DNA from: an uncultured Armatimonadota bacterium
GTDB taxonomy: Bacteria; Armatimonadota; Fimbriimonadia; Fimbriimonadales; Fimbriimonadaceae
Assembly (NCBI GenBank): GCA_903833215.1
Contig: CAILEM010000077.1
Coordinates: 1 to 64,000, forward strand
Length of the DNA stretch: 64,000 nucleotides
Direction: 5' to 3'
The position numbers and the translations under genes are program-made. The notes under the pieces were generated by a model that was not told the DNA's origin, ran no database searches, and saw nothing but the letters and a program-made list of their open reading frames with translations. This document shows positions 1 through 64,000 of this stretch, one piece after another (positions within the stretch are counted from its first letter, which is position 1; every line of letters begins with the position of its first letter).

Positions 1-17
1 GACGTACCGAGAACGAG

Positions 18-1406
18 TTAGTTCCCGTACTGCTTCATCAACAGGTTCGCTTCGATTTGGCGCATCGTTTCTAACGCGACGCTGACCATGATCAAGAGTG
101 TCGTTCCACCGATGATGCTGATGTGAACTCCCGAAGGAATTCCTGAGATTCTCGGTGCCAACCACTGTACGAGGGCAACGATTGAAATGAATCCCGCACC
201 AACGATCGTGATTCGAGAAATCACTCCGTCAAGGAAGTCTTTCGTCTGCTTACCGGGTCTAACGCCGGGAATAAACGAACCACCACGCTTGAGGTTGTTG
301 CTGATGTCTTCAACGTTGTACTGAATTGCTGTCCAGAAATACGTGAAGAAGAAGATCAGAACCGTGTACAGAACCGATCCGATGAGCGCCTTAAGCGGAT
401 CTGCGGAGCTTGGGCTCATATACTCGGCGATGGTCTCCAGGAAGTTTCCAAGAGCAGCACTTCGAGCTCGTGCCATCACGCTGAACTGGTAAGGCAAGCC
501 GATCAACGACACCGCAAAGATGATTGGCATAACGCCAGCCATGTTTACAGAGAGTGGTAGATAGCTCGTTTGACCACCCATCATTCGGGTGCCAACCATT
601 CGGCGCATATGCTGGATAGGAATTCGTCGCTGTGCAGTCGTGAAGTAAACAATGATCCAGGTGGTTACCAAGAAGATAATCGCCAAGATCACGAAGCTCC
701 ACCACTGGATCGCTCCCTTATGGAAGTTCGACATCAAGATGTCGGCTTGATTCGGAAGCGAGAGGATGATGCCCGCGAAGATCATCAAGGAAACACCGTT
801 TCCAATTCCCTTCTCGGAAATCTGCTCACCAATCCACAGAACGAACATCGCACCCGTCGTCCAGAAAAGGACGATGACGGCGTCTTGCTGCAAAGACAGG
901 GCTGCAATCGCAGGAGCACTCCTCATGATCTGAAGAAGCCCCCAACCCTGTACGAGGCACAGGCCGATCGTCAAACCACGCGTCTTTTTGTTTTGCTGCT
1001 TTCGAGCGTACTCGCCGCCTTCTTGTAGTTCCTTCTTCCACTGCGGAACAGCGGTGTAAAGGATCTGCATAATGATTGAGGCCGTAATGTACGGGTTCAA
1101 TCCGAGGGCGAAGATCGAAAGCCTTCGAAGCGCGCCTCCGCTCATCGAGTTCAGAAGCTGAAGGGCTGGAAGATTCTCCAACGACTTCATAACGTCTGTC
1201 GACGAGAGGCCTGGAACCGGAACTGGAATGTGAACGCCAAGGCAGAACACAGCGAACATCATCAGCACGAACATAATTCGTTGCCGAAGTTCGGGGTCTG
1301 CCCACGAGAGACGAATCGTCTCCAGCAGCGGCAAGGTTAGACCTTTGTCTCCCTTGCTGCCGCCGTAGTTGCCGCCTCCTCCTCCAAAGCCGGCGGGTAG
1401 GCTCAC
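18..1406 (-). CDS. secY: SecY, protein translocase channel subunit
   Basis: SecY forms the membrane pore of the SecYEG translocon, which exports or inserts most envelope proteins. The 462-residue product has the usual family length and about ten hydrophobic segments, with the typical first helix and plug region near residues 45-70 and the conserved QRRIPIQ stretch near residue 260. The start is a GTG whose bases overlap the rplO stop (GTGA), so the two are probably translationally coupled at the end of the ribosomal operon. Odd feature: the first 20 or so residues form a glycine-rich, flexible cytoplasmic extension (a run of five Gly, then NYGG) not seen in well-studied SecY proteins. The identification is secure. 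Confidence 0.97.
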
Positions 1407-1843
1407 AGAGTTACCGCCTCACCGCCCTTGGCCGAGATTGCCTCAGCGGCCGCCTTACTGAACTTGTGTGCGTGAACTGTCAGTTTCTTTGTCAGTTCGC
1501 CAAACGCCAAGATCTTAACTCCATCTTTGATGCCGGAAATGATTCCAGATTTGATCAACACATCGGGAGTGATCTCCTGTCCGGCTTCGAACAGTGTCTC
1601 GAGGTCGTCAAGGTTGACGATCGCGTACTCCTTGTGATTGATGTTTCGGAAACCTTTCTTGACTGGAAGGCGGCGATGGATTGGCGACTGACCACCCTCA
1701 AAGTTGGGGTGAATCTGTCGACGTGCCTTCTGACCTTTGGTACCGCGGGTTGCGGTTTTGCCCATGCCAGAGCCGATTCCACGACCTACTCGTCGCTTTT
1801 TGAACGAGCTACCCTCGTTGGGTTGAAAATTATTGAGACTCAC
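1403..1843 (-). CDS. rplO: 50S ribosomal protein L15
   Basis: L15 is an assembly protein of the large ribosomal subunit. The glycine- and lysine-rich N-terminal arm ([20 protein letters not shown]) and the globular C-terminal half are typical. The frame is open further upstream, but the start chosen is the GTG at 1841-1843: an AGGAGA Shine-Dalgarno lies 9 nt before it, and it gives 146 residues, the usual L15 length. The gene overlaps the end of rpmD by 14 bp, and its stop overlaps the secY start. It sits in its standard order, L30-L15-SecY. Confidence 0.96.
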
Positions 1844-2114
1844 TAGGGTCACTCTCCTTCTTGGCGCGCGGCTTCTTCGCCGGTTTTGCTTCCGGCTCGG
1901 CGTCCGCTGCAACGGCCACTTCCGTCGCCGGGGCTACATCCTCGACTTCCGTCACGCTCAGCATGTGCTTGGCGTGGTGGATCATGCCTCGGATGGAGGG
2001 ATTGTCCGGCTGAATGACGACATGGTGCACCTTACGAAGACCTAGTGCTTCCACCGTCGCTCGGTTGCGCTTATTGTTTCCGATAGGACTTTTGACTAGC
2101 TCAATACGCAGCAT
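1830..2114 (-). CDS. rpmD: 50S ribosomal protein L30 with an acidic/basic C-terminal tail
   Basis: Residues 1-60 match bacterial L30 (start [11 protein letters not shown], then a [11 protein letters not shown]-type core), a small protein of the large subunit. Most L30 proteins end near residue 60. This one continues about 34 residues into an Ala/Glu/Pro/Lys-rich low-complexity tail containing [11 protein letters not shown], probably disordered and able to touch rRNA or neighbouring proteins. The start ATG lies inside the 3' end of rpsE and uses an AAAGGAGG Shine-Dalgarno located in rpsE codons, so the two genes are coupled. The core assignment is firm; a function for the tail is speculation. 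Confidence 0.93.
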
Positions 2115-2673
2115 CGGCTTCCTCCTTTCTTGCCTTGGTAATCCAAGGTGTCAATTGGGCAGCTTCGAGTCCGCGGCTTGCAGCAACCTGCTCGGGAGTG
2201 TGCAGCCCCTTGAATGCCTCGATCGTCGCGTAGGCCATGTTGATGGCGTTGCGGCTACCGAGAGATTTTGCCAAGACGTCATGAATTCCGCAGGCTTCCA
2301 AGCAAGCTCGGACAGCACCACCAGCTTTAACGCCGGTACCAGCAGCTGCTGGGCGGAGAATGACCTTTGCGGTCCCCGACATGGCGACGATCTCGTGAGG
2401 GATCGTGGTGCCAATCATCGGAACAGCAAACATAGCCTTGCGTGCGGCTTCTTCAGCCTTTCGGATCGCGTCGGGGATGCCTCGAGCTTTGCCCAAGCCA
2501 ACTCCAACCTGACCCTTGTTGTCTCCGACGACAACGAGGATTGACCAAGATGCAGTCTTTCCACCCTTGTGCGTCTTAAATACTTTGTTGGTTCTTACGA
2601 CACGGACGTCGAACTGTGGTCCATCTGTCGAACGGCTTTCTCGCTTGCCGCTAAGACGATTCATCATTTTCAT
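2101..2673 (-). CDS. rpsE: 30S ribosomal protein S5
   Basis: S5 is a small-subunit protein involved in decoding accuracy and mRNA unwinding. The N-terminal double-stranded RNA-binding half (VVRTNKVFKTHKGGKTASW, about residues 25-45) and the C-terminal domain (residues 95-170, with ILRPAAAGTGVKAGGAVRA) are both present. At 190 residues it is slightly longer than the E. coli protein, mainly at the termini. It lies 2 bp downstream of rplR and overlaps rpmD by 14 bp. Confidence 0.96.
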   Translation of the reverse strand: MKMMNRLSGKRESRSTDGPQFDVRVVRTNKVFKTHKGGKTASWSILVVVGDNKGQVGVGLGKARGIPDAIRKAEEAARKAMFAVPMIGTTIPHEIVAMSGTAKVILRPAAAGTGVKAGGAVRACLEACGIHDVLAKSLGSRNAINMAYATIEAFKGLHTPEQVAASRGLEAAQLTPWITKARKEEADAAY

Positions 2674-2675
2674 GC

Positions 2676-3029
2676 TTAGAACTCCAGCCCGGCTTCACGT
2701 GCGCCGTCCGCTAGGGACGCAACACGGCCGTGGTACTTGAAGCCTCCACGGTCGAACACAACGGCACCGATGCCCTTCTCTTTGGCTCTTTCCGCCAACT
2801 TCGCGCCAACGATCTTTGCACCGTTTGCGTTACCTGTAGCTTCAAGGCCCTTTTCGACGGAACTGGCTGCAGCCAGCGTCGTACCGGTTGTGTCGTCGAT
2901 AATCTGTGCACTGATGTGCTTAAGGCTGCGGTGAACCGCAAGTCGCGGTCGCTCCGGCGTACCCGATAGCTTCTTGCGAAGACGAATGTGCCGCGCCTCT
3001 CGGAGCTCTTCTCTAAATTTCTTTGCCAC
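2676..3029 (-). CDS. rplR: 50S ribosomal protein L18
   Basis: L18 binds 5S rRNA in the central protuberance of the large subunit. The 117-residue product has the conserved basic N-terminus followed by [20 protein letters not shown], and the C-terminal [26 protein letters not shown]-like end that defines the family. The gene lies between rplF and rpsE in the canonical order, 14 bp after rplF, and starts with ATG. Confidence 0.96.
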
Positions 3030-3043
3030 GTTGGGTTAACTCC

Positions 3044-3610
3044 TTACTTCTTCGCGGCCGCTCTCTTACCGGCCTTTAGCTTCACAACTTCTCCGTGATA
3101 TCGAATACCCTTGCCCTTATATGGCTCAGGCTTTCGGACCTTACGGATGTCGGCGGCGATTTGGCCTACTGCAGCCTTATCGATACCGTTAACGAGGACT
3201 TGCTGTGTACGGGTCTTTTCATCCGCCTTTACAACAAATTCGATGCCTTCTGGAGCTTCGATACGAACCGGGTGCGAGTAGCCCATGTTCAGCAAGAGGT
3301 TCTTGCCTTCAAGGGTTACGCGGTAGCCGACGCCGAGGATATCCAGAGTCTTCGAGTGACCTTTGGTCACGCCTTCGACCATGTTGTTGACGAGGGTTCG
3401 AGCCAAACCGTGTTGACTGCGAGCCTCGCGAAGGTTGTTAGGGCGCGCTAGTTCGACCTTGCCGTCATCTTGCTTAAGTGTAAGCAAGCGGGAGATCGGC
3501 TGCGTAAGCTCGCCCTTAGGGCCTTTTACCGTCACTACGTTCGTCGCTTCATCGACGGACACAGTAACGCCAGAAGGCACGGTGATGGGTGCTTTTCCGA
3601 TACGTGACAT
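3044..3610 (-). CDS. rplF: 50S ribosomal protein L6
   Basis: L6 is a two-domain large-subunit protein near the GTPase-associated centre. The start MSRIGKAPITVPSGV and the C-terminal RKPEPYKGKGIRYHGE motif (about residues 157-173) are diagnostic. The length of 188 residues is slightly over the usual 175-180 because of a Lys/Ala-rich end. Its ATG overlaps the rpsH stop by one base (TAATG), which indicates coupled translation. Confidence 0.97.
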   Translation of the reverse strand: MSRIGKAPITVPSGVTVSVDEATNVVTVKGPKGELTQPISRLLTLKQDDGKVELARPNNLREARSQHGLARTLVNNMVEGVTKGHSKTLDILGVGYRVTLEGKNLLLNMGYSHPVRIEAPEGIEFVVKADEKTRTQQVLVNGIDKAAVGQIAADIRKVRKPEPYKGKGIRYHGEVVKLKAGKRAAAKK

Positions 3611-4005
3611 TAATAGACCTCGCAGATGACTTCGCCGCCGATCTTGCGCCTTCGCGCTTCGCGGTCTGTCATGAGTCCGGCACTCGTACTGATGATTCGG
3701 GTGGCAAGGCCACTTCGAACCGGTTTCAGATCGCTGACCGGCTTGTATACACGAAGACCGGGTTTGCTAACGCGTGCGATGTGGTTGATAAGGGGCTTGC
3801 GCTTCGTGTCGTAGCGCAGGTGCACCTTGATGGTGGGGAACTTCGTCTCGGTCGAGATCTCGTGGCCGGTGATGTAACCTTCGGCTTCCAGGATCTTGAC
3901 GATTTCTACTTTGATTGTGCTGTGCGGAACGTCGACGGTCGTATGGTGCGCTTGGCAGCCGTTACGAATACGCGTCAGAAGGTCCGCGATTGGATCGCTA
4001 TGCAT
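3610..4005 (-). CDS. rpsH: 30S ribosomal protein S8
   Basis: S8 binds 16S rRNA helix 21 and organises the 30S platform. In several bacteria it is also the translational repressor of the spc operon. The 131-residue product begins MHSDPIADLLTRIRNG and has the C-terminal STSAGLMTDREARRRKIGGEVICEVY-like end typical of the family. It lies 21 bp after rpsN and overlaps rplF by one base. Whether the autoregulatory S8 target, which in E. coli lies near rplX-rplE, exists here is unclear, because those genes are absent upstream. Confidence 0.97.
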   Translation of the reverse strand: MHSDPIADLLTRIRNGCQAHHTTVDVPHSTIKVEIVKILEAEGYITGHEISTETKFPTIKVHLRYDTKRKPLINHIARVSKPGLRVYKPVSDLKPVRSGLATRIISTSAGLMTDREARRRKIGGEVICEVY

Positions 4006-4026
4006 GTGATTGAACCTCCTTCGTTC

Positions 4027-4212
4027 TTACCAGCTCGACTTCTTCACGCCGGGCAGTTCGCCCTTGTGCGCTTTTTCCCGCAGACAAATGCGGCAGATGC
4101 CGAAGAATCGAAAGTATCCGCTGTCTCGTCCACAGAGTGAACAGCGATTGTATGCCCGAACTTTGAACTTGGGCTTTTTCTTTTGCTTCTCAATAAGAGA
4201 CTGTTTTGCCAT
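4027..4212 (-). CDS. rpsN: 30S ribosomal protein S14, type Z (zinc-binding)
   Basis: This is the short, 61-residue form of S14, with two CxxC pairs (CSLC and CRIC) about 13 residues apart that bind one zinc ion; the long zinc-free form is about 100 residues. S14 sits in the head of the 30S subunit. A GGGAGA Shine-Dalgarno precedes the ATG. It is the first ribosomal gene of this cluster. The usual preceding genes (rplE, rplX, rplN and so on) are not upstream; an unrelated membrane-protein gene is found there on the same strand. Confidence 0.97.
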
Positions 4213-4329
4213 TAATTCTCCCGCCGTTGTCGGGTCGGTTCACTCGTCTTCTGGCTGAAAACGCGCGCCTGCCCCGTGGTTAGGCTGTATTTGACGCGAC
4301 TATCCGCCGCGACAATCTAGCATCATACC
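4213..4329 (-). promoter_or_regulatory. Spacer upstream of rpsN, probable promoter region of the spc-like cluster
   Basis: This 117-bp spacer is where transcription of the truncated spc cluster most likely begins. A TATGAT hexamer is seen on the minus strand at about 4323-4328, but no well-spaced -35 box accompanies it, so the exact promoter cannot be fixed from sequence alone. Confidence 0.3.
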
Positions 4330-4758
4330 TCAGGCAGCGACGTCTCGGTTTTTGGCAAGCTCTTGTTGAATGGTCTTGAACCAACAATAGCCAGCGCATC
4401 CGACGAGGAAAGCACCTACGACAAACCAGGGCCAGGAAGTTTTCTGAAGACGCCAGAGGTTGGCACCGCGCCACAGCACGAAAATTCCCAAGATGGAATT
4501 AACGACCGCCATGACTTTGAGGAATGGCGATTCAAATTCGTCCTTCAAATAGTAAGGGACGCCGGGAGCCTGATCGTCACAGTACTCGTCGACCAAATTC
4601 GTGGCATCGGGAAGCGGAATTTTGAACTCTGCGGCCACGAGCTGAGAAAGTTTTTGACGTGATGTTGGGACTCGGTCGTACTCCGCACGAGCGATTTCCT
4701 GTGCAACACGAGCCTTTGCACGTTCCTGTGGCGTTTGGGCTTCATCCAAGCTAGACAT
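4330..4758 (-). CDS. Uncharacterised membrane protein, two transmembrane segments
   Basis: This 142-residue product is not recognised as a named family. The first half is soluble and helical, with many charges (residues 1-75). Two hydrophobic segments follow, at about 82-98 and 108-125, separated by a short polar loop, and the tail ends in a charged KTIQQELAKNRDVAA. This predicts a hairpin in the membrane with both ends on the same side. An AGGAGA Shine-Dalgarno 5 nt before the ATG supports the start. It is upstream of the ribosomal cluster on the same strand, with a 117-bp gap, and may or may not be cotranscribed. Confidence 0.7.
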   Translation of the reverse strand: MSSLDEAQTPQERAKARVAQEIARAEYDRVPTSRQKLSQLVAAEFKIPLPDATNLVDEYCDDQAPGVPYYLKDEFESPFLKVMAVVNSILGIFVLWRGANLWRLQKTSWPWFVVGAFLVGCAGYCWFKTIQQELAKNRDVAA

Positions 4759-4868
4759 CTCGGTCTCCTATCCCCGAGAGTATAAAGCAGTTAAGGCTGC
4801 TAAAGAAGGGGAGAGTTAACAGGTTTTCCAAACTTGGGCGAGCATTAACATCTTTCGGCCCACGATGA

Positions 4869-5153
4869 CTAAGCCGCTAGCCGATTTTGGGCGATCTTCC
4901 GGATCATCCCGAGTCTCACGAGGGTCACAGATCTTGCTCCAAGTTCGGAGGCAGTCAGGATATCACCGCGATGTAGGGCCTGCCCATTGAGGAAGAGCAA
5001 GTCCGATGTAACTTCATACAATCCATCACCGATTTGCTTCCACGTCTCCATGTTAAATTTGACGCCAAAAAGTCGGTATCCGTAGGCAAAGCCTTTCTGG
5101 CAGGGACTTTTTGCCACCTGGAAATTTCGCTGGAATATTTTCGGGCCGATCAA
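4869..5153 (-). CDS. Small protein of unknown function
   Basis: The open frame of up to 94 residues is not recognised. A TTG at 5151-5153 opens the longest version. An ATG at 5049-5051 would give 60 residues (METWKQIGDGLYEV...). The C-terminal part alternates hydrophobic and polar residues (LFLNGQALHRGDILTASELGA), suggesting a small beta-rich fold. There is no signal peptide or membrane segment and no clear Shine-Dalgarno. The gene would be divergent from the next small frame, with their starts only 16 bp apart. It is moderately likely to be real because the amino-acid composition is protein-like. Confidence 0.4.
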   Translation of the reverse strand: MIGPKIFQRNFQVAKSPCQKGFAYGYRLFGVKFNMETWKQIGDGLYEVTSDLLFLNGQALHRGDILTASELGARSVTLVRLGMIRKIAQNRLAA

Positions 5154-5169
5154 GGTCAGCTTTTCACCA

Positions 5170-5391
5170 ATGGAAGATCGGTCAGAGTCGGTACATGTTC
5201 ACTGGTATGACGCATCTCATGTTATTGAGCAATTTCGGAAAAAGGGGTTCTCCCTCAAGGAACAAACGGAGCCCACCGTTCTGGCTCAAAAGGGATTTAT
5301 AAAACTTATCTTCGTTCCTGAAGACGAGATTGAAACTCCTGTTACTCTAAGCCCTCCCGCCAAACCCAAGAAGAAGTTTTTCTTCTTGTAG
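5170..5391 (+). CDS. Small protein of unknown function with a basic, Phe-rich tail
   Basis: This is a 73-residue frame starting at ATG 5170 with a weak upstream AAGGTC. The N-terminal 50 residues are mixed alpha/beta in composition (VHWYDASHVIEQFRKKGFSL...). The end is a Pro/Lys-rich stretch finishing KKKFFFL. It has no recognised family. It is divergent from the small frame at 4869-5153. Its protein-like composition argues for a real gene, but its shortness and lack of a strong ribosome-binding site leave doubt. Confidence 0.4.
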   Translation: MEDRSESVHVHWYDASHVIEQFRKKGFSLKEQTEPTVLAQKGFIKLIFVPEDEIETPVTLSPPAKPKKKFFFL

Positions 5392-5751
5392 CATGCACAA
5401 AGCAAAACACGTAGGACCCAGACCTCGAAGGGGAGCAACCACGATATGCTTCAATCCGAATGCCATTTCGGAAGTAACTTCGGCTGGCAGACTAAGGAGC
5501 TCGCGCTATGTTGGCGACTTCGTTCGCCTTGCTAGTCATCAGGCTCTCGCGTATGAATGGGAATTCAGCACCGTTGATAGGCTTGCACATAGAGCCAGGC
5601 GCCCCTGTCGCCATCAGTTCGTTTTCATGAGCAGTTATCGGGTCTGCCGTGACAACCAACAGTGGAACTGACAGCCTAAATGACAGAGGAATGGAGTAGG
5701 GAGGTAGAGCCCGTCCGTTTTGGCCCTGACTTCCCTACTCCGTTCCTTCCG
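5392..5751. other. 360-bp intergenic stretch with one long hairpin
   Basis: No convincing gene is seen here. The open frame on the plus strand at 5393-5671 has an arginine-rich, shadow-like composition and no ribosome-binding site. The only clear structure is the long inverted repeat at 5688-5746, annotated separately. Confidence 0.6.
5688..5746 (-). terminator. Long inverted repeat downstream of the Asp-box protein gene
   Basis: Two 15-nt arms at 5688-5702 and 5732-5746 match with a single G:U-type difference and flank a 29-nt loop. The element lies 6 bp after the stop of the 993-residue secreted-protein gene, so it probably ends or protects that transcript. There is no U-run, so it is not a classical intrinsic terminator. 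Confidence 0.55.
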
Positions 5752-8733
5752 CTAGTAAACGGTCAGTGTCGCTGACTTTGTCACACCATAGGTCGCCGAA
5801 ATCATCACCTTCTCTCCAGAGGTCGTCGGCGCCTTTGTTGTGACCGTAAAGCTAACGGACGTGCGGCCCGCAGGGACCGTCACGGTTGCCGGTACCGCTG
5901 CGGTCGCAGGATCGCTAGAACTCAACTTGACCGTAATTGGCGTCGCAAATACGCCCGTTAAGAACACCGTTCCCGTGGAATTGGATGCACCACCAGTGAC
6001 GATAATAGGCTTGAGCCCCATTGCAACCAGACTTGGCGCAGGGAGTGCAATGCTCCAAAGCCCCCTACCATAGGTTCCAGCATAGAGGAATCCGGTTGCT
6101 GCGTTCGCCACGAGGTTATTCACCGTCACATTCGGTAACCCGAACGGATTGGTCAAGTTCGACCACGTCGAACCCGAGTTGGTCGTCATGAACACTCCCA
6201 AATCCGTGCCGACATACCAGACGGAGGCAGGGTTACCCGGGTCTCGGACGACCGAATTGACGTTGCCCGTTGGAATGGCTGTCTTTCCGGATCCATTGAC
6301 GGCCGTCCAGACAGGAGATGCTGCCGCAGTATTCGAGCAACGATACAGATTCGCGTCGCCAACCCCGGCAAGTGCGGCAAGAACGTCCTTCGGATTGGTG
6401 GGGCTCACCGCGATGGAGACAACGGGCAAGCCGCCAGAAAAACCGTTGTCAACCTGGGTCGCCACTGCATTGTTCAGATTGTTTAAACCGGTCACGGTCC
6501 ACACCTGTCCATCGTCAGAACCGGTGTAAACGCGGGTCGCATCACTCGGACAGGTCGCGATGGTCCGCAAGTTGTTACCTTGACCTGCAAGTGCCGTTCC
6601 CGTGATATCGGCCGTCCAATTGTTCGTGGAATCCCACTGCCACAAGTGGTCGGTCCCCGCATAGAGGACGCCAGCCTTATTTCCTTTTATCGAGGTAATG
6701 ATCGGAGGCAGAAAGTTTGTCGACTCACCGTTGTATGCCGGATTTCCGGAGTCTGAAATATCCGATGTCGTTGCCCATCCATCCGTCGTTCGAAAAACGG
6801 AGAGCTTTTGGGTGGAGTTGTACGCGATGCTTGGGTTGAACGGGTCGTAACAGACGGCGGAACCGTCTCCTGCACCGGGATTGATCCACTTTGAAAGATC
6901 ACCTACTGAGGCGGGGTTCGCGTTGTCTTGCAGACCACCCATCAGCCTTGTGATATCGGTGGGGTGCGTTGCCACGAAGTACCACTGAGTGTTGTACAGC
7001 GTGAGGTTCAGTGGTGAGAACGCCCCAGCCTTTTTCGCTGGGTTATACGTCATGCGACTCACGCCACCGTCATTTCCAAAATAGACGGTATTCGCCGTTG
7101 TGGGATCAGCGAAGAACGCATGGTTATCGGTGTGGCTTAAAGCCACGTCGTTTGTCTGATACGCTTTGCTCAGGTCAATCCACGATGATCCACCGTCGTC
7201 CGACATGGCGATCGTGATCAGACCAACGTAAACACCATCTGTGGTCGCGGTGCCGTTTGTGATTTTTGAAGTTCCGATATACAGGTTGTAATCATCCTGA
7301 TCCCAAGTGTAGTTCGCTCCATCAGCGGAGTCTCCATTAGGAAAGCCCTTGATAACATCGGTCCAGGACGTGCCGCCATTCGTCGACTTCCAAATATGAT
7401 TGCCAGAATTCTGGGTGGAACTACTGTCGGGATTATTGGGATCGAGAACAAAAAGCGTTCCTGGAGAAACCTTTGAGCAGGCGACGTCAACGGAATTATG
7501 AGCCCGATTAGGAAACGGCACACTCACCTTTGACCAGGTGGAACCATCGTCAGTTGACTTATACATGTTCGCGCCGGAGGATCCTTCACCGGCTGCGAAG
7601 AAAGTGCGGACGCCACTGTTGTTTGGCAGGCTTACGGAAAGCCCGTCCCAATTGACAGTCGGGGCTGCTGCCTTCGTCCAGGTCGTACCGCCATCTGTAG
7701 ACCGATAAATACCTCCTCCGGAGCCATTTCCCCTTCCACCCGTCGCAATAATGATCTTTGAGTTCCCAGGGTCGACCATGATCCGGCTGATCGCGACCCC
7801 ATTAAATACGCTTGCGCCAACATTCGTCCACGTCGATCCTGAGTTGGTCGATTTCATCACGCCAAACGCAACGGATCTTGCTGACGGAAAGTCTCCTGTT
7901 CCAATAAAGATGGTGCTCGGCGTATTCGGGTCAATCGCGACGGAACTGGTTTGCATTGATTGCCATGAGTCACTCAGCGGGGTCCAGGTACCACCTTTGT
8001 TCGTGGATTTCCATGCACCGCCCCCTGCCGTGCAGAGGAAGACATTGTTGTTGTTCTTGGGGTCAACGGCGACCGCGTTCACACGTCCTGCGAGTGGTGG
8101 CAACCCATCGAATTGACGTCCAATAACCGGCTGCTGGTTGTGGGGGCCAACGTAACTCCACTTTGCGGTGATGGCTGCAGGGCCAGCAGCAAACGGAATC
8201 AATGTGAGGGCATCTCTGGCTTTGGCGGCCCGAACATACGGTGTTGCGTCAAAATTGCCGTCTCTGCCGACGTGATCGTGAAGCCAGTGCTGGTAAGCCC
8301 CCCAGTGCGACAAAGTCTCCGACTCGTGTCCACGCTCCTTCTCGCCTTTGCCCGGTTGCTTCGAAGCGTTATGTCTTTCGATCGCCTGCAAGTATCGAAG
8401 GTGGTCGGTGACCGATTCATCATTCGACATCGCGATGTGCTTCTGATCGCCATTGAGGACAAGGCGCAACTTGCGAGATTGCCGAAGTTTTGCCTTGACT
8501 TGCCTGTAGTTCGCGGAAGATTTGAGTTGAACCACAAAAAGCCCTGATGGGGGATCTACCGCTGTGACGATGCCTGCGTGCCCCAAAACTTGCATGATGG
8601 TAGCGCTGGACTGATCGATCGACTCAACCAGGAGCCGCTTTCCTGTTGGACTTGGTGGGCTGGCGACGGAAGTTACTGCCAACACGGAGCAACCTAACCC
8701 CAGCGCGCAAGATTTCGGTAAGAAAGCGTTCAA
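5752..8733 (-). CDS. Large secreted Asp-box (BNR/VPS10-like) beta-propeller protein with one Ig-like domain
   Basis: This is a predicted exported protein of 993 residues. The frame is open 31 codons further upstream. The TTG at 8731-8733 is preferred because GAGG lies 5 nt before it and it starts directly at a signal peptide (Lys, a hydrophobic core, then A-S). After the signal comes a segment resembling a protease prodomain (FVVQLKSSANYRQVKAKL), then many Asp-box repeats of the type S-T-N/D-G-G-x-T-W (for example KSTNKGGTWTPL and TTNSGSTWSNL), forming one or two propellers over about residues 190-890. A C-terminal Ig-like domain of about 95 residues follows (VTVPAGRTSVSFTVTT). There are no catalytic residues of a known glycosidase. 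It is probably a surface binding or structural protein. A paralogue lies at 59822-63958. Confidence 0.85.
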   Translation of the reverse strand: MNAFLPKSCALGLGCSVLAVTSVASPPSPTGKRLLVESIDQSSATIMQVLGHAGIVTAVDPPSGLFVVQLKSSANYRQVKAKLRQSRKLRLVLNGDQKHIAMSNDESVTDHLRYLQAIERHNASKQPGKGEKERGHESETLSHWGAYQHWLHDHVGRDGNFDATPYVRAAKARDALTLIPFAAGPAAITAKWSYVGPHNQQPVIGRQFDGLPPLAGRVNAVAVDPKNNNNVFLCTAGGGAWKSTNKGGTWTPLSDSWQSMQTSSVAIDPNTPSTIFIGTGDFPSARSVAFGVMKSTNSGSTWTNVGASVFNGVAISRIMVDPGNSKIIIATGGRGNGSGGGIYRSTDGGTTWTKAAAPTVNWDGLSVSLPNNSGVRTFFAAGEGSSGANMYKSTDDGSTWSKVSVPFPNRAHNSVDVACSKVSPGTLFVLDPNNPDSSSTQNSGNHIWKSTNGGTSWTDVIKGFPNGDSADGANYTWDQDDYNLYIGTSKITNGTATTDGVYVGLITIAMSDDGGSSWIDLSKAYQTNDVALSHTDNHAFFADPTTANTVYFGNDGGVSRMTYNPAKKAGAFSPLNLTLYNTQWYFVATHPTDITRLMGGLQDNANPASVGDLSKWINPGAGDGSAVCYDPFNPSIAYNSTQKLSVFRTTDGWATTSDISDSGNPAYNGESTNFLPPIITSIKGNKAGVLYAGTDHLWQWDSTNNWTADITGTALAGQGNNLRTIATCPSDATRVYTGSDDGQVWTVTGLNNLNNAVATQVDNGFSGGLPVVSIAVSPTNPKDVLAALAGVGDANLYRCSNTAAASPVWTAVNGSGKTAIPTGNVNSVVRDPGNPASVWYVGTDLGVFMTTNSGSTWSNLTNPFGLPNVTVNNLVANAATGFLYAGTYGRGLWSIALPAPSLVAMGLKPIIVTGGASNSTGTVFLTGVFATPITVKLSSSDPATAAVPATVTVPAGRTSVSFTVTTKAPTTSGEKVMISATYGVTKSATLTVY

Positions 8734-8775
8734 ATAGACCTCAGTGCATGCATCCAACGATGCAAAAGCTTGGGA

Positions 8776-8781
8776 AGTATA
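8776..8781 (-). promoter_or_regulatory. Candidate -10 element for the secreted Asp-box protein gene
   Basis: TATACT on the minus strand lies 42 bp before the chosen TTG start. The matching -35 box is weak. A 7-bp inverted repeat (GCTGAAA/TTTCAGC, 8811-8832) lies just upstream and could be an operator. Confidence 0.35.
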
Positions 8782-8939
8782 AGAGGTTCCTAACCTAAAT
8801 CGGTTGAGTTGCTGAAAGTGGCGCATTTCAGCAGTGTTTATCTACTGGCGAACAAATATATTTTTGCAGTTCTTAGCCAGGCTGAGACTTCAAACGGAGT
8901 CGTGACTCAGAGACCTCTGTGGCCCTCAGGTGAAGAGCT

Positions 8940-9416
8940 TCAGGTCGACGACGTCTTAACGGCTGAAATCTGTGAGCAAACCCAGCGCTCGTAAACAATC
9001 CAGCGAAACAGCAATCCCAGCCCTAGCAGGCTGCCCAATACTCCGAAAGGAATCAGATAACGGGCGTCATGATTCATGAATGACCAGATCACGCCAGCAA
9101 TGAGGGATGCTCCAATCAGTGGCAAAACGTGACTCGACACCTTGTCAACCGCATGAGATCTGGCGAATTCGATGTCCTTCTCAGCGAGGGTCTCAATGCT
9201 CCGCCTTTCCATACCTGCCCTTCGCCACGCCAAGTACCCAATAAGGATCAAGAAGAAAACATACTTGGCAGCAAAGAGAAAGAACCACTTGGTGTGGAGC
9301 TTCCAGAAAAACAGCAGGATTGCAGAGAACACAGGCAAGAACGAGAGGACACGCGATGCAACGAATCGCACCTCAAATTGCGCAGGTAGAGAAAAAGCCC
9401 TCTGCGTTATCCGCAT
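8940..9416 (-). CDS. Uncharacterised integral membrane protein, four transmembrane segments
   Basis: The product is about 158 residues and is not a recognised family. Hydrophobic segments lie near residues 24-42, 44-63, 96-112 and 122-141. Between the second and third is a charged cytoplasmic-type stretch containing RRSIETLAEKDIEFARSHAVD. Three in-frame start codons (GTG ATG ATG) occur in a row. The third, at 9416, lies 7 nt after a TACAAT hexamer, which fits a leaderless transcript. It is an isolated gene between the secreted protein and the tmRNA region. Confidence 0.65.
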   Translation of the reverse strand: MRITQRAFSLPAQFEVRFVASRVLSFLPVFSAILLFFWKLHTKWFFLFAAKYVFFLILIGYLAWRRAGMERRSIETLAEKDIEFARSHAVDKVSSHVLPLIGASLIAGVIWSFMNHDARYLIPFGVLGSLLGLGLLFRWIVYERWVCSQISAVKTSST

Positions 9417-9518
9417 CATCACTATTGTAATCTAAGGACGTGGCGGCTTCGGTCATGAATGATCAGTGGAAAATGTCGATCATCTTGAGCCAATGCTGGC
9501 AACGCATTGCGCTGGTCG

Positions 9519-9605
9519 TTTGTAGGGGAGAGGCGTGCCTCGCTAGCCTGTTATCGACGTGATACACCGAATTTGGGAAAGCACGGCACGCCGTGCCCCT
9601 ACAAC
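9519..9605. repeat. Pair of inverted REP-like palindromic repeats
   Basis: Copy one (9519-9543) and copy two (9580-9605, reverse orientation) share TTGTAGGGGnnnGGCGTGCC. Each contains its own G+C-rich palindrome: GAGGC/GCCTC in one and CACGGC/GCCGTG in the other, so base pairing is preserved while the sequence differs. This is the pattern of REP or small non-autonomous intergenic elements; a related GTAGGGGC...GCCC repeat is widespread in bacteria. Confidence 0.6.
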
Positions 9606-9734
9606 CGGCGACAGACCTAGCCTAGTCTGTGCGGCGGACCTGCCGGAACCTTTGTCCTTCCTGGGTAATGGTGAATACACCCTCAATGAGGAAGGCGGCA
9701 AACCCATGACGGTCCGCCCATAGGCAGGTCTCAG

Positions 9735-9765
9735 AAAACAAAAATGGACTCTCTTAGGAGTCCAT
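9735..9765 (-). terminator. Intrinsic terminator of ssrA
   Basis: Read on the minus strand, an 8-bp stem (ATGGACTC/GAGTCCAT, 9744-9751 with 9758-9765, 6-nt loop) is followed at once by TTTTGTTTT. It lies 48 nt downstream of the mature tmRNA 3' end, in the right orientation. Confidence 0.85.
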
Positions 9766-9812
9766 CAATCCGGCAAAAGTGGAATCTAGTTGCACTTTTC
9801 AATCTAAAGTTT

Positions 9813-10166
9813 TGGTGGAGGCGGGGAGAGTTGAACTCCCTTCCAAAACTGTCGGCCCTTCAATTACCACGAGCGTCTCCCCTGTACTATTTCTCGACAC
9901 CACCCTCTGTCGGGGCCACCTGGGTGGTTGTCCAGTCCGATTTATTTAGTCGAGTTTGCTACGAACAGAAGCTCACTTAACGATCCAGATTTTATTAGGC
10001 CCAAATCACTCCCTACTGGTTCGAGAGTGGCGGACCACGCAGTTAATTAAGCTGCGTAGGCGTAGTTGTTATTCGCAATTACATTTTTTGCCGCTTTTTA
10101 CGAGGCCAACGGCGCCTCGGCTCGCAACCGAAAGTCGAACCAGCCCTGTCGAGCCCCTTCGCCCCC
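9813..10166 (-). ncRNA. ssrA: Transfer-messenger RNA (tmRNA)
   Basis: tmRNA rescues stalled ribosomes: it is charged with alanine, enters the A site and supplies a short reading frame that tags the product for proteolysis. The 354-nt gene starts GGGGGCG and ends CGCCTCCACCA. These ends pair over seven bases (one G:U) as the acceptor stem, the T arm is seen as GGAGTTCAACTCTCC, and the CCA is encoded. The tag frame is at 10047-10076, and A-rich and pyrimidine-rich pseudoknot segments follow. A promoter lies just upstream and an intrinsic terminator just downstream, so it is a single-gene transcript. Confidence 0.96.
10047..10076 (-). CDS. tmRNA-encoded proteolysis tag peptide, ANNNYAYAA
   Basis: Beginning at the GCG resume codon, the frame reads Ala-Asn-Asn-Asn-Tyr-Ala-Tyr-Ala-Ala and stops at TAA, followed by an overlapping second TAA. 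With the alanine carried by tmRNA the added tag is A-ANNNYAYAA. The E. coli tag is AANDENYALAA. Here the Asp/Glu positions are Asn and the Leu of the terminal LAA is Tyr, yet the terminal Ala-Ala recognised by ClpX-type proteases is kept. Confidence 0.92.
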   Translation of the reverse strand, partial: ANNNYAYAA

Positions 10167-10170
10167 GTTA

Positions 10171-10197
10171 CTTATACAGTATAGAACGCCTGGTCAA
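10171..10197 (-). promoter_or_regulatory. Promoter of ssrA
   Basis: On the minus strand TTGACC (10192-10197) is followed after 15 bp by TATAAG (10171-10176), within a TATACTGTATAAG stretch, and the RNA start follows 4-5 nt later. The -35 match is near-perfect and the spacing slightly short. Confidence 0.65.
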
Positions 10198-10261
10198 CCC
10201 CCTTGGTTCCATCCGTGGTGATATGCTGCCATCGGCACCAGGGGCACTACCTGCAAACGGT

Positions 10262-10687
10262 CTAGATAGGCGAATTCTCCAAGGTTACGATGAACTGGAT
10301 GCCGGGGATCGTTTTGCGGGTTAGGGATTCGTCGTTTGTGATAAAGAGGTCACATCCCGCCGAGGCGGCGCAGGCGAGTTGGATGGCGTCGGGGGCTCGG
10401 ATCGTTCGGTCACTTCGGATTTGGGCAAATCGGAACGACGTATTTGCGTCGAAAGGGATGAGGAGGACTTCGGGGGATCGGAAATACGCCTCATATCGAG
10501 TCGCGAGGGCAGTATTTCCCGACTCAAGCGGTTTTACGAGAATCTCGCCGAGGGTCAAGGTTGAGCATACAAGTCGATCGTTCCTTGCTGCCATCCGTTC
10601 AACCAAATCGGACACTCGATCTCCCCACTTGCCGGAGTCCTCAAAGAGGTAGATGAACAAGTTCGTGTCGAGAAAGACCAGGCTCAA
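10262..10687 (-). CDS. PIN-domain ribonuclease, VapC-type toxin-like
   Basis: PIN domains are Mg-dependent RNases, and most small stand-alone ones are toxins of type II toxin-antitoxin pairs. The 141-residue product has the four acidic residues in the expected places: D7 (FLDTN), E48 (TLGEIL), D100 (RAPDAIQLA) and D119 (FITNDESL). Its ATG overlaps the stop of the upstream 164-residue gene (ATGA), the usual arrangement of an antitoxin-toxin operon. The partner is much longer than a VapB antitoxin, so the type and target cannot be assigned. PIN fold and active site are confident; the toxin role is inferred from context. Confidence 0.85.
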   Translation of the reverse strand: MSLVFLDTNLFIYLFEDSGKWGDRVSDLVERMAARNDRLVCSTLTLGEILVKPLESGNTALATRYEAYFRSPEVLLIPFDANTSFRFAQIRSDRTIRAPDAIQLACAASAGCDLFITNDESLTRKTIPGIQFIVTLENSPI

Positions 10688-11178
10688 GCGAAGTCCTCGC
10701 GGAGTCTCTCAACATACTGATCTGCATGCTCGTCCTGCCAAACGGTCTTCCCGCTGCCACGTAGGTCTAACAGCGACCGAAACGGTGCAGGCTGCAACCT
10801 TTCTAGCCCATAGCGAACTTTCGCCCACTCGACTAGCCCTTCATATTCGGCAGGCAATTCAGCAATGTCAGGAAATATCTTGCCGTCACGAAGCGGATGA
10901 ATTGCATCACCTGGCAATAGAAGCCGCCGCCGAGCTTTGCCGGAAGCGAACAGCATCCGATACCGGCCAGGGTTTGGAGGAAGATTTGCCACACAATGTT
11001 GGCGAATATGGATCTCGACGCCCGGTCGCTTTGAACCGTTGAGATGCATCTCGTCTGCGTGTTGCAGAATCTCGGCAATCGAAAAGTCTGTCGCATCCGG
11101 CTTCGTGCGATGGAGGTCTGCTAAGACGAGAAATGCTTCGTCGGCTACTTTGATTACCGATGGCGACAGGGTCTTCAT
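10684..11178 (-). CDS. Uncharacterised protein paired with the PIN ribonuclease, putative antitoxin
   Basis: This 164-residue protein is not recognised. The N-terminal 50 residues look helical and could hold a DNA-binding unit (SIAEILQHADEMHLNG). The middle has a basic, beta-rich segment (EIHIRQHCVANLPPNPGRYRM) and the C-terminal third a helical amphipathic part, ending EDFA. The frame has three possible ATGs (11196, 11193, 11178). The last is chosen because a perfect-looking TATGAT lies exactly 6 nt before it, suggesting a leaderless mRNA. It overlaps the PIN gene by 4 nt. ATACATC repeats overlap the promoter, as expected for autoregulation. The antitoxin role is inferred from context. Confidence 0.7.
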   Translation of the reverse strand: MKTLSPSVIKVADEAFLVLADLHRTKPDATDFSIAEILQHADEMHLNGSKRPGVEIHIRQHCVANLPPNPGRYRMLFASGKARRRLLLPGDAIHPLRDGKIFPDIAELPAEYEGLVEWAKVRYGLERLQPAPFRSLLDLRGSGKTVWQDEHADQYVERLREDFA

Positions 11179-11180
11179 GG

Positions 11181-11217
11181 ATACATCATACATCATATAC
11201 TCTAATAGACGATGTAT
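11181..11217 (-). promoter_or_regulatory. Promoter and ATACATC repeat operator of the PIN pair
   Basis: Two tandem ATACATC units (11181-11187 and 11188-11194) and one inverted copy, GATGTAT (11211-11217), surround the -10-like TATGAT (minus strand, 11185-11190). Direct plus inverted repeats over the promoter suit binding by the antitoxin or the complex. Confidence 0.5.
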
Positions 11218-11683
11218 GTTTTTCTTTTGGAGTCAACATGGTGTGCGGCGATCAAGTCTGGTGGTACATACCCGACGATGGAATCCTCTCCAATGAACGC
11301 CGTAGGTGTTCAATCCTCAAAGCCCGGTGTTGCATCGCGAAGCGAGGCTACGCTGGGTGGAGTGGACGGCCTCCGGTCAACGCTGTAGGTGTTGCGTCAC
11401 CGGCCCTGGGGCAATGTTATCCAGGGTGACGCAGAGATTAATCCCGAGCAAGATGTCTTCAGACGTTTCCGGACTCAACACTTTCAGCGTTGATCGTTTG
11501 CCGATGTCCTTACGCAGGGAAGCGGCTCGTGCCGCATCCCTGGGCTTTGGGGACCAAACACCTTCGGCGTTTGCCGTGCGGTTAAATTTTCAGGGATGTC
11601 TCTCTCCGGTGAATGCCGAGGCCTACGATGGCAATCGAGGATGTCATGACACATTCCCTGCCTTAGGCTTCACAATAGTCCCA
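11218..11683. other. Intergenic stretch made of degenerate repeats
   Basis: No gene is seen between the PIN-pair promoter and ispE. The plus-strand frame running through it (from 11306) joins ispE in frame but has the composition of a repeat, not a protein. Most of the stretch is the repeat cluster annotated at 11296-11571. Confidence 0.65.
11296..11571. repeat. Cluster of four degenerate repeat units in facing pairs
   Basis: A 15-nt core (AACGCYGTAGGTGTT) appears at 11296 and 11379 in direct orientation and at 11477-11491 and 11557-11571 in reverse orientation. Flanking sequence is shared too: AAAGCCC-G-GTTGC after the first copy is mirrored by GCATCCCTGGGCTTT before the last. Two units thus face two others, giving a large imperfect palindrome. 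This resembles the short intergenic repeats of some planctomycete-like and related genomes; mobility is unknown. Confidence 0.6.
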
Positions 11684-12508
11684 ATGCTCGCTCAAGTGCT
11701 TTGTCCGGCGAAGGTTAACCTGTTTTTGGCGGTCGGACCGAAGGACTCTCGGAACTACCACCCTTTGCGGACGATCTTTCAGGCGATTGATTTGTGCGAT
11801 GTCGTTACGATCGAGAAGGGTGAGGGAAAGCATCGGGTTGTGTTTGACGACCCATCAATTCCTGCCGATAACACAGTAACTCGAGCGTTACGGTTACTCA
11901 ACGAAGTCATCAGCCTTCCCCCTCTCCTCGTCACGATTGAAAAGCACATCCCGGCCGAGAGTGGGCTAGGTGGTGGAAGTTCAGATGCAGCGGGCGTGCT
12001 TAGGGCAGCGCAGAAGATAGCAGGAGTCTCGATTCCATTGCCGGAACTCAGCGGTATCGCTCAGGCGATTGGCATGGATGTTCCCTTCTTCCTGACCGGT
12101 GGAAGAGCGAAGGCGGAGGGTTACGGGCACATCGTCACCGCTCAGCCCGATGCTCCTACTGAGTGGATTGTGGTGGCGAGGCCGGCAGTCGGTACCAGCA
12201 CACCGGAAGCGTATCGCCAACTAGATGACAAGACGTACGAGTGGCGAGACTTCCCTTCCGGCGACGAACTCTACAACGACTTTGAACGCGTCGCTCCCTG
12301 CGAAAGCCTTGATCTGATCGAAGCTCTACAGACGTTGGGGGCGAAAGACGCCGGGCTAAGCGGCTCGGGCTCAGCCGTGTTCGGCAGGTTTGACTCGGAA
12401 GAGTCTGCCAAAAAGTGCGTGGCACAAATAACAGAAAAAGGGGCTCAACGAGCATGGGTTGCTCGGAGCCTCACAAGATCTGAAAGCTTAAGGATGTCTG
12501 GAAGCTAG
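11684..12508 (+). CDS. ispE: 4-diphosphocytidyl-2-C-methyl-D-erythritol kinase
   Basis: IspE phosphorylates CDP-methylerythritol with ATP, the fourth step of the MEP isoprenoid pathway, in the cytoplasm. The 274-residue product is a GHMP kinase with the substrate-binding N-terminus (CPAKVNLFLAVG, K10 conserved), the ATP-binding glycine loop PAESGLGGGSSDAAG at about 90-104 and the late GLSGSGSAVFG motif. ATG 11684 is chosen since homology begins there; a CACAAT hexamer lies 7 nt before it and no Shine-Dalgarno is present, suggesting a leaderless start. The 122 in-frame codons further upstream are repeat sequence. Its stop shares the bases CTAG with the convergent gene's stop. Confidence 0.94.
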   Translation: MLAQVLCPAKVNLFLAVGPKDSRNYHPLRTIFQAIDLCDVVTIEKGEGKHRVVFDDPSIPADNTVTRALRLLNEVISLPPLLVTIEKHIPAESGLGGGSSDAAGVLRAAQKIAGVSIPLPELSGIAQAIGMDVPFFLTGGRAKAEGYGHIVTAQPDAPTEWIVVARPAVGTSTPEAYRQLDDKTYEWRDFPSGDELYNDFERVAPCESLDLIEALQTLGAKDAGLSGSGSAVFGRFDSEESAKKCVAQITEKGAQRAWVARSLTRSESLRMSGS

Positions 12509-12717
12509 GCGTCCAGGTCTTCTTCGCCGATATCTTCCAATTCGATATCGTCATCATCAGTGCTCTTTGCACTTGGCTTTAGATCAAGCTCAAGACTAAC
12601 CAGCGCAATGTTCTTTGTCTGGCGGTTGGGGCAGTTATTGCAAACGAAGTCAACCTTCGTTCCTTGAAGCCAGCTAGGCAGCTTCTCGATTGATTTTCCA
12701 CAGGCACATGTGACCAT
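12505..12717 (-). CDS. Small zinc-ribbon-like protein with an acidic tail
   Basis: The 70-residue protein has a CAC pair near the N-terminus and CNNC about 22 residues later (VDFVCNNCPNR), a plausible four-cysteine zinc ribbon. A strongly acidic tail follows (DDDDIELEDIGEEDLDA). Such small proteins may bind RNA polymerase or ribosomes, but no function can be assigned. AAGGAG lies 8 nt before the ATG, inside the end of the preceding gene, with which it is contiguous. It is convergent with ispE, the two stops overlapping by 4 bp. Confidence 0.75.
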   Translation of the reverse strand: MVTCACGKSIEKLPSWLQGTKVDFVCNNCPNRQTKNIALVSLELDLKPSAKSTDDDDIELEDIGEEDLDA

Positions 12718-12981
12718 TTATTGGGCTCCTTGTTTCTCTTCCTCATATTGCTGGACGGTATGTCGATGGCTGAGGTAGCCATTTACCAACATAACAACGG
12801 AGGCGACGAAGTACAGCAGATAGAGCCCGCCCTCACGTTTCTGTCCAGGATCGCGAATCACTTGATCGCCACTGATGGCACCCACGATACCGAGGATAAA
12901 TAATATTCCAGCGATCCAGAAGTAGGTGTTCTTATACCAAACGGGTTTGGCAGCGGCTTTCTTCTGACTCACTCTTTCCAT
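12718..12981 (-). CDS. Small membrane protein, two transmembrane segments
   Basis: This is an 87-residue product with a basic N-terminus (SQKKAAAKPVWYKN), hydrophobic segments near residues 16-34 and 50-66, and a charged C-terminal tail (HRHTVQQYEEEKQGAQ). Not recognised as a family. The frame is open upstream into the sigma-factor gene; ATG 12981 is preferred since it lies after the sigma stop and just before the first plausible domain. It lies between the ECF sigma gene and the zinc-ribbon gene on one strand, so the three may form an operon. No anti-sigma zinc motif is visible, so a role as anti-sigma is only a possibility. Confidence 0.65.
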   Translation of the reverse strand: MERVSQKKAAAKPVWYKNTYFWIAGILFILGIVGAISGDQVIRDPGQKREGGLYLLYFVASVVMLVNGYLSHRHTVQQYEEEKQGAQ

Positions 12982-12994
12982 TGTACCAGCAGGA

Positions 12995-13017
12995 GAACGG
13001 GCGGAATTCGCCCGTTC
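12995..13017 (-). terminator. Nine-bp hairpin between the sigma gene and the small membrane gene
   Basis: GAACGGGCG (12995-13003) and CGCCCGTTC (13009-13017) pair perfectly around a 5-nt loop, 26 bp after the sigma stop. No U-run follows on the minus strand, so it may be an attenuator or mRNA-stabilising hairpin rather than a full terminator. Confidence 0.5.
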
Positions 13018-13043
13018 CATAACCTGCATACGCTGAATCCGGC

Positions 13044-13628
13044 TTAACCGATCCCGCCGCGCTTTTGAATAATGTCGCGAAGCAACCGGCGACCGCGGTG
13101 GATTCTTGATCGGACTGTGCCAATCGTTGTGTTCTGAACCTCGGCAATCTCGGAGTACGACATCTCTTCGAGGTCGCACATCATGATCGCACTGCGATAA
13201 ACCTCAGGCAACTCATCGAGAGCGGCGTGAAGGCTGGCGCGGAACTCCTGGTGAAGAATTTCTTCGTCAGGGGTGGGACCGCCATCTGAGATCGGCAACT
13301 CCTGAACCTCTCCATCTGAAGGCGAAATCATCGAATTCAACGACTCCGCTTTCCGGATTGGATTGTCTCTGCGACGGGAATCGAGATAAGCCCGCTGCAT
13401 AATCCGTAGAAGCCAGTTGAGGAAGGGTCGACCGGGAATGTAGCTGTCGAAGCCGCGCCAAGCTTTGAGGTACGTCTCCTGCATGAGATCTTCTGCATCG
13501 GAAGGATTGCGAGTCAGTTGGAGCGCGAGTGTATAAGCTCGTCGCTTTGTGTCCGACATCATGTCCTGGAACCGAAGGAGTTCTCCTGGGGATCTGTCTA
13601 GGCTAACGCTGTTTTCTATAACCGTCAT
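13044..13628 (-). CDS. ECF-family RNA polymerase sigma factor
   Basis: This is an alternative sigma factor of the extracytoplasmic-function type, directing RNA polymerase to a small promoter set. Region 2 is seen at about residues 28-95 (RRAYTLALQL, DAEDLMQETYLKAW, then FLNWLLRIMQRAYLD). Region 4 is at about 130-185 (LPEVYRSAIMMCDLEEMSYSEIAEV, then GTVRSRIHRGRRLL, the helix-turn-helix). The length of about 194 residues is typical. GTG 13631 and ATG 13628 are both possible; the ATG has GGAGA 8 nt upstream. The gene is divergent from the unknown 121-residue gene across an intergenic palindrome and is followed by two small genes. Confidence 0.93.
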   Translation of the reverse strand: MTVIENSVSLDRSPGELLRFQDMMSDTKRRAYTLALQLTRNPSDAEDLMQETYLKAWRGFDSYIPGRPFLNWLLRIMQRAYLDSRRRDNPIRKAESLNSMISPSDGEVQELPISDGGPTPDEEILHQEFRASLHAALDELPEVYRSAIMMCDLEEMSYSEIAEVQNTTIGTVRSRIHRGRRLLRDIIQKRGGIG

Positions 13629-13698
13629 CACATGTCTCCGTGGCTTGAAACCTGTCTCATCAGCGAGCTTTGCTCATCCAAACCTTGCTAACACGGAC

Positions 13699-13724
13699 AT
13701 TATATCAGTCTTCACTGATATAAT
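13699..13724. promoter_or_regulatory. Perfect palindrome carrying two opposite extended -10 elements
   Basis: ATTATATCAG (13699-13708) and CTGATATAAT (13715-13724) are perfect inverted arms around a 6-nt loop. Each arm reads TGATATAAT outward, an extended -10 (TGnTATAAT), one directed at the ECF sigma gene and one at the gene at 13852. The element is therefore at once a divergent promoter and a likely operator or hairpin. Confidence 0.65.
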
Positions 13725-13851
13725 GCACGCCTTAACACGACTTTCATAAAGGCTTAGGTCCTAGGGGCTGGGTCCGATGGCTAGGACCATGCACTTTTGA
13801 ACCTAAGGTTGTTGTATTCTCGCTAGCTGTTACCTGACTACGTTCACAGCC

Positions 13852-14217
13852 ATGAAGTTCATTGTCATCACAAAAGATCTCAGCGTTGCCGAAGCAGCGC
13901 GCCAAGGGTTTCATCCCACCGATGAATGCCACGTGACCGAAGACTGGTCCAAGGGATTGGATTTGGCACAAGACGCTGACCTTCTATTTGTCGATATGCT
14001 CGCGACACTTACCGAGGCGCACAAGATCGCGGGCTACGAAGAGTTCGCGATGGGGAAGATGAGTCATCCAACCGCGAAGAAAACGCCCCTCGTCCTGATT
14101 TCCCCACCCGCAGACTACGATCTCGATTTCATGGCCGGGTGGCCTGATTTCGTTTTCGGCCATATCCGCCGGCCGGTTGATTACAAGATTTTTCGTCGCG
14201 CTTCGACTTGGGTTTAG
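13852..14217 (+). CDS. Uncharacterised protein, possibly receiver-like
   Basis: This is a 121-residue cytoplasmic protein with no named family that I recognise. The pattern resembles a degenerate response-regulator receiver: an opening strand (MKFIVITKDLS), a strand ending in Asp near residue 48 (DADLLFVDMLA), a strand near 80 (TPLVLISPP) and a late basic segment (GHIRRPVDYKIFRR). The paired N-terminal acidic residues of true receivers are not obvious, so phosphorylation is doubtful. It is divergent from the ECF sigma gene, sharing the palindromic promoter region, which hints at a regulatory link. A real gene is likely; function unknown. Confidence 0.65.
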   Translation: MKFIVITKDLSVAEAARQGFHPTDECHVTEDWSKGLDLAQDADLLFVDMLATLTEAHKIAGYEEFAMGKMSHPTAKKTPLVLISPPADYDLDFMAGWPDFVFGHIRRPVDYKIFRRASTWV

Positions 14218-14822
14218 GCTCGACGACTCTTTTCAGAGGTCCGGCGCACGTTCGGCCGTTGGAGACGTCCATTCCAGGCTCCTCCAACTCTTTCTCTAAA
14301 GGGGACGCAAGGGCAATTCTGCTAGATCGGCGTGGATGGACGTCTGGACAAACAACCCACATCGCAGGTTGGTCTGTACACGTTTCGGAAGGAGAGTGAA
14401 GGGTTAGGATGGTCCCCGTCCAAAGTTTGTGCCCCCGGCCCGATTGTTCCCGGAACTTACGAACTCTGCCAATTCGGAACTCAAATTCATCTGCCTTGTT
14501 ACGGCTCTCACACTCGAACACATTCACGCTGCGAAGTTCATTCTGAGGGCGACCTCTATTACCTCGCGATTCTGAAATTTAGGAAAATCCTGTTTTTGGG
14601 GAGGAGATTGCTGCCAGAGCGACTAGGTCGTCAACCTCTCACGCTGTCAAGATGAAGACGAAGGGCCGAATGCAATAAGGATTGTCCCGACTGCGTCGGA
14701 ACCGTTTGAATGACTTACCCCTCATCCTGACCTTCTCCCCTGAGACAGGGTAGAAGGAACCTGGACCACCGTTCTGACGATTTCTCGCCGCACCGATACG
14801 TCCTTCACTGCTAGCTCTTCGC
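14218..14822. other. 605-bp stretch without a supported gene
   Basis: Both strands were read. Open frames such as 14332-14655 (plus) and 14129-14527 (minus) have shadow-like composition and no ribosome-binding site. It may hold a decayed gene or an untranslated RNA. A repeat-like hairpin occurs near its end (14718-14757). Confidence 0.5.
14718..14757. repeat. CCCTCATCCTGACCTTCTCCC-type repeat with hairpin
   Basis: The stretch matches the common bacterial intergenic repeat beginning CCCTCATCCT. Here CCTTCT (14731-14736) pairs with AGAAGG (14752-14757), and CCC with GGG inside. It lies 65 bp after the xer stop and may serve as its 3' end structure. Confidence 0.5.
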
Positions 14823-15698
14823 CTAAGCCGCGTTGATTTTACTTTTCGGGTGGGCAGTGTCGACGGTCTGCTTGAGTCGCTCCATGCTCACGTGGGTGTA
14901 GATCTCGGTTGTCGCGAGATTTTCGTGACCGAGGAGTTGTTGGACGGATTTCAGGTCGGCTCCGCCGTCGAGAAGGTGCGTCGCGAACGAGTGGCGCAGG
15001 GTGTGCGGCGACGTTTCCGGCGGGAGACCCACCCGGAGTGCCCAGCGCTTCACCACGTTTTGCACAGTTCGGGTTGTGATGCGCCCACCTTTCTTGTTTG
15101 TAAAGAGGGCGATGCCTTCACCGCCCTTAGTCCGTTCTTCCGCCATGTAGTCGAGAATGGCAGCGGTGGCGGTTTTGCCGAAGAGGGTGATGCGCTCCTT
15201 ATTTCCCTTGCCAAGAACTCGGACGGACTGTGATTTGAAGTCGATGTCAGCGATATTCACGCCAACCAATTCCGACACGCGCAAACCGGCGGCATACATT
15301 AGTTCCAGCAACGCACGATCCCTCAATGGAGTCCTGCCCGCGTCTTCCTGGTCCAGCATCTCTGAAGTCTGTTTGCGGCTCAGTGCCTTGGGTAGTTTTT
15401 TACGCCTGAACGGAGCTTCAAGAATCTCAGTAGGATCGAGAGCCAGATTTCCAGAGATCCGAAGGTACTTCACAAAGCTTCGCAACGTGGACAGCTTTCG
15501 AGCGCGCGTAATCGGTGTTGGCGCGTACTTTCGCAGATATCCGCGAAGTCGCTCAGGGGTCATCTCGAACCGGCCGCCCAAGTAGGAAGAAAGCTGAGCG
15601 AGATCGGAGCCGTAGGAACGCACCGTATTCGCCGATCGACGCGTGGCCAAGTGATCGAGGAACTGCTGAATCAGCGGATCTAGAGACATTTCAGGCAA
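14823..15698 (-). CDS. Tyrosine recombinase of the XerC/XerD family
   Basis: Xer recombinases resolve chromosome dimers at dif with FtsK. The 291-residue product has the N-terminal SAM-like core-binding domain (residues 1-90) and a complete catalytic domain: R140 (AAGLRVSEL), K164, H232 and R235 (HTLRHSFATHLL), H258 (LLGHENL) and nucleophile Y267 (IYTHV). Length and lack of extra domains suit XerC/D, not a phage integrase, and no att site or phage genes are nearby. It may be the last gene of the fab cluster, 93 bp after fabF. Start is TTG (15698) with GAGGG 8 nt before it, or ATG three codons later. XerC and XerD cannot be told apart here. Confidence 0.92.
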   Translation of the reverse strand: MPEMSLDPLIQQFLDHLATRRSANTVRSYGSDLAQLSSYLGGRFEMTPERLRGYLRKYAPTPITRARKLSTLRSFVKYLRISGNLALDPTEILEAPFRRKKLPKALSRKQTSEMLDQEDAGRTPLRDRALLELMYAAGLRVSELVGVNIADIDFKSQSVRVLGKGNKERITLFGKTATAAILDYMAEERTKGGEGIALFTNKKGGRITTRTVQNVVKRWALRVGLPPETSPHTLRHSFATHLLDGGADLKSVQQLLGHENLATTEIYTHVSMERLKQTVDTAHPKSKINAA

Positions 15699-15777
15699 GT
15701 GACTGCCCTCGCTTAGAATCCATTCTGAGTTGAAAGACGACCCAGCACGGCGTAACGTGTCGGCGAACCCAAATGGA

Positions 15778-15809
15778 CGAACTACGGACGCCTAAGCGTC
15801 CGCAGTTCG
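15778..15809 (-). terminator. Hairpin spanning the fabF stop codon
   Basis: CGAACTACGGACGC (15778-15791) and GCGTCCGCAGTTCG (15796-15809) pair with one mismatch around a 4-nt loop that contains part of the fabF TAG stop. No U-run follows, so it may dampen read-through into the xer gene or stabilise the fab mRNA. Confidence 0.5.
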
Positions 15810-17054
15810 TTTGAGAATGAGGGTCACGTTATGCCCCCCAAAACCGAACGAGTTCAGCATTGAGTATTCAGCTTGAGCCTCGCGGTAAACGTTTGGGATG
15901 TAATCTAGATCGCATTCTGGATCGGGATTACCGAGGTTGATTGTAGGTGGCAGCTTTCCATCTCGCATTGCGAGCAGGCAAACCAGCGCAGCAATCGCAC
16001 CGCTTGCACCTAAGGTGTGACCGATCATCGACTTGATCGAGCTGATCGGAACCTTGTAGGCGTAATCCCCAAAGACGTGCTTGATCGCCATGGTTTCGAG
16101 CTTGTCGTTGTAATACGTCGATGTCCCGTGGGCATTGATGTATCCAATTTGCTCGGGCTTGATGCCAGCACGGTCGAAGGCCATTTGCATGGCGCGAATC
16201 GCACCACCTGCATCGGGTCTTGGCTGAGTGATGTGATAAGCATCTCCACTCATTCCATAGCCAACCACCTCGCCATAGATCTTCGCACCGCGAGCAATCG
16301 CGTGAGCGTAGTCCTCCATGACCAAGACAGCAGAACCTTCCGCGATCACGAAGCCATCTCGATCCAAGTCGAAAGGACGTGATGCAAGGTGAGGCTCGTG
16401 GTTTCGAGTGCTCATGGCACGGGCAGCACTAAAGGCGGCAAGTCCGATTTCGTTGATCGGGGCTTCGGTTCCACCCGCCAACATCGCCACCGCGTCTCCA
16501 CGCTTGATGATGTGATAGGCGTCTCCGATAGCATTTGCTCCGGTTGAACAAGCCGTAACCGTACAAGTGTTGGGACCCCGGAGGTCGTGAACGATCGACG
16601 TGAAGCCGCTCGCCATGTCGGGAATCATGTACGGAACAAGGAACGGCGTGACTTTGCCGGGGCCATGTTCGACCTGGCGACGGTGTTGCTCACCCATGAG
16701 GGTAAGTCCACCGATGCCTGACCCAATACAAACTCCGAAATGGTCTCTGAGTTCGTCGGTCAGCTCAATGCCAGAATCTTTGAGCGCCATCGTCGCACTT
16801 GCGACGGCGAACGCGATAAATCTATCGACGCGTCGTGCTTCCTTCTTGTCGAGCCAGTCTTCAGCATTGAAGTCTTTGACTTCGGCAGCAATCTGGGTAG
16901 AAAACTCAGAAGGGTCGAGCAGGGTAACGCGAGCTACGCCGTTTTCACCGGCGAGCAATTTTGGCCAAAAGTTATCCACACCGGTAGCCAGGGGCGTTAC
17001 CGCCCCCATACCAGTGATAACAACCCGGCCGCTGGGCACGGGCCTTTCGCTCAT
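15792..17054 (-). CDS. fabF: 3-oxoacyl-[acyl-carrier-protein] synthase II
   Basis: FabF condenses malonyl-ACP with acyl-ACP during fatty acid elongation (type II FAS, cytoplasm). The 420-residue product has the thiolase-fold active site C169 (TACSTGANA), H309 (NAHGTST), K341 and H346 ([13 protein letters not shown]), the Cys-His-His set of the FabB/FabF group. Length and motifs suit FabF. Its ATG overlaps the acpP stop (ATGA), so the carrier and the synthase are coupled. The order fabD-fabG-acpP-fabF is the classical cluster. Confidence 0.97.
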
Positions 17055-17290
17055 CCGAGCTTCTTGCTTATGTAGTTGACGGCGTCGCCGACGGTCTTGA
17101 TCTCTCCGACTTCTTCATCGGGGATATCGATGCCAAATTCGTCCTCAAAAGCCATTACTAGCTCGACGACGTCAAGCGAATCCGCACCTAGATCCTCAGT
17201 GAAAGAAGCGGCCTCTACGACCTCCTCCTCCTTCACACCCAGTTCCTCAACGGTCACTTTCTTTACGCGGTTCAAGATGTCCTGAGACAT
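17051..17290 (-). CDS. acpP: Acyl carrier protein
   Basis: ACP carries growing acyl chains on 4'-phosphopantetheine. The 79-residue acidic protein has the attachment serine S38 in [17 protein letters not shown] and the four-helix pattern of bacterial AcpP. It starts at ATG and overlaps fabF by 4 nt. The 82-bp gap to fabG may hold an additional promoter, since ACP is usually needed in excess; no clear box can be assigned. Confidence 0.97.
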
Positions 17291-17372
17291 GACAGGGAAG
17301 ATACCTCTATTCCAATTTCATATGGGGCCGCATGCGCGACAATCGACAAAGAATTCAATATTCCGTACGGAC

Positions 17373-18113
17373 CTACAGAGTCAAACCACCGTCAACAGTG
17401 AGCGTTTGGCCAGTAATATAACCAGCTTCTTCGCTCGCGAGAAATAAAACGGCGGGCGCGATATCCGCCGGAAGTCCTAGTCGGCCTGCAGGGGCGGTCT
17501 TCACCACCATGTCTCGCATCTCGGCGGGAAGCGACTCCGTCATGTCGGTTTCGATAAAACCTGGTGCGATCGCGTTGCAGGTGATGCCCCGCGCGCCAAG
17601 CTCTTTTGCTACCGACATCGTCAGCCCAAACAGACCTGCTTTTGAAGCGGCGTAGTTCGCTTGGCCAGCGGCACCGGTGAGACCAATCACGCTGCTGACA
17701 TTCACGATACGACCATATCTGGCCTTCATCATGGTTCTCGTCACGGCTCGAATGCAGAGAAATGCGCCTTTGAGATTCACGTCGAGGACGCGGTCCCAGT
17801 CCTCGTCTTTCATGCGCATGATGAGAGTGTCGCGGTTGATCCCAGCGTTGTTGACGAGTACAGCTGGCGTACCAAGCTCGGCGACGATGCTGGCAAACAG
17901 CGCATCGACCGCCGCAGAGTCGCTCACATCGCAGGCGTAAGCCTTCGCTTTGCCATTTTCAGCCTCAATCGCGGCAACCGACCCGGAGGCCCCGGCCTCT
18001 GTCGTGGCAACGCAAGCTACCGTCGCTCCTTGACGAGCGAACGAAAGCGCTATCTCCCGACCAATTCCACGGCTTGCACCCGTGACAACCACAACTTTGC
18101 CATCAAAACTCAT
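17373..18113 (-). CDS. fabG: 3-oxoacyl-[acyl-carrier-protein] reductase
   Basis: FabG reduces 3-oxoacyl-ACP with NADPH. The 246-residue SDR has the cofactor motif TGASRGIG (11-18), NNAG (88-91) and the catalytic S141, Y154, K158 (QANYAASKAG), with the C-terminal GGLTL end typical of FabG. It lies 30 bp downstream of fabD, and its place in the fab cluster separates it from the many other SDRs. Confidence 0.96.
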   Translation of the reverse strand: MSFDGKVVVVTGASRGIGREIALSFARQGATVACVATTEAGASGSVAAIEAENGKAKAYACDVSDSAAVDALFASIVAELGTPAVLVNNAGINRDTLIMRMKDEDWDRVLDVNLKGAFLCIRAVTRTMMKARYGRIVNVSSVIGLTGAAGQANYAASKAGLFGLTMSVAKELGARGITCNAIAPGFIETDMTESLPAEMRDMVVKTAPAGRLGLPADIAPAVLFLASEEAGYITGQTLTVDGGLTL

Positions 18114-18143
18114 TCCGGGGTTTTACCATTCCCAGGATGAATT

Positions 18144-19073
18144 CTAGGCTGAAAGTGCAGCTAAGGTTGCCTGAAGAGAGGCTTGATCATAAACTTTGAG
18201 AGCCGTCAGCTCTTTGTCGATGCGTCGAATCAAGCCTGAAAGCACTTCTCCAACCCCGCACTCCACAAAGGTCGTAATGCCATCTGCCTTGAGATGTTCG
18301 ATGCTTTCCGTCCATCGAACTGGGCTACGAAGTTGTCGCTCAAGAAGGTCTGGCCAGTCGCTCGCCTCGGTAACTTTGTCCGAAGTCACATTGCAGTAAA
18401 CCAACCGATCCCCTGGCTCGAAGCTGACGGCCTGGAGGGCGAGACCCATCTCTCTGGCGGGCTCTTCCATGAGCGGGCTGTGAAAAGCGCCACTTACGTT
18501 GAGGGGCAAGACTCTTTTGGCGCCGCGTTCGCTCGCGAGCTTGCCGGCGAGCCCAACTGCTTCCACGTCACCACTGATCACGAGTTGCCCAGGACAGTTG
18601 TCGTTGGCAACGACGACAACGCCTTCAGTCTCCTCACACACTGCCTCCAGGGCACCGCGATCTAGACCTAAAACAGCTGCCATTGTGCCGGGATGCTTCT
18701 GCCCACTTTCGTGCATCACGTTGCCTCGGATCTGCACAAGCTTGGCCCCATCTTCAACTGAAATCACGCCTGCCGCGGCCAGGGCGGCATATTCGCCGAC
18801 ACTATGTCCCGCTACCGCACCAAATTGACGAACATCGCAATGAGCTGCCAGTACAGCCCATGCGGCGACGCCGCACGTGTAAAGCGCGAGTTGGGCATTT
18901 TGGGTGCGTCGCAGGGTTTCTTCATCAAGTTCGAAACAAAGCTTTGCGGTATCGACGGACGTCGCGTGAGCAACTTTCTCAAATACGCCTTTCGCAATCG
19001 GAAATGTGTCGAAGAGGTCCTGACCCATGCCAGGCTTCTGGCTTCCTTGTCCAGGAAAAACGGCGGCTAACAT
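18144..19073 (-). CDS. fabD: Malonyl-CoA:ACP transacylase
   Basis: FabD loads malonyl groups onto ACP. The 309-residue product starts with the oxyanion-loop FPGQGSQKPGMG (6-17), has the nucleophile S91 in GHSVGEYAALAAAG and the catalytic His in GAFHSPLM (about 198). It is the first gene of the fab cluster; AAGGT 10 nt before the ATG is a modest ribosome-binding site. fabH and plsX, which often precede it, are not present. Confidence 0.96.
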   Translation of the reverse strand: MLAAVFPGQGSQKPGMGQDLFDTFPIAKGVFEKVAHATSVDTAKLCFELDEETLRRTQNAQLALYTCGVAAWAVLAAHCDVRQFGAVAGHSVGEYAALAAAGVISVEDGAKLVQIRGNVMHESGQKHPGTMAAVLGLDRGALEAVCEETEGVVVVANDNCPGQLVISGDVEAVGLAGKLASERGAKRVLPLNVSGAFHSPLMEEPAREMGLALQAVSFEPGDRLVYCNVTSDKVTEASDWPDLLERQLRSPVRWTESIEHLKADGITTFVECGVGEVLSGLIRRIDKELTALKVYDQASLQATLAALSA

Positions 19074-19203
19074 GACCTGAATTTACCTTGTGTCATAATC
19101 TCACCCAATGCGAATCCAGAAGCTTCTTTAGCAGCCGCCACCGCTGCGCCGTCGTTGACAAGGGTGGCCAAGTCCATTCCCTTCAACCGTTTAGAGAAGT
19201 TTC

Positions 19204-20460
19204 ATGTCGTATTCCCAGATCCTCCGCAATCGTGCGTTCCGTAACCTTTGGCTAGGCCAGACCATTTCGCAGCTTGGCGATTCGTTTTTTTACGTCGCCT
19301 TCATGTTCATGGTCCAGAAGGTCACGGGCTCATACACCATGGTTGGGTTTGTCGGGGTTTGCGAAACGGCTCCGTACCTCCTCTTCAGTTTGTATGGCGG
19401 AGTCGTTGCCGATCGCCTCAATCGAAGGGCGATTATGCTTTGGTCCGACATGCTCAGCGGCATTATTCTTTGCCTGCTCGCCGCCCTGGTGTACGGACTC
19501 GGCAAGCCCCCGGTTTGGGCACTTCTTGTCACGCCGTTCTTACTCTCGTCGGTTCGATCCTTCTTCATGCCAGCGAAAAGCGCGGCGATTCCCGCCTTGG
19601 TCAGCTCCGAAGAATTGATGAATGCGAATGCGCTGAGTTCAATGGCTCAGAACATCGTGCCGATTCTGTCACTCAGTCTGTCGGCTGCTGTGCTCTCCCA
19701 GATCTACGACAAATCTCCGGCGCTATTTCTCATTTACGCGGTGTTAATGAACTCGCTTTCCTTCTTTGGGTCGGCATTGTTCGTTTACAAATTGCCGCCG
19801 ATCCTGCCTGATCGAAATCCCGACGTTCAACCCCATCCTTGGATTGACCTGAAAGACGGCCTTCGATACATCCGCAACCGTCGCGTCCTCGTGGTTCTGT
19901 TGAGTGTCCAAACCGGCCTCAGCCTCGCGATTTCGCCCTTTTTCGTCGTTTACGTTGCGGCAAATACGGAATGGCTTGGCGGAAAGCCTCAGACCCTAGC
20001 ATGGTGTGAGCTGGTGTTCTTTGTCGGGATGGTTGTCTCAAGCTTCTACGTAGGCACATTGAATCTCAATAAGCCAGGGAAAGGCTTCATCTACGGGTGT
20101 GCTGCAGTTGGTCTGGCCGTGCTTGCGATGGCATTCAGCCCATACTTTGCGTTGTTCCTGCTGTGGAACCTTGTGGCCGGGCTTGCAGTGCCGTTCGCGA
20201 ATATCCCTGTAGCGGCCTGGATGCAGTCCACAGTTCCTGATGCTTTCCGAGGCAGGGTGAACTCGCTGTACCAAATGCTTCAAGCTGGAGTGCAGCCCAT
20301 TGGGCTCGGTTTTGGTGGATTCTTGGTAGCCCATGCTGGCATTTCGATGGCATTCATCGTGATGGGTGGAGGGATGGCATTTGCCGCTTTAACTGGGTTA
20401 CTCGATCGGGAATTTCGTTCCCTCGAAATGCCGACTCACCCGTCGAAATCCGAAGTATAA
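19204..20460 (+). CDS. Major facilitator superfamily transporter
   Basis: The 418-residue product has about twelve hydrophobic segments and the MFS loop 2-3 motif (GVVADRLNRRAIML, about 66-79). It starts FRNLWLGQTISQLGD, the signature of the DHA/enterobactin-exporter-like MFS group (EntS-like). Substrate cannot be predicted; drug or metabolite export is the usual role of relatives. The gene is divergent from fabD, and a -10-like TTTAGA lies 8 nt before the ATG. It ends where a candidate structured RNA begins; the stop TAA is part of that RNA's TATAAT. Confidence 0.88.
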   Translation: MSYSQILRNRAFRNLWLGQTISQLGDSFFYVAFMFMVQKVTGSYTMVGFVGVCETAPYLLFSLYGGVVADRLNRRAIMLWSDMLSGIILCLLAALVYGLGKPPVWALLVTPFLLSSVRSFFMPAKSAAIPALVSSEELMNANALSSMAQNIVPILSLSLSAAVLSQIYDKSPALFLIYAVLMNSLSFFGSALFVYKLPPILPDRNPDVQPHPWIDLKDGLRYIRNRRVLVVLLSVQTGLSLAISPFFVVYVAANTEWLGGKPQTLAWCELVFFVGMVVSSFYVGTLNLNKPGKGFIYGCAAVGLAVLAMAFSPYFALFLLWNLVAGLAVPFANIPVAAWMQSTVPDAFRGRVNSLYQMLQAGVQPIGLGFGGFLVAHAGISMAFIVMGGGMAFAALTGLLDREFRSLEMPTHPSKSEV

Positions 20461-20461
20461 T
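20456..20461 (+). promoter_or_regulatory. Candidate -10 (TATAAT) overlapping the MFS stop codon
   Basis: A consensus TATAAT spans the last codons and stop of the MFS gene. A start about 7 nt downstream would place the first hairpin (from 20470) at the 5' end of an RNA leading to purA. No good -35 is seen. Confidence 0.45.
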
Positions 20462-20467
20462 GGCAGG

Positions 20468-21886
<1,419 letters not shown>

Positions 21887-21894
21887 AAACCTTG

Positions 21895-21949
21895 ACCTGC
21901 CACTGCGATCTTCATGGGGTTGCCCCTGAATCGCAGTGGCACGAACAGG
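21895..21949. terminator. Large hairpin downstream of purA
   Basis: Perfect 12-nt arms (TGCCACTGCGAT, 21898-21909; ATCGCAGTGGCA, 21930-21941) enclose a nested GGGG/CCCC stem, and an outer ACCTG/CAGGT extends it. It separates purA from the efflux operon and could end transcripts from either side, though no U-run is present. Confidence 0.6.
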
Positions 21950-22061
21950 TTGCATCCTGATGGGAACTTGCTAAAAAGACGGTGCGGTACATCAGAGGAT
22001 GGATTCCATTGTTCGGAATAGGCCCTTTTGCCGTGCCGTTGGCGGTAAGGTCATAGGCGCG

Positions 22062-23378
22062 ATGCCAAACCGATTCCGCCGCCTTTTCAGCATGACTTCC
22101 CTCGCGATTGTTTTCGCCATCGGAATTCCAAGTGTTCATGCCCAGGACAAGAGCCAAGATGTGCTCAGCCTTGCTGCTGCCCTACAGCTTGCAAAGGACC
22201 ATAACGGAACTGTCAAATCGGCATATATGCAGGTGAAGGCAGGCGACACGGTGATCGTACAGGCGATGTCCGCCTTCTACCCGACGATCAACGCTCAGTA
22301 TCAATACAACAGCGACCGTCAGCAATTCGTCACGTCTGGCTCGAACACCGCATTTCTCCAAACTGAAGGTGGCCAAACGACATTCAGCTCAAGTTGGACC
22401 CTGCTCGACTCGGGCGAGCGAAGCTTTGCTCTGGGAACGGCGAGGAAAAATCGCGACGCACGTAAGTACAACGCTCGACAGGTTTTGCGCTCCACGCTTT
22501 TCAGTGTGGTTCAGCAGTACTACAATGCTCTGCGAGCACAAGAACTAGAGAAGGTCGCTCAAACCGAAGTCAACCGCGCCCAAACGATCCTCGACCAGAC
22601 TCAGACCCGGATCAAAGCGCGTGACGCGGCCCAGATTGAAGAACTCCAAGCCAACGCGGATTACCAAAACGCCAAAGTCACCGCATTGACAGCAAGGAAC
22701 ACCTCTACCAATGCATCCGCAACTCTGAAAGCAACGATCGGACTCAATTCAGGCGCTCCATTGCCGACGCTGCAAAAGGGTGAAACGACGGGCCACCCAG
22801 TACCACCGGAGACGCTAGAAACGCTCATCGTCGAAGGCCTGGGTAAGCGACCTGACCTTATCGCTCAGCGCAACAATATCCAAGCCGAACAGTTCTCCAA
22901 GCAGCTTGCGGATCGCCAAGCTGGCTTTGCCATGAGCCTAAGTGCCAACTACAATCAGCAAGTTGAGCCTATCAACCTGTCGAATCGCACTTTGACTTTC
23001 ATGGTTAGTGTGCCCCTTTTTGATGCGGGTAGCCGACGAGCGCAAGCTCGCCAGATCGATTACAACATCCGCGCCGATGAAGCGACTCTCGAACAGGCTG
23101 AGCGCGTGGTTCGTTCCGACATCGAAGCCGCCTATAAGGATGTTCTAACCAATGGCGAACGCCTTGAAGCAGCTCAAACGGCACTTGAAGCGGCTCAGAA
23201 GAATTACAGTGCGGCGGTAGACTCTCAGAAGGCAGGCGCCTACGACCTGCTTCAGGTGATCACGGCACAGCTGAGCCTTGTGACGGCGGAATCGAATCAA
23301 ATTCAAGCCCTGTACGACTATCGGATCTCGGAAATCAATCTCAAGTTGGTAACGGGCAGACCGATCCCAGGTGAGTAA
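22062..23378 (+). CDS. TolC-family outer membrane efflux protein
   Basis: TolC-type proteins form the outer-membrane and periplasmic channel of tripartite efflux systems. The product (about 438 residues) has a signal peptide (MPNRFRRLFSM..., cleavage after VHA), then two repeats of long helices with alternating Ala/Gln/Glu-rich coiled coil (about 40-260 and 260-430), the OEP pattern. The frame is open from an ATG at 21999, but the start at 22062 gives a standard signal peptide. It is followed by adaptor, permease and ATPase genes, so this is a complete MacAB-TolC-type set. Confidence 0.9.
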   Translation: MPNRFRRLFSMTSLAIVFAIGIPSVHAQDKSQDVLSLAAALQLAKDHNGTVKSAYMQVKAGDTVIVQAMSAFYPTINAQYQYNSDRQQFVTSGSNTAFLQTEGGQTTFSSSWTLLDSGERSFALGTARKNRDARKYNARQVLRSTLFSVVQQYYNALRAQELEKVAQTEVNRAQTILDQTQTRIKARDAAQIEELQANADYQNAKVTALTARNTSTNASATLKATIGLNSGAPLPTLQKGETTGHPVPPETLETLIVEGLGKRPDLIAQRNNIQAEQFSKQLADRQAGFAMSLSANYNQQVEPINLSNRTLTFMVSVPLFDAGSRRAQARQIDYNIRADEATLEQAERVVRSDIEAAYKDVLTNGERLEAAQTALEAAQKNYSAAVDSQKAGAYDLLQVITAQLSLVTAESNQIQALYDYRISEINLKLVTGRPIPGE

Positions 23379-23420
23379 ATCACTTGACGCTCAGGCATCG
23401 TAGACAAAGCAAATCCAAAT

Positions 23421-25121
23421 ATGAAGTTAAAGATAGCGCTCATCATCGGAATCCTAATCCTTATCCTTGGTGGATGGGCATACGAATCGCGAGGCACGGA
23501 TAAGACCACCGAAATTGAGTACAGATACGCTACGGTCGCCAAGGGCGAGATCGTCCGATCCATTTCCGCCACTGGACAGGTCGTCGCACTAACCGCCGTT
23601 GACGTTAAGTCGAAAGCAGGCGGCAATGTCGTCAAGCTTGCGGTCGAAGAGGGATCGATCGTCAAGAAAGGCGACCTTATTGCCGTTATCGATCCGTCGG
23701 ACACGAAGGCGGTTTACGATCAAGCAAATGCCGATTTGACCGGTGCCAACGCCCGAACCTCACAAGCCGAAGAGAATTTCAAACTCCAAGAAGCTCAAAG
23801 CCTAACAGAAGTCGCCGACGCTCGCGCAACACTCGAAACCATGAAGGTCCGCCTTGAGCGAGCGGGGATCCAGTTCAAGCGACAGCCAACTCTGAGCCAA
23901 GCGGCAGTAGAAACGGCCCAGGCAAACTACAACGCGGAGTTGGCTGCACTTAATCGACTTCAGACCGTGACGGTGCCGCAGATGCGACGTGATGCGCAAG
24001 GTGCAGAAAGTCAAGCAAAAGCCCAGAGATCCGAAGCCATTGCGGACTTGGCCCGACAAAAGAGTCTTTTCGCAAAAGGGTATGTGCCTGGTTCCGCAGT
24101 AGAGAAGGCAGAAGCGGCTACCGAAGCTGCCAAATCGGCTTACAACACCGCCCAACAGCGCCTCAGCACCATCGAAGCCGACATCGCAAGCCAGATTCAA
24201 ACCGAGAAACTCAATGTCAGCCGACTCCAGGCTTCATTGAACCAAGCCAAGGCCAATCAGTCTGAGAACGAAGTCAGCCGTACTAGCTACCAAGAAGCTC
24301 AAAAGAGCGTTCGTTCGGCAGAGATTGCACTGCGTAAAGCGCTTGATAACCAGATGCAGATCCAGGTTAAGAAGAGCGATATTCTCCAAGCTAAGGCAGC
24401 GACGGTGCGAAACCGGGTCTCTCTGGCAAACGCGAAAGTGCAGCTCGACAGTACGACTGTCGTCGCGCCGAGAGATGGCGTCGTGACCATGAAGTACCTC
24501 GAAGAGGGCACGATTATTCCACCGGGAACGAGCACGTTCGCCCAAGGCACCAGTCTCGTTCAGCTCAGTGATGTCACCAGACTTTTTGTGGATTGCGCGG
24601 TCGACGAGGCAGATGTTTCAAACGTCAAAATTGGTCAGCCGGTGAGAATCGTTGCTGATTCGTATCGCGGAACCACCGTTCAAGGTGTCGTCACAAGGGT
24701 CAGCCCGGCCGCGATCACCGCGAACAACGTCACCACCGTTAAGGTGAGAGTTAAAGTCCTTCCTGGCGCCAAGATCCAGCTTGTACCGGGCATGAACGCC
24801 ACTTGTGAATTCATCACGCTGCAACAGAAGGACGTGATTGCCATTCCAAACCAGGCACTCCAGGACGATGGAACGGTTCGTGTAAAGACAGCCAACCCCC
24901 TCAAGCCTGAGACCCGCAAAGTCGTCGCCGGTGAAGTCGGCAACGACTCCGTGGAAATCAAGTCTGGCCTTAAGGTTGGGGAAGAAGTCGTGACAGCTGA
25001 AATCGACATGGTTGAGCTCAAGGCAGCCCAAAAGAAGATGGTCGAAGCGGAACAAGGCGGTGGCCTTGTCGGTGGTGGACCGCAACGAACCAAGAAGCAG
25101 CACGCAACCACTTCGAAATAA
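23421..25121 (+). CDS. Periplasmic adaptor protein, MacA/HlyD-like
   Basis: Membrane-fusion adaptors link the inner-membrane ABC transporter to TolC. The 566-residue product has one N-terminal membrane anchor (residues 4-22), a split lipoyl domain (VDVKSKAGGNVVKLAVEEGSIVKKGDLIAVIDPSD), a long alpha-helical coiled-coil hairpin of about 250 residues, longer than MacA's, then beta-barrel and membrane-proximal domains. It ends with a Gly-rich basic tail (GGGLVGGGPQ...). The extra-long hairpin suggests a wider periplasmic span. It starts at ATG 23421, 42 bp after the tolC-like gene. Confidence 0.9.
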   Translation: MKLKIALIIGILILILGGWAYESRGTDKTTEIEYRYATVAKGEIVRSISATGQVVALTAVDVKSKAGGNVVKLAVEEGSIVKKGDLIAVIDPSDTKAVYDQANADLTGANARTSQAEENFKLQEAQSLTEVADARATLETMKVRLERAGIQFKRQPTLSQAAVETAQANYNAELAALNRLQTVTVPQMRRDAQGAESQAKAQRSEAIADLARQKSLFAKGYVPGSAVEKAEAATEAAKSAYNTAQQRLSTIEADIASQIQTEKLNVSRLQASLNQAKANQSENEVSRTSYQEAQKSVRSAEIALRKALDNQMQIQVKKSDILQAKAATVRNRVSLANAKVQLDSTTVVAPRDGVVTMKYLEEGTIIPPGTSTFAQGTSLVQLSDVTRLFVDCAVDEADVSNVKIGQPVRIVADSYRGTTVQGVVTRVSPAAITANNVTTVKVRVKVLPGAKIQLVPGMNATCEFITLQQKDVIAIPNQALQDDGTVRVKTANPLKPETRKVVAGEVGNDSVEIKSGLKVGEEVVTAEIDMVELKAAQKKMVEAEQGGGLVGGGPQRTKKQHATTSK

Positions 25122-25128
25122 GGCTCCT

Positions 25129-26340
25129 ATGAACCTATTTGACAGCATTCAAACAGCCCTGCGAGCCGTTTCGGCCAACAAGCTGAGATCGTTTCTAACG
25201 ATGCTTGGCGTGGTCATCGGCGTCGGGTCTGTGATTGCAATGATCGGAATTGGTGAAGGGACCAAGCGAAAGTCCATGGAGCAGATCGAGGTCATGGGCA
25301 CGAACATGCTCATGGTCATGCCAAACTGGCGTCGCGGTGGAGTAGGGTTGGCAAGCGACATGCCGACGCTCAAAGAAGAAGATGTTCCTCGCCTGAAACG
25401 AGAAGTTCCGCTCATCGCTTTCATCACGGGCACGGTCGGATCTCGTGCGATGACCAAGCATAAAGCGACAAATTACATGACGCAGATCACCGGAGGTGAA
25501 CCTCAGATCGCCGTCATACGTAATGCGACGAAGATGCACGCGGGGCGCTGGTATACGATGGACGATGAGGAGCACGCCAACCGTGTTTGCGTTCTCGGGT
25601 GGGTGGCCTTCCAAGAACTTTATGGTCCTCAGGAAAACGCCATCGGCACGATGATCCGCATCAAGAACCAAACGTTCGAAGTGATCGGCGTCTGTGCATA
25701 CAAAGGTGGAACCGGTAACTGGAATCCAGACGACCAAATTTACATTCCACTGTCCACAGCCAAGCACCGCCTGTTGGGTCGACGAGATTTGGACATGATC
25801 ACGATTCAGGGGAAGAACTCCGAGTTGCTTCCCATCACGCAACAACAGGTTGAAGATTCTCTCGCGAAGAAACGGAAGAACACATCAGGCGAGCCGCTGT
25901 TTAGGGTCATGAACCAAGGCGATTGGATCGAGACGATGAAGAAGCAGACTCAACTACTGAGCATTCTTCTCGCTGGAATCGCTTCCATTTCCCTTCTTGT
26001 CGGTGGAATTGGCATCATGAACATCATGCTTGTGTCCGTAACGGAGCGAACTCGTGAGATCGGTCTCCGCAAAGCTCTCGGTGCGCGCCGGGAAAGCATC
26101 CTAGGTCAATTTCTATTGGAAAGCGTGGTGATGTGTTCGGTGGGAGGCTTTATTGGCATTGTCCTGGGCTCGGTTGCGGTTTTCGCAATTTCAGGCTTGC
26201 TCAAGGTTCCGCCGCTTGTGAATTCACAAGCCATCGTTATTGCGTTCGGGTTCAGTGCCGGTGTTGGCCTGTTCTTCGGTCTTTATCCTGCCCTTCGAGC
26301 CAGTCGGCTTGAACCTATAGAAGCCTTGAGGTACGAGTAG
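25129..26340 (+). CDS. MacB-like ABC transporter permease
   Basis: The 403-residue product is the membrane part of a MacB/LolCE-type mechanotransmission ABC transporter: an N-terminal helix (LRSFLTMLGVVIGVGSVIAMIGIGEGTK), a large periplasmic MacB_PCD domain (about 60-270), then three helices with the FtsX motif ERTREIGLRKALGARRESIL (about 307-326). The open frame begins upstream inside the adaptor gene; ATG 25129 lies 7 bp after that stop and matches the family start. In E. coli MacB the ATPase is fused; here it is a separate gene. Confidence 0.93.
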   Translation: MNLFDSIQTALRAVSANKLRSFLTMLGVVIGVGSVIAMIGIGEGTKRKSMEQIEVMGTNMLMVMPNWRRGGVGLASDMPTLKEEDVPRLKREVPLIAFITGTVGSRAMTKHKATNYMTQITGGEPQIAVIRNATKMHAGRWYTMDDEEHANRVCVLGWVAFQELYGPQENAIGTMIRIKNQTFEVIGVCAYKGGTGNWNPDDQIYIPLSTAKHRLLGRRDLDMITIQGKNSELLPITQQQVEDSLAKKRKNTSGEPLFRVMNQGDWIETMKKQTQLLSILLAGIASISLLVGGIGIMNIMLVSVTERTREIGLRKALGARRESILGQFLLESVVMCSVGGFIGIVLGSVAVFAISGLLKVPPLVNSQAIVIAFGFSAGVGLFFGLYPALRASRLEPIEALRYE

Positions 26341-26345
26341 CCCCT

Positions 26346-27074
26346 ATGCCCAACATCATCGAAGTTCACAAACTGTGCAAAGACTACGTCATGGGCGATC
26401 AGGTCGTCCATGCACTTCGCTCTGTCGACCTGACCATTGAGCAGGGTGAATTCGTGGCCATTATGGGACCATCGGGTTCAGGTAAGTCGACGTTCATGAA
26501 CGTAGCTGGCTGCCTCGATCGACCTTCGAGCGGTGAATATCTGCTCAACGGCGAAGCTGTGGCGCGCATGGGTGACAACGCCCTCGCAGAGGTTCGCAAT
26601 AAGTATCTGGGCTTTATCTTCCAGAACTTCAACCTCCTGCCTCGAACGAGCGCGGTGAAAAACGTCGAACTTCCTCTGATGTACGCAAACGCGAAGAATC
26701 GAACAGAACGAGCGAAAAAGGCACTTGAGATGGTGGGGCTTGGTCAGCGCATGGATCACAAGCCAAGCGAGCTCTCTGGTGGACAGCAACAACGTGTGGC
26801 GATCGCGCGTGCGATCGTCAATGAACCTGTTTTGCTTCTGGCAGACGAGCCTACCGGCAACCTCGATTCCCACACCAGTGAGGAAATCATGGCGCTATTT
26901 CAGGACCTGAACCGCCAAGGGAAAACCGTTGTCATCGTTACCCACGAAGAAGAGATAGCCCTCCACTGCAAGCGGATCATCCGATTTAAGGACGGCCGTG
27001 TTCTCGTTGATGAAAAGGTCAAGAACCAAGTCGACGCTCGAGAAGTTTTGAAAGGCATGCCCGAACCCGACTGA
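26346..27074 (+). CDS. ABC transporter ATP-binding protein, MacB/LolD type
   Basis: The 242-residue ATPase powers the adjacent permease. It has Walker [10 protein letters not shown] (about 39-47), the Q-loop, the signature [15 protein letters not shown] and Walker [15 protein letters not shown], which is typical of the lipoprotein/macrolide exporter group. It starts 5 bp after the permease stop. Substrate of the whole system (drug, peptide, lipid or siderophore) cannot be read from the sequence. Confidence 0.95.
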
Positions 27075-27119
27075 AGTTAGCTTCAAACGAATGCGGGTCG
27101 TTCGCGCTATGCTACAGGT

Positions 27120-27815
27120 ATGCCAATCCCTGTCCTAAAGCCGACGTCTGTTCACGATGAAATGTTCGCTGGCGTGACCTATCACGTCGAAGGCGAGCTC
27201 GTTCCGGTTCTTCACCTTGAGTTGAACCAGATGTCCGTGTATTTCGAGCATCACATCCTCCTCTGGAAGGATCCCCAAGTTCAAATTGGGCTCAAAAAGC
27301 TGGCGGGGGCTTTCAAGCGGGTTATTTCTGGGATGCCGATTGTGATGGTGCAAGCCGCTGGGCCAGGGCAACTCGGCTTTAGTCGCGATGGTGCCGGCCA
27401 TGTGTTTGGTATTCACCTTCAAGGCAATCAGTCGCTCGACGTTCGAGAGCACCAATGGCTGGCAGCAACCGATTCGCTGGACTACACATTCAACCGTGTA
27501 AAAGGGTTCGCGAACATCATGTTCTCCGGAACTGGCCTGTTCATCGATACTTTTACCTGCCGAGGTCCCGAAGGCATTCTGTGGCTACACGGCTACGGCA
27601 ACGTCTTCGAACTCACGCTGGCACCGGGGCAGCAGATTGATGTCGAACCGGGTGGATGGATCTACAAGGACCCAACCGTTCACATGGAGACCATCGTCCA
27701 GCAACTCGGGACGAGTATCTTCGCAAGCGCTGGTCAATTGGTATTCAACCGGTTTACAGGTCCAGGTCGACTCGGAATCCAGTCGATGTACCTTCATTTC
27801 ACCGAAGGAAACTGA
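27120..27815 (+). CDS. AIM24-family (DUF124) protein
   Basis: This family of beta-rich proteins of uncertain biochemical role was first noted through the yeast mitochondrial AIM24. The 231-residue product shows the expected pattern: an internal beta-repeat with GQLGFSRDGAGHVFGIHL, GTGLFIDTFTCRGPEGILWLHGYG (about 140-163) and a VEPGGWIYKD segment. No signal peptide. A TATGCT lies exactly 6 nt before the ATG, fitting a leaderless mRNA. The gene is separate from the efflux operon (45-bp gap) but may also receive read-through from it. Confidence 0.85.
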   Translation: MPIPVLKPTSVHDEMFAGVTYHVEGELVPVLHLELNQMSVYFEHHILLWKDPQVQIGLKKLAGAFKRVISGMPIVMVQAAGPGQLGFSRDGAGHVFGIHLQGNQSLDVREHQWLAATDSLDYTFNRVKGFANIMFSGTGLFIDTFTCRGPEGILWLHGYGNVFELTLAPGQQIDVEPGGWIYKDPTVHMETIVQQLGTSIFASAGQLVFNRFTGPGRLGIQSMYLHFTEGN

Positions 27816-27844
27816 TTCCACGGGAAGACTCGCTTAAATCGGGG

Positions 27845-27868
27845 GCCTCTGCGATGTCACAGAGGCTC
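27845..27868 (+). terminator. Hairpin between the AIM24 gene and xylA
   Basis: GCCTCTG and CAGAGGC pair around a short loop just after the AIM24 gene. Only a weak T-rich stretch follows, so termination would be partial. Confidence 0.45.
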
Positions 27869-27891
27869 CCGTTCTGCTAGGCTAAAAGTTG

Positions 27892-29205
27892 ATGGTGTAC
27901 TTCCCTGAAGTCTCTGGCAAAGTGGCCTATGAGGGCCCAAGCAGCAAGAACCCTTTGGCGTTCAAGCATTACGATTCAACCAAAGTTGTTGGCGGCAAGT
28001 CGATGGGTGACCACCTAAGATTCGCCGTGAGCTATTGGCACACTTTTAAGGGTGCGGGAATGGACCCATTCGGCCTCCCCACCATGGTCCGCGCGTGGGA
28101 TGCTTCAACAGATCCTATTCAGCGCGCCAAAGACACGATGGATGCCGCTTTTGAGTTCTTCACAAAGCTTGGCGTCGAATACTGGTGCTTCCATGATCGC
28201 GATATCGCTCCAGAGGGCGCGGACTTTACGGAGTCTTGCCACAACCTGAAGGTTATCGTCGACTACGCCGACCAAAAGCAGAAAGAAACCGGCGTGAAGC
28301 TGCTTTGGGGAACGGCAAACCTCTTTAGCCATCCTCGCTATCAGGCGGGTGCGGCAACAAATCCAGATCCTGACGTGTTCGCTCATGCCGCAGCGCAAGT
28401 AAAACACGCGATCGACGCTACTCAGAAGCTCGGCGGGCTCGGATACACGTTCTGGGGCGGACGAGAAGGCTACGACACGCTTTGGAACACGAAGATGCAG
28501 CAAGAGCGTGAGCAATTCGCTCACCTTCTTCATATGGCGGTCCAATACAAGAAAGAAATCGGCTTCGATTGTCAGTTCTACATCGAACCTAAGCCGATGG
28601 AACCGACCAAGCACCAATACGATAGCGACACCGAAGCCTGTTTGAATTTCCTTCGTGAGTTCGGTCTCATGGACCATCTCAAACTCAATCTGGAAACCAA
28701 TCACGCAACGTTGGCCGGCCACACGATGCAACACGAGTTGCGCGCAGCACGAGAAGCTGGGATCCTTGGTTCAGTGGATGCCAATACTGGCGATGAGCTC
28801 ATTGGTTGGGACACAGACCAGTTCCCCACGAATGTCTATCTGACAACCCAGATCGTGCTTGAGATTCTCGCTATGGGTGGCTTCACGACCGGTGGACTCA
28901 ACTTCGACGCAAAGGTTCGACGACAGTCCATCGATACCGAAGACCTATTCCATGCTCACATCGGCGGTATGGATGCATTCGCCCGTGGACTTGAGATCGC
29001 CCATGCGATTCTCGAAGACGGACGCCTTGCCAAGCACCTCGATGATCGTTACGAGGGTTGGACCCATGGTTTCGGCCAAAAGGTCCTCGCCGGACATCGC
29101 ACGCTTGCCGATTGCGAAGATCACGTACTGCGCCATGGTGAACCCACGCGCAAATCAGGCAGACAGGAAAGGCTAGAGAACTTGATTAACGAGTTCGTCC
29201 TTTAG
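27892..29205 (+). CDS. xylA: Xylose isomerase
   Basis: XylA converts D-xylose to D-xylulose with two divalent metals. The 437-residue product is of the long class II type, with catalytic H101 and D104 (YWCFHDRDIAPEG) and a family-typical opening (KNPLAFKHYDSTKVVGGKSM). The metal-ligand motif EPKPMEPTKHQYD is present near 230, as is NLETNHATLAGHTMQHE. TTG at 27889 or ATG at 27892 may start it; TAGGCT lies just upstream and there is no Shine-Dalgarno, suggesting a leaderless start. No xylulokinase gene lies next to it. Confidence 0.96.
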   Translation: MVYFPEVSGKVAYEGPSSKNPLAFKHYDSTKVVGGKSMGDHLRFAVSYWHTFKGAGMDPFGLPTMVRAWDASTDPIQRAKDTMDAAFEFFTKLGVEYWCFHDRDIAPEGADFTESCHNLKVIVDYADQKQKETGVKLLWGTANLFSHPRYQAGAATNPDPDVFAHAAAQVKHAIDATQKLGGLGYTFWGGREGYDTLWNTKMQQEREQFAHLLHMAVQYKKEIGFDCQFYIEPKPMEPTKHQYDSDTEACLNFLREFGLMDHLKLNLETNHATLAGHTMQHELRAAREAGILGSVDANTGDELIGWDTDQFPTNVYLTTQIVLEILAMGGFTTGGLNFDAKVRRQSIDTEDLFHAHIGGMDAFARGLEIAHAILEDGRLAKHLDDRYEGWTHGFGQKVLAGHRTLADCEDHVLRHGEPTRKSGRQERLENLINEFVL

Positions 29206-29218
29206 CAAAATCCTGCCT

Positions 29219-29947
29219 ATGCTGGAGCTCGTCATCGTGCGCCATGGTGAATCCGTCCGAAATCACGCTTCGGACTTGGCTCACCATGGCGACACCTCAC
29301 TTCTTGAATACCAGCTCAGATTTGAGCGTGAAGAAGCCACTTGGGACTTAACGCAACGAGGCATTGATCAGGCAAAAACAGCTGGTGCCTGGATTCGCGA
29401 TCACATCGGAACCGACTTTTCACCCCGATTTGTATCGCCTTTCAAACGCACACTCCAAACGGCCGCTTGCCTTGACCTTCCCCACGGGAAATGGACAATC
29501 GATCAAAGGCTCAGAGAGCGTGATTGGGGAGATTACCAAGCTCCCGGAGTTCCACCTTATACCGTTAGTCAATACTTGGCTGACCTAACCAACTGCACTG
29601 CCGTGGACTGGAAACGTCCCTTTCCAGGTTCAGAGAGCATTTCAGACATGATCGCCCGATGCAGTTCGTTCGCCGATGACCTCTTTCGAAGATCGCGTGA
29701 GGGGCGTGTGATTCTGGTGACTCATGGAGGAACCATGAAGGCACTGCAGCTCGTTATTGAGCGCGTGCACCCAAACCAAGCTGATCAGCTTGTTGAACGT
29801 CACTTAGTCAACTGCAGCGTGCTCCATTATCAGTTGACCATCGATGGTGATAAAGACCGCGAGTGGGAAGGGATTGTCCGATTCGCCTCGCCAACTTTGC
29901 TCGATGCCGCATCCGACTGGCAACCGCTGGCAGGACGATCTCGTTAG
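29219..29947 (+). CDS. Histidine phosphatase superfamily protein
   Basis: The 242-residue product has the phosphatase motif RHGES at 8-12 with the phospho-accepting His 9, a second RERDWGDYQAPG motif (about 99-110), and the late VTHGGTMKAL. It belongs to the phosphoglycerate mutase-like family; the acidic insertion differs from glycolytic GpmA, so a broad or sugar-phosphate phosphatase role is more likely. It starts 13 bp after xylA, hence probably the same operon. Confidence 0.85.
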   Translation: MLELVIVRHGESVRNHASDLAHHGDTSLLEYQLRFEREEATWDLTQRGIDQAKTAGAWIRDHIGTDFSPRFVSPFKRTLQTAACLDLPHGKWTIDQRLRERDWGDYQAPGVPPYTVSQYLADLTNCTAVDWKRPFPGSESISDMIARCSSFADDLFRRSREGRVILVTHGGTMKALQLVIERVHPNQADQLVERHLVNCSVLHYQLTIDGDKDREWEGIVRFASPTLLDAASDWQPLAGRSR

Positions 29948-29993
29948 TCCAATCCTTCTTCGCGGTTGCGAAATCAGTCATCATCTAAGAGTT

Positions 29994-30194
29994 GTGGCGA
30001 ACGTAGATCCAGTCAAGCCTATCAATGGGAAGAAGTTCATTATCTTCTGCGGCATTGGTGTCGTCGTGTTTACGGTCGTAATGGGATTTGGCACATATGC
30101 CCTCGCTCATGCGATGGCTCCCTATCTTGACCGACCTGCGGCCAAAGCAACAGCAGGTAAGGCGCCGGTCGCCGACTCTCAGACCCCACAATAG
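29994..30194 (+). CDS. Small single-pass membrane protein
   Basis: A 66-residue product with a polar N-terminus (VDPVKPINGKK), one hydrophobic segment (about 15-40) and an Ala/Pro-rich tail (DRPAAKATAGKAPVAD). It starts at GTG 29994; the frame overlaps the preceding phosphatase gene if longer starts are used, so this start is preferred. No family recognised. Reality is supported by the clean membrane-anchor pattern, not by a ribosome-binding site. Confidence 0.5.
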   Translation: MANVDPVKPINGKKFIIFCGIGVVVFTVVMGFGTYALAHAMAPYLDRPAAKATAGKAPVADSQTPQ

Positions 30195-30240
30195 GGTGTC
30201 GACGCCGAGCGCATTGGTGACTCGATTTCAGTGAATAGCT

Positions 30241-31041
30241 ATGTTTGATGAAACGCCGTCCGAGGCTTGGCAGCAGCGATACGGCTCAGAAGCCGTTGAA
30301 CTTCCCGATCTTGAAAAGTTCCTAAATCACCGATGCGTGCGGCATTACTCCGACCGGCCGATTGCGGAATCGACGGTATCTGGCTTAATTGGAGCGGCTC
30401 AAAGTGCGGCGACAAGCAGCAACCTGCAGCTGTGGTCCGTGGTGAGCGTCCAAGACCGAGATCGTAGAGATCAGATTGCCAATCTCTGTGGAAACCAGGA
30501 CCAAGTCCGAACTGCGGGTTATTTCTTCGCGTTCCTCGCCGATACCCATCGAATCAAATCCGCTGCCCAAGCCGTTGGCGAAAAAGCAGACGGATTGGAC
30601 TACACCGAATTTTTCGCGATGGCGATCATCGATGCGGCACTTGCTGCAGAGCGTATGGTCTGCGCGGCAGAAGCTCTGGGGCTTGGAATCTGTTATATCG
30701 GCGGTCTGCGTAACGATCCACAGGGTGTAAAGGAACTACTTGGGCTACCCGAAGGTGTCTTCGGCGTGTTCGGACTCTGCATCGGGTGGCCCGCAGAGCC
30801 TTCGACGGCTGAGATCAAGCCGCGATTGTCCCAGGAAGCTGTCTGGTTCAAAGAGCAGTATGCGTCCGAAATAAGTGTCGCCGAATACGACGAGCGAATG
30901 AAGGCATTTTATGTTTCACAGCACATGAAAGCGGAAGCGACTTGGTCTATGCGGTCTGGCAGACGGGTTGGGACGACTCAACTTACTGGTCGCGAAGTTC
31001 TGATGGAGTGGCTGCACAGCCAGGGCCTTATGCGGCGCTGA
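30241..31041 (+). CDS. NfsA/FRP-like NADPH-dependent flavin nitroreductase
   Basis: A 266-residue FMN-dependent reductase of the oxygen-insensitive nitroreductase family. It has the flavin-phosphate motif (RCVRHYSDRPI, about 31-41), SAATSSNLQLWSV (55-67), the dimer/cofactor segment LGLGICYIGGLRNDP (about 146-160) and a GWPAEP stretch after it. Such enzymes reduce nitroaromatics, quinones or flavins with NADPH. It is convergent with the CHAD gene, 6 bp away. Confidence 0.88.
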   Translation: MFDETPSEAWQQRYGSEAVELPDLEKFLNHRCVRHYSDRPIAESTVSGLIGAAQSAATSSNLQLWSVVSVQDRDRRDQIANLCGNQDQVRTAGYFFAFLADTHRIKSAAQAVGEKADGLDYTEFFAMAIIDAALAAERMVCAAEALGLGICYIGGLRNDPQGVKELLGLPEGVFGVFGLCIGWPAEPSTAEIKPRLSQEAVWFKEQYASEISVAEYDERMKAFYVSQHMKAEATWSMRSGRRVGTTQLTGREVLMEWLHSQGLMRR

Positions 31042-31047
31042 AGCGAT

Positions 31048-31941
31048 TCAAGCGGCACGGGTTGCCGATTTCAAGACTTTCCATTCTCTCCCAGATATTT
31101 CACGCTTAAATTTGAGCAGTTCTTTGCGATTATGCGTGGCCTTCTTCGCCATTTTGGAAGCCTGATTTCGACACTCACGAGTTTCACCTCGAGAGAGATG
31201 ATCCAACCGCTCGAAAAACGAGCTCAGAGAAACCTGGTCCATGGTTTTGCCCAGCAAGTTCTGCATGGCCTCCAACCTCTTTGCGTAGGCTTTTGCTGAC
31301 TTCCCCATTTCTGGAGCAAAAAACTCCACTGCATAGCGAAGGCGCTTTATTCGTCGCCGCAGGCGATGCACTTCGACAAGGTCCCATAGGTGGGAGACCC
31401 TTCGCAAACTCTTGACGGTTTTCCGATGGGCCAGTCGGATCGGGTGTGTATCGTTATTCCAAACATTTTGTTGGGGGACGATAGCCACTGGATTCTCGAT
31501 CCGGATCAGCACGTCCACCACACACGGGCCAGTCAACAGGGTCACAAGCTTAGGCTTGGTAAGAGTTCGCATCTGAACGAGCCGCTCCACAAGATCTTCG
31601 CGCACATCGTCAGAGAAATCACAACAAGCTAGAATTGCCACATCCAAATTCCTCAGTTCTCCAAGGCGATGAAAAACCTCCCGAAGCTGAAGATCTAGTG
31701 ATCGCAGTTCTTGATTTAGGATTGGCCAAAACAAGCGGATTGCGGTTCGAAGTTTCCGGATCGACACGCGGAGATCATGTACAGCTGTAGGATCTCCGGA
31801 CTCAACAACGACTTGCCTTAACTGGGCGATTCGTTGTATTTCTCCCTCGACCACACGTCTGCAGACCATATTGACGTCCACAGAAATACCCAGTCCTGAA
31901 ATGGTTTGGAGCATGTCTATAGCCATGGACCTAGCAAGCAC
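31048..31941 (-). CDS. CHAD-domain protein
   Basis: CHAD domains are histidine-rich helical bundles that bind inorganic polyphosphate. The 297-residue product contains the diagnostic HDLRVSIRKLRTAIRLF (about 55-71) and the second repeat's HRLRRRIKRLRYAVEFF (about 192-208); both show the paired conserved His and basic residues. The protein is strongly basic and has no signal peptide. The adjacent CYTH/triphosphatase gene often found with CHAD is absent. It opens at GTG 31941, with an ATG five codons later also possible. Confidence 0.88.
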   Translation of the reverse strand: MLARSMAIDMLQTISGLGISVDVNMVCRRVVEGEIQRIAQLRQVVVESGDPTAVHDLRVSIRKLRTAIRLFWPILNQELRSLDLQLREVFHRLGELRNLDVAILACCDFSDDVREDLVERLVQMRTLTKPKLVTLLTGPCVVDVLIRIENPVAIVPQQNVWNNDTHPIRLAHRKTVKSLRRVSHLWDLVEVHRLRRRIKRLRYAVEFFAPEMGKSAKAYAKRLEAMQNLLGKTMDQVSLSSFFERLDHLSRGETRECRNQASKMAKKATHNRKELLKFKREISGREWKVLKSATRAA

Positions 31942-32080
31942 CCCGAAGGTTCGCTAAACTGGCAAACCACATCAACTCGACAGCAAATCTTCGTTTCCTT
32001 GGAGCATTGCGCCTTAACACAACGCGGGCAGTTCAAACTATCTCCTATCGTCGTCTCAATAGGGGATCGACTCGTCGGGA

Positions 32081-33286
32081 ATGCAAAAAACAAAGCGCAA
32101 AGGAAAAGCCAAGGCCCCCAAAATTCGGCTCCCTTTCTTGGAAGGTATCCGAGGATTGGCCGCGCTGTACGTCGTCATCGGCCACATTTGTACGCTTTCC
32201 GACCCGAGCACGACGGTTGGCAGAGTCAGCCATTCGCCGGCGTGGCTTCAGCACGTTTTAGCTACCTTCTCCTATGGACACTTGGCGGTTGCCTCGTTCA
32301 TTGTCATCTCGGGCTTCTGTCTTGAACTGTCTCTTTTTGCCCACGAGAATGGCGTTATTAAGAGCCTCAAGCGCTTCTACAGTCGGCGGGCCCAACGAAT
32401 TTTGCCACCCTACTACGCCTGCCTGGCTGTCTCAACTTACGTGGCGCTGAGCATCACGACGTATCAAATCGGACAGCCCTTCATCCAGTACTTACCAGTC
32501 GACCAAGCAGCCATTCTCTCGCACGTCTTGCTGATCCACAATTTCTCTCCAGATTGGATGTACAAGATCAACGGGGTCCTGTGGAGCATCGCGATCGAGG
32601 TCCAACTCTACGTGCTCTTTCCCTTACTTGTCAGGGGGCTCAACAAAGGCGGACGGCTGCCTTTGCTTGGAGGAACAGGTCTCCTGGTTTACGGTGCGAT
32701 GGTGCTGATTCCGCAGGCACCCAAGCTGTATTTCTGGTATCTCCTGTTGTTTGTCGCGGGAATGATTGCCGCGCATCTGGCGTTCAAGCCAACCAAGGTC
32801 GGTCGATTGCCGGTCGTGGGCAGTGTGTTTGCTCTCGGCTGCCTTTACGGTGCCTATTTCAGCATCACGAAGGAATCGCCGATTTACGTGTCCGATATGT
32901 ACATGGGGTTTGGAATTGCCTGCATTTGTTATGCTCTTACCGGCGCAGCCCGCGGTCCATTCTACAGAATGCTCGTGAGCCGACCTGTGGTCTTTCTCGG
33001 CACGTTTTCGTACAGCCTCTACTTGATGCATCACCCCATCGCTCAGATTCTCTTTGCCAATCGACCAAGATGGGTGTCGGGAGAGGTGAGTCTGTTTTGG
33101 TACTTCGTCGCTTGCATGCCGCTCATTCTAGGTGGATGTTGGGTGTTTTATCTCCTGTTTGAACGACCCTTTATGCCCAAGAGAGCACCCAAGCTAACCC
33201 CCGAACCCAAAGCCCACACCCCAGCGGGCTTGCCGTTGCGGGCCTATCGCCCACCAGATACTGATTCCAAGAGTAATTGGTCCTAA
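32081..33286 (+). CDS. Acyltransferase 3 family membrane protein (OafA/YrhL-like)
   Basis: Integral-membrane O-acyltransferases of this family acetylate sugars of surface polysaccharides. The 401-residue product starts with a basic tail (KTKRKGKAKAPK) then the signature FLEGIRGLAALYVVIGH (about 19-35) with the catalytic His, followed by about ten transmembrane helices and a Pro-rich cytoplasmic tail. The target polysaccharide is unknown; no glycosyltransferase cluster is nearby. Confidence 0.9.
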   Translation: MQKTKRKGKAKAPKIRLPFLEGIRGLAALYVVIGHICTLSDPSTTVGRVSHSPAWLQHVLATFSYGHLAVASFIVISGFCLELSLFAHENGVIKSLKRFYSRRAQRILPPYYACLAVSTYVALSITTYQIGQPFIQYLPVDQAAILSHVLLIHNFSPDWMYKINGVLWSIAIEVQLYVLFPLLVRGLNKGGRLPLLGGTGLLVYGAMVLIPQAPKLYFWYLLLFVAGMIAAHLAFKPTKVGRLPVVGSVFALGCLYGAYFSITKESPIYVSDMYMGFGIACICYALTGAARGPFYRMLVSRPVVFLGTFSYSLYLMHHPIAQILFANRPRWVSGEVSLFWYFVACMPLILGGCWVFYLLFERPFMPKRAPKLTPEPKAHTPAGLPLRAYRPPDTDSKSNWS

Positions 33287-33331
33287 AATCGCGTGACATC
33301 CGCCAGCCTCAAACAGCCATAATCTTCATAC

Positions 33332-33865
33332 ATGAGCGCAGTGTTGCTCGACGCCGGAGACATGCGAAGGACCCTTGGGCGCATGGCGCACGAGATTCTT
33401 GAAGCCAACCAGGGTGCAGAACAGCTGGTCGTTGTCGGAGTGCTTCGACGAGGGTGGCCTATCGCCAAGCGCCTCGCTTTTCTGATGACCCAGATTGAAG
33501 GCACCACGGTGCCTTGTGGAAAGCTTGACGTCCGTCCTTTTCGAGACGACAAACCGCAGGTTGTGATCGATGATTCCGAAATCCCATTCGAAGTGTCGGG
33601 AAAGACGGTTATCTTAGTTGATGAAGTTATCTTCACGGCTCGAACCATACGTGCGGCACTCGACGGGTTGATGCGATATGGTCGTCCAAGGGCTGTTCAA
33701 TTGGCGGTACTCGTCGATCGTGGTCATCGAGAGTTACCAATCGAACCGAACTACTGCGGCAGAAAAATCTACACGGAGAAGGATGACCACGTGATCGTCA
33801 GGGTCAATGAATATGACGGCGAAGACGTCGTCGTATTAGAAAAAGCACAAAAGGAGGCCGGCTAA
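33332..33865 (+). CDS. pyrR: PyrR, pyrimidine regulatory protein / uracil phosphoribosyltransferase
   Basis: PyrR binds pyr leader RNA in a UMP-dependent way in Firmicutes and has UPRTase activity. The 177-residue type I phosphoribosyltransferase has the PRPP-binding segment VILVDEVIFTARTIRAAL (about 93-110) and the basic GRPRAVQLAVLVDRGHRELPI. CATAAT lies 8 nt before the ATG, and there is only a 45-bp gap upstream, so the first gene itself has no room for a PyrR-responsive leader. It heads a pyrR-pyrB-pyrC operon. Confidence 0.94.
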   Translation: MSAVLLDAGDMRRTLGRMAHEILEANQGAEQLVVVGVLRRGWPIAKRLAFLMTQIEGTTVPCGKLDVRPFRDDKPQVVIDDSEIPFEVSGKTVILVDEVIFTARTIRAALDGLMRYGRPRAVQLAVLVDRGHRELPIEPNYCGRKIYTEKDDHVIVRVNEYDGEDVVVLEKAQKEAG

Positions 33866-33866
33866 C

Positions 33867-34793
33867 TTGGCGAGGCATTTGCTCGGAATCCGACATCTCG
33901 ATAAGGACCAGATCGAAGATCTGCTCAGCCTTTCTGCTGACTTCAAGTTACGCGTTATCGAAGGCAAACCCGTTCCCAAAGTGGACAAGGTTGTCGTCGG
34001 CATGTTGTTTTTCGAGAACTCAACGAGGACGCGCGTGAGCTTTGAGCAGGCTGCTTACTACTTGGGCATGAAGACAGCCAACTTCAGCGCTTCAAGTTCC
34101 TCGATGTCGAAAGGCGAGACGCTGAAAGATACGATTCTTACCCTGCGTTATGAGAGGTTGAACGGCCTCGTCATGCGTCACAGGATGTCAGGAACACCGA
34201 CTCTCGCCGCAAGGCATTTCGGTGGACCGGTTATCAACGCTGGTGATGGTCAACACGAGCATCCTACGCAAGCACTCGGCGACGCCTTAACGATTATCGA
34301 ACGGAAAGGTGATCTCGATGGCCTGATCGTCGCCATCGTCGGTGACGTGGAGCATTCTCGCGTTGCACGCTCCAATGCCTGGCTGTTGAGCAAGATGGGA
34401 GCCGAAGTAAGGTTTGTCGGGCCTCGCACACTTATTCCTCCCCATTCGGCGATGCTCCCTGGCTCCGTCTATTACGATTTAGCAACGGGTATCGCCAACG
34501 CAGACGTCATCATTTGCCTCCGACTCCAGAAAGAGAGAATGAGCGAAGGCATGTTAAGCTCGGTCGGCGAATACGCGGCGATGTACCAGGTAAATCGTGA
34601 AACCCTAAAATATGCGTCGCCTGACTGCCTTGTCATGCATCCAGGCCCGTTGAATCGTGGAATCGAAGTCGATGACTATAGTGCAGATGGAGAACAATCT
34701 GCCATTCATTCACAAATTGAAAACGGAGTTTTTGTACGCATGGCGTCTCTTTACTGGGCATTTACTGAAAACCGGGAGAGTGAAACGATTTGA
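33867..34793 (+). CDS. pyrB: Aspartate carbamoyltransferase catalytic subunit
   Basis: PyrB joins carbamoyl phosphate and aspartate, the second step of UMP synthesis. The 308-residue product has the carbamoyl-phosphate loop STRTR (52-56), HEHPTQALGDALTI (near 132-145) and the C-terminal HPGPLNRG motif. It begins at TTG 33867 after an AAGGAGG Shine-Dalgarno in the end of pyrR, 1 bp beyond the pyrR stop. The regulatory chain PyrI is not in the window. Confidence 0.97.
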   Translation: MARHLLGIRHLDKDQIEDLLSLSADFKLRVIEGKPVPKVDKVVVGMLFFENSTRTRVSFEQAAYYLGMKTANFSASSSSMSKGETLKDTILTLRYERLNGLVMRHRMSGTPTLAARHFGGPVINAGDGQHEHPTQALGDALTIIERKGDLDGLIVAIVGDVEHSRVARSNAWLLSKMGAEVRFVGPRTLIPPHSAMLPGSVYYDLATGIANADVIICLRLQKERMSEGMLSSVGEYAAMYQVNRETLKYASPDCLVMHPGPLNRGIEVDDYSADGEQSAIHSQIENGVFVRMASLYWAFTENRESETI

Positions 34794-36109
34794 GAACCCT
34801 GCTTAAGAACGGACGGATACTCGATCCGTCACAAAACCTCGACACCGTCGCCAGCCTCTTGCTGGAAGATGACCAGGTGCTAGGGTTTGGCCCCGAAGCA
34901 GATTCAGCAGAAGTTGACGAAACGTACGACTGCACTGGCATGTGGGTTTGTCCGGGACTTGTTGACCCTCACGTTCATCTTCGAGAACCAGGCGGCGAAG
35001 AGAAAGAGACGATTGTCACAGGCACGCAGGCGGCCGCAGCAGGGGGATATACGACGATCTGCTGCATGCCCAACACCAATCCGCCTCTGGATAATCCAGC
35101 ACTCATCGATTTCATCCTGGACCGCGCCGCCTCACCTGAATCGGGTGGCGTGTTTGTCGCTCCTGTGGGTGCCCTGACGCGCGGGATGCGTGGTGAAGAG
35201 CTTGCAGACCTGGCTGCGATGAAACGTGCGGGAATCGTTGCCGCAAGCGACGAGGCATTCCCAATTCAAAGCTCGCTGATCATGACGCAGGCGATGGAAT
35301 TCTGCGTACAGCTAGACCTGCCGATCATGGCTCATTGTGAGGACACGAATCTCACGAAGGGCGGCAGCATGAATGAAGGTGCGATTAGCGCCATGCTTGG
35401 CCTGAAAGGCATTCCACGGTCCGCCGAAGAGATCGCAGTGGTTCGAAACTGCCTGCTGTCCCTTCACACGGGCTGCCAACTTCACATCATGCGCGTCAGC
35501 ACTTGGGGCGCGGTTGAGATGGTTCGCCAAGCAAAATTCCTTGGTGCGCCCGTCACGTGTGAAATCTGTCCAATGCACTTCGCGTTTGTCGAAGACCATA
35601 TTGGCGAATTCGACACCCGATTTAAGATCCAACCACCCCTCAGGACCCAGGTTGATATTGACCTGCTTGTCCAGGCGTTGGCAGACGGAACCATTGACTG
35701 TATCGCCAGCGACCACTCACCTCATGCTTCCCATGAAGTCGATGTGCCCTTTGATGAAGCGCCGTTTGGGTCAGCTCAGTTGGAGAGTGCCGTCGGGGTT
35801 ACATTAACACTTTTAACCCACAAAGGAATCCTTTCACCGCTCGAAACCATCAACAAACTCAGCACGAAGCCAGCTCAGATATTGAGGCTCGATGCGGGCA
35901 CCCTCAAACCTGGCGAGACACCTGTTGCCCAGGTTTGTGTCATAGACCCTAACTGTGAATGGGTCTTTGATCGCCACAAGACCTTTAGCAAGAGTAAGAA
36001 CACACCCTTTGAAGGGATGCAAATGAAGGGCAAAGCAATGCTCACTTTCTCAGGAAGTGAGATTTACCGCGATGCTTTGTTTAGCGATACCCGCTACAAG
36101 ATCTCCTAA
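34790..36109 (+). CDS. pyrC: Dihydroorotase (type I)
   Basis: PyrC cyclises carbamoyl aspartate to dihydroorotate. The 439-residue amidohydrolase has the metal-binding HVH at 61-63 (VDPHVHLREPGGE), the Ser/Ala-rich NTNPP loop, and IASDHSPH (about 305-312). This is the long class I form found in many bacteria. It starts at TTG 34790 overlapping the pyrB stop (TTGA), with GGGAG upstream, so it is coupled to pyrB. Confidence 0.96.
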   Translation: MRTLLKNGRILDPSQNLDTVASLLLEDDQVLGFGPEADSAEVDETYDCTGMWVCPGLVDPHVHLREPGGEEKETIVTGTQAAAAGGYTTICCMPNTNPPLDNPALIDFILDRAASPESGGVFVAPVGALTRGMRGEELADLAAMKRAGIVAASDEAFPIQSSLIMTQAMEFCVQLDLPIMAHCEDTNLTKGGSMNEGAISAMLGLKGIPRSAEEIAVVRNCLLSLHTGCQLHIMRVSTWGAVEMVRQAKFLGAPVTCEICPMHFAFVEDHIGEFDTRFKIQPPLRTQVDIDLLVQALADGTIDCIASDHSPHASHEVDVPFDEAPFGSAQLESAVGVTLTLLTHKGILSPLETINKLSTKPAQILRLDAGTLKPGETPVAQVCVIDPNCEWVFDRHKTFSKSKNTPFEGMQMKGKAMLTFSGSEIYRDALFSDTRYKIS

Positions 36110-36112
36110 AAA

Positions 36113-36904
36113 ATGCGCCTATCACGCCTAATCTTTCTCGGCTGTGCCGTGTTGCTTGCCGGTTGCAACATGGGTACTTTCCCTGACCCTAATGACCCAA
36201 AGGATGTCGGGCCCATCTCGGTCGATAACCTTTTTGGCCAGTACAACTCGATCTCAGAACTTCTGCAGCAGCGGGTTGGTCATGCCCAGATATCCCAGGC
36301 AGACGCTGACGCGGCACTTCGCGAAGCTGCCGTTCGGCTTTTGAAGGGCTTCAGCACAGAAAAGGTCGAGGCTTCGAAGGCATGGCAAGTTGCACGGATG
36401 ATGATCGATGTTCAGCAATGGGCAAACGCCAAACCCATGCTTGAAGTTGCCGTCGAGTGGGCAAAGACGAGCCACAACGAGGATAGACGTGTCAATGATA
36501 CGCTCCAGTTGGCTCGCGCTCAAGCAAATCTTGGCGACGTATCTGCAGCAGTAAAGACGGCCCGCAAGACCTTCGATGCTGCCCCGGCAAACTGTGCTCC
36601 AATTCCGTTTTCGGTGCTTTACGAAATCGTGCCAGGGGGAAGGGGGAAGGGCCACGACATCGAGTTGGCTAGGCTTCTTGAAGATGCCATTGTCATCGAT
36701 ACGAAAGTTGTGGTTAATACCCAAACAGAAGGGGGAATTCGTTTCTTACAAGGCCGCCCTCGCCGGATGCGGGAATCATGGAACGTCATTCACGCTCTGT
36801 ATGCCGATGCCAAAAGACCAGACCTCGAAGAGAAGGCAAAGGTCCGCCTCTCAGAGATTGGCCGGAACCTTCGTCCGCGTGATGACACGCCGGCCCAAAT
36901 TTAG
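36113..36904 (+). CDS. Predicted lipoprotein with helical repeats
   Basis: A 263-residue exported protein: an N-terminal signal with lipobox LLAGC (Cys 18), a short linker, then an all-helical region (about 60-260) with TPR-like patterns (WQVARMMIDVQQWANAKPMLEVAVEWAK; LARAQANLGDVSAAVKTARK). Likely membrane-anchored and protein-binding. It begins 3 bp after pyrC, so it is cotranscribed with the pyr genes although its function looks unrelated. Confidence 0.75.
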   Translation: MRLSRLIFLGCAVLLAGCNMGTFPDPNDPKDVGPISVDNLFGQYNSISELLQQRVGHAQISQADADAALREAAVRLLKGFSTEKVEASKAWQVARMMIDVQQWANAKPMLEVAVEWAKTSHNEDRRVNDTLQLARAQANLGDVSAAVKTARKTFDAAPANCAPIPFSVLYEIVPGGRGKGHDIELARLLEDAIVIDTKVVVNTQTEGGIRFLQGRPRRMRESWNVIHALYADAKRPDLEEKAKVRLSEIGRNLRPRDDTPAQI

Positions 36905-37000
36905 CCTACAAACGATCATTCGGTAAGGGCTCGCTTCTGCCTTAGATATTTCGCAGGAATCGTGGAACCTTCTTCGTTCGTTATGTATTGTGTTGATGTC

Positions 37001-37029
37001 GGCCCGTCGACCTAAGAGAAATACGGGCC
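37001..37029 (+). promoter_or_regulatory. 5'-leader hairpin of the KKGHMM gene
   Basis: GGCCCGT (37001-37007) and ACGGGCC (37023-37029) pair perfectly around a 15-nt loop, 11 nt before an AGGAG ribosome-binding site. It may stabilise the leader or be regulatory. Confidence 0.45.
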
Positions 37030-37053
37030 TTCTAAGTGCAGGAGAATACTGAA

Positions 37054-37353
37054 ATGAAGAAAATTTTAAGCCTAGTTGTCGTTTCCGCAATCGCCTTGTC
37101 AAGCTTCGCGTTCGCTCAGGACAAGAAGGACCACATGATGGACAAGAAGCCAGCCATGATGGGCAAAATGGAAGGCAAGGGTCATATGATGGCTAAGAAG
37201 GGCCACATGATGAGCAAGAAGGGTCACATGATGGACAAGAAGGGCCATATGATGTCCAAGAAGGGACACATGATGATGAAGAAGGGTGACAAGATGGCCG
37301 CCAAGGGCCACATGATGGAGAAGAAAGGCTCCATGATGAAGAAAGGCGAATAA
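37054..37353 (+). CDS. Secreted Lys/Met/His repeat protein (KKGHMM repeats)
   Basis: The 99-residue product has a signal peptide (MKKILSLVVVSAIALSSFAFA, cleavage before Q) and then consists almost only of the heptad KKGHMMx repeated five times in a row, with degenerate units on both sides. His and Met are ligands of copper and silver. Lys gives a very high positive charge. A related pentapeptide MxKDx repeat family of unknown role exists. ATG 37054 is chosen since AGGAG lies 9 nt before it and it opens the signal peptide. A perfect terminator follows. Metal binding in the periplasm is inferred, not shown. Confidence 0.88.
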   Translation: MKKILSLVVVSAIALSSFAFAQDKKDHMMDKKPAMMGKMEGKGHMMAKKGHMMSKKGHMMDKKGHMMSKKGHMMMKKGDKMAAKGHMMEKKGSMMKKGE

Positions 37354-37363
37354 ATCGCCTTCG

Positions 37364-37402
37364 AAAAACAGCCCGGGGCACGGTGTGCTCCGGGCTGTTT
37401 TT
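37364..37402. terminator. Bidirectional intrinsic terminator
   Basis: AAAAA-CAGCCCGG (37364-37376) and CCGGGCTG-TTTTT (37390-37402) form an A/T-flanked G+C-rich stem. It ends the KKGHMM gene on the plus strand and maf on the minus strand. Confidence 0.93.
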
Positions 37403-37404
37403 GT

Positions 37405-37986
37405 TTAGCCCAAACTTTCCATCGCTTGCTGGAGTTTCTCCGTCGGCAAGCCAATCACGTTTGTAAGTGAGCCATCGATGCGCTCAATAAACTTCTTGGC
37501 TCCACCCTGGCATGCGTAGGCACCCGCTTTGTCGAGAGGCTCCCCCGTCGCCACGTAGTCTTTGATTTCCGCTGGTGTCATCTCTTTGAACGTAACTTGC
37601 GATGTATCGCTCAGAACGTGCCGCCCATCAGCCCATATGAGGCAAACACCGGTGATCACGAGATGGGTTCGGCCCGAAAGAAGACGAAGCATGCGCTCGG
37701 CATCCTTCTTGGAAGATGGTTTGGCCAGTTGCGTAAAGGTGCCATCCTCGTTTGGTATTGCTACGACGGTATCGCCGCCAATGACCAAACAGTCTTGTCG
37801 AACCGCGAAGACTGCCTCTGCTTTGGCTGTAGCGAGCTTGATGGCAGTTTCCTGAGGATCCTCAACAGTCAACGCGTCTTCATCCACTTCGGGGACGAAT
37901 ATCTCGAAATCTTCAACCAGATCGAGAAGGAGATGTTGCCTCCTCGGGGACCCACTGGCTAAGACGACGGAAAGGTTCGAGATCAT
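37405..37986 (-). CDS. maf: Maf-family nucleoside triphosphate pyrophosphatase
   Basis: Maf proteins hydrolyse non-canonical or modified NTPs (for example dTTP/UTP in YhdE-type). The 193-residue product has the opening LASGSPRRQHLL (9-20), IGGDTVV (about 68-74), and GAYACQGGAKKFIERIDG (about 154-171) with the SLTNVIGLP end, all signature segments. It begins at ATG 37986, divergent from the propeller lipoprotein across a small palindrome. Confidence 0.94.
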   Translation of the reverse strand: MISNLSVVLASGSPRRQHLLLDLVEDFEIFVPEVDEDALTVEDPQETAIKLATAKAEAVFAVRQDCLVIGGDTVVAIPNEDGTFTQLAKPSSKKDAERMLRLLSGRTHLVITGVCLIWADGRHVLSDTSQVTFKEMTPAEIKDYVATGEPLDKAGAYACQGGAKKFIERIDGSLTNVIGLPTEKLQQAMESLG

Positions 37987-38000
37987 ATTCTATTAGCTCC

Positions 38001-38020
38001 TGTGGAAAACTAATTCCACA
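38001..38020. promoter_or_regulatory. 7-bp palindrome between maf and the propeller lipoprotein
   Basis: TGTGGAA (38001-38007) and TTCCACA (38014-38020) are perfect inverted arms around a 6-nt spacer, between divergent genes. A repressor operator is a possibility. Confidence 0.4.
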
Positions 38021-38098
38021 TTTCAGGCATTTGTATCGTTCAATGCTATCAAGGCGGAACAAGAGCCGCCCAAACAACAGCATTGGAGGTGCTGACAC

Positions 38099-39166
38099 AT
38101 GGCTAGATTGAACCTCGTCCCAACGATTTTGGGACTAGTCTTTTTTCTCTGCGCCACGGGTTGCAACCACGGGGTGGATTTATCCCCGGATGGCAAAACG
38201 ATTGTCGAGACGAGCGGCCAAGGCGTGACGATTCGCGATGTGAATGGTAAACGACCTGACCTCACCCTAAAGTTTGATGCATCGGATTCCCCAAAGTTCT
38301 CACCAGACGGAAAATCCATCGCAATCGAGCACCAAACGGGGACTATTCTGATTCATTCGGATGGTTCTCGTATGTTCAAGGTACCAGCGGTTAAAGGCCC
38401 ATACGCGTGGCGTCCGGATGGATCTGAGTTGTTGGGTTTCGACCAGTCGGAGGCTAAAGTCATCCATCTGCGCTCGAAATCGATCGTGCGCAAATACAAC
38501 CTATCGATGCAACCTACCATGGCTGCATGGCTTGGAAATTCACGAGACTTTGTCGCAGCGGACTCACATAAGTTGATCGTCATTCATGAAGGAAAGATCC
38601 TGTCGAGACAAGCCACCGGAACGGTCAACTTGGTCGCTTTTGACGAACAACGCCGACGAATACTGTGGTGCGAGATGTTCGACTTTCCCAACATGAAGCC
38701 GTTCCAGCCCACCATGGTGGAGATCCATGCTTCCGATTTGAAATTGAAAAATGTGGAAACCATTTTGGAGCGAACCTCGGCGCAAGACGTCTTGTGCGAA
38801 AAAAACAGGTACGTAATGCCGGTATCGGTCGCGATATCTCCCGACGGTCAGCAACTGGCGACGACTGGCATCGTTTGTGTCAGCAAACCCGGAGTCATCG
38901 AGCGATATGAAGCTCTTGGTGGGTTCAACCAGACTAAGACAACGCCGTCCGTCGAGAGGAAGCTGAAGGCGCTAGAAAAGCAAATAAATCTTCAATCTGT
39001 CTGCACGGTGATCCGACTCGCGGGTCCCCGTCGGATTGCAACGCAACGGTTTGCTCGAGTTGGTACCGACGCCTTCATATTTCCGTTTTGGTCTGGCGAC
39101 AGTCGCGATGTTCGCGTTGTGATGGATCACAAGGTCTACGCCACAACGAAGGTACAGTTCAAGTAG
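38099..39166 (+). CDS. Lipoprotein with WD40/PD40-like beta-propeller
   Basis: A 355-residue exported protein. The N-terminal signal ends in a lipobox-like CATGC (Cys at about 22). Two PD40 motifs are visible near the N-terminus (VDLSPDGKTIVE, PKFSPDGKSIAIE) and a further one later (VAISPDGQQLATTG), so a propeller fold is predicted. GGAGGT lies about 9 nt before the ATG. No enzyme motif is evident. It is divergent from maf. Confidence 0.75.
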   Translation: MARLNLVPTILGLVFFLCATGCNHGVDLSPDGKTIVETSGQGVTIRDVNGKRPDLTLKFDASDSPKFSPDGKSIAIEHQTGTILIHSDGSRMFKVPAVKGPYAWRPDGSELLGFDQSEAKVIHLRSKSIVRKYNLSMQPTMAAWLGNSRDFVAADSHKLIVIHEGKILSRQATGTVNLVAFDEQRRRILWCEMFDFPNMKPFQPTMVEIHASDLKLKNVETILERTSAQDVLCEKNRYVMPVSVAISPDGQQLATTGIVCVSKPGVIERYEALGGFNQTKTTPSVERKLKALEKQINLQSVCTVIRLAGPRRIATQRFARVGTDAFIFPFWSGDSRDVRVVMDHKVYATTKVQFK

Positions 39167-39201
39167 TTCCTTCCATCAAGGCCTCAGCAAGACGTTGAGA
39201 A

Positions 39202-39279
39202 CCTCCACTTTGAACTCAAATTCAGGTGGAGGCAACACGCCCGTTCGTAGATGCCTTAGTTAGCCACTGGGTAACTAAG
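39202..39279. terminator. Two consecutive hairpins after the propeller lipoprotein gene
   Basis: CCTCCAC/GTGGAGG (39202-39208 and 39226-39232) is followed by CTTAGTTA/TAACTAAG (39255-39262 and 39272-39279, 9-nt loop). The first probably marks the end of the lipoprotein transcript. The second lies 47 bp before the aminotransferase start and could also be an operator. Confidence 0.45.
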
Positions 39280-39325
39280 AAACTGGAGCCGGCCGGATAA
39301 GCCACAATACTCTCATAACATTCCC

Positions 39326-40447
39326 ATGCGAGTTCCTTTCTACGATATCAAAGCCCAGTACGACGAACTCCAAGCTCCCATGGACGCCGCCGTGCACGAA
39401 GTTATTGCCAGCGGCGAGTATTCGATGGGTCCGAATCACAATCTGATTGAGAAAGAGCTTGCCGCCCTCCACGGCGTCAAGCATGGTATCGCGCTGAACT
39501 CAGGAACCGACGCACTTCGAATTATCATGGACGCCGCCGGAATTGGTGCAGGCGATGAAGTCATCACCGCATCATTCACTTTTGTCGCCAGCGTCGAGAC
39601 GATCGTGCAGACGGGTGCTCGACCTGTCTTTGTCGACATTGACCCAGCCACGTTTTGCATCGACCCCGCCAAGATCGCCGCTGCCATCACACCGCGCACA
39701 AAAGCGATCCAACCTGTTCATCTTTTCGGTCAGCTGGCAGATGTCGCCGCGATCACTCAGATTGCCAAAGAGCATAACTTGGCCGTCATCGAGGATGCTG
39801 CCCAAGCCATCGGTAGCCACCACAACGGCACCTATGCTGGCAACTATGGCATCGGAGCAGGCTTCAGCTTCTATGTCACCAAGAACCTTGGTGCTGCAGG
39901 TGACGCCGGTTTGATCCTTACGAACGACGACGCAATTGCAGAAGCATGTCGATCCATTCGTGTGCACGGCATGGGTAAGCAACGCTACTACTACGATCAC
40001 ATCGGCTATACCTCGCGAATGGATGAAGTCCAGGCCGCCGTTCTCCGTGTCAAGATGACCAAATTCCACGAGTGGAATGAGCGCCGGGCTCAGCTAGCAG
40101 CTATCTACCTTGATGTCCTTGCTTCCTCCGAACTGACATTGCCGGTGGTTTCCCCCGGCAATAATACGACCTGGCATCAGTTCAGCATCCGCCACGGCCG
40201 ACGCGACGCTCTCCAGCAGTTCCTCAAAGAGCGAGACGTCGCATCGATGATCTACTATCCCGTCCCAATCCATTTCCATGAGCCTTACAAGCACTTTGGC
40301 GAGGGACAAGGTTCCCTACCAGAATCAGAGCGGGCCGCAAAGGAAATCCTTAACTTGCCCATTCATCCGCATCTCAGCGTCGATCAGGTGGCCTATGCGG
40401 CAAAGCTTATTGCTGAATTCTGTGCCAGCGAAACGTCTACACCTTAG
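39326..40447 (+). CDS. DegT/DnrJ/EryC1/StrS-family PLP-dependent aminotransferase
   Basis: These aminotransferases make amino sugars from keto-sugars for surface polysaccharides or glycosylated metabolites. The 373-residue product has LNSGTDALRI (58-67), the PLP-phosphate region, EDAAQAIG (156-163) and the Schiff-base K186 (FYVTKNLGA). The start MRVPFYDIKAQY is characteristic. No sugar dehydratase is adjacent, so the sugar is unknown. Its end overlaps the convergent anti-sigma gene by 11 bp. Confidence 0.92.
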   Translation: MRVPFYDIKAQYDELQAPMDAAVHEVIASGEYSMGPNHNLIEKELAALHGVKHGIALNSGTDALRIIMDAAGIGAGDEVITASFTFVASVETIVQTGARPVFVDIDPATFCIDPAKIAAAITPRTKAIQPVHLFGQLADVAAITQIAKEHNLAVIEDAAQAIGSHHNGTYAGNYGIGAGFSFYVTKNLGAAGDAGLILTNDDAIAEACRSIRVHGMGKQRYYYDHIGYTSRMDEVQAAVLRVKMTKFHEWNERRAQLAAIYLDVLASSELTLPVVSPGNNTTWHQFSIRHGRRDALQQFLKERDVASMIYYPVPIHFHEPYKHFGEGQGSLPESERAAKEILNLPIHPHLSVDQVAYAAKLIAEFCASETSTP

Positions 40448-40733
40448 GCGACTTTTCAACTTCTGTCCAGCCTGATTCGATCGCCTGCCAACGCTCTGTC
40501 GATAATCCATCGTCGGGCGCAACCGGTTGCTTCTCTGACTTCATGTCACGAAGTTGGCGTATTAATGCCGTAACTCGCTTGAGGAAGTTCCCACAGCGAG
40601 TACACCGGGCGGCGTGGTAAAGCGCATACCATCGCATTGCCGGAGGTGCCGTCTCATCTGCGGCTCGGTTGAGCATCGCCTCCATGTGCTTGCATGGTTC
40701 AAAGGAGTCGCCGGAGTCTTTGTGAAAGTTCAT
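40437..40733 (-). CDS. Small zinc-binding anti-sigma factor-like protein
   Basis: A 98-residue soluble protein with the H-x3-C-x2-C core of zinc-binding anti-sigma (ZAS) domains (HAARCTRC, about residues 41-48) and a preceding Cys/His (CKHMEAML). The remainder is a charged tail without membrane segments, so it would be a cytosolic anti-sigma rather than a membrane one. Its start overlaps the sigma-factor stop by 4 nt. Assignment rests on motif plus operon position. Confidence 0.75.
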   Translation of the reverse strand: MNFHKDSGDSFEPCKHMEAMLNRAADETAPPAMRWYALYHAARCTRCGNFLKRVTALIRQLRDMKSEKQPVAPDDGLSTERWQAIESGWTEVEKSPKV

Positions 40734-41314
40734 GATTTCATCTCAGTCGCCTGTAGATCTCGCATGACGGTAAGCATCTGCATACGTGCGCGGGCTAAGC
40801 GGGATCGGACGGTCCCGATCGGGATATCTAGAATCTGGGCTACCTCTGCGTAGGGGAGTTCTTCAACGTCGGCTAATAGAACACATATGCGCTGAGACTC
40901 AGGAAGGCTCAACAGGGCCGTCTCTAAAGGCTCACTGAACGTTCCCTCAAGAATCCATTGATCGGGAGAGGGGATCTTGCTGTTCCAGTTCGATTGCGCA
41001 GCATCGTTGTTCGGGATCATGTCGCCATCCAGTCCGGAATCTGACCGGTTCTGCCTTTTCGCGTAGAGGAACGAGTTTGTGAGGATTCGCGTGAGCCAGG
41101 CTCCAGGATGACGACCGTCAAATCGATCTTCGACAAACGCCCTGTAGGCGGATATCATGGTGTCTTGGACGATATCTTGGGCTAGGTCGCGATCAGTACC
41201 GCACAGTCGTCGGGCGGTCCTAAGGAGCGCACCTTCATACTGCTTCGCAATAGCTGCAAACATGGACCGCTTTGAATTCGACTGTCCAGTTTCTGTCATA
41301 TCCGCACCACTCAT
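40730..41314 (-). CDS. ECF-family RNA polymerase sigma factor
   Basis: The second ECF sigma factor of the window, 194 residues. Region 2 is at about 20-90 (LLRTARRLCGTDRDLAQDIVQDTMISAYRA, with TRILTNSFLYAKR) and region 4 at about 135-185 (LSLPESQRICVLLADVEELPYAEVAQIL, then IGTVRSRLARAR). It forms an operon with the zinc-finger anti-sigma protein (4-nt overlap). It is only distantly similar to the other ECF sigma at 13044, so the two probably serve different regulons. Confidence 0.93.
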   Translation of the reverse strand: MSGADMTETGQSNSKRSMFAAIAKQYEGALLRTARRLCGTDRDLAQDIVQDTMISAYRAFVEDRFDGRHPGAWLTRILTNSFLYAKRQNRSDSGLDGDMIPNNDAAQSNWNSKIPSPDQWILEGTFSEPLETALLSLPESQRICVLLADVEELPYAEVAQILDIPIGTVRSRLARARMQMLTVMRDLQATEMKS

Positions 41315-41406
41315 CGCCCTTCACTCCGCACTACCGAGGCGGACAACCGATGAATACGCGAAGGTTGCCTAAAGTTCCGTCCTTTGAACAGTCTTCCCAG
41401 TTTTTG

Positions 41407-42159
41407 CTAGAGAAGCGTAGCCTGGGAAGGATCGGGCTCCGGATGATCGATATCCTCAAGGGCCTCGAATAGCTCATTGTGGGCTCCTGCGGCGTGCTCG
41501 CCCTCAAGCCGCATTGCTTCATAGAGCACTGCCCCAAGGACTGCGCCAACGCATGGACCAACCAGGTAGATGAAATAATTCGCCAGCGCAGGACCACCTG
41601 CGAAGAGAGCCGGACCAAAAGACCTTGCTGGGTTCATGGATCCACCGGTAATGGGACCTCCCACCAGCACCCCAACGACCACGGTCAGCCCAATTGCCAA
41701 AGCGGGCACGGCGCTGGAAACGCGCTTGTCCGTAGCTACCGAGATGATCACCATCATCAGCAGCGTAGTGATCAAGATTTCAGTGCCAATGTTGCGCAGG
41801 AAGAGGGCTGGATCGGAAGGCACATGAGCCCCACCTGGTCCCATCAACAGCCACGAAGCTCCAGCAGCAAGAACGGCCCCGGCGAATTGAGCAAACCAGT
41901 ACGGAGCCGCATATTTCCAAGGAAAGCGCTTTGCAACCGCAAAGCCCAAGGTCACCGCCGGATTAAAGTGGGCTGCAGATATTGGACCAAGTGCGTAAAT
42001 CATGGCCAGCACGACAAGCCCTGACACGAGTGCGGCGGACAGCAGACTGCCGTCGCCACCCGAACGGTGAGCCGTCGCCGAAAGGGCTGCAGGCGCAAAA
42101 ACGATAAAGAACGTGCCCACAAATTCGGCAACGTATCGCTTGGTCATTCGATCTTTCAT
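41407..42159 (-). CDS. Aquaporin/glycerol-facilitator (MIP) family channel
   Basis: The 250-residue product has six membrane helices and both NPA boxes (HFNPAVT at about 64-70; SMNPARS at 175-181), so it is a complete MIP channel. The acidic tail (ELFEALEDIDHPEPDPS) is unusual. It lies downstream of arsM and arsR on the same strand; aquaporin-like AqpS channels are known in arsenic operons, where they pass As(III) or methylarsenicals. A hairpin and 165 bp separate it from arsM, so it may have its own promoter (TATACT, 42201-42206). The arsenic role is inferred from context. Confidence 0.9.
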   Translation of the reverse strand: MKDRMTKRYVAEFVGTFFIVFAPAALSATAHRSGGDGSLLSAALVSGLVVLAMIYALGPISAAHFNPAVTLGFAVAKRFPWKYAAPYWFAQFAGAVLAAGASWLLMGPGGAHVPSDPALFLRNIGTEILITTLLMMVIISVATDKRVSSAVPALAIGLTVVVGVLVGGPITGGSMNPARSFGPALFAGGPALANYFIYLVGPCVGAVLGAVLYEAMRLEGEHAAGAHNELFEALEDIDHPEPDPSQATLL

Positions 42160-42200
42160 AGGGGAGGGCTAGGCAATCTGAAATTCAGGTTGCTGGCCAA

Positions 42201-42206
42201 GTATAA
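42201..42206 (-). promoter_or_regulatory. Candidate -10 element for the aquaporin gene
   Basis: TATACT on the minus strand lies 41 bp before the aquaporin ATG, in a gap that already contains a hairpin downstream of arsM. No convincing -35 box. Confidence 0.35.
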
Positions 42207-42265
42207 GAGACCAGATTTGCTCAGAAGTTAAGGAGCTTAATAACTGCCAAACATTTGCTCAGATT

Positions 42266-42298
42266 GCACCATGCCATCCATCTCGAATGGCATGGTGC
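42266..42298 (-). terminator. Perfect hairpin downstream of arsM
   Basis: GCACCATGCCAT (42266-42277) and ATGGCATGGTGC (42287-42298) pair over 12 bp around a 9-nt loop, 27 bp after arsM. No U-run, so it may be a factor-assisted terminator or RNA stabiliser separating arsM from the aquaporin. Confidence 0.55.
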
Positions 42299-42324
42299 GG
42301 GACTACCGTTAGAATTCCCGCGTG

Positions 42325-43182
42325 TTAAGCGGCAGGCTTCGTTCCTCGTATGAATGCACCCATGACTCGTCCGTCCAGAGCGGTGCGCTCCGTTTCGGAT
42401 AATCGTGCTATCGCCTCCGTGGAACAGCATGATTGTTCAAGATCTGAGAACAGGTATCGGCGTGTCGGCTCGATCGAAACATTCTCAAATCCGACCGACT
42501 CGAGTCTGGAGATGTAGTCCGTCCGCTCCAATGCCCCAGCAACGCATCCTACATACGCCTCCATATCTTTACGAACGACATCAGGAATTTCGCCGTCGAT
42601 CACAACATCTGAGACAGCAAATCGGCCACCCGGTTTGAGTACACGAATCGCTTCGGCGAGTACGAGGTCTTTATCCCCCGAGAGGTTGATCACGCAGTTG
42701 CTGATGATCACATCGACAGACGCATCGGGCAAAGGAATCTCCTCAATGTGTCCCTTTAGGAACTTTACGTTCTCAGCACCCGCTTCAAGCCGGTTCTTCT
42801 CTGCCAAGGCGAGCATTTCGTCGGTCATGTCAAGGCCGTAGGCAAATCCAGTTGGGCCAACTCTTCGTGCAGAGAGGAGCACGTCGATGCCACCTCCGCT
42901 GCCAAGATCCAAAACAGTCTCTCCTTCCTTTAGAGCGGCAAGGGCGGTCGGATTCCCACAGCCGAGCGAAGCGAGCAAAGCCGCCTCGGGAATTTGACTT
43001 GCATCGGTATTCGAGTAGAGGTCTCCGCTGATCGGATCCGAATCGGAACAGCACGAAGAACCTTGACCGTTGCAGCACGATGCCTGACCATTGCCATTTA
43101 GCACCGTAAGAGCAGCCGCGCCGTATCGGGCCTTTACGAACTCTCGCACGTCTTCGCGATTTGTTAATTGACTAGAACTCAT
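42325..43182 (-). CDS. arsM: Arsenite S-adenosylmethionine methyltransferase
   Basis: ArsM methylates As(III) stepwise to volatile or exportable methylarsenicals. The 285-residue product has the SAM-binding [11 protein letters not shown] (90-100), and the conserved cysteines C163 (SNCVINLS) and C213 (GCVAGAL) that bind arsenic; C75 may be the third. The N-terminus has two extra CC pairs (36-37, 44-45) and the C-terminal part another (252-253), so more thiols than minimal ArsM. ATG 43182 overlaps the arsR stop (ATGA) and is preferred over the frame opening further upstream. Confidence 0.93.
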
Positions 43183-43535
43183 TGTTTCATCTCCGTTTCT
43201 TCGCCACAGCAACCTCCGACGTTGCTAAAGTAGCTTCTGATCTGCGCCAGCGTTGCTTGGTTAACGCCACAAACCATGTTCTTGCCACGGCGCTCCATCG
43301 TGATGAGCTCCGCGTTTCGAAGCTCCTTCAAGTGGAAGCTGAGCGATGAGCTGATTTTTTCGGTCCCAATGACCGAGCAGCACACTTCGCCCACTGTCGG
43401 ACCGAGAACGGGTCGCACTTCCCCTTCATCACCCACGGCCACGGGGCAACAACAGGAGGCTAGGAACTCAAACACCCTGAGGCGCGTCGGGTCGCCCAAG
43501 GCTTTGAAGATAACAGATCGATCTTTGTGATCCAC
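43179..43535 (-). CDS. arsR: ArsR/SmtB-family transcriptional repressor
   Basis: ArsR represses its operon until As(III) binds. The 118-residue winged-helix protein has the DNA-recognition segment SSSLSFHLKELRNAELITMERRGK (about 62-85) and many cysteines: CCC at 28-30, CC at 52-53 next to the recognition helix, C89 and CC at 109-110. This is not the classical ELCVCDL site, but ArsR proteins with alternative Cys triads are known. GTG 43535 starts it, with a TATGAT 6 nt upstream and no Shine-Dalgarno, hence probably leaderless. It is cotranscribed with arsM. Confidence 0.92.
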   Translation of the reverse strand: MDHKDRSVIFKALGDPTRLRVFEFLASCCCPVAVGDEGEVRPVLGPTVGEVCCSVIGTEKISSSLSFHLKELRNAELITMERRGKNMVCGVNQATLAQIRSYFSNVGGCCGEETEMKQ

Positions 43536-43544
43536 GCTCTTATC

Positions 43545-43571
43545 ATATCATATATTTCTATAAATGTAGAA
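43545..43571 (-). promoter_or_regulatory. Promoter and putative ArsR operator
   Basis: TTCTA (43556-43560) and TAGAA (43567-43571) form an inverted repeat that overlaps the -35/spacer region (minus strand TTCTAC), with TATGAT about 18 bp downstream and the GTG start 6 nt after that. This suits repression by the encoded ArsR. Confidence 0.6.
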
Positions 43572-43624
43572 CTATTAAAGAGATTTTCACTGGACCTTCA
43601 TGTCGATGATCTGGCAGGGCCGAA

Positions 43625-44455
43625 TTACAGCCCTGCGTACCAATCGTATCCCTGTTCAGCCCAGTAGTCGGTCGGGCGTTGATCGGTATAGGTGATCGAT
43701 CCTATCCGCTTCAGGTTCTTTACTCCGTACTTCACCGGAATTGCTAATCGCAACGGCGCACCATGGTCCAAGCTGAGCGGTTCCCCATTCATCTCATAGC
43801 AAAGCAGTGTCTGGGGATGCAGGGCGCTCGCCATGTCGAGCCCGACGTAGTAGGCCTCGTTTGGCGTCATCATCGACACGTAGCGAACCAATTCCTCGGG
43901 CTTGTTGTTCACGTCGGGTGGGTTGCTCGTTCTAGATGAAGGTGGATACTTTGCGGCGAAGTCTGCAAAGCGAACTCCCTTCCATTCCACCTTCATGCTC
44001 CATCCTTCGATGCAGAACATCTCGGTAATTTGAGTTGTCACTGGCAGCTTCTTGATATCTTCGAGGGTCAGAACGGTGGGTTCGTCTTTTCCAAAAACGT
44101 TATTCACCGTCAAGGTCCATTCGCTGGGATCAAAGTTTTCTTCTTCTAGCCCTACATCGCCGTTCTGCCTCAGTTCAGTCAGGTCGGCCTTCAAGTAGGT
44201 CGGGGACAGTTGGCCTTTTCGGTACAGGTCCATACCTACGCCCTGGTTCGCTTCGAGTGCCCTTCGAAATGGCCATGGTGTTCCCCAGTCTTCCTGGCGA
44301 GATGCCAGCCAATGGACCCCACTATAGGCTCCGAGAGCGGCGATACCTGCCCAAAGAAAACTGCGTCGCGACATGCGGCCCATTGCCGCCTTGACCTCAC
44401 TGTTGTGCTCAGTGACGCTTCCCATTTGGGGTTGTTCTAAGTTCAAATCACTCAC
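43625..44455 (-). CDS. Tat-exported molybdopterin-dependent oxidoreductase (MsrP/sulfite-oxidase-like)
   Basis: A 276-residue protein of the sulfite oxidase/YedY fold. A Tat signal SRRSFLWAG (29-37) with a hydrophobic stretch follows a polar leader. The molybdenum-ligand Cys is C148 (TEMFCIEGWSMKVEWKG), and the typical SLDHGAPLRLAIPVKYGVKNLKRI (about 229-252) is present. MsrP reduces methionine sulfoxide; related enzymes oxidise sulfite. The partner here is a cytochrome b of another type than MsrQ, so the substrate cannot be fixed. Its start overlaps the cytochrome b gene by 4 nt. Confidence 0.88.
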   Translation of the reverse strand: MSDLNLEQPQMGSVTEHNSEVKAAMGRMSRRSFLWAGIAALGAYSGVHWLASRQEDWGTPWPFRRALEANQGVGMDLYRKGQLSPTYLKADLTELRQNGDVGLEEENFDPSEWTLTVNNVFGKDEPTVLTLEDIKKLPVTTQITEMFCIEGWSMKVEWKGVRFADFAAKYPPSSRTSNPPDVNNKPEELVRYVSMMTPNEAYYVGLDMASALHPQTLLCYEMNGEPLSLDHGAPLRLAIPVKYGVKNLKRIGSITYTDQRPTDYWAEQGYDWYAGL

Positions 44456-45177
44456 TCGGTCACCTCGTCAGCAACGATCTCGTACCCCGTCACCATGGCG
44501 CGGAAGTTGTTCCACCCGGCACGAATCACCTGGGCGACATGGACGAAGAAGAAGCCGATGAAGCCCATCATCAGCCAAAAATGCAGAAACCTAGCGACGG
44601 TGTATCCACCGAGAAGTTGGGTAAATAAGCTTGCTTGCACGGGCTTGTAGATGGCTATCCCCGTAACCAAGGAGCCTAATCCCATCAAGATCACACCCGT
44701 GTAGGCGATCTTTTGAGCACCGTTAAATTTGCCCTGGGATGGGGCCTCTTTGCGAAGGTGAAGGTCATGAAGCACGACGTGAATGGCTTCACGAAGCGTA
44801 TTGCGCGAAGGCAGTATGTGCCTCCACTCCCCCGAAATCGCGGTGTAGAGCACGTAGAGAATGCCATTGATGGTGAAGAACCACATCAGAAGGAAATGCC
44901 ATGACATTCCTTCCGCGAGCCGAGCAGAGAGTTCGTACACGCCCGGTTTCGGCGGCTTCTCTTGATATCCCGGATGATAGAACCAATCAGGGAAGAGCGC
45001 GATCGGTCCGAGATGCATCACGCCATTCGCCCAATAGATCAAGAGTCCGCTCCAGATCATGATGGCGAGCACCGGGAAGTTAACCCAGTGAAACCATCGG
45101 ATGGCCAGAGGGTGTTTCTCCTCAATTCGAAGTGGTTTGTCGTCCATGCGTGCCTTGTTCATCGGTCTTTCGATCAT
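44452..45177 (-). CDS. Cytochrome b561-like (Ni/Fe-hydrogenase-type) membrane subunit
   Basis: The product of up to 241 residues has four or five membrane helices with His residues placed for two b hemes: HPLAIRWFHWVNF (22-34), SWHFLLMWFF, and the late FLHFWLMMGFIGFFFVHVAQV. This is the quinol-exchanging diheme cytochrome b family (PF01292-like). It would carry electrons between the quinone pool and the periplasmic molybdo-enzyme of the next gene. It starts 5 bp after the thioredoxin-like gene; three ATGs near the start are possible. Confidence 0.85.
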   Translation of the reverse strand: MIERPMNKARMDDKPLRIEEKHPLAIRWFHWVNFPVLAIMIWSGLLIYWANGVMHLGPIALFPDWFYHPGYQEKPPKPGVYELSARLAEGMSWHFLLMWFFTINGILYVLYTAISGEWRHILPSRNTLREAIHVVLHDLHLRKEAPSQGKFNGAQKIAYTGVILMGLGSLVTGIAIYKPVQASLFTQLLGGYTVARFLHFWLMMGFIGFFFVHVAQVIRAGWNNFRAMVTGYEIVADEVTE

Positions 45178-45182
45178 CCAGT

Positions 45183-45722
45183 CTAGCCCGGTTCCCTTAA
45201 CAGCTCCTGAACGGTACGTGAAACCTGCTGCACACCATCGGCCCCCTGGTATCCAAGTTCACCAAGCCACGTGTATCGAACTCTGCCCTTCTTGTCGATG
45301 ACGAATACCGTTGGCCAAACTTGGAGCCCATAGTGGTTCCAGTTAGCACCGTCATTATCGACGAGCACGGGATACTCCACGCCGAGTTTGGGAAGTGCCC
45401 TCTGCACATTTTTGATATTCCGTTCTTCTGGTAATTCTGGAGTGTGAACGCCGATCACTTGGACCAGGTTCGAAGGATACTGCTTGGCCCACGCCGCATA
45501 GCTCGGCAGATTGTGTTTGCAGTTAATGCACTCAAACGTCCAGAAATGTAGGATCGTCACCCGGCCTTTGAAGTTCTGTATACGGTCGACATCGGTTGGC
45601 TTTACATTCAGCCAACTCTGCCCCACCAACTTCGGTGCTCGGTAGTGCGTGTCTCTTGAAGCCGATGCCGCAATCGCCGCCAACATCAACACCCCCGCCA
45701 ATAGTCCTTTGTGAATTCTCAT
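45183..45722 (-). CDS. Exported thioredoxin-like protein (TlpA/DipZ type)
   Basis: A 179-residue periplasmic protein with a signal peptide (MRIHKGLLAGVLMLAAIAASA) and a thioredoxin fold with active-site CINC (65-68) in HFWTFECINCKHNLPS, the pattern of the C-terminal domain of DipZ/CcdA-like proteins. It may supply reducing power or protect thiols of the following enzymes. A GAAAGGA ribosome-binding site lies about 12 nt before the ATG. First gene of the three-gene redox operon. Confidence 0.87.
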   Translation of the reverse strand: MRIHKGLLAGVLMLAAIAASASRDTHYRAPKLVGQSWLNVKPTDVDRIQNFKGRVTILHFWTFECINCKHNLPSYAAWAKQYPSNLVQVIGVHTPELPEERNIKNVQRALPKLGVEYPVLVDNDGANWNHYGLQVWPTVFVIDKKGRVRYTWLGELGYQGADGVQQVSRTVQELLREPG

Positions 45723-45927
45723 CTGTTCTCTGTCCTTTCAAATCATCGGTTACTGACTGCAGAGAATGCAGAGCCGAGAGAATTGGTTCCATGACTTTTC
45801 TTCCTGGATCCTGAGCATGCCATGTGCAGGAAGGATTACCACGACCGTCTCCGGTTTGAGACGTGCCCCGAAGCACTCAAGGTTTCAACCTGCGCGGTAG
45901 TATGGTTTTGCTTTTCGAGGTCAAAGG

Positions 45928-47145
45928 TTGAAGTTCAAAAAAATCGTTGGAGTGATTGCGGCAGCAGCGTGCACCTACGTCCTGACAGGATGTGGTGGTG
46001 GCGGCGGGAGCACGCCGCCGGCGCCGAAGCACTCGAAGTGGACGGTGTTGGTGTACATGAACGCGGCCAATGACCTTGCCGTATACAGCGACACCAACGT
46101 CACCCAGATGGAGCAGGTGGCACCCAACTCGGACGTTGAGGTGATCGTCCAGTGGAAGCAATCCACCAAGGTGAGTTCCTTCTCCACATTCAACGGCACT
46201 CGACGATACCGGCTGGTGCCCAATGGCACCGGGGGCATGAAGCGGCAACTCATTCAAGACATGGGCTTGACCGTCGATATGGGTATTCCTCAGACCCTAA
46301 ACAGTTTCATTGCTTGGGGCAAATCCCACTATCCGGCTGACCACACTGCGGTTGTCTTGTGGGACCACGGAAATGGATGGCTCCCAAAGTTCGGTGTGAA
46401 TCTCAAGAAATCGCGCCCCTCTTTCAGTCGCGATGAATCGACGCATCACCAGATTGAGGTATGGCAACTCAACACCGCGTTTCAGGGACAGCACGTCGAT
46501 ATCACAGCGTTCGACTGCAGCCTTATGCAGATGGCGGAAGTGGCCTATCAATTCATGGGCCTCTCCGATTACGTTGCAGGAGACGAAGAAAGCCCTCCCG
46601 GTGCGGGTTATCCTTATCAGCGGTTGCTCGCGAAGTTCACGGCGAACCCTGATCAAACCCCTCGTCAGATGTCAAAGGCATTCGTCGACTGCATGCTTGA
46701 GGAGCCCACCTATGCTTCTGAAAAGATTGAGCAAAGTGTGATCGACACGTCGCAATTGTCAAGTGTCGGCACTGCCACCGCCACCTTGGCCGAGGCGCTC
46801 ATCGCGAACAAAGTTGCCCTCGCACCGATGATTCCAGGCCTCCGGAACACGGTTCAGACCTACAGCAAGTCCACCAACCGCTATTTCTACGACTCCATCG
46901 ACCTGTGCACACAGTTGAGCGCAGGGACGGGCATATCCGCAGTTCAAACCGCCTGTGCTGGCTATATCACCGCCGCGAATTCAGCGATCATTTGGGAGGG
47001 CCACAATTCGCATTCGGCAAATTCACACGGGCTTTCGATTGACTTCTCACCAAGCTCATTCTTCTCATCGGTCGATACCGACTATAAACTTTTGGCTTGG
47101 AATACCGTCACTGGCTGGGATCAGTGGCTGTCTATCGCGCCGTGA
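45928..47145 (+). CDS. Clostripain-like (C11) cysteine peptidase, lipoprotein
   Basis: C11 peptidases cleave after Arg or Lys. The 405-residue product starts at TTG (45928), opens with a signal and lipobox LTGC (Cys 22) plus a Gly linker, then the peptidase domain with catalytic H147 (LWDHGNGW) and C197 (ITAFDCSLMQMAEVAYQ). Cell-surface anchoring is predicted. No self-cleavage site can be stated. It is divergent from the redox operon and convergent with the D-aminopeptidase gene. Confidence 0.87.
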   Translation: MKFKKIVGVIAAAACTYVLTGCGGGGGSTPPAPKHSKWTVLVYMNAANDLAVYSDTNVTQMEQVAPNSDVEVIVQWKQSTKVSSFSTFNGTRRYRLVPNGTGGMKRQLIQDMGLTVDMGIPQTLNSFIAWGKSHYPADHTAVVLWDHGNGWLPKFGVNLKKSRPSFSRDESTHHQIEVWQLNTAFQGQHVDITAFDCSLMQMAEVAYQFMGLSDYVAGDEESPPGAGYPYQRLLAKFTANPDQTPRQMSKAFVDCMLEEPTYASEKIEQSVIDTSQLSSVGTATATLAEALIANKVALAPMIPGLRNTVQTYSKSTNRYFYDSIDLCTQLSAGTGISAVQTACAGYITAANSAIIWEGHNSHSANSHGLSIDFSPSSFFSSVDTDYKLLAWNTVTGWDQWLSIAP

Positions 47146-47147
47146 GA

Positions 47148-47990
47148 CTACGTTCCCGAGCGTCTTCCTTGAATCGACATATTGAACACAGATAAGGCAG
47201 CACGGTGTGCTGTCATAAAGCTTGGACGTGTCCATTCGACGGTGTACCCACTCAAGCGATTCACGTTCTCAAGTTGTGCGGCAAGGTCTGCTTCTTCAAC
47301 GTTTCGAAATTCAGCGCGCATGGTGACTGCCCCATCTATCGAATATGGCCTGCAACTCTCCGCATTCTTCAACGCTTCGTGGGCGGCAGCCTCGATCGCT
47401 GGCCCGGTCGTCTCAGGATGTGCGAGTTGCCCCATATAGCGTCCAAAGCCAACCTTAGTCGAGAACGTCCGGACTCCCGGAAGGCAATCAAGTGCCTCTT
47501 TGCATCCCACATCATCACTGGTCACGAGTAGTGTCGGCACACCATATGCCCCCGCAACAGCTGCGCTCACCGCGATCTCTCCGGCTTCGGTACCGTTGAT
47601 CCAAAACCGATACAGACCGCCTACCAAGGCATGATCCATAAGAGCCTTTTCTGCCCCCGCCATCCCGTGGTAGCCGATGAGGGCACATGCACCGAAGCTT
47701 GAGTCAATCCCATCCATCATGCCGTCAATACCGGCACCAAATCCTGAGATCAACTGGGTCCCTGCTTCCAGTTGATCAATCAGCAGGTTCTTGCATGTGG
47801 CATGGGAGTCCTTGACCACGACCTCAGTTGCCCCAGCTCGACGGAATCCACGAATCGCGGCGTTGACGTCGAGAGTCAGCATTCGGCGGGCAAACGCGTA
47901 GTCGAAGTGCTCAGCATCAGGCCTTCCGCACTGTGAAAACGAAACGACACCGGTTGCGCCCTCAATGTCGACAGAGATAAAGACCTTCAT
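47148..47990 (-). CDS. DppA-like D-aminopeptidase (peptidase M55)
   Basis: M55 metallopeptidases release N-terminal D-amino acids, for example from cell-wall peptides. The 280-residue product has the metal-binding SVDIEGATGV opening (D8, E10), VVVKDSHATC (near 58-67) and LIGYHGMAG (about 104-112), the typical zinc-ligand set. No signal peptide is seen, so it is cytoplasmic. It starts 4 bp after the lipoprotein gene, on the same strand. Confidence 0.92.
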   Translation of the reverse strand: MKVFISVDIEGATGVVSFSQCGRPDAEHFDYAFARRMLTLDVNAAIRGFRRAGATEVVVKDSHATCKNLLIDQLEAGTQLISGFGAGIDGMMDGIDSSFGACALIGYHGMAGAEKALMDHALVGGLYRFWINGTEAGEIAVSAAVAGAYGVPTLLVTSDDVGCKEALDCLPGVRTFSTKVGFGRYMGQLAHPETTGPAIEAAAHEALKNAESCRPYSIDGAVTMRAEFRNVEEADLAAQLENVNRLSGYTVEWTRPSFMTAHRAALSVFNMSIQGRRSGT

Positions 47991-47993
47991 GTG

Positions 47994-49211
47994 CTAGTAG
48001 GGACGTAGCCCAAAGTACTGTGTGAGGCTCGTATTCGCAAGCGGATTGCCGACAGCCGACATATTGAAATCATTCCCGATGGAGAGCAGCGCCTGAACGT
48101 TGTACGTAAAGCCAACGGGAAGAAGGTTGTTAATGTTCGTCGGGGTTCCATCAACTGCGTTCCACATCGCACCGTAACTCGTGATCGCATTGCCCACTTC
48201 GCCCACCACCGTACCAGCATTGTTGATGTCGTAGGCATAGCCACCGGATAGATCACCAGAAAGCTGAAGCGGATAGGGGTTGCCCTGGGCATCCCAATAG
48301 TACGGTAGCACAGCAGGATCGTTGGGATTCCCTACGAACGCAACGCCAACCGATACACCCTGGTCGTTGATCGCATAGACGGTCACGGCCAGACCATCGT
48401 TCGGCATTGCGAGAGCGATCGGATCGTGTGAGGGTGATAGCAAGTAGTAACCGGTCGGGCTCGAAGATGTTGTTGTGGGATGGACTCGCGCCTTCAATTG
48501 GGCAAGCCTCTCCGCTGGTGATCCCTTGAGGGGCGGATGAGTCGCCTTCAGCAGAGCAGCCCGCGAAGCAAAACCACGGTGCCCCCGCGTTTTTGCCGAA
48601 ACAATGAAAGTGAAGGCGTCGATGATCGCCGTACCCGAACTATTGATGCAAACGCCGTTCACGAAATAGGTCGAGTAATCCAAGCTCGGCAGGATGTATG
48701 GAGTCCGCTCCAGCTTGCCACCTCGGACCTTCAGAAGGTTCGCGTAGGGAGTCGTTTGATCGGCTTCGAGTCCAAGGTCCAGGAAAACGTCAGAACTCTT
48801 GGAGACTGCAGCCAAGGTTTCGTTAGGAACCGGTATGACCGACTGCCCTAACCGATATGCCCATAGGAACGAGCCAGATTGGTACGTCCCAATCGCAAAG
48901 TCGTAATTCGCAGTCGTCAAGGTCGCAGAGGCGAGGTTCGTATAGAAGAACTTCTCCTGGGACCCGATCCACAGCGCGTTGAGGCCGTTGGCGTCTGTTC
49001 CCAAAACTATGGCGGGTCCGAGAGTCGACACCGTGGAAGCAATCTGGGTTGCGGCACCATCGATGACGGTTCCGCTCTGCATCGCAAGCCGTGTCGGTGG
49101 AACCAGGCGAGCCGGAGACTGGACAATGCTTGCACTGCCACCGCAACCAGAAACTTCAAGAGCGAGTAGAACTGTGATAAGCGCTACCGGGCTGAATCTC
49201 TTATGGCTCAT
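47994..49211 (-). CDS. Predicted lipoprotein with HAF-like repeats
   Basis: A 405-residue exported protein. The true start is ATG 49211 with a strong AAGGAGAG ribosome-binding site; the frame is open a further 31 codons upstream. It has a signal with lipobox VSGC, then beta-rich sequence with a low-complexity Ser/Thr segment (TTTSSSPTG) and, near the C-terminus, repeats resembling extracellular HAF motifs (AYDINNAGTVVGEVG; YAINDQGVSVGVAFVG). Probably a surface protein of binding or structural type. It forms a pair with the D-aminopeptidase gene. Confidence 0.75.
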   Translation of the reverse strand: MSHKRFSPVALITVLLALEVSGCGGSASIVQSPARLVPPTRLAMQSGTVIDGAATQIASTVSTLGPAIVLGTDANGLNALWIGSQEKFFYTNLASATLTTANYDFAIGTYQSGSFLWAYRLGQSVIPVPNETLAAVSKSSDVFLDLGLEADQTTPYANLLKVRGGKLERTPYILPSLDYSTYFVNGVCINSSGTAIIDAFTFIVSAKTRGHRGFASRAALLKATHPPLKGSPAERLAQLKARVHPTTTSSSPTGYYLLSPSHDPIALAMPNDGLAVTVYAINDQGVSVGVAFVGNPNDPAVLPYYWDAQGNPYPLQLSGDLSGGYAYDINNAGTVVGEVGNAITSYGAMWNAVDGTPTNINNLLPVGFTYNVQALLSIGNDFNMSAVGNPLANTSLTQYFGLRPY

Positions 49212-49349
49212 GATCTCTCCTTGTCCCGCGTGCCAGCGATGTCGACAATCCGAATGGAGCCTAACGCAGCAGGAAGACTCATAGTACTGTATACACCAGT
49301 TCACCTAAAATGGATTTCGATTCCGCAAGAAGCCAGCTAGAATAATATG

Positions 49350-51185
49350 ATGATGAACGGTGGGACCCGAGGGCCAGGGAAGCCCATCAACAATGCAAGC
49401 CTCAAACGCGTGGTACGGCTATTTGGCCCTTACAAGACGAAGGTCGCTTGGACCGTGCTGCTCGTCTTACTGTCCGCAGGCTTGGGCATCCTGTCGCCAT
49501 TCTTCCTAAAGATCATTGTCAACGACGGGCTCTCCAAGCATCACCTCGCGATCGTCACGTCTTACAGCGCTTACACATTGCTGGCAACCCTTGGAGGCAC
49601 GGCCTTCGGACTTGGCTTCGCCTACGTAAGCGTTCTCGTGGGTCAGCGCATCATGCGCGATCTGCGCAACGACCTATACAAGCACTTGCAGGGCATGTCC
49701 CTCAAGTTTTTCACGGGAACGCGAACAGGTGAGATCCAGTCGAGATTGGCAAACGACGTCGGTGGCGTCCAATCCGTGGTAAGCGACACCGCCGCCAACC
49801 TGCTGTCAAATCTCACTACGGTTATCTCCACGCTGATCGCGATGATCGTGATGGACTGGCGATTGACGCTCCTTTCCGTCGGCGTCCTACCGTTGTTCGC
49901 TTTGCTTTCGGCCAAGATCGGCGACAAACTGCGCGTCAATCGAACGAAAATCCAATCCCAACTGGCGGATTTGAACTCGACGATGAATGAGACACTTTCG
50001 GTCTCGGGGGTTTTGCTCACCAAGACGAGTGGCAGACAGGCTCTCGCCTACCGCAAGTTTCAAGATGAAAACGAAAAGATGACGGCGACGAGCGTCCACA
50101 TGACGATGATCATGCGGGTGTTCTTCAACATGATCGGACTGACATTTGCGATCACACCGGTCTTGGTCTATTGGCTCGCCGGATACCTCGTCATTGGCCA
50201 AGGCGACCGGTCGCTTGACATCGGAACAATCGTAGCGTTCACAGCGCTCCAAAGCCGCTTGTTCTTCCCGCTGACCAGTCTCCTCAACGTCCAGGTCGAA
50301 GTGATGAGCGCGATGGCGCTCTTCGACCGAATTTACGAGTACATGGACCTTCCTCAAGAAATCGTGGATGCTCCAGATGCAGTTGAGCTGACCCACGATG
50401 AAATGGAGGGCGATGTCAGATTTGATAACGTCACCTTCCGATACGACGCTTCTCAGGAAACTCCCACCCTCGATGGTGTCAACCTTGAAGCCAAAGCGGG
50501 ACAGCTCGTAGCTTTGGTCGGAGCTTCTGGCTCTGGCAAAACGACGTTGACGTACCTCATTCCACGCCTCTATGATGCGGAGAGCGGGAGTGTTCAAATC
50601 GATGGGCACAACGTTCGGCAAATCAAACTTGAGTCGCTCGGGAAGTCTATTGCGGTCGTCACTCAAGAGACGTACCTCGTTCACGACACCATCCGTGAGA
50701 ACCTCCGCTACGGCAACCCCGATGCTACGGATGAAGAACTGGTCGCTGCGGCTAAAGCGGCAGCGATTCATGATCACATCTCTTCCCTGCCTGAAAAATA
50801 CGACACCATCGTGGGTGAACGAGGCTACAAGCTGTCAGGTGGCGAAAAGCAAAGAATCGCGATTGCTCGAGCCATTCTGAAGGACCCGAGAATCCTGATC
50901 CTGGATGAGGCCACCTCTGCCCTTGACACAAGTTCGGAGAGGCTGATCCAGGCCGCCCTCGTTCCCCTCATGAAGGGCAGGACGACCTTTGCGGTTGCTC
51001 ACCGCCTGTCAACGATTCAGGCTGCCGATCAGATATTGGTGCTCCAGCACGGGCACATTGTGGAACGCGGGACCCACAACCAACTCCTCGATCTCGATGG
51101 GGAATACGCACGGCTTTATCACATCCAGTTCGAAGACCAAACCGAGGAGGCCGCTTCAACGCCTGCCTTGATACTGCCGACCTAG
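49350..51185 (+). CDS. ABC exporter, MsbA/multidrug type (fused membrane and ATPase domains)
   Basis: The 611-residue half-transporter has six membrane helices (about 35-320), then an ATPase domain with Walker A ALVGASGSGKTTL (about 388-400), signature LSGGEKQRIAIARAI and Walker B ILILDEATSALD. Lipid, peptide or drug export is possible. Three ATGs follow one another (49347, 49350, 49353) after a TAGAAT hexamer and no Shine-Dalgarno, which suggests a leaderless start at the second. The kynureninase gene follows after 13 bp, so the two are probably cotranscribed. Confidence 0.9.
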   Translation: MMNGGTRGPGKPINNASLKRVVRLFGPYKTKVAWTVLLVLLSAGLGILSPFFLKIIVNDGLSKHHLAIVTSYSAYTLLATLGGTAFGLGFAYVSVLVGQRIMRDLRNDLYKHLQGMSLKFFTGTRTGEIQSRLANDVGGVQSVVSDTAANLLSNLTTVISTLIAMIVMDWRLTLLSVGVLPLFALLSAKIGDKLRVNRTKIQSQLADLNSTMNETLSVSGVLLTKTSGRQALAYRKFQDENEKMTATSVHMTMIMRVFFNMIGLTFAITPVLVYWLAGYLVIGQGDRSLDIGTIVAFTALQSRLFFPLTSLLNVQVEVMSAMALFDRIYEYMDLPQEIVDAPDAVELTHDEMEGDVRFDNVTFRYDASQETPTLDGVNLEAKAGQLVALVGASGSGKTTLTYLIPRLYDAESGSVQIDGHNVRQIKLESLGKSIAVVTQETYLVHDTIRENLRYGNPDATDEELVAAAKAAAIHDHISSLPEKYDTIVGERGYKLSGGEKQRIAIARAILKDPRILILDEATSALDTSSERLIQAALVPLMKGRTTFAVAHRLSTIQAADQILVLQHGHIVERGTHNQLLDLDGEYARLYHIQFEDQTEEAASTPALILPT

Positions 51186-51198
51186 GCAACCAAAACGA

Positions 51199-52437
51199 AT
51201 GAACCAAGAACTCCTCTTAGAATTCGCTCACTTCAAGGATTCGGTAGATCCCCTTGGAGCGTTTCGCGATGAGTTTGTGATCGAGGATCCGGACCTTATC
51301 TATCTCGATGGAAACTCGCTCGGAAGGTTGCCAAAGCGCTCCATCAAACGGATGCGCGACTTGGTTGAGGTCCAATGGGGCGGACGCCTTGTTCGCGGAT
51401 GGGGCGAAGATTGGATCGATCTGCCGAATCGAATCGGGGCAAAAATCGCCAAACTTATCGGCGCAAGCAGTGACGAGGTCCTGGTGTGCGACTCTACATC
51501 GGTCAACTTCTTCAAGCTCGCCATGGCGGCTCTGGAATTCCAAAAGGGTCGAAGTGAGATCGTCACCGACTCAGCGAACTTCCCCTCCGATGTCTATCTT
51601 CTTCAGGGATGTGCCAAACAGACTGGCCACACCCTTCACGTTTGCGAACCCGAGCAAATTGGTGAGAAGCTGGGACCTAATACGGCATTACTAACTCTTA
51701 GCCACGTGTCCTTCAAGAGTGGCCATTTGCATTCCATGCGAGATCTCACTGCAAAAGCTCAGGCATGCGGAGCGAGGGTGCTGTGGGACCTGAGCCATTC
51801 GGTGGGAGCTTTGCCGATAGAACTCAACGCCTGCCACGCGGACTTGGCGGTGGGTTGCACCTACAAGTATCTCAATGGGGGGCCAGGTGCACCCGCATTC
51901 CTCTACGTCCGCCGAGACCTCCAAGAGAAATTGCTCAATCCAATTTGGGGATGGTTCGGGCAAACAAACCCCTTTGGTTTTTCACTGGATTACCAACCCG
52001 CCGCTGGAATCCAGCGATTCATGGTGGGAACCCCTCCCGTTCTGTCCTTGGCCGCCGTAGAGTGCGGTGTAGACCTAATGCTTGAGGCTGGAATAGAGCA
52101 ATTACGCGCAAAGTCCGTTGAGCAAACCGAGTTTCTCATTGAACTGTGGCGACAGTTACTTCAGCCGTTAGGGTTCAGTCTGAACTCACCTGCCTCATCG
52201 AGCGATCGGGGCTCACACATTTCGCTGGGGCATCCGAATGCATTCCAGATTGATCAGTGCCTGATCGAAGAGATGAAGGTCATTCCCGATTTCCGCCACC
52301 CCGACAACATTCGGCTAGGGGTCACTCCTATTTCGACAACGTTCTTCGTACTCGCAGAAGCGATGCTTAGGATCAAGAAGACGGTGGATTCCGGGGCTTA
52401 CAAGAAGTACCCAACCGTCGCAAAAGGGGTCACGTAG
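51199..52437 (+). CDS. kynU: Kynureninase
   Basis: KynU splits kynurenine to anthranilate and alanine using PLP. The 412-residue product has the opening DPLGAFRDEF (17-26), the YLDGNSLGRLP motif (35-45), the anchoring K223 (CTYKYLNGGPG) and WGWFGQ in the second half, as in bacterial kynureninases. The other kynurenine-pathway genes are not in the window. It is cotranscribed with the ABC exporter and convergent with the creatininase-family gene. Confidence 0.93.
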   Translation: MNQELLLEFAHFKDSVDPLGAFRDEFVIEDPDLIYLDGNSLGRLPKRSIKRMRDLVEVQWGGRLVRGWGEDWIDLPNRIGAKIAKLIGASSDEVLVCDSTSVNFFKLAMAALEFQKGRSEIVTDSANFPSDVYLLQGCAKQTGHTLHVCEPEQIGEKLGPNTALLTLSHVSFKSGHLHSMRDLTAKAQACGARVLWDLSHSVGALPIELNACHADLAVGCTYKYLNGGPGAPAFLYVRRDLQEKLLNPIWGWFGQTNPFGFSLDYQPAAGIQRFMVGTPPVLSLAAVECGVDLMLEAGIEQLRAKSVEQTEFLIELWRQLLQPLGFSLNSPASSSDRGSHISLGHPNAFQIDQCLIEEMKVIPDFRHPDNIRLGVTPISTTFFVLAEAMLRIKKTVDSGAYKKYPTVAKGVT

Positions 52438-52441
52438 CCAT

Positions 52442-53221
52442 TCACTCTGGCTCGCCTTTCTTTGACCACCATTCCTCAATAGCGTCTTCCCAAGAGCCTC
52501 GATAGTACGACCTGACGTAAGTGGCATACCGATCAAACACAGATTTGTAGTGGTTGTTGAGTGACTCGGCAGACGCTTCTTCGAGCCATGCGCACCAAGA
52601 GTTCAAACCCGCTTCGAGGAGGGCTTCTCCCTCTTCAGCGGTGCCAAGTTCAGGGGCTTCACCCAAGACTGCTGAATTGTGCGGCGATCCATATTCCAGA
52701 GGTCGCAGTTCAAGATGAACCAGTTCGGGACGAATGGCAAGGAGTTGGGACGTCTCGTAATGCCCCGCGTGATCCAGAAAACGGTCGTCATCCAGTAATT
52801 CCAAAGGGGTGGCGCACAGAACAAGCAGCCCTGAATAATCCTCCATTGCCCGAAGTGCAGCCTCGCTCATTTCGACCTGGTGCCCCTGAGCATAGTGGCC
52901 GGTGATCAAACAGACCCTTCTCGCCCCCGATTGAAACAGTCCTCCAAGCAGGTCGTCGAGAACTCCACGAAATGTCTCGGTCCGAAACTGAATGGAATGA
53001 GGATGCGGAAGTGTAGTCATCGGTACCCACATCTGGGGCAGCAACACGCCTCCAACCTGCTCGGCAAGTCGCTCGGCAAAGAAGTCCGCCACGATTCCAT
53101 CTAGACCCAGCGGCAAATGCGAGCCGTGCCACTCAAGAGCACCCCAAGGAACGATTGCTGGGGCATTCGCAGCCCAAAGGGAATTGAGTTGGTTGGGTAA
53201 AAGCTCCGCATACCTAGGCAC
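52442..53221 (-). CDS. Creatininase-family protein
   Basis: This family includes creatinine amidohydrolase and enzymes of cofactor biosynthesis. The 259-residue product has the metal-binding GALEWHGSHLPLGLD (27-41; E30, H32, D41) and later HAGHYETSQ with the second metal site. The substrate cannot be assigned. It starts at GTG 53221 with TACAAT exactly 6 nt before, hence a leaderless start is likely. It is divergent from the sugar transporter operon. Confidence 0.85.
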   Translation of the reverse strand: MPRYAELLPNQLNSLWAANAPAIVPWGALEWHGSHLPLGLDGIVADFFAERLAEQVGGVLLPQMWVPMTTLPHPHSIQFRTETFRGVLDDLLGGLFQSGARRVCLITGHYAQGHQVEMSEAALRAMEDYSGLLVLCATPLELLDDDRFLDHAGHYETSQLLAIRPELVHLELRPLEYGSPHNSAVLGEAPELGTAEEGEALLEAGLNSWCAWLEEASAESLNNHYKSVFDRYATYVRSYYRGSWEDAIEEWWSKKGEPE

Positions 53222-53308
53222 AAATCCATTGTATGTGGTTTTGACTTCGCTGGTCTATTCGCGTTTTCAGGAGACGAATCAAACGAAAATCGTTCAAGAT
53301 TAAAAGAG

Positions 53309-54343
53309 ATGCGTAGCAGGGCCTCATCGTTCTTTGGTGTTCAACAGTTCGGGCTGGTACTCATCATCCTCCTTTTGGGAGTGGTCATGACGATTAAGGC
53401 ACCTTCTCACCTGGATCGAGTGAGCGGTCACGTCGTCAACAACTTTCTAAACCCTTCAACGCTGATTCAGGTCGCGACCGACACCAGCTTCTTCGCAATC
53501 ATGGCGGTTGGGATGACGATGGTGATCATCTCGGCTGGCATTGATCTGTCGATCGGTTCCATCTATGCTCTCGCCGCTGTTCTGATGTCGATGCAACTCC
53601 ATCAGATGCCCAACGCCTCACCCGTTGTCCAAGTGCTTGTAGGGATCGCGTTGAGCTGCGGGATTGGCCTAGTTTCGGGCTTGATCAACGGCGTCATGGT
53701 CTGCCGCCTCGGGGTCCACCCGTTTATCATCACGCTCGGCACCATGTGGGTCTTTCGGGGCATCGCGTTTGTGGAGACCCACGCGATGAGCATCCTCGTG
53801 CCCGAATCCTTAACCCATTTTGCTAAGGCGAACCTTGGCATGCGAAGGGACCTCTATCCGGTGCCAATGGTTGTCATGCTTGTTGTCGCCACCGTCGGAG
53901 CTCTATTCCTTCGATCCACCACTTGGGGCAGGCGAATTTTCGCCGTCGGGGGCAACATCGAGGCAGCCAAGTACTCAGGCTTACCGATCAATCGCATCCT
54001 AACCAGCGTTTACGTTTTTGCAGGGTTGTCGGCTGGAATCGCTGCCTTTGTCGGTACGAGCTTCTACGGATCGGCAAGTTCGGGTGACGCGCAAGGTTAC
54101 GAGCTATACGTGATTGCCAGCGCGGTGGTTGGTGGTGCGAGCCTTAATGGTGGCAAAGGGAGCGCGGTAGGGGCCGTGTTAGGCGCCTTGCTCATCGTCA
54201 TGATCCGACAAGCCATTCGAACATTAAACTTGGATCAGAATTATGAGTGGATTATCATCGGCATCGCGATTGTGGTGTCGGTCGTCCTCGACCGCTGGAG
54301 CACGGTGCAAGCCGAGCGCAGACTGGTGAGGGCGCGACAATAG
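53309..54343 (+). CDS. CUT2 sugar ABC transporter permease (RbsC-like)
   Basis: The 344-residue integral membrane protein has about ten helices and the family signature in GIGLVSGLINGVMVCRLGVHPFIITLGTMWVFRGI (near 118-152). It imports monosaccharides with the following binding protein and ATPase. The opening frame at ATG 53309 has an AAAGAG just before it. The order permease, binding protein, ATPase is not the E. coli rbs order (A-C-B). Confidence 0.92.
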   Translation: MRSRASSFFGVQQFGLVLIILLLGVVMTIKAPSHLDRVSGHVVNNFLNPSTLIQVATDTSFFAIMAVGMTMVIISAGIDLSIGSIYALAAVLMSMQLHQMPNASPVVQVLVGIALSCGIGLVSGLINGVMVCRLGVHPFIITLGTMWVFRGIAFVETHAMSILVPESLTHFAKANLGMRRDLYPVPMVVMLVVATVGALFLRSTTWGRRIFAVGGNIEAAKYSGLPINRILTSVYVFAGLSAGIAAFVGTSFYGSASSGDAQGYELYVIASAVVGGASLNGGKGSAVGAVLGALLIVMIRQAIRTLNLDQNYEWIIIGIAIVVSVVLDRWSTVQAERRLVRARQ

Positions 54344-54413
54344 GTTGTTTTGTAATATGCTGATCGTACAAAGCTGGGAAAGCTGAGAGTAGGTCCTTGA
54401 GGAGCGAATCACA

Positions 54414-55472
54414 ATGAAGTTGAGTCAAATTTTATGGGGAGCGGCTCTCGTTGCCGCATTCACAATGGTCGGCTGCGGAAGTGGCGACTCAGGTGGAACA
54501 GCACCTGAAACGAAGACTGGGGAGTCCGGAAAGTCAGCTGCGACGCCACCCAAGAAGAGCGAATACAAGATCGTGATGATCGCGAAAAGCTCCTCCAATC
54601 CAGTATTTACAGCCGCCCAAAAGGGAGCGGAAGATGCAGCAAATGAATTGGGCGCCAAGAACAACGTGAAGATCACGATTGACTGGCGAACACCTAACAA
54701 CGAAGATGCCACGGTCCAAGCTCAAAGGATCACGCAGGGTGTTAACGACGGTGCCGATGCCATCCTCATTTCCTGTTCGGACGCGGCGAAAGTAACCTCG
54801 GCCATCAACGATGCTGTCGACAAAGGCGTCCCTGTGATGACCTTCGACAGTGATGCACCCGATTCCAAGCGATTTGCTTTCTACGGCGCCGATGATAAGG
54901 AAGCTGGCGCTCAGGTTATGAAAGAGCTCTCGGCGGTTATCGGCGGCAAGGGCGTTGTTGCTATCCTTGCGGGCAGTCCCAATGCTCCAAACCTTCAAGC
55001 CCGTTCGAAAGGTGCCATTGACGAAGCCAAAAAATCACCAGGCATCAAAGTCCTAGGGCCATTCAACCACGCCGAGACTGCAGAAGATGCCACTGCGGAA
55101 GTCCTTAAGGACATGAATGCTCACCCAGAAATTACGGCTTGGGCGATGATTGGCGGCTGGCCGCTCTTCAGCACTTCGCTAATGAGTCTCGATCCATCCA
55201 AGGTCAAGATCGTTTCGATCGACGCTCTTCCAGCAGAACTCGGATACATCGACAAAGGCATCGCTCCCGTTCTCCTTGCCCAGCCCGTTTACGAGTGGGG
55301 ACACAAGTCGGTCGAGTTGATCATCGACAAGATCATCCTCGGAAAGGAAGTCCCTAAGATCACGAAGATGGAGCTCGTCAAGGTCTCCAAAGAAACCCTT
55401 GGCGACTGGTCCGCCAAACTTCAAACCTGGGGATTTGAAGTCGACAAGAAGTACCTCTCGACCAAGAAATAA
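54414..55472 (+). CDS. CUT2 sugar-binding lipoprotein (RbsB-like)
   Basis: The 352-residue product has a lipobox (MVGC, Cys 21), a Gly/Ser/Lys linker (about 22-50), then the two-lobed type I periplasmic binding domain (YKIVMIAKSSSNPVFTAAQKGAEDAANELG opening; DGADAILISCSDA). It is a membrane-anchored receptor for a sugar of unknown kind. A GAGGAG ribosome-binding site precedes the ATG. Confidence 0.92.
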   Translation: MKLSQILWGAALVAAFTMVGCGSGDSGGTAPETKTGESGKSAATPPKKSEYKIVMIAKSSSNPVFTAAQKGAEDAANELGAKNNVKITIDWRTPNNEDATVQAQRITQGVNDGADAILISCSDAAKVTSAINDAVDKGVPVMTFDSDAPDSKRFAFYGADDKEAGAQVMKELSAVIGGKGVVAILAGSPNAPNLQARSKGAIDEAKKSPGIKVLGPFNHAETAEDATAEVLKDMNAHPEITAWAMIGGWPLFSTSLMSLDPSKVKIVSIDALPAELGYIDKGIAPVLLAQPVYEWGHKSVELIIDKIILGKEVPKITKMELVKVSKETLGDWSAKLQTWGFEVDKKYLSTKK

Positions 55473-55478
55473 TCACAC

Positions 55479-55504
55479 GGAGGGTTAAGCAAAGCATGTC
55501 TTAG
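55479..55504 (+). other. Minigene ATG-TCT-TAG with strong ribosome-binding site
   Basis: GGAGGG (55479-55484) is followed 11 nt later by ATG TCT TAG, a frame of only Met-Ser, between the binding-protein and ATPase genes. The ATPase start (55523) has no such site, so the minigene may load ribosomes or modulate ATPase expression, or it may be a degenerate leftover. Confidence 0.4.
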
Positions 55505-55522
55505 CCCTCTCTCATTTTGACT

Positions 55523-57004
55523 ATGGGCTTTCTCTCTGTTCGAAACCTCAGCAAACGATTCCCCGGCGTACAGGCGCTTGCCGGTGTGTCGGTTGACATT
55601 GAGCAGGGCTCCTGCCATGCCCTAATGGGCGAGAATGGCGCGGGAAAGAGCACGCTTGGCAAGATTCTCGCCGGAATCTATCAGCCGGAGGAAGGAGAAA
55701 TCCTTTTCCAGGATCACGTGATCCATTTTCAGGGCCCCCAGGATGCCGTGTCTGTGGGAATCAGCATGGTTCATCAAGAGTTGCTGTTCGCAGAGAACAT
55801 GACCGTCGCTGAAAACCTTTGCTTGGGCGACATGCCCCGCAAGGGCCTGTGGCTAGATCGCAAAGAAATGATTCGCAGGGCCACGCAGTGGCTTGAGAGC
55901 ATCGGAGCGGCCATCGATCCCCAGCAGATCCTGGGAGAGCTACCGATCTCCAAACAGCAGTTGGTACAGATTGCCGGAGGCATCGGCCGTGGTGCCAAGG
56001 TTCTGATATTCGACGAACCCACCAGTAGTCTGTCCCAGGCCGAAGCACTCAAGCTCCTCGACCTCATTCGAGACCTGAAGAAGAAGGGACTGACCTGCAT
56101 CTATGTTTCCCATCGGCTCGAAGAGATTTTTGCGATCTGTGACAAAGTCACCGTGCTCCGCGACGGAAAGCTTGTCGATACGGTGAAGATTGACGGATTG
56201 AGCCGCGACGAACTGGTCCGAATGATGATCGGGCGCGAACTTGCGGCAAGCCTTGAGGAGCATGCAACCACGAAAATTGGCGAGGAGCTTCTCCGCGTGG
56301 AGAACCTGGCGAGCCCTGGCAAGTTCCAGCCGGTTTCATTCACTCTCCATGCGGGCGAGATATTAGGCCTGGCAGGATTGGTTGGCGCCGGTCGAACGGA
56401 GATCGTCGAAGCTCTGTTTGGCCTTGACCCGGACGCAACCGGAAAAATGTTCGTTCGGGGAAAGCAGGTGTCGGTGAGAAATCCGATTGAGGCCATGCAG
56501 CGTGGCTTTGGACTTGTGCCAGAGGACCGAAAGCACCACGGTCTCGTGCTGTCCATGACGGCAAAGGAAAACGTGTCACTACCTGTACTCGACAAAGTCG
56601 CGACGGCAGGATGGATCCAAAATCAACGAGAACGATCGCTTGCCCAAGTGTTCTTTGATCGAATGCGAGTGAAAGCTCCGACGATTGATTCGAAAAGTGC
56701 CGGGCTATCGGGTGGGAATCAACAAAAGCTGGTGTTGGCAAAATGGCTTGCTGCGGATACGGATGTACTTCTCGTCGACGAACCCACACGTGGCGTCGAT
56801 GTCGGTGCAAAAGCTGAAATCCACAACCTGATTCGTGGTTTAGCCAACGAGGGCAACGGCGTATTGCTGGTTTCCAGTGAATTACCAGAGCTGCTATCTC
56901 TCGCGACTCGCCTGATCGTAATGCGAGAAGGCTCCATGGTAGGCGAACTCCCCGCCAATCCTGGCGAGGAGTCCGTGATGCGTTTGATGGCTGGCGTACA
57001 GTAA
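55523..57004 (+). CDS. CUT2 sugar ABC transporter ATPase (RbsA-like)
   Basis: The 493-residue protein has two ATP-binding domains: the first with Walker A GENGAGKST (about 36-44) and signature region LPISKQQLVQIAGGI, the second with the degenerate GLVGAGRTE and the signature LSGGNQQKLVLAKWLA, as in RbsA/XylG/MglA. Start ATG 55523 or TTG 55517. It completes the importer. The C-terminus is followed at once by the convergent ThuA gene. Confidence 0.94.
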   Translation: MGFLSVRNLSKRFPGVQALAGVSVDIEQGSCHALMGENGAGKSTLGKILAGIYQPEEGEILFQDHVIHFQGPQDAVSVGISMVHQELLFAENMTVAENLCLGDMPRKGLWLDRKEMIRRATQWLESIGAAIDPQQILGELPISKQQLVQIAGGIGRGAKVLIFDEPTSSLSQAEALKLLDLIRDLKKKGLTCIYVSHRLEEIFAICDKVTVLRDGKLVDTVKIDGLSRDELVRMMIGRELAASLEEHATTKIGEELLRVENLASPGKFQPVSFTLHAGEILGLAGLVGAGRTEIVEALFGLDPDATGKMFVRGKQVSVRNPIEAMQRGFGLVPEDRKHHGLVLSMTAKENVSLPVLDKVATAGWIQNQRERSLAQVFFDRMRVKAPTIDSKSAGLSGGNQQKLVLAKWLAADTDVLLVDEPTRGVDVGAKAEIHNLIRGLANEGNGVLLVSSELPELLSLATRLIVMREGSMVGELPANPGEESVMRLMAGVQ

Positions 57005-57005
57005 C

Positions 57006-57761
57006 TTAGCCAGTCAACTTACCGGCCCATTTGACGGCATTGAAGATGATCTGCCGAACTCTTGGGTCGAGATAGGTTGGATAAGTCTCATGCCCTGGCC
57101 GGAAGTAGAACACCCTTCCAACACCGTGACCTTGGCCAACTCCACCACCCGGACCCGATGTGAACTCTGGATCGATTCCTTTTCCTACCGTCCAGCAGAT
57201 GCCCGACGGGAATACCTCGCCGCCGAGTGGGAAGTAAGACTGAAAGACCAATGTTTCGTGCGGCGGAACGTCAAAGGGGCCACCGTACATTTCCTCATTA
57301 TCTAAAACGAAGCTCTCAACTCCGTCTGCGATCGGATGCCATGGTGCGCAAACCGTAAGTTCTTCCGTGTCGGTTGACTCGCGCCAGCCGCCCTTGAGGT
57401 GGCCGGGGCCGTCGACGACTTGACGGAAGGTCTTGCTGTAGTGAGCGGAGTGGAGGGCGACAAAGCCCATTCCATCTTCTTTCACTCGTTTCGCAACTTT
57501 CTCGGCTAATTCGTCTGCAACTTCTCCGTGTCGGGCATGGCCCCACCAAACGAGAACATCGGTTTTTGCCAGCAATTCATCGGAAATTCCTTGGTTGGGC
57601 TCATCCAAATGTGCCGCCCCAACTTCGAGTAGAACGAAGGCGTCGGAAGCGATCAGGCCCTCGACAACTCCACCTCGAATGCCGTTTGGATACAGCTCTT
57701 TGGACGCATGGTGAGGGTTCTCATCCCAGACAAGAACGCGAAGTTTCTTCTGTGCAGACAT
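57006..57761 (-). CDS. ThuA-domain protein (trehalose utilisation type)
   Basis: ThuA-like proteins of the class I glutamine amidotransferase-like fold are tied to disaccharide use; biochemical role uncertain. The 251-residue product starts MSAQKKLRVLVWDEN; the first Met is preferred over a longer frame that would add 40 odd residues. It includes DVLVWWGHARHGEV (about 69-82) and FVALHSAHYSKTF (about 102-114). No signal peptide. It lies beside the sugar transporter and GH27 enzyme, supporting a carbohydrate role. Confidence 0.85.
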   Translation of the reverse strand: MSAQKKLRVLVWDENPHHASKELYPNGIRGGVVEGLIASDAFVLLEVGAAHLDEPNQGISDELLAKTDVLVWWGHARHGEVADELAEKVAKRVKEDGMGFVALHSAHYSKTFRQVVDGPGHLKGGWRESTDTEELTVCAPWHPIADGVESFVLDNEEMYGGPFDVPPHETLVFQSYFPLGGEVFPSGICWTVGKGIDPEFTSGPGGGVGQGHGVGRVFYFRPGHETYPTYLDPRVRQIIFNAVKWAGKLTG

Positions 57762-57859
57762 ACACCAATTTTGGGGCGGAGTGACCCTTCGATAGCAAGG
57801 AAAACAGCGGCCAACACGAAGGATGAGGCAAACTTCATGAATAACTTCTCGATCGGCCC

Positions 57860-59803
57860 TTGGACCGAAGGAAATTCTCAACGATGATCATCCCGCTACT
57901 CGCTTGTTTAACGCTATCGCACCAGCAACTCCGCATGATCTTGCTTCAGGACCTTGACCTTTCAAGCATGGTTCAAGACTGGGGTCCACCCACAGCCGGC
58001 AAGAGCACGGACGGCCATCCGATCACCATCGCTGGCAAGACGTTTGTTACCGGCGTCGGCACACACGCTCACAGTGAGCTCACAGTGAATCTCCACGGTG
58101 GAGCCAAACAATTCAGCGCCACCGTCGGTGTCGATGACGAAACCGAGAAGAAAGGCTCGGTTCGATTCCTGATCTATGTCGACAATGCGCTCGCTGCCGA
58201 CAGTGGCGTTCTCAGGGGCGGAGACGCCGCAAAGCCGATTGTCGCAGACCTCACTGGACACAAAACTCTCCGACTGGTCGTCGATGATGCCGGAGATGGA
58301 ATTGACTACGACCATGCGGATTGGGCTGAAGCAAAGATTAGTTACACAGATCCTCAGAAGAAGCCAACCGTTGAAGGCGCTGCGGCACCCGAGCCTCCGA
58401 TGAAGATCTACCACAACACTTCTACCAAACCCGAGATCAACGGCGCGAGAGTTGTGGGTGCCACCCCTGGTCTTGAGTTCCTATTCAAGATTCCAGTGAC
58501 GGGTCAGGGTCCATTCACGTTCATTTCTCGTGGATTGCCTTTGGGTCTGTCACTTGATCAGACACGCGGGATTATCTCCGGCCGCATGAAGGCAGCTGGA
58601 AGCTATCCTGTTCAGATCATCGTTTTCGACAAGAAGGGCGGACGAGATTCCCGGACGCTGACGATTGTCGGTGGCGAGCACAAATTGGCGCTCACCCCTC
58701 CGATGGGTTGGAACTCATGGAATGTCTGGGGCACGTCGGTTGACGCTAATAAGGTTCGAGCGGCTGCTAACTCATTCATCAAGTCCGGACTTGCCAACGC
58801 TGGGTACTCGTACGTCAACATTGATGACGCCTGGGAAGGAGCCCGAGACGCGAAAGGCGAAATCCTAACGAACGAGAAGTTCGGCGACATGGGAGCATTG
58901 GCGACTTATGTCCATAGCCTCGGCCTTAAGCTCGGTATCTACTCATCACCTGGCCCCAAGACCTGCGCAGGTTACGAAGCGAGCTACCAACACGAAGTGC
59001 AAGATGCCAATTCTTACGCCAAGTGGGGCGTCGACTATTTGAAATACGACTGGTGCTCCTATGGGAACATCGAGCCGCGTCCTGATATGGCCGGAATGCA
59101 AAAGCCTTATGCGGTAATGCGAAAAGCCCTTGACGGCTGCGGTCGAGATATCGTGTTCTCGTTCTGCCAATACGGAATGGGGGACGTTTACAACTGGGGT
59201 AAAGAACTTGGCGGCAACCTGTGGCGTACGACGGGCGACATCACCGACACTTGGCGAAGTATGTCTAGCATCGGTTTTAGCCACAGTCCAAAAGCAGTTG
59301 GCGCCGGTCCTGGTGGCTGGAATGACCCCGACATGCTTGTTGTTGGCAAACTCGGATGGGGCGACCATCCTCGTCCAACGCGACTCAAGCCAAATGAGCA
59401 GATCACCCACATCTCCCTGTGGGCGATGCTGGGTGCTCCCCTCATCATCGGCTGCGATCTAACTCAGCTTGACGACTTCACCAAAGATCTTTTGATGAAC
59501 CACGACATCATCGAGGTCGATCAGGATCCCCTCGGCAAAGTCGCCACGCTCAAGAAGGCGGAAGGAACCAGCGAGATCTGGACTCGGCCGCTGTTCGATG
59601 GCACAACAGCCGTTGCCCTGTTTAATCGAGGTCCTCAGAAAACCAAGATCACGGTGCGCTGGTCCGACATCGGACTCAAGGGTTCTCAACCCGTTCGCGA
59701 CCTATGGCTACGACGCAACCTTCGAGCCGACAACACAGGCTACGCGTTTGATGTTCTCGGCCACGGAGCCGTCCTCATCAAAGTCGGCAAGCCCCGTTCT
59801 TAA
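57860..59803 (+). CDS. Secreted GH27 alpha-galactosidase-like enzyme with NPCBM and He_PIG-type Ig domains
   Basis: The protein of up to 647 residues contains an N-terminal signal (DRRKFST then hydrophobic core), an NPCBM carbohydrate-binding domain (about 35-162), an Ig-like He_PIG domain (about 205-272: LPLGLSLDQTRGIISGRMKAAGSYPV), then a GH27 TIM barrel from PPMGWNSWNVWGT (280-292). The nucleophile is D397 (YLKYDWCSYGN) and the likely acid/base D460 (RTTGDITDTW); GGWNDPDM (485-492) completes the site. It starts at TTG 57860, or at ATG 57884, which has GAAGGA upstream. Galactoside cleavage is expected; alpha-N-acetylgalactosaminidase is an alternative. Confidence 0.92.
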   Translation: MDRRKFSTMIIPLLACLTLSHQQLRMILLQDLDLSSMVQDWGPPTAGKSTDGHPITIAGKTFVTGVGTHAHSELTVNLHGGAKQFSATVGVDDETEKKGSVRFLIYVDNALAADSGVLRGGDAAKPIVADLTGHKTLRLVVDDAGDGIDYDHADWAEAKISYTDPQKKPTVEGAAAPEPPMKIYHNTSTKPEINGARVVGATPGLEFLFKIPVTGQGPFTFISRGLPLGLSLDQTRGIISGRMKAAGSYPVQIIVFDKKGGRDSRTLTIVGGEHKLALTPPMGWNSWNVWGTSVDANKVRAAANSFIKSGLANAGYSYVNIDDAWEGARDAKGEILTNEKFGDMGALATYVHSLGLKLGIYSSPGPKTCAGYEASYQHEVQDANSYAKWGVDYLKYDWCSYGNIEPRPDMAGMQKPYAVMRKALDGCGRDIVFSFCQYGMGDVYNWGKELGGNLWRTTGDITDTWRSMSSIGFSHSPKAVGAGPGGWNDPDMLVVGKLGWGDHPRPTRLKPNEQITHISLWAMLGAPLIIGCDLTQLDDFTKDLLMNHDIIEVDQDPLGKVATLKKAEGTSEIWTRPLFDGTTAVALFNRGPQKTKITVRWSDIGLKGSQPVRDLWLRRNLRADNTGYAFDVLGHGAVLIKVGKPRS

Positions 59804-59821
59804 GCCGTCCAGCGGCAAGTC

Positions 59822-62800
59822 TTACGGAGTTACCGTAAGGCTTGCCGTCTGAATGATTCCGGACCGAGTTGCTGTAATCGTTACCGTCGCTTGCGCCGCA
59901 ACCTTCTTGTGAGCAACGACAAATGTTCCCGTGAGCTTCCCTACCGGTACAGTCACCGAGGCCAGTACAGTCGCGGCCAGTGTGTTTGAGCTCTTGAGCG
60001 TAATCAGCAGACCGCCAACTGGTGCAGGACTACTTATCGTGACGGTCCCCGTAACCTTGGTTGTAGAAACCCCTTGTACGGTAGTCGGGTTGAGCGACAC
60101 CGACACAAGCGTGGGTGCCTGAATTGCCAGTGTTGCTTTCTGGATGCTGGCACCCAAAGTCGACGTCACTGTCGCCAAAAGGTTTGCTGGCACGGCTAGG
60201 GTCGTCGCGCTGAAGGATGCAGTCGTCCCACCTGCTGGAATAATGACCGTCGCAGGAACCTTAGCCTTCAGCGAATTCGAAAGGAGTTTGACCGTCACCG
60301 ATTTCGCTCCCAGACTCGTATTCAAAGTTACCGTCCCCGTTGCCGAATTGCCACCGACTAGGCTCGTTGGTGCAATTGAAAGGCTCACAATTTGCAGCGG
60401 ATTCACCGTAAGGACTGCGGTTGTACTAACCCCACCGTAAGTCGCTTTGATCGTGGCTGCGCTCGTGATCGTTACCGCCAAATGCGTAACAGTGAAGGTC
60501 GCAGTGGAACTGCCAGCGGGGACCGTAATGCTTGCTGGTACAGAAGCCACGGTTGGACGTGTACTGCTTAGGATCACCTTCGCTCCTCCGGCGGGAGCCA
60601 CTCCGAGTAGCGTTACCGTGGCCGTGACCGAGGTTTGCGATCCTCCCACAACCAATGTCGGCGACAAGCCGATACTCTGAATAGAAATCGGCTTCACAGT
60701 GAGAGTCGCGGACTTTGTCACCGCACCGAGCTTGGCGGAGACCGTTCCCACCGTGGATAGCGTCACCGGTGTCGTCGTGATCGTGAACGTACCTGTCGCT
60801 GATCCAGCGGGAACGATAACGGTACTCGGAACCACCACGGCAACCTTTGATGAGGTTAGCGCAACAGTCGTCGGACTAGGCGCAACTGCCGTCAATGTGA
60901 CGGTACCAGTCGCCGTATTTCCACCGGCAACTGAGGTGGGAGAAATCGTCAAGGTCGAAAGGGTCGGGATTGCAACGGCGATGTCCTGCGTGAATGTGAT
61001 GGAATTGAGGGTTGCTGAGACGACAGAGCTGCCCGCCCCGGCAGCATTCGGGTTGGCTGTTACAGTGAACGTCGCAGTCGTCGATCCGGCGAGAACCGTC
61101 ACGCTTTCCGGCACCGTTACCTGACTGGTATTTGAGGAACTCAACGTGACAACAAGGCCACCCGCAGGGGCAGCACTGGATAGGGTCACGGTGCCGATGG
61201 AGGTTCCACCAGGCGCTATCGATGGAGAGTTTAGGGTGCAGTTGACCAAAGAAGCGACAGGGCTGGTTTGATTGAGCAGCAGTCTCCACATTCCTCGACC
61301 GTAAGTGCCTGCATTGAGATATCGCGTACCCGGTACCGCCACCAAGTCATCAATGATGACGTTGGGCAAGCCTCTCGTCGCACCAGCATTCGTCCAAGTC
61401 TGTCCCGAATCCGTCGTTTGAAGCACACCGGAGTCGAGGGCGACCCACCATGTTGTCGCGGGATTATCAAGATCGCGTTCGATGGCGTTAAGCGCGATAT
61501 CGGGAATGCCACTCGTCCCCGTCCCAGCAACGTTCGTAAAGACGAGTTTGCTCGCGGTGGTGTTTGAGCAGCGAATAAGGTGAGCTGTGTTCTGACCCGT
61601 TCCCGAAAACCCAATAAGGATGTCATTGGCGTTGTACGGACTTACGTTGATGGAGGTAATCGCATGATTGGGTAGCGTTCCCGTAACCGGATTGAGGTGT
61701 GTCCACGTCTGGCCACGGTCTGTGGTCATGTAGAGTGCGCCGTCATCCGAACCTGTGTAAATCCGCTTCCCGTCGGTAGGTGCAACCGCAATGGCTTGAA
61801 CGACGGTGGAACTACTTGAGGCGTTGGTTAGGTTTTGATTTCCAAGTCGAGTGCTCCACTTGGTTGGATTTCCATTCTCGTTCCACTGATAGAGGTAGTT
61901 CGTCGCCGTATACATCAACGATTGGTTGGAAGGATCAAGCGTCATCGCGGCAACGAAGGGCAGATTTTCGTTTTGTAGCGTGGGCGGCGAGATGTCGAGT
62001 TCTGTATTCCAACCGTCCGACGTTCGGTAAACAGTCATGCTTTCCGAAGTCGTGTATTGGATGAGCGGCGACGTCTGGTTGATGGCGCTGCCTCCTCCGT
62101 CTCCACCACCCACGTTTAGCCAGTTCGAAAGGTCACCGGTCGATAGGGGCGAAGCATTGTCTTGAGTGCCACCGAGAATGTAATCGGGATTCGTCGGGTG
62201 CATCGCGATCTTGTAGAACATCGAAACGCCAAGGTTCTTGTTCAGCGGGGTTACCACATACTTGTTAAGCCCGGGATCGTACGCAAGGCCGTACACACCG
62301 CCATCGTTACTGAAGATCGCTTTGTTCGGGTCCGTGGGGCAAATCGCCAGACCGTGCTGATCGTTGTGCGAAATGGCACCAAATGAAGAATAAGTGGGAC
62401 CGCCAATCGTCGTCCAACTTACGCCACCGTTCAGGGAGTAAGTGATGTCGATCTCGCCGAGAAATAGCACGTCAGCGCTGTTACCGTTGGTCACACGCGT
62501 TCCGCATTCAAGGTGGTAGTCATAGAAGCTCTGTGAAAAGTTGTAGTTTCCAGATCCACCCGGCAAATTTGAACTCTGACTGGTCCAACTCGCGCCTTGA
62601 TTGGTGCTCGTATAGAACGCCTGAGACTCGGATTGAAGAGCGTAGACGTTGTTCGGGTTCGTGGGTGAGGTCGTCAGGCAGAAGGCGTACTGGAACGTTC
62701 CATCTGGCTTAACCGGGCTCGCCAATACTTGCCATGTCGCACCGTGATCGTCTGATTTATAAAGGCGAGACGTTGCTCCAGCATTCCTGGCATAACCAGA

Positions 62801-63958
62801 GGCAACGGAGTAGAACCTGACGTTTCCGTTGGAACTCGCACTTGAGACGATCGATGGCCACTCGCAGTCATTTCCACCAGTGGTCAACTTGGTCCACGTC
62901 TGGCCACCATCCGTTGACCGATACATGTGACCGTAATTATTGATGTCGCCGGTTCCCGCCATGATTGTCTGGGGGTTGGTTGGATCGATCAGCAGGCTAT
63001 CAACACCGACATTTCCCATTGCCGTGCGGCCGATTTCTGTCCATGTCGCCCCACCGTCGGAAGACTTCATGATTCCGTTACTGCCCGCGAGGAATCCGTG
63101 GTAGTCGCCGAGTCCGACATAAATCGTCGAGGGACTTGATGGATCGATGGCAATGCAGTTGACGCCGAGTTCTGACCATGAACTGGAAAGCCAGTTCCAA
63201 GTAGCTCCGCTGTCGGTGCTCTTCCACAATCCGCCCTGGGCAGCACCTGCATAAAGAATTTGTGAGTTGATCGGATCGAAAGCGACAGCGTTCACGCGTC
63301 CGTTCACTGGGCTAATACCGTAATACTGCGCGTAAGGAACCCGAAGATTTGTCGGCCCTACGTATTGCCAATTCTGGCTTTCGAGGGGCACGAAGCCGTT
63401 ACGCGAACCACCAAAAGCAGTCGGACGCATTTTCGCCGACTGGGCTTTCGCCCGTGAAAAAGCGGCCCAATCGACTCGATCATTAGGGAATGCTCGTTGA
63501 CCGACGAAGTAACGATAGGCCCTCAGATAGTCGGCCTCATCCTTCTTGTGCTTGGGTTTTGCTCCCCCGTTTTCGCGCCGTTCTTCTTTTTCTTCTTCCG
63601 TCAGATGCGCAATCTTCCGATCTAGCGATCTCACTGAACTCAGGTCGACCGGCTCTTCGCGCGGTTCAAGCGGGTGAATGCCAGGAGTGGCGGCTAAGCG
63701 CCGCTTAGCTTTGTCATCTTCGATTCCGGGATTAAGTTGGATCAAATAGACAGACGTACCTGGACGACGCGATTCAATCGAGCCGATGGGCCGGACTGCT
63801 TTCGCCAAGCGCTCAACGGATACAGTGCTGTCGAGGCGCACATAAACTTCTTCTCCAGCTCGAGGTTGAGCGGAATGAGATCCAGAAAAAATGGCGAGAG
63901 CGGAAAGGAGAATCGTCAATATTGCACCCGTACACGTTGCTGAACCAGGCGAAAACAC
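59822..63958 (-). CDS. Giant secreted Asp-box (BNR/VPS10-like) protein with five tandem Ig-like repeats
   Basis: The 1378-residue protein is a larger paralogue of the one at 5752-8733. It has a signal peptide (to about residue 33), a region resembling a protease prodomain (VYLIQLNPGIEDDKAKRRL, about 70-88), a charged linker, a large Asp-box propeller zone (about 200-910: KSTDSGATWNWL, RSTDGGQTWTKL, TTDRGQTWTHL and more) closing with AGTYGRGMWRLLL, and then five about 95-residue Ig-like repeats, each with a pattern GGxxATGTVTL and VPAGSxTxTF. The GTG start at 63958 is near the window end and has TATAAT 17 nt upstream. Surface adhesion or substrate binding is likely; no catalytic residues are seen. 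Confidence 0.87.
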   Translation of the reverse strand: MFSPGSATCTGAILTILLSALAIFSGSHSAQPRAGEEVYVRLDSTVSVERLAKAVRPIGSIESRRPGTSVYLIQLNPGIEDDKAKRRLAATPGIHPLEPREEPVDLSSVRSLDRKIAHLTEEEKEERRENGGAKPKHKKDEADYLRAYRYFVGQRAFPNDRVDWAAFSRAKAQSAKMRPTAFGGSRNGFVPLESQNWQYVGPTNLRVPYAQYYGISPVNGRVNAVAFDPINSQILYAGAAQGGLWKSTDSGATWNWLSSSWSELGVNCIAIDPSSPSTIYVGLGDYHGFLAGSNGIMKSSDGGATWTEIGRTAMGNVGVDSLLIDPTNPQTIMAGTGDINNYGHMYRSTDGGQTWTKLTTGGNDCEWPSIVSSASSNGNVRFYSVASGYARNAGATSRLYKSDDHGATWQVLASPVKPDGTFQYAFCLTTSPTNPNNVYALQSESQAFYTSTNQGASWTSQSSNLPGGSGNYNFSQSFYDYHLECGTRVTNGNSADVLFLGEIDITYSLNGGVSWTTIGGPTYSSFGAISHNDQHGLAICPTDPNKAIFSNDGGVYGLAYDPGLNKYVVTPLNKNLGVSMFYKIAMHPTNPDYILGGTQDNASPLSTGDLSNWLNVGGGDGGGSAINQTSPLIQYTTSESMTVYRTSDGWNTELDISPPTLQNENLPFVAAMTLDPSNQSLMYTATNYLYQWNENGNPTKWSTRLGNQNLTNASSSSTVVQAIAVAPTDGKRIYTGSDDGALYMTTDRGQTWTHLNPVTGTLPNHAITSINVSPYNANDILIGFSGTGQNTAHLIRCSNTTASKLVFTNVAGTGTSGIPDIALNAIERDLDNPATTWWVALDSGVLQTTDSGQTWTNAGATRGLPNVIIDDLVAVPGTRYLNAGTYGRGMWRLLLNQTSPVASLVNCTLNSPSIAPGGTSIGTVTLSSAAPAGGLVVTLSSSNTSQVTVPESVTVLAGSTTATFTVTANPNAAGAGSSVVSATLNSITFTQDIAVAIPTLSTLTISPTSVAGGNTATGTVTLTAVAPSPTTVALTSSKVAVVVPSTVIVPAGSATGTFTITTTPVTLSTVGTVSAKLGAVTKSATLTVKPISIQSIGLSPTLVVGGSQTSVTATVTLLGVAPAGGAKVILSSTRPTVASVPASITVPAGSSTATFTVTHLAVTITSAATIKATYGGVSTTAVLTVNPLQIVSLSIAPTSLVGGNSATGTVTLNTSLGAKSVTVKLLSNSLKAKVPATVIIPAGGTTASFSATTLAVPANLLATVTSTLGASIQKATLAIQAPTLVSVSLNPTTVQGVSTTKVTGTVTISSPAPVGGLLITLKSSNTLAATVLASVTVPVGKLTGTFVVAHKKVAAQATVTITATRSGIIQTASLTVTP

Positions 63959-63975
63959 GTCACCTAGTTCGAAAG

Positions 63976-63981
63976 ATTATA
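63976..63981 (-). promoter_or_regulatory. TATAAT -10 element of the giant Asp-box gene
   Basis: A perfect TATAAT on the minus strand lies 17 bp before the GTG start. The -35 box would be at or beyond the window edge and cannot be judged. Confidence 0.45.
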
Positions 63982-64000
63982 GCGGCAAGTGATTACCGAA

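Follow-up and report, generated by a model that had tools for sequence, protein, structure and literature searches.

The window, the whole 64,000-nucleotide stretch analysed here, carries a small gene for an exported, Lys- and Met-rich (KM) repeat protein that probably serves as a sacrificial, rechargeable methionine reservoir, or antioxidant, of the cell envelope, in an ECF-controlled redox cycle with an MsrP-like enzyme. The claim is read from sequence and centers on a promoter element shared by the KM gene, an ECF sigma factor gene and an msrP-like operon, which indicates Met as the functional residue, a role that the first-pass annotation did not consider. The features concerned are the following.

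36964..36989, + strand: ECF-type promoter element GGAAC-N16-GTATT of the KM gene, an exact match, conserved before five orthologues.
37002..37029, + strand: leader hairpin close to where the transcript is predicted to start, moderate (−12.5 kcal/mol, z −2.8).
37054..37353, + strand: KM-rich secreted repeat protein of 99 aa (signal 1–21, mature part 78 aa), with syntenic orthologues.
37177..37338, + strand: 21-nt repeat array encoding the KKGHMMx heptads (TRF).
37364..37402, + strand: strong hairpin terminator between convergent genes (−32.3 kcal/mol, z −7.6).
40437..40733, − strand: predicted anti-sigma factor, ZAS type, from a weak anti-sigma model match and an alignment of four orthologues.
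40730..41314, − strand: ECF sigma factor (PF04542/PF08281; TIGR02937 over cut-off).
41353..41378, − strand: GGAAC-N16-GTATT-type element before the sigma gene (pattern match).
43625..44455, − strand: MsrP-like molybdopterin oxidoreductase with Tat motif SRRSF (PF00174; NF003767 best but below cut-off; 1xdq/1xdy nearest).
44452..45177, − strand: cytochrome b561-type membrane subunit (PF01292).
45183..45722, − strand: TlpA/ResA-like exported thioredoxin-fold protein with a CINC motif, leading the operon.
45765..45790, − strand: GGAAC-N16-GTATT-type element before the tlpA-cytb-msrP operon (pattern match).

The KM gene is present in one copy in the 6.2 Mb genome (G000, contig C77), and a plasmid search found it on none. 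The preferred start of its 99-residue frame, which ends with the stop at 37353, is the ATG at 37054, preceded by AGGAGAA; 37036 is an in-frame GTG. A Sec-type signal peptide, called by eye, ends in AFA before Q, and the mature 78 residues consist of 28% Lys, 27% Met, 14% Gly and 9% His, with neither Cys nor aromatic residues, in agreement with the secretion, mature length and composition described in the first-pass annotation. The five consecutive KKGHMMx heptads of that description are reached at residues 41–75 when a leading GKGHMMA is counted, only the following four being exact, and degenerate units flank the block on both sides. DNA repeats of about 21 nt do underlie the heptads, as a TRF array and a second stretch at 37119–37166. 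Within the GHMM units the Gly and His codons show synonymous differences only, and amino acids change at positions 1 and 7 alone, which argues for maintenance of the repeat at the protein level and not for mere fresh copying of DNA. The AlphaFold model of the mature protein shows no confident fold (mean pLDDT 56), and a Pfam search returned no meaningful match.

The earlier view of a well-organized gene with its own signals holds for the ribosome-binding site and for the terminator, a hairpin of 18 pairs with a loop of 3. The leader hairpin attributed to the gene is present, but its shape is not conserved, the leaders of the orthologues folding differently, and the leader as a whole folds no better than shuffles (z −0.8). 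A generic scan for sigma-70 promoters and terminators found no match at the gene, the promoter because it is of another type and the terminator because its T run is counted into the stem, outside the scan rule.

Relatives, gathered by pyrB, are Armatimonadota/Fimbriimonadaceae genomes. Five congeneric species (G004, G007, G012, G017 and G019) have an orthologue of the KM gene and together with G000 make six at one locus, between the pyrB-pyrC-lipoprotein genes and a convergent maf. The gene also adjoins maf in G028, of another genus, while in G032 it lies on a small contig where linkage to maf is not visible; in other relatives the lipoprotein-maf gap is only about 50–70 bp. The first-pass annotation had named absence from close relatives as counting against its reading; the gene is missing from most relatives outside these species, in a pattern that tracks the MsrP-like enzyme. 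What is kept among the orthologues is the signal peptide and an AQDKK-like start of the mature protein. The repeats are not kept: the unit is KKGHMMx in G000, KKGAMM/KKGSMM, lacking His, in G004, KGHMMM in G007 and KKSTM in G012, and repeat length and number differ greatly between species, in support of fast-changing repeats. Across the six genus orthologues Met makes up 14–33% and Lys 26–37% of the protein, whereas His ranges from 0% in G004 to 4–14% in the others; thus Met and Lys, not His, are conserved. A 332-aa low-complexity frame in G035 was rejected as a family member, as it was lost with a profile.

GGAAC is the usual −35 type of ECF promoters. Comparison of upstream regions placed GGAAC-N16-KYATT before five of the six genus KM orthologues, and pattern scans did not find the element before the KM gene of G007 or G028. 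Genome-wide, the pattern matched 51 times in G000 as against 45 for a reversed control, so most matches are due to chance. On inspection of all 51, only six lay outside stop-to-stop frames of 120–150 codons or more, and exactly three of these, before the KM gene, the sigma gene and the tlpA operon, sit 38–64 nt ahead of a gene start with a ribosome-binding-like site. The match at 5948–5973 was rejected as a promoter because it lies inside an ORF. As an independent test, a matrix was built from the KM-gene sites of other species; with it, the sigma or msrP sites rank 1–4 over entire loci in G000, G004, G012, G016, G017 and G019, and no such site is among the top ranks in the G007 locus. In addition, of 12 regions ahead of sigma genes or msrP operons, 8 carry the element at spacing 16; every other spacing between 8 and 29 gave one match at most, and none of 1799 letter-permuted motifs gave more than two. 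These comparisons strongly support a promoter element common to the KM, sigma and msrP units. Another of the few intergenic matches, in the middle of locus L114, is followed after about 120 nt by what may be a small secreted ORF and is a possible fourth target.

The element precedes the sigma gene itself in three species, which makes the sigma factor its natural candidate, and we infer that this ECF factor recognizes GGAAC-N16-GTATT. Orthologues of it (64–71%) were found only in G004, G012 and G019, so G016, G017 and G028, which have the element, would need another or a diverged sigma. The predicted anti-sigma gene encodes Cys14, His16, His40, Cys44 and Cys47, invariant in four orthologues, and His40, Cys44 and Cys47 form HxxxCxxC. 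This is the motif of zinc anti-sigma (ZAS) factors, several of which sense thiol oxidation.

The enzyme of the operon has a Tat signal, the PF00174 domain and a C(V/I)E(A/G)WS-like motif with the Mo-ligand Cys. Its best NCBIfam model is NF003767 (MsrP), at 97.8 bits under the cut-off of 207. The nearest solved structure is E. coli YedY/MsrP (1xdq, E 9.5e-18), ahead of sulfite oxidases, and 1xdy/1xdq occupy ranks 1–8 for the predicted fold. SRRSF and residues Cys148, Glu150, Gly151 and Trp152 are invariant in eight sequences, and the enzyme was also aligned to 1xdq. An MsrQ partner (PF01794) was not found in the operon, and the genome holds only a sub-cut-off match. The enzyme could act on a substrate other than Met sulfoxide. 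A second PF00174 protein of G000 (L107, contig C10, about 6623–7345), with 26% identity to the MsrP-like one, is probably a sulfite-oxidase-type paralogue. In G004 and G019 the msrP and sigma genes are adjacent; in the window they are separated by genes for an aquaporin, the arsenite methyltransferase ArsM and an ArsR-like regulator (41407–43535, − strand), apparently an arsenic cassette inserted into the regulon cluster.

The KM gene and PF00174 also co-occur. PF00174 is found in 14 of 61 relatives, among them every one of the eight genomes in which a KM gene is convincing (uncorrected p 1e-6); within the genus, it is present in 6/6 genomes with the KM gene versus 1/14 without (p 2e-4). These counts represent only about three independent lineages, since in a pyrC tree six of the KM-bearing genomes form a single clade, beside G028 and G032 (the G027 and G031 rows, with extremely long branches and probably in the wrong frame, were ignored), and genome size is a confounder of the association. 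G016 has a cytb-msrP unit with the exact promoter element (L105, 661–686) and no detectable repeat gene, which has been either lost or become too diverged.

From the shared promoter and the gene contents we infer the following cycle. An oxidant in the envelope, such as a hypochlorite-like or other reactive species, would detach the zinc-type anti-sigma factor from the ECF sigma factor, which, once free, would transcribe its own gene, the tlpA-cytb-msrP operon and the KM repeat gene. The exported KM polypeptide, about one-quarter Met, very basic and largely unfolded, would take up the oxidant as Met sulfoxide, which the Tat-exported MsrP-like enzyme, with electrons from the b-type cytochrome, would reduce back to Met. 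The Lys-rich background would keep the Met residues exposed and may also anchor the protein on anionic envelope surfaces.

The first-pass annotation proposed instead that His/Met pairs bind copper or silver. In this reading the KM protein would be a metal sponge similar to SilE or PcoE, its Met/His repeats binding periplasmic Cu(I), Cu(II) or Ag(I). SilE itself is disordered and soaks up Ag in the periplasm through Met and His (PMC5008109), and the KM protein resembles it in being exported, Met- and His-rich and disordered, with no confident fold. Copper stress in E. coli also involves MsrP and periplasmic Met oxidation (PMC9302797), so co-regulation with MsrP would be compatible with a metal role. 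However, His is not conserved in the family, the SilE-type spacings HxxM and MxxH are nearly missing from the window protein (1 and 0, respectively), and no copper or silver gene, sil and cop included, was seen among the neighbors inspected. These findings weaken the proposal, and we consider it unlikely; as the promoter is common with a stress sigma and an MsrP-like enzyme, the KM protein is most likely an antioxidant rather than a Cu/Ag binder. The other suggestion of the first-pass annotation, that the high Lys charge binds polyanions, is possible, each of the six genus orthologues having a net charge between +13 and +19. Here the KM protein would be a basic envelope protein that binds LPS, other anionic polymers or polyphosphate, or has a stress role like that of the acid-shock protein Asr, with its Met incidental. 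The family does share with Asr a small, exported, basic repeat protein with a similar signal peptide, and five of the six orthologues show weak similarity to the Asr model NF033636 (best 6.9e-5); the scores, 14–24 bits with a best of 23.6, are far under the 50-bit cut-off. KM proteins also differ from Asr in being Met-rich, Met is maintained at 14–33%, and a purely ionic role would leave the promoter shared with the msrP operon unexplained. As the main function it is improbable, although an Asr-like or polyanion role may coexist with the Met cycle. Finally, the fast turnover of the repeats between species and the lack of the gene in many relatives would fit a passive product of repeat expansion, of little function and kept by chance; the conservation of its site, signal peptide and promoter element, together with purely synonymous change at the conserved repeat positions, makes this very improbable.

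A Met reservoir of this kind has counterparts in Proteobacteria, and in our reading the KM protein would work, by analogy, like MrpX and BcrX. In Azospira suillum, the MrpX/SigF-NrsF/YedYZ system is presented as a periplasmic methionine-cycling mechanism against hypochlorite with YedYZ as a putative methionine sulfoxide reductase (PMC4623255). The window resembles it in combining an ECF sigma and anti-sigma pair, a periplasmic Met-rich peptide and an MsrP/YedY-type enzyme, and differs in its small ZAS-like anti-sigma, a b561 cytochrome in place of YedZ/MsrQ, an additional TlpA, Lys/His repeat units, a peptide gene with a separate, constant position next to maf, and its phylum, Armatimonadota. 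In Brucella melitensis, where HOCl induction and resistance were shown, BcrX is a Met-rich MXKDX repeat protein of the BcrX/BcrS-AbcS/BcrQP system, whose ECF sigma also controls the MsrQP homologues (PMC8315932). The window likewise has a Met-rich repeat protein under putative ECF control common to an MsrP-type enzyme; in contrast, the BcrS promoter sites contain GTAAC and CGAA, the Brucella anti-sigma has transmembrane helices and the linkage there is operonic. The six genus orthologues have the MXKDX-type traits of an export signal (by eye) and a Met-rich, low-complexity mature part (14–33% Met). The KM protein of the window (P0001) did not match TIGR02953 (MXKDX, cut-off 41 bits), and the orthologues of G012, G019 and G004 gave sub-cut-off scores of 30.9, 27.7 and 26.4 bits (2e-7 to 5e-6); low-complexity sequence of this sort cannot prove homology with MrpX or MXKDX proteins.

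If the Met-reservoir reading is true, the pairing of a sacrificial Met-rich peptide with a Mo-dependent reductase under an ECF sigma reaches beyond Proteobacteria, perhaps by convergence, and a function is provided for a group of low-complexity secreted proteins that mostly stay annotated as hypothetical. More tentatively, and as close to an even call, the window may represent an envelope Met redox buffer of Armatimonadota assembled from non-proteobacterial parts (a zinc-thiol anti-sigma sensor, a b561-fed MsrP relative, a TlpA helper and a Lys/Met(/His) peptide with repeat turnover and kept Met), possibly arisen independently of MrpX. The candidate regulon is small, with three promoters, and directly testable, and shared promoters can be used to assign a function that sequence similarity does not reveal. 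A separate exported, Asr-like protein, rich in Lys, His and Thr, is encoded in G040 (L154, from 1468), of another family of the order; having almost no Met, it was rejected as a member of the KM family.
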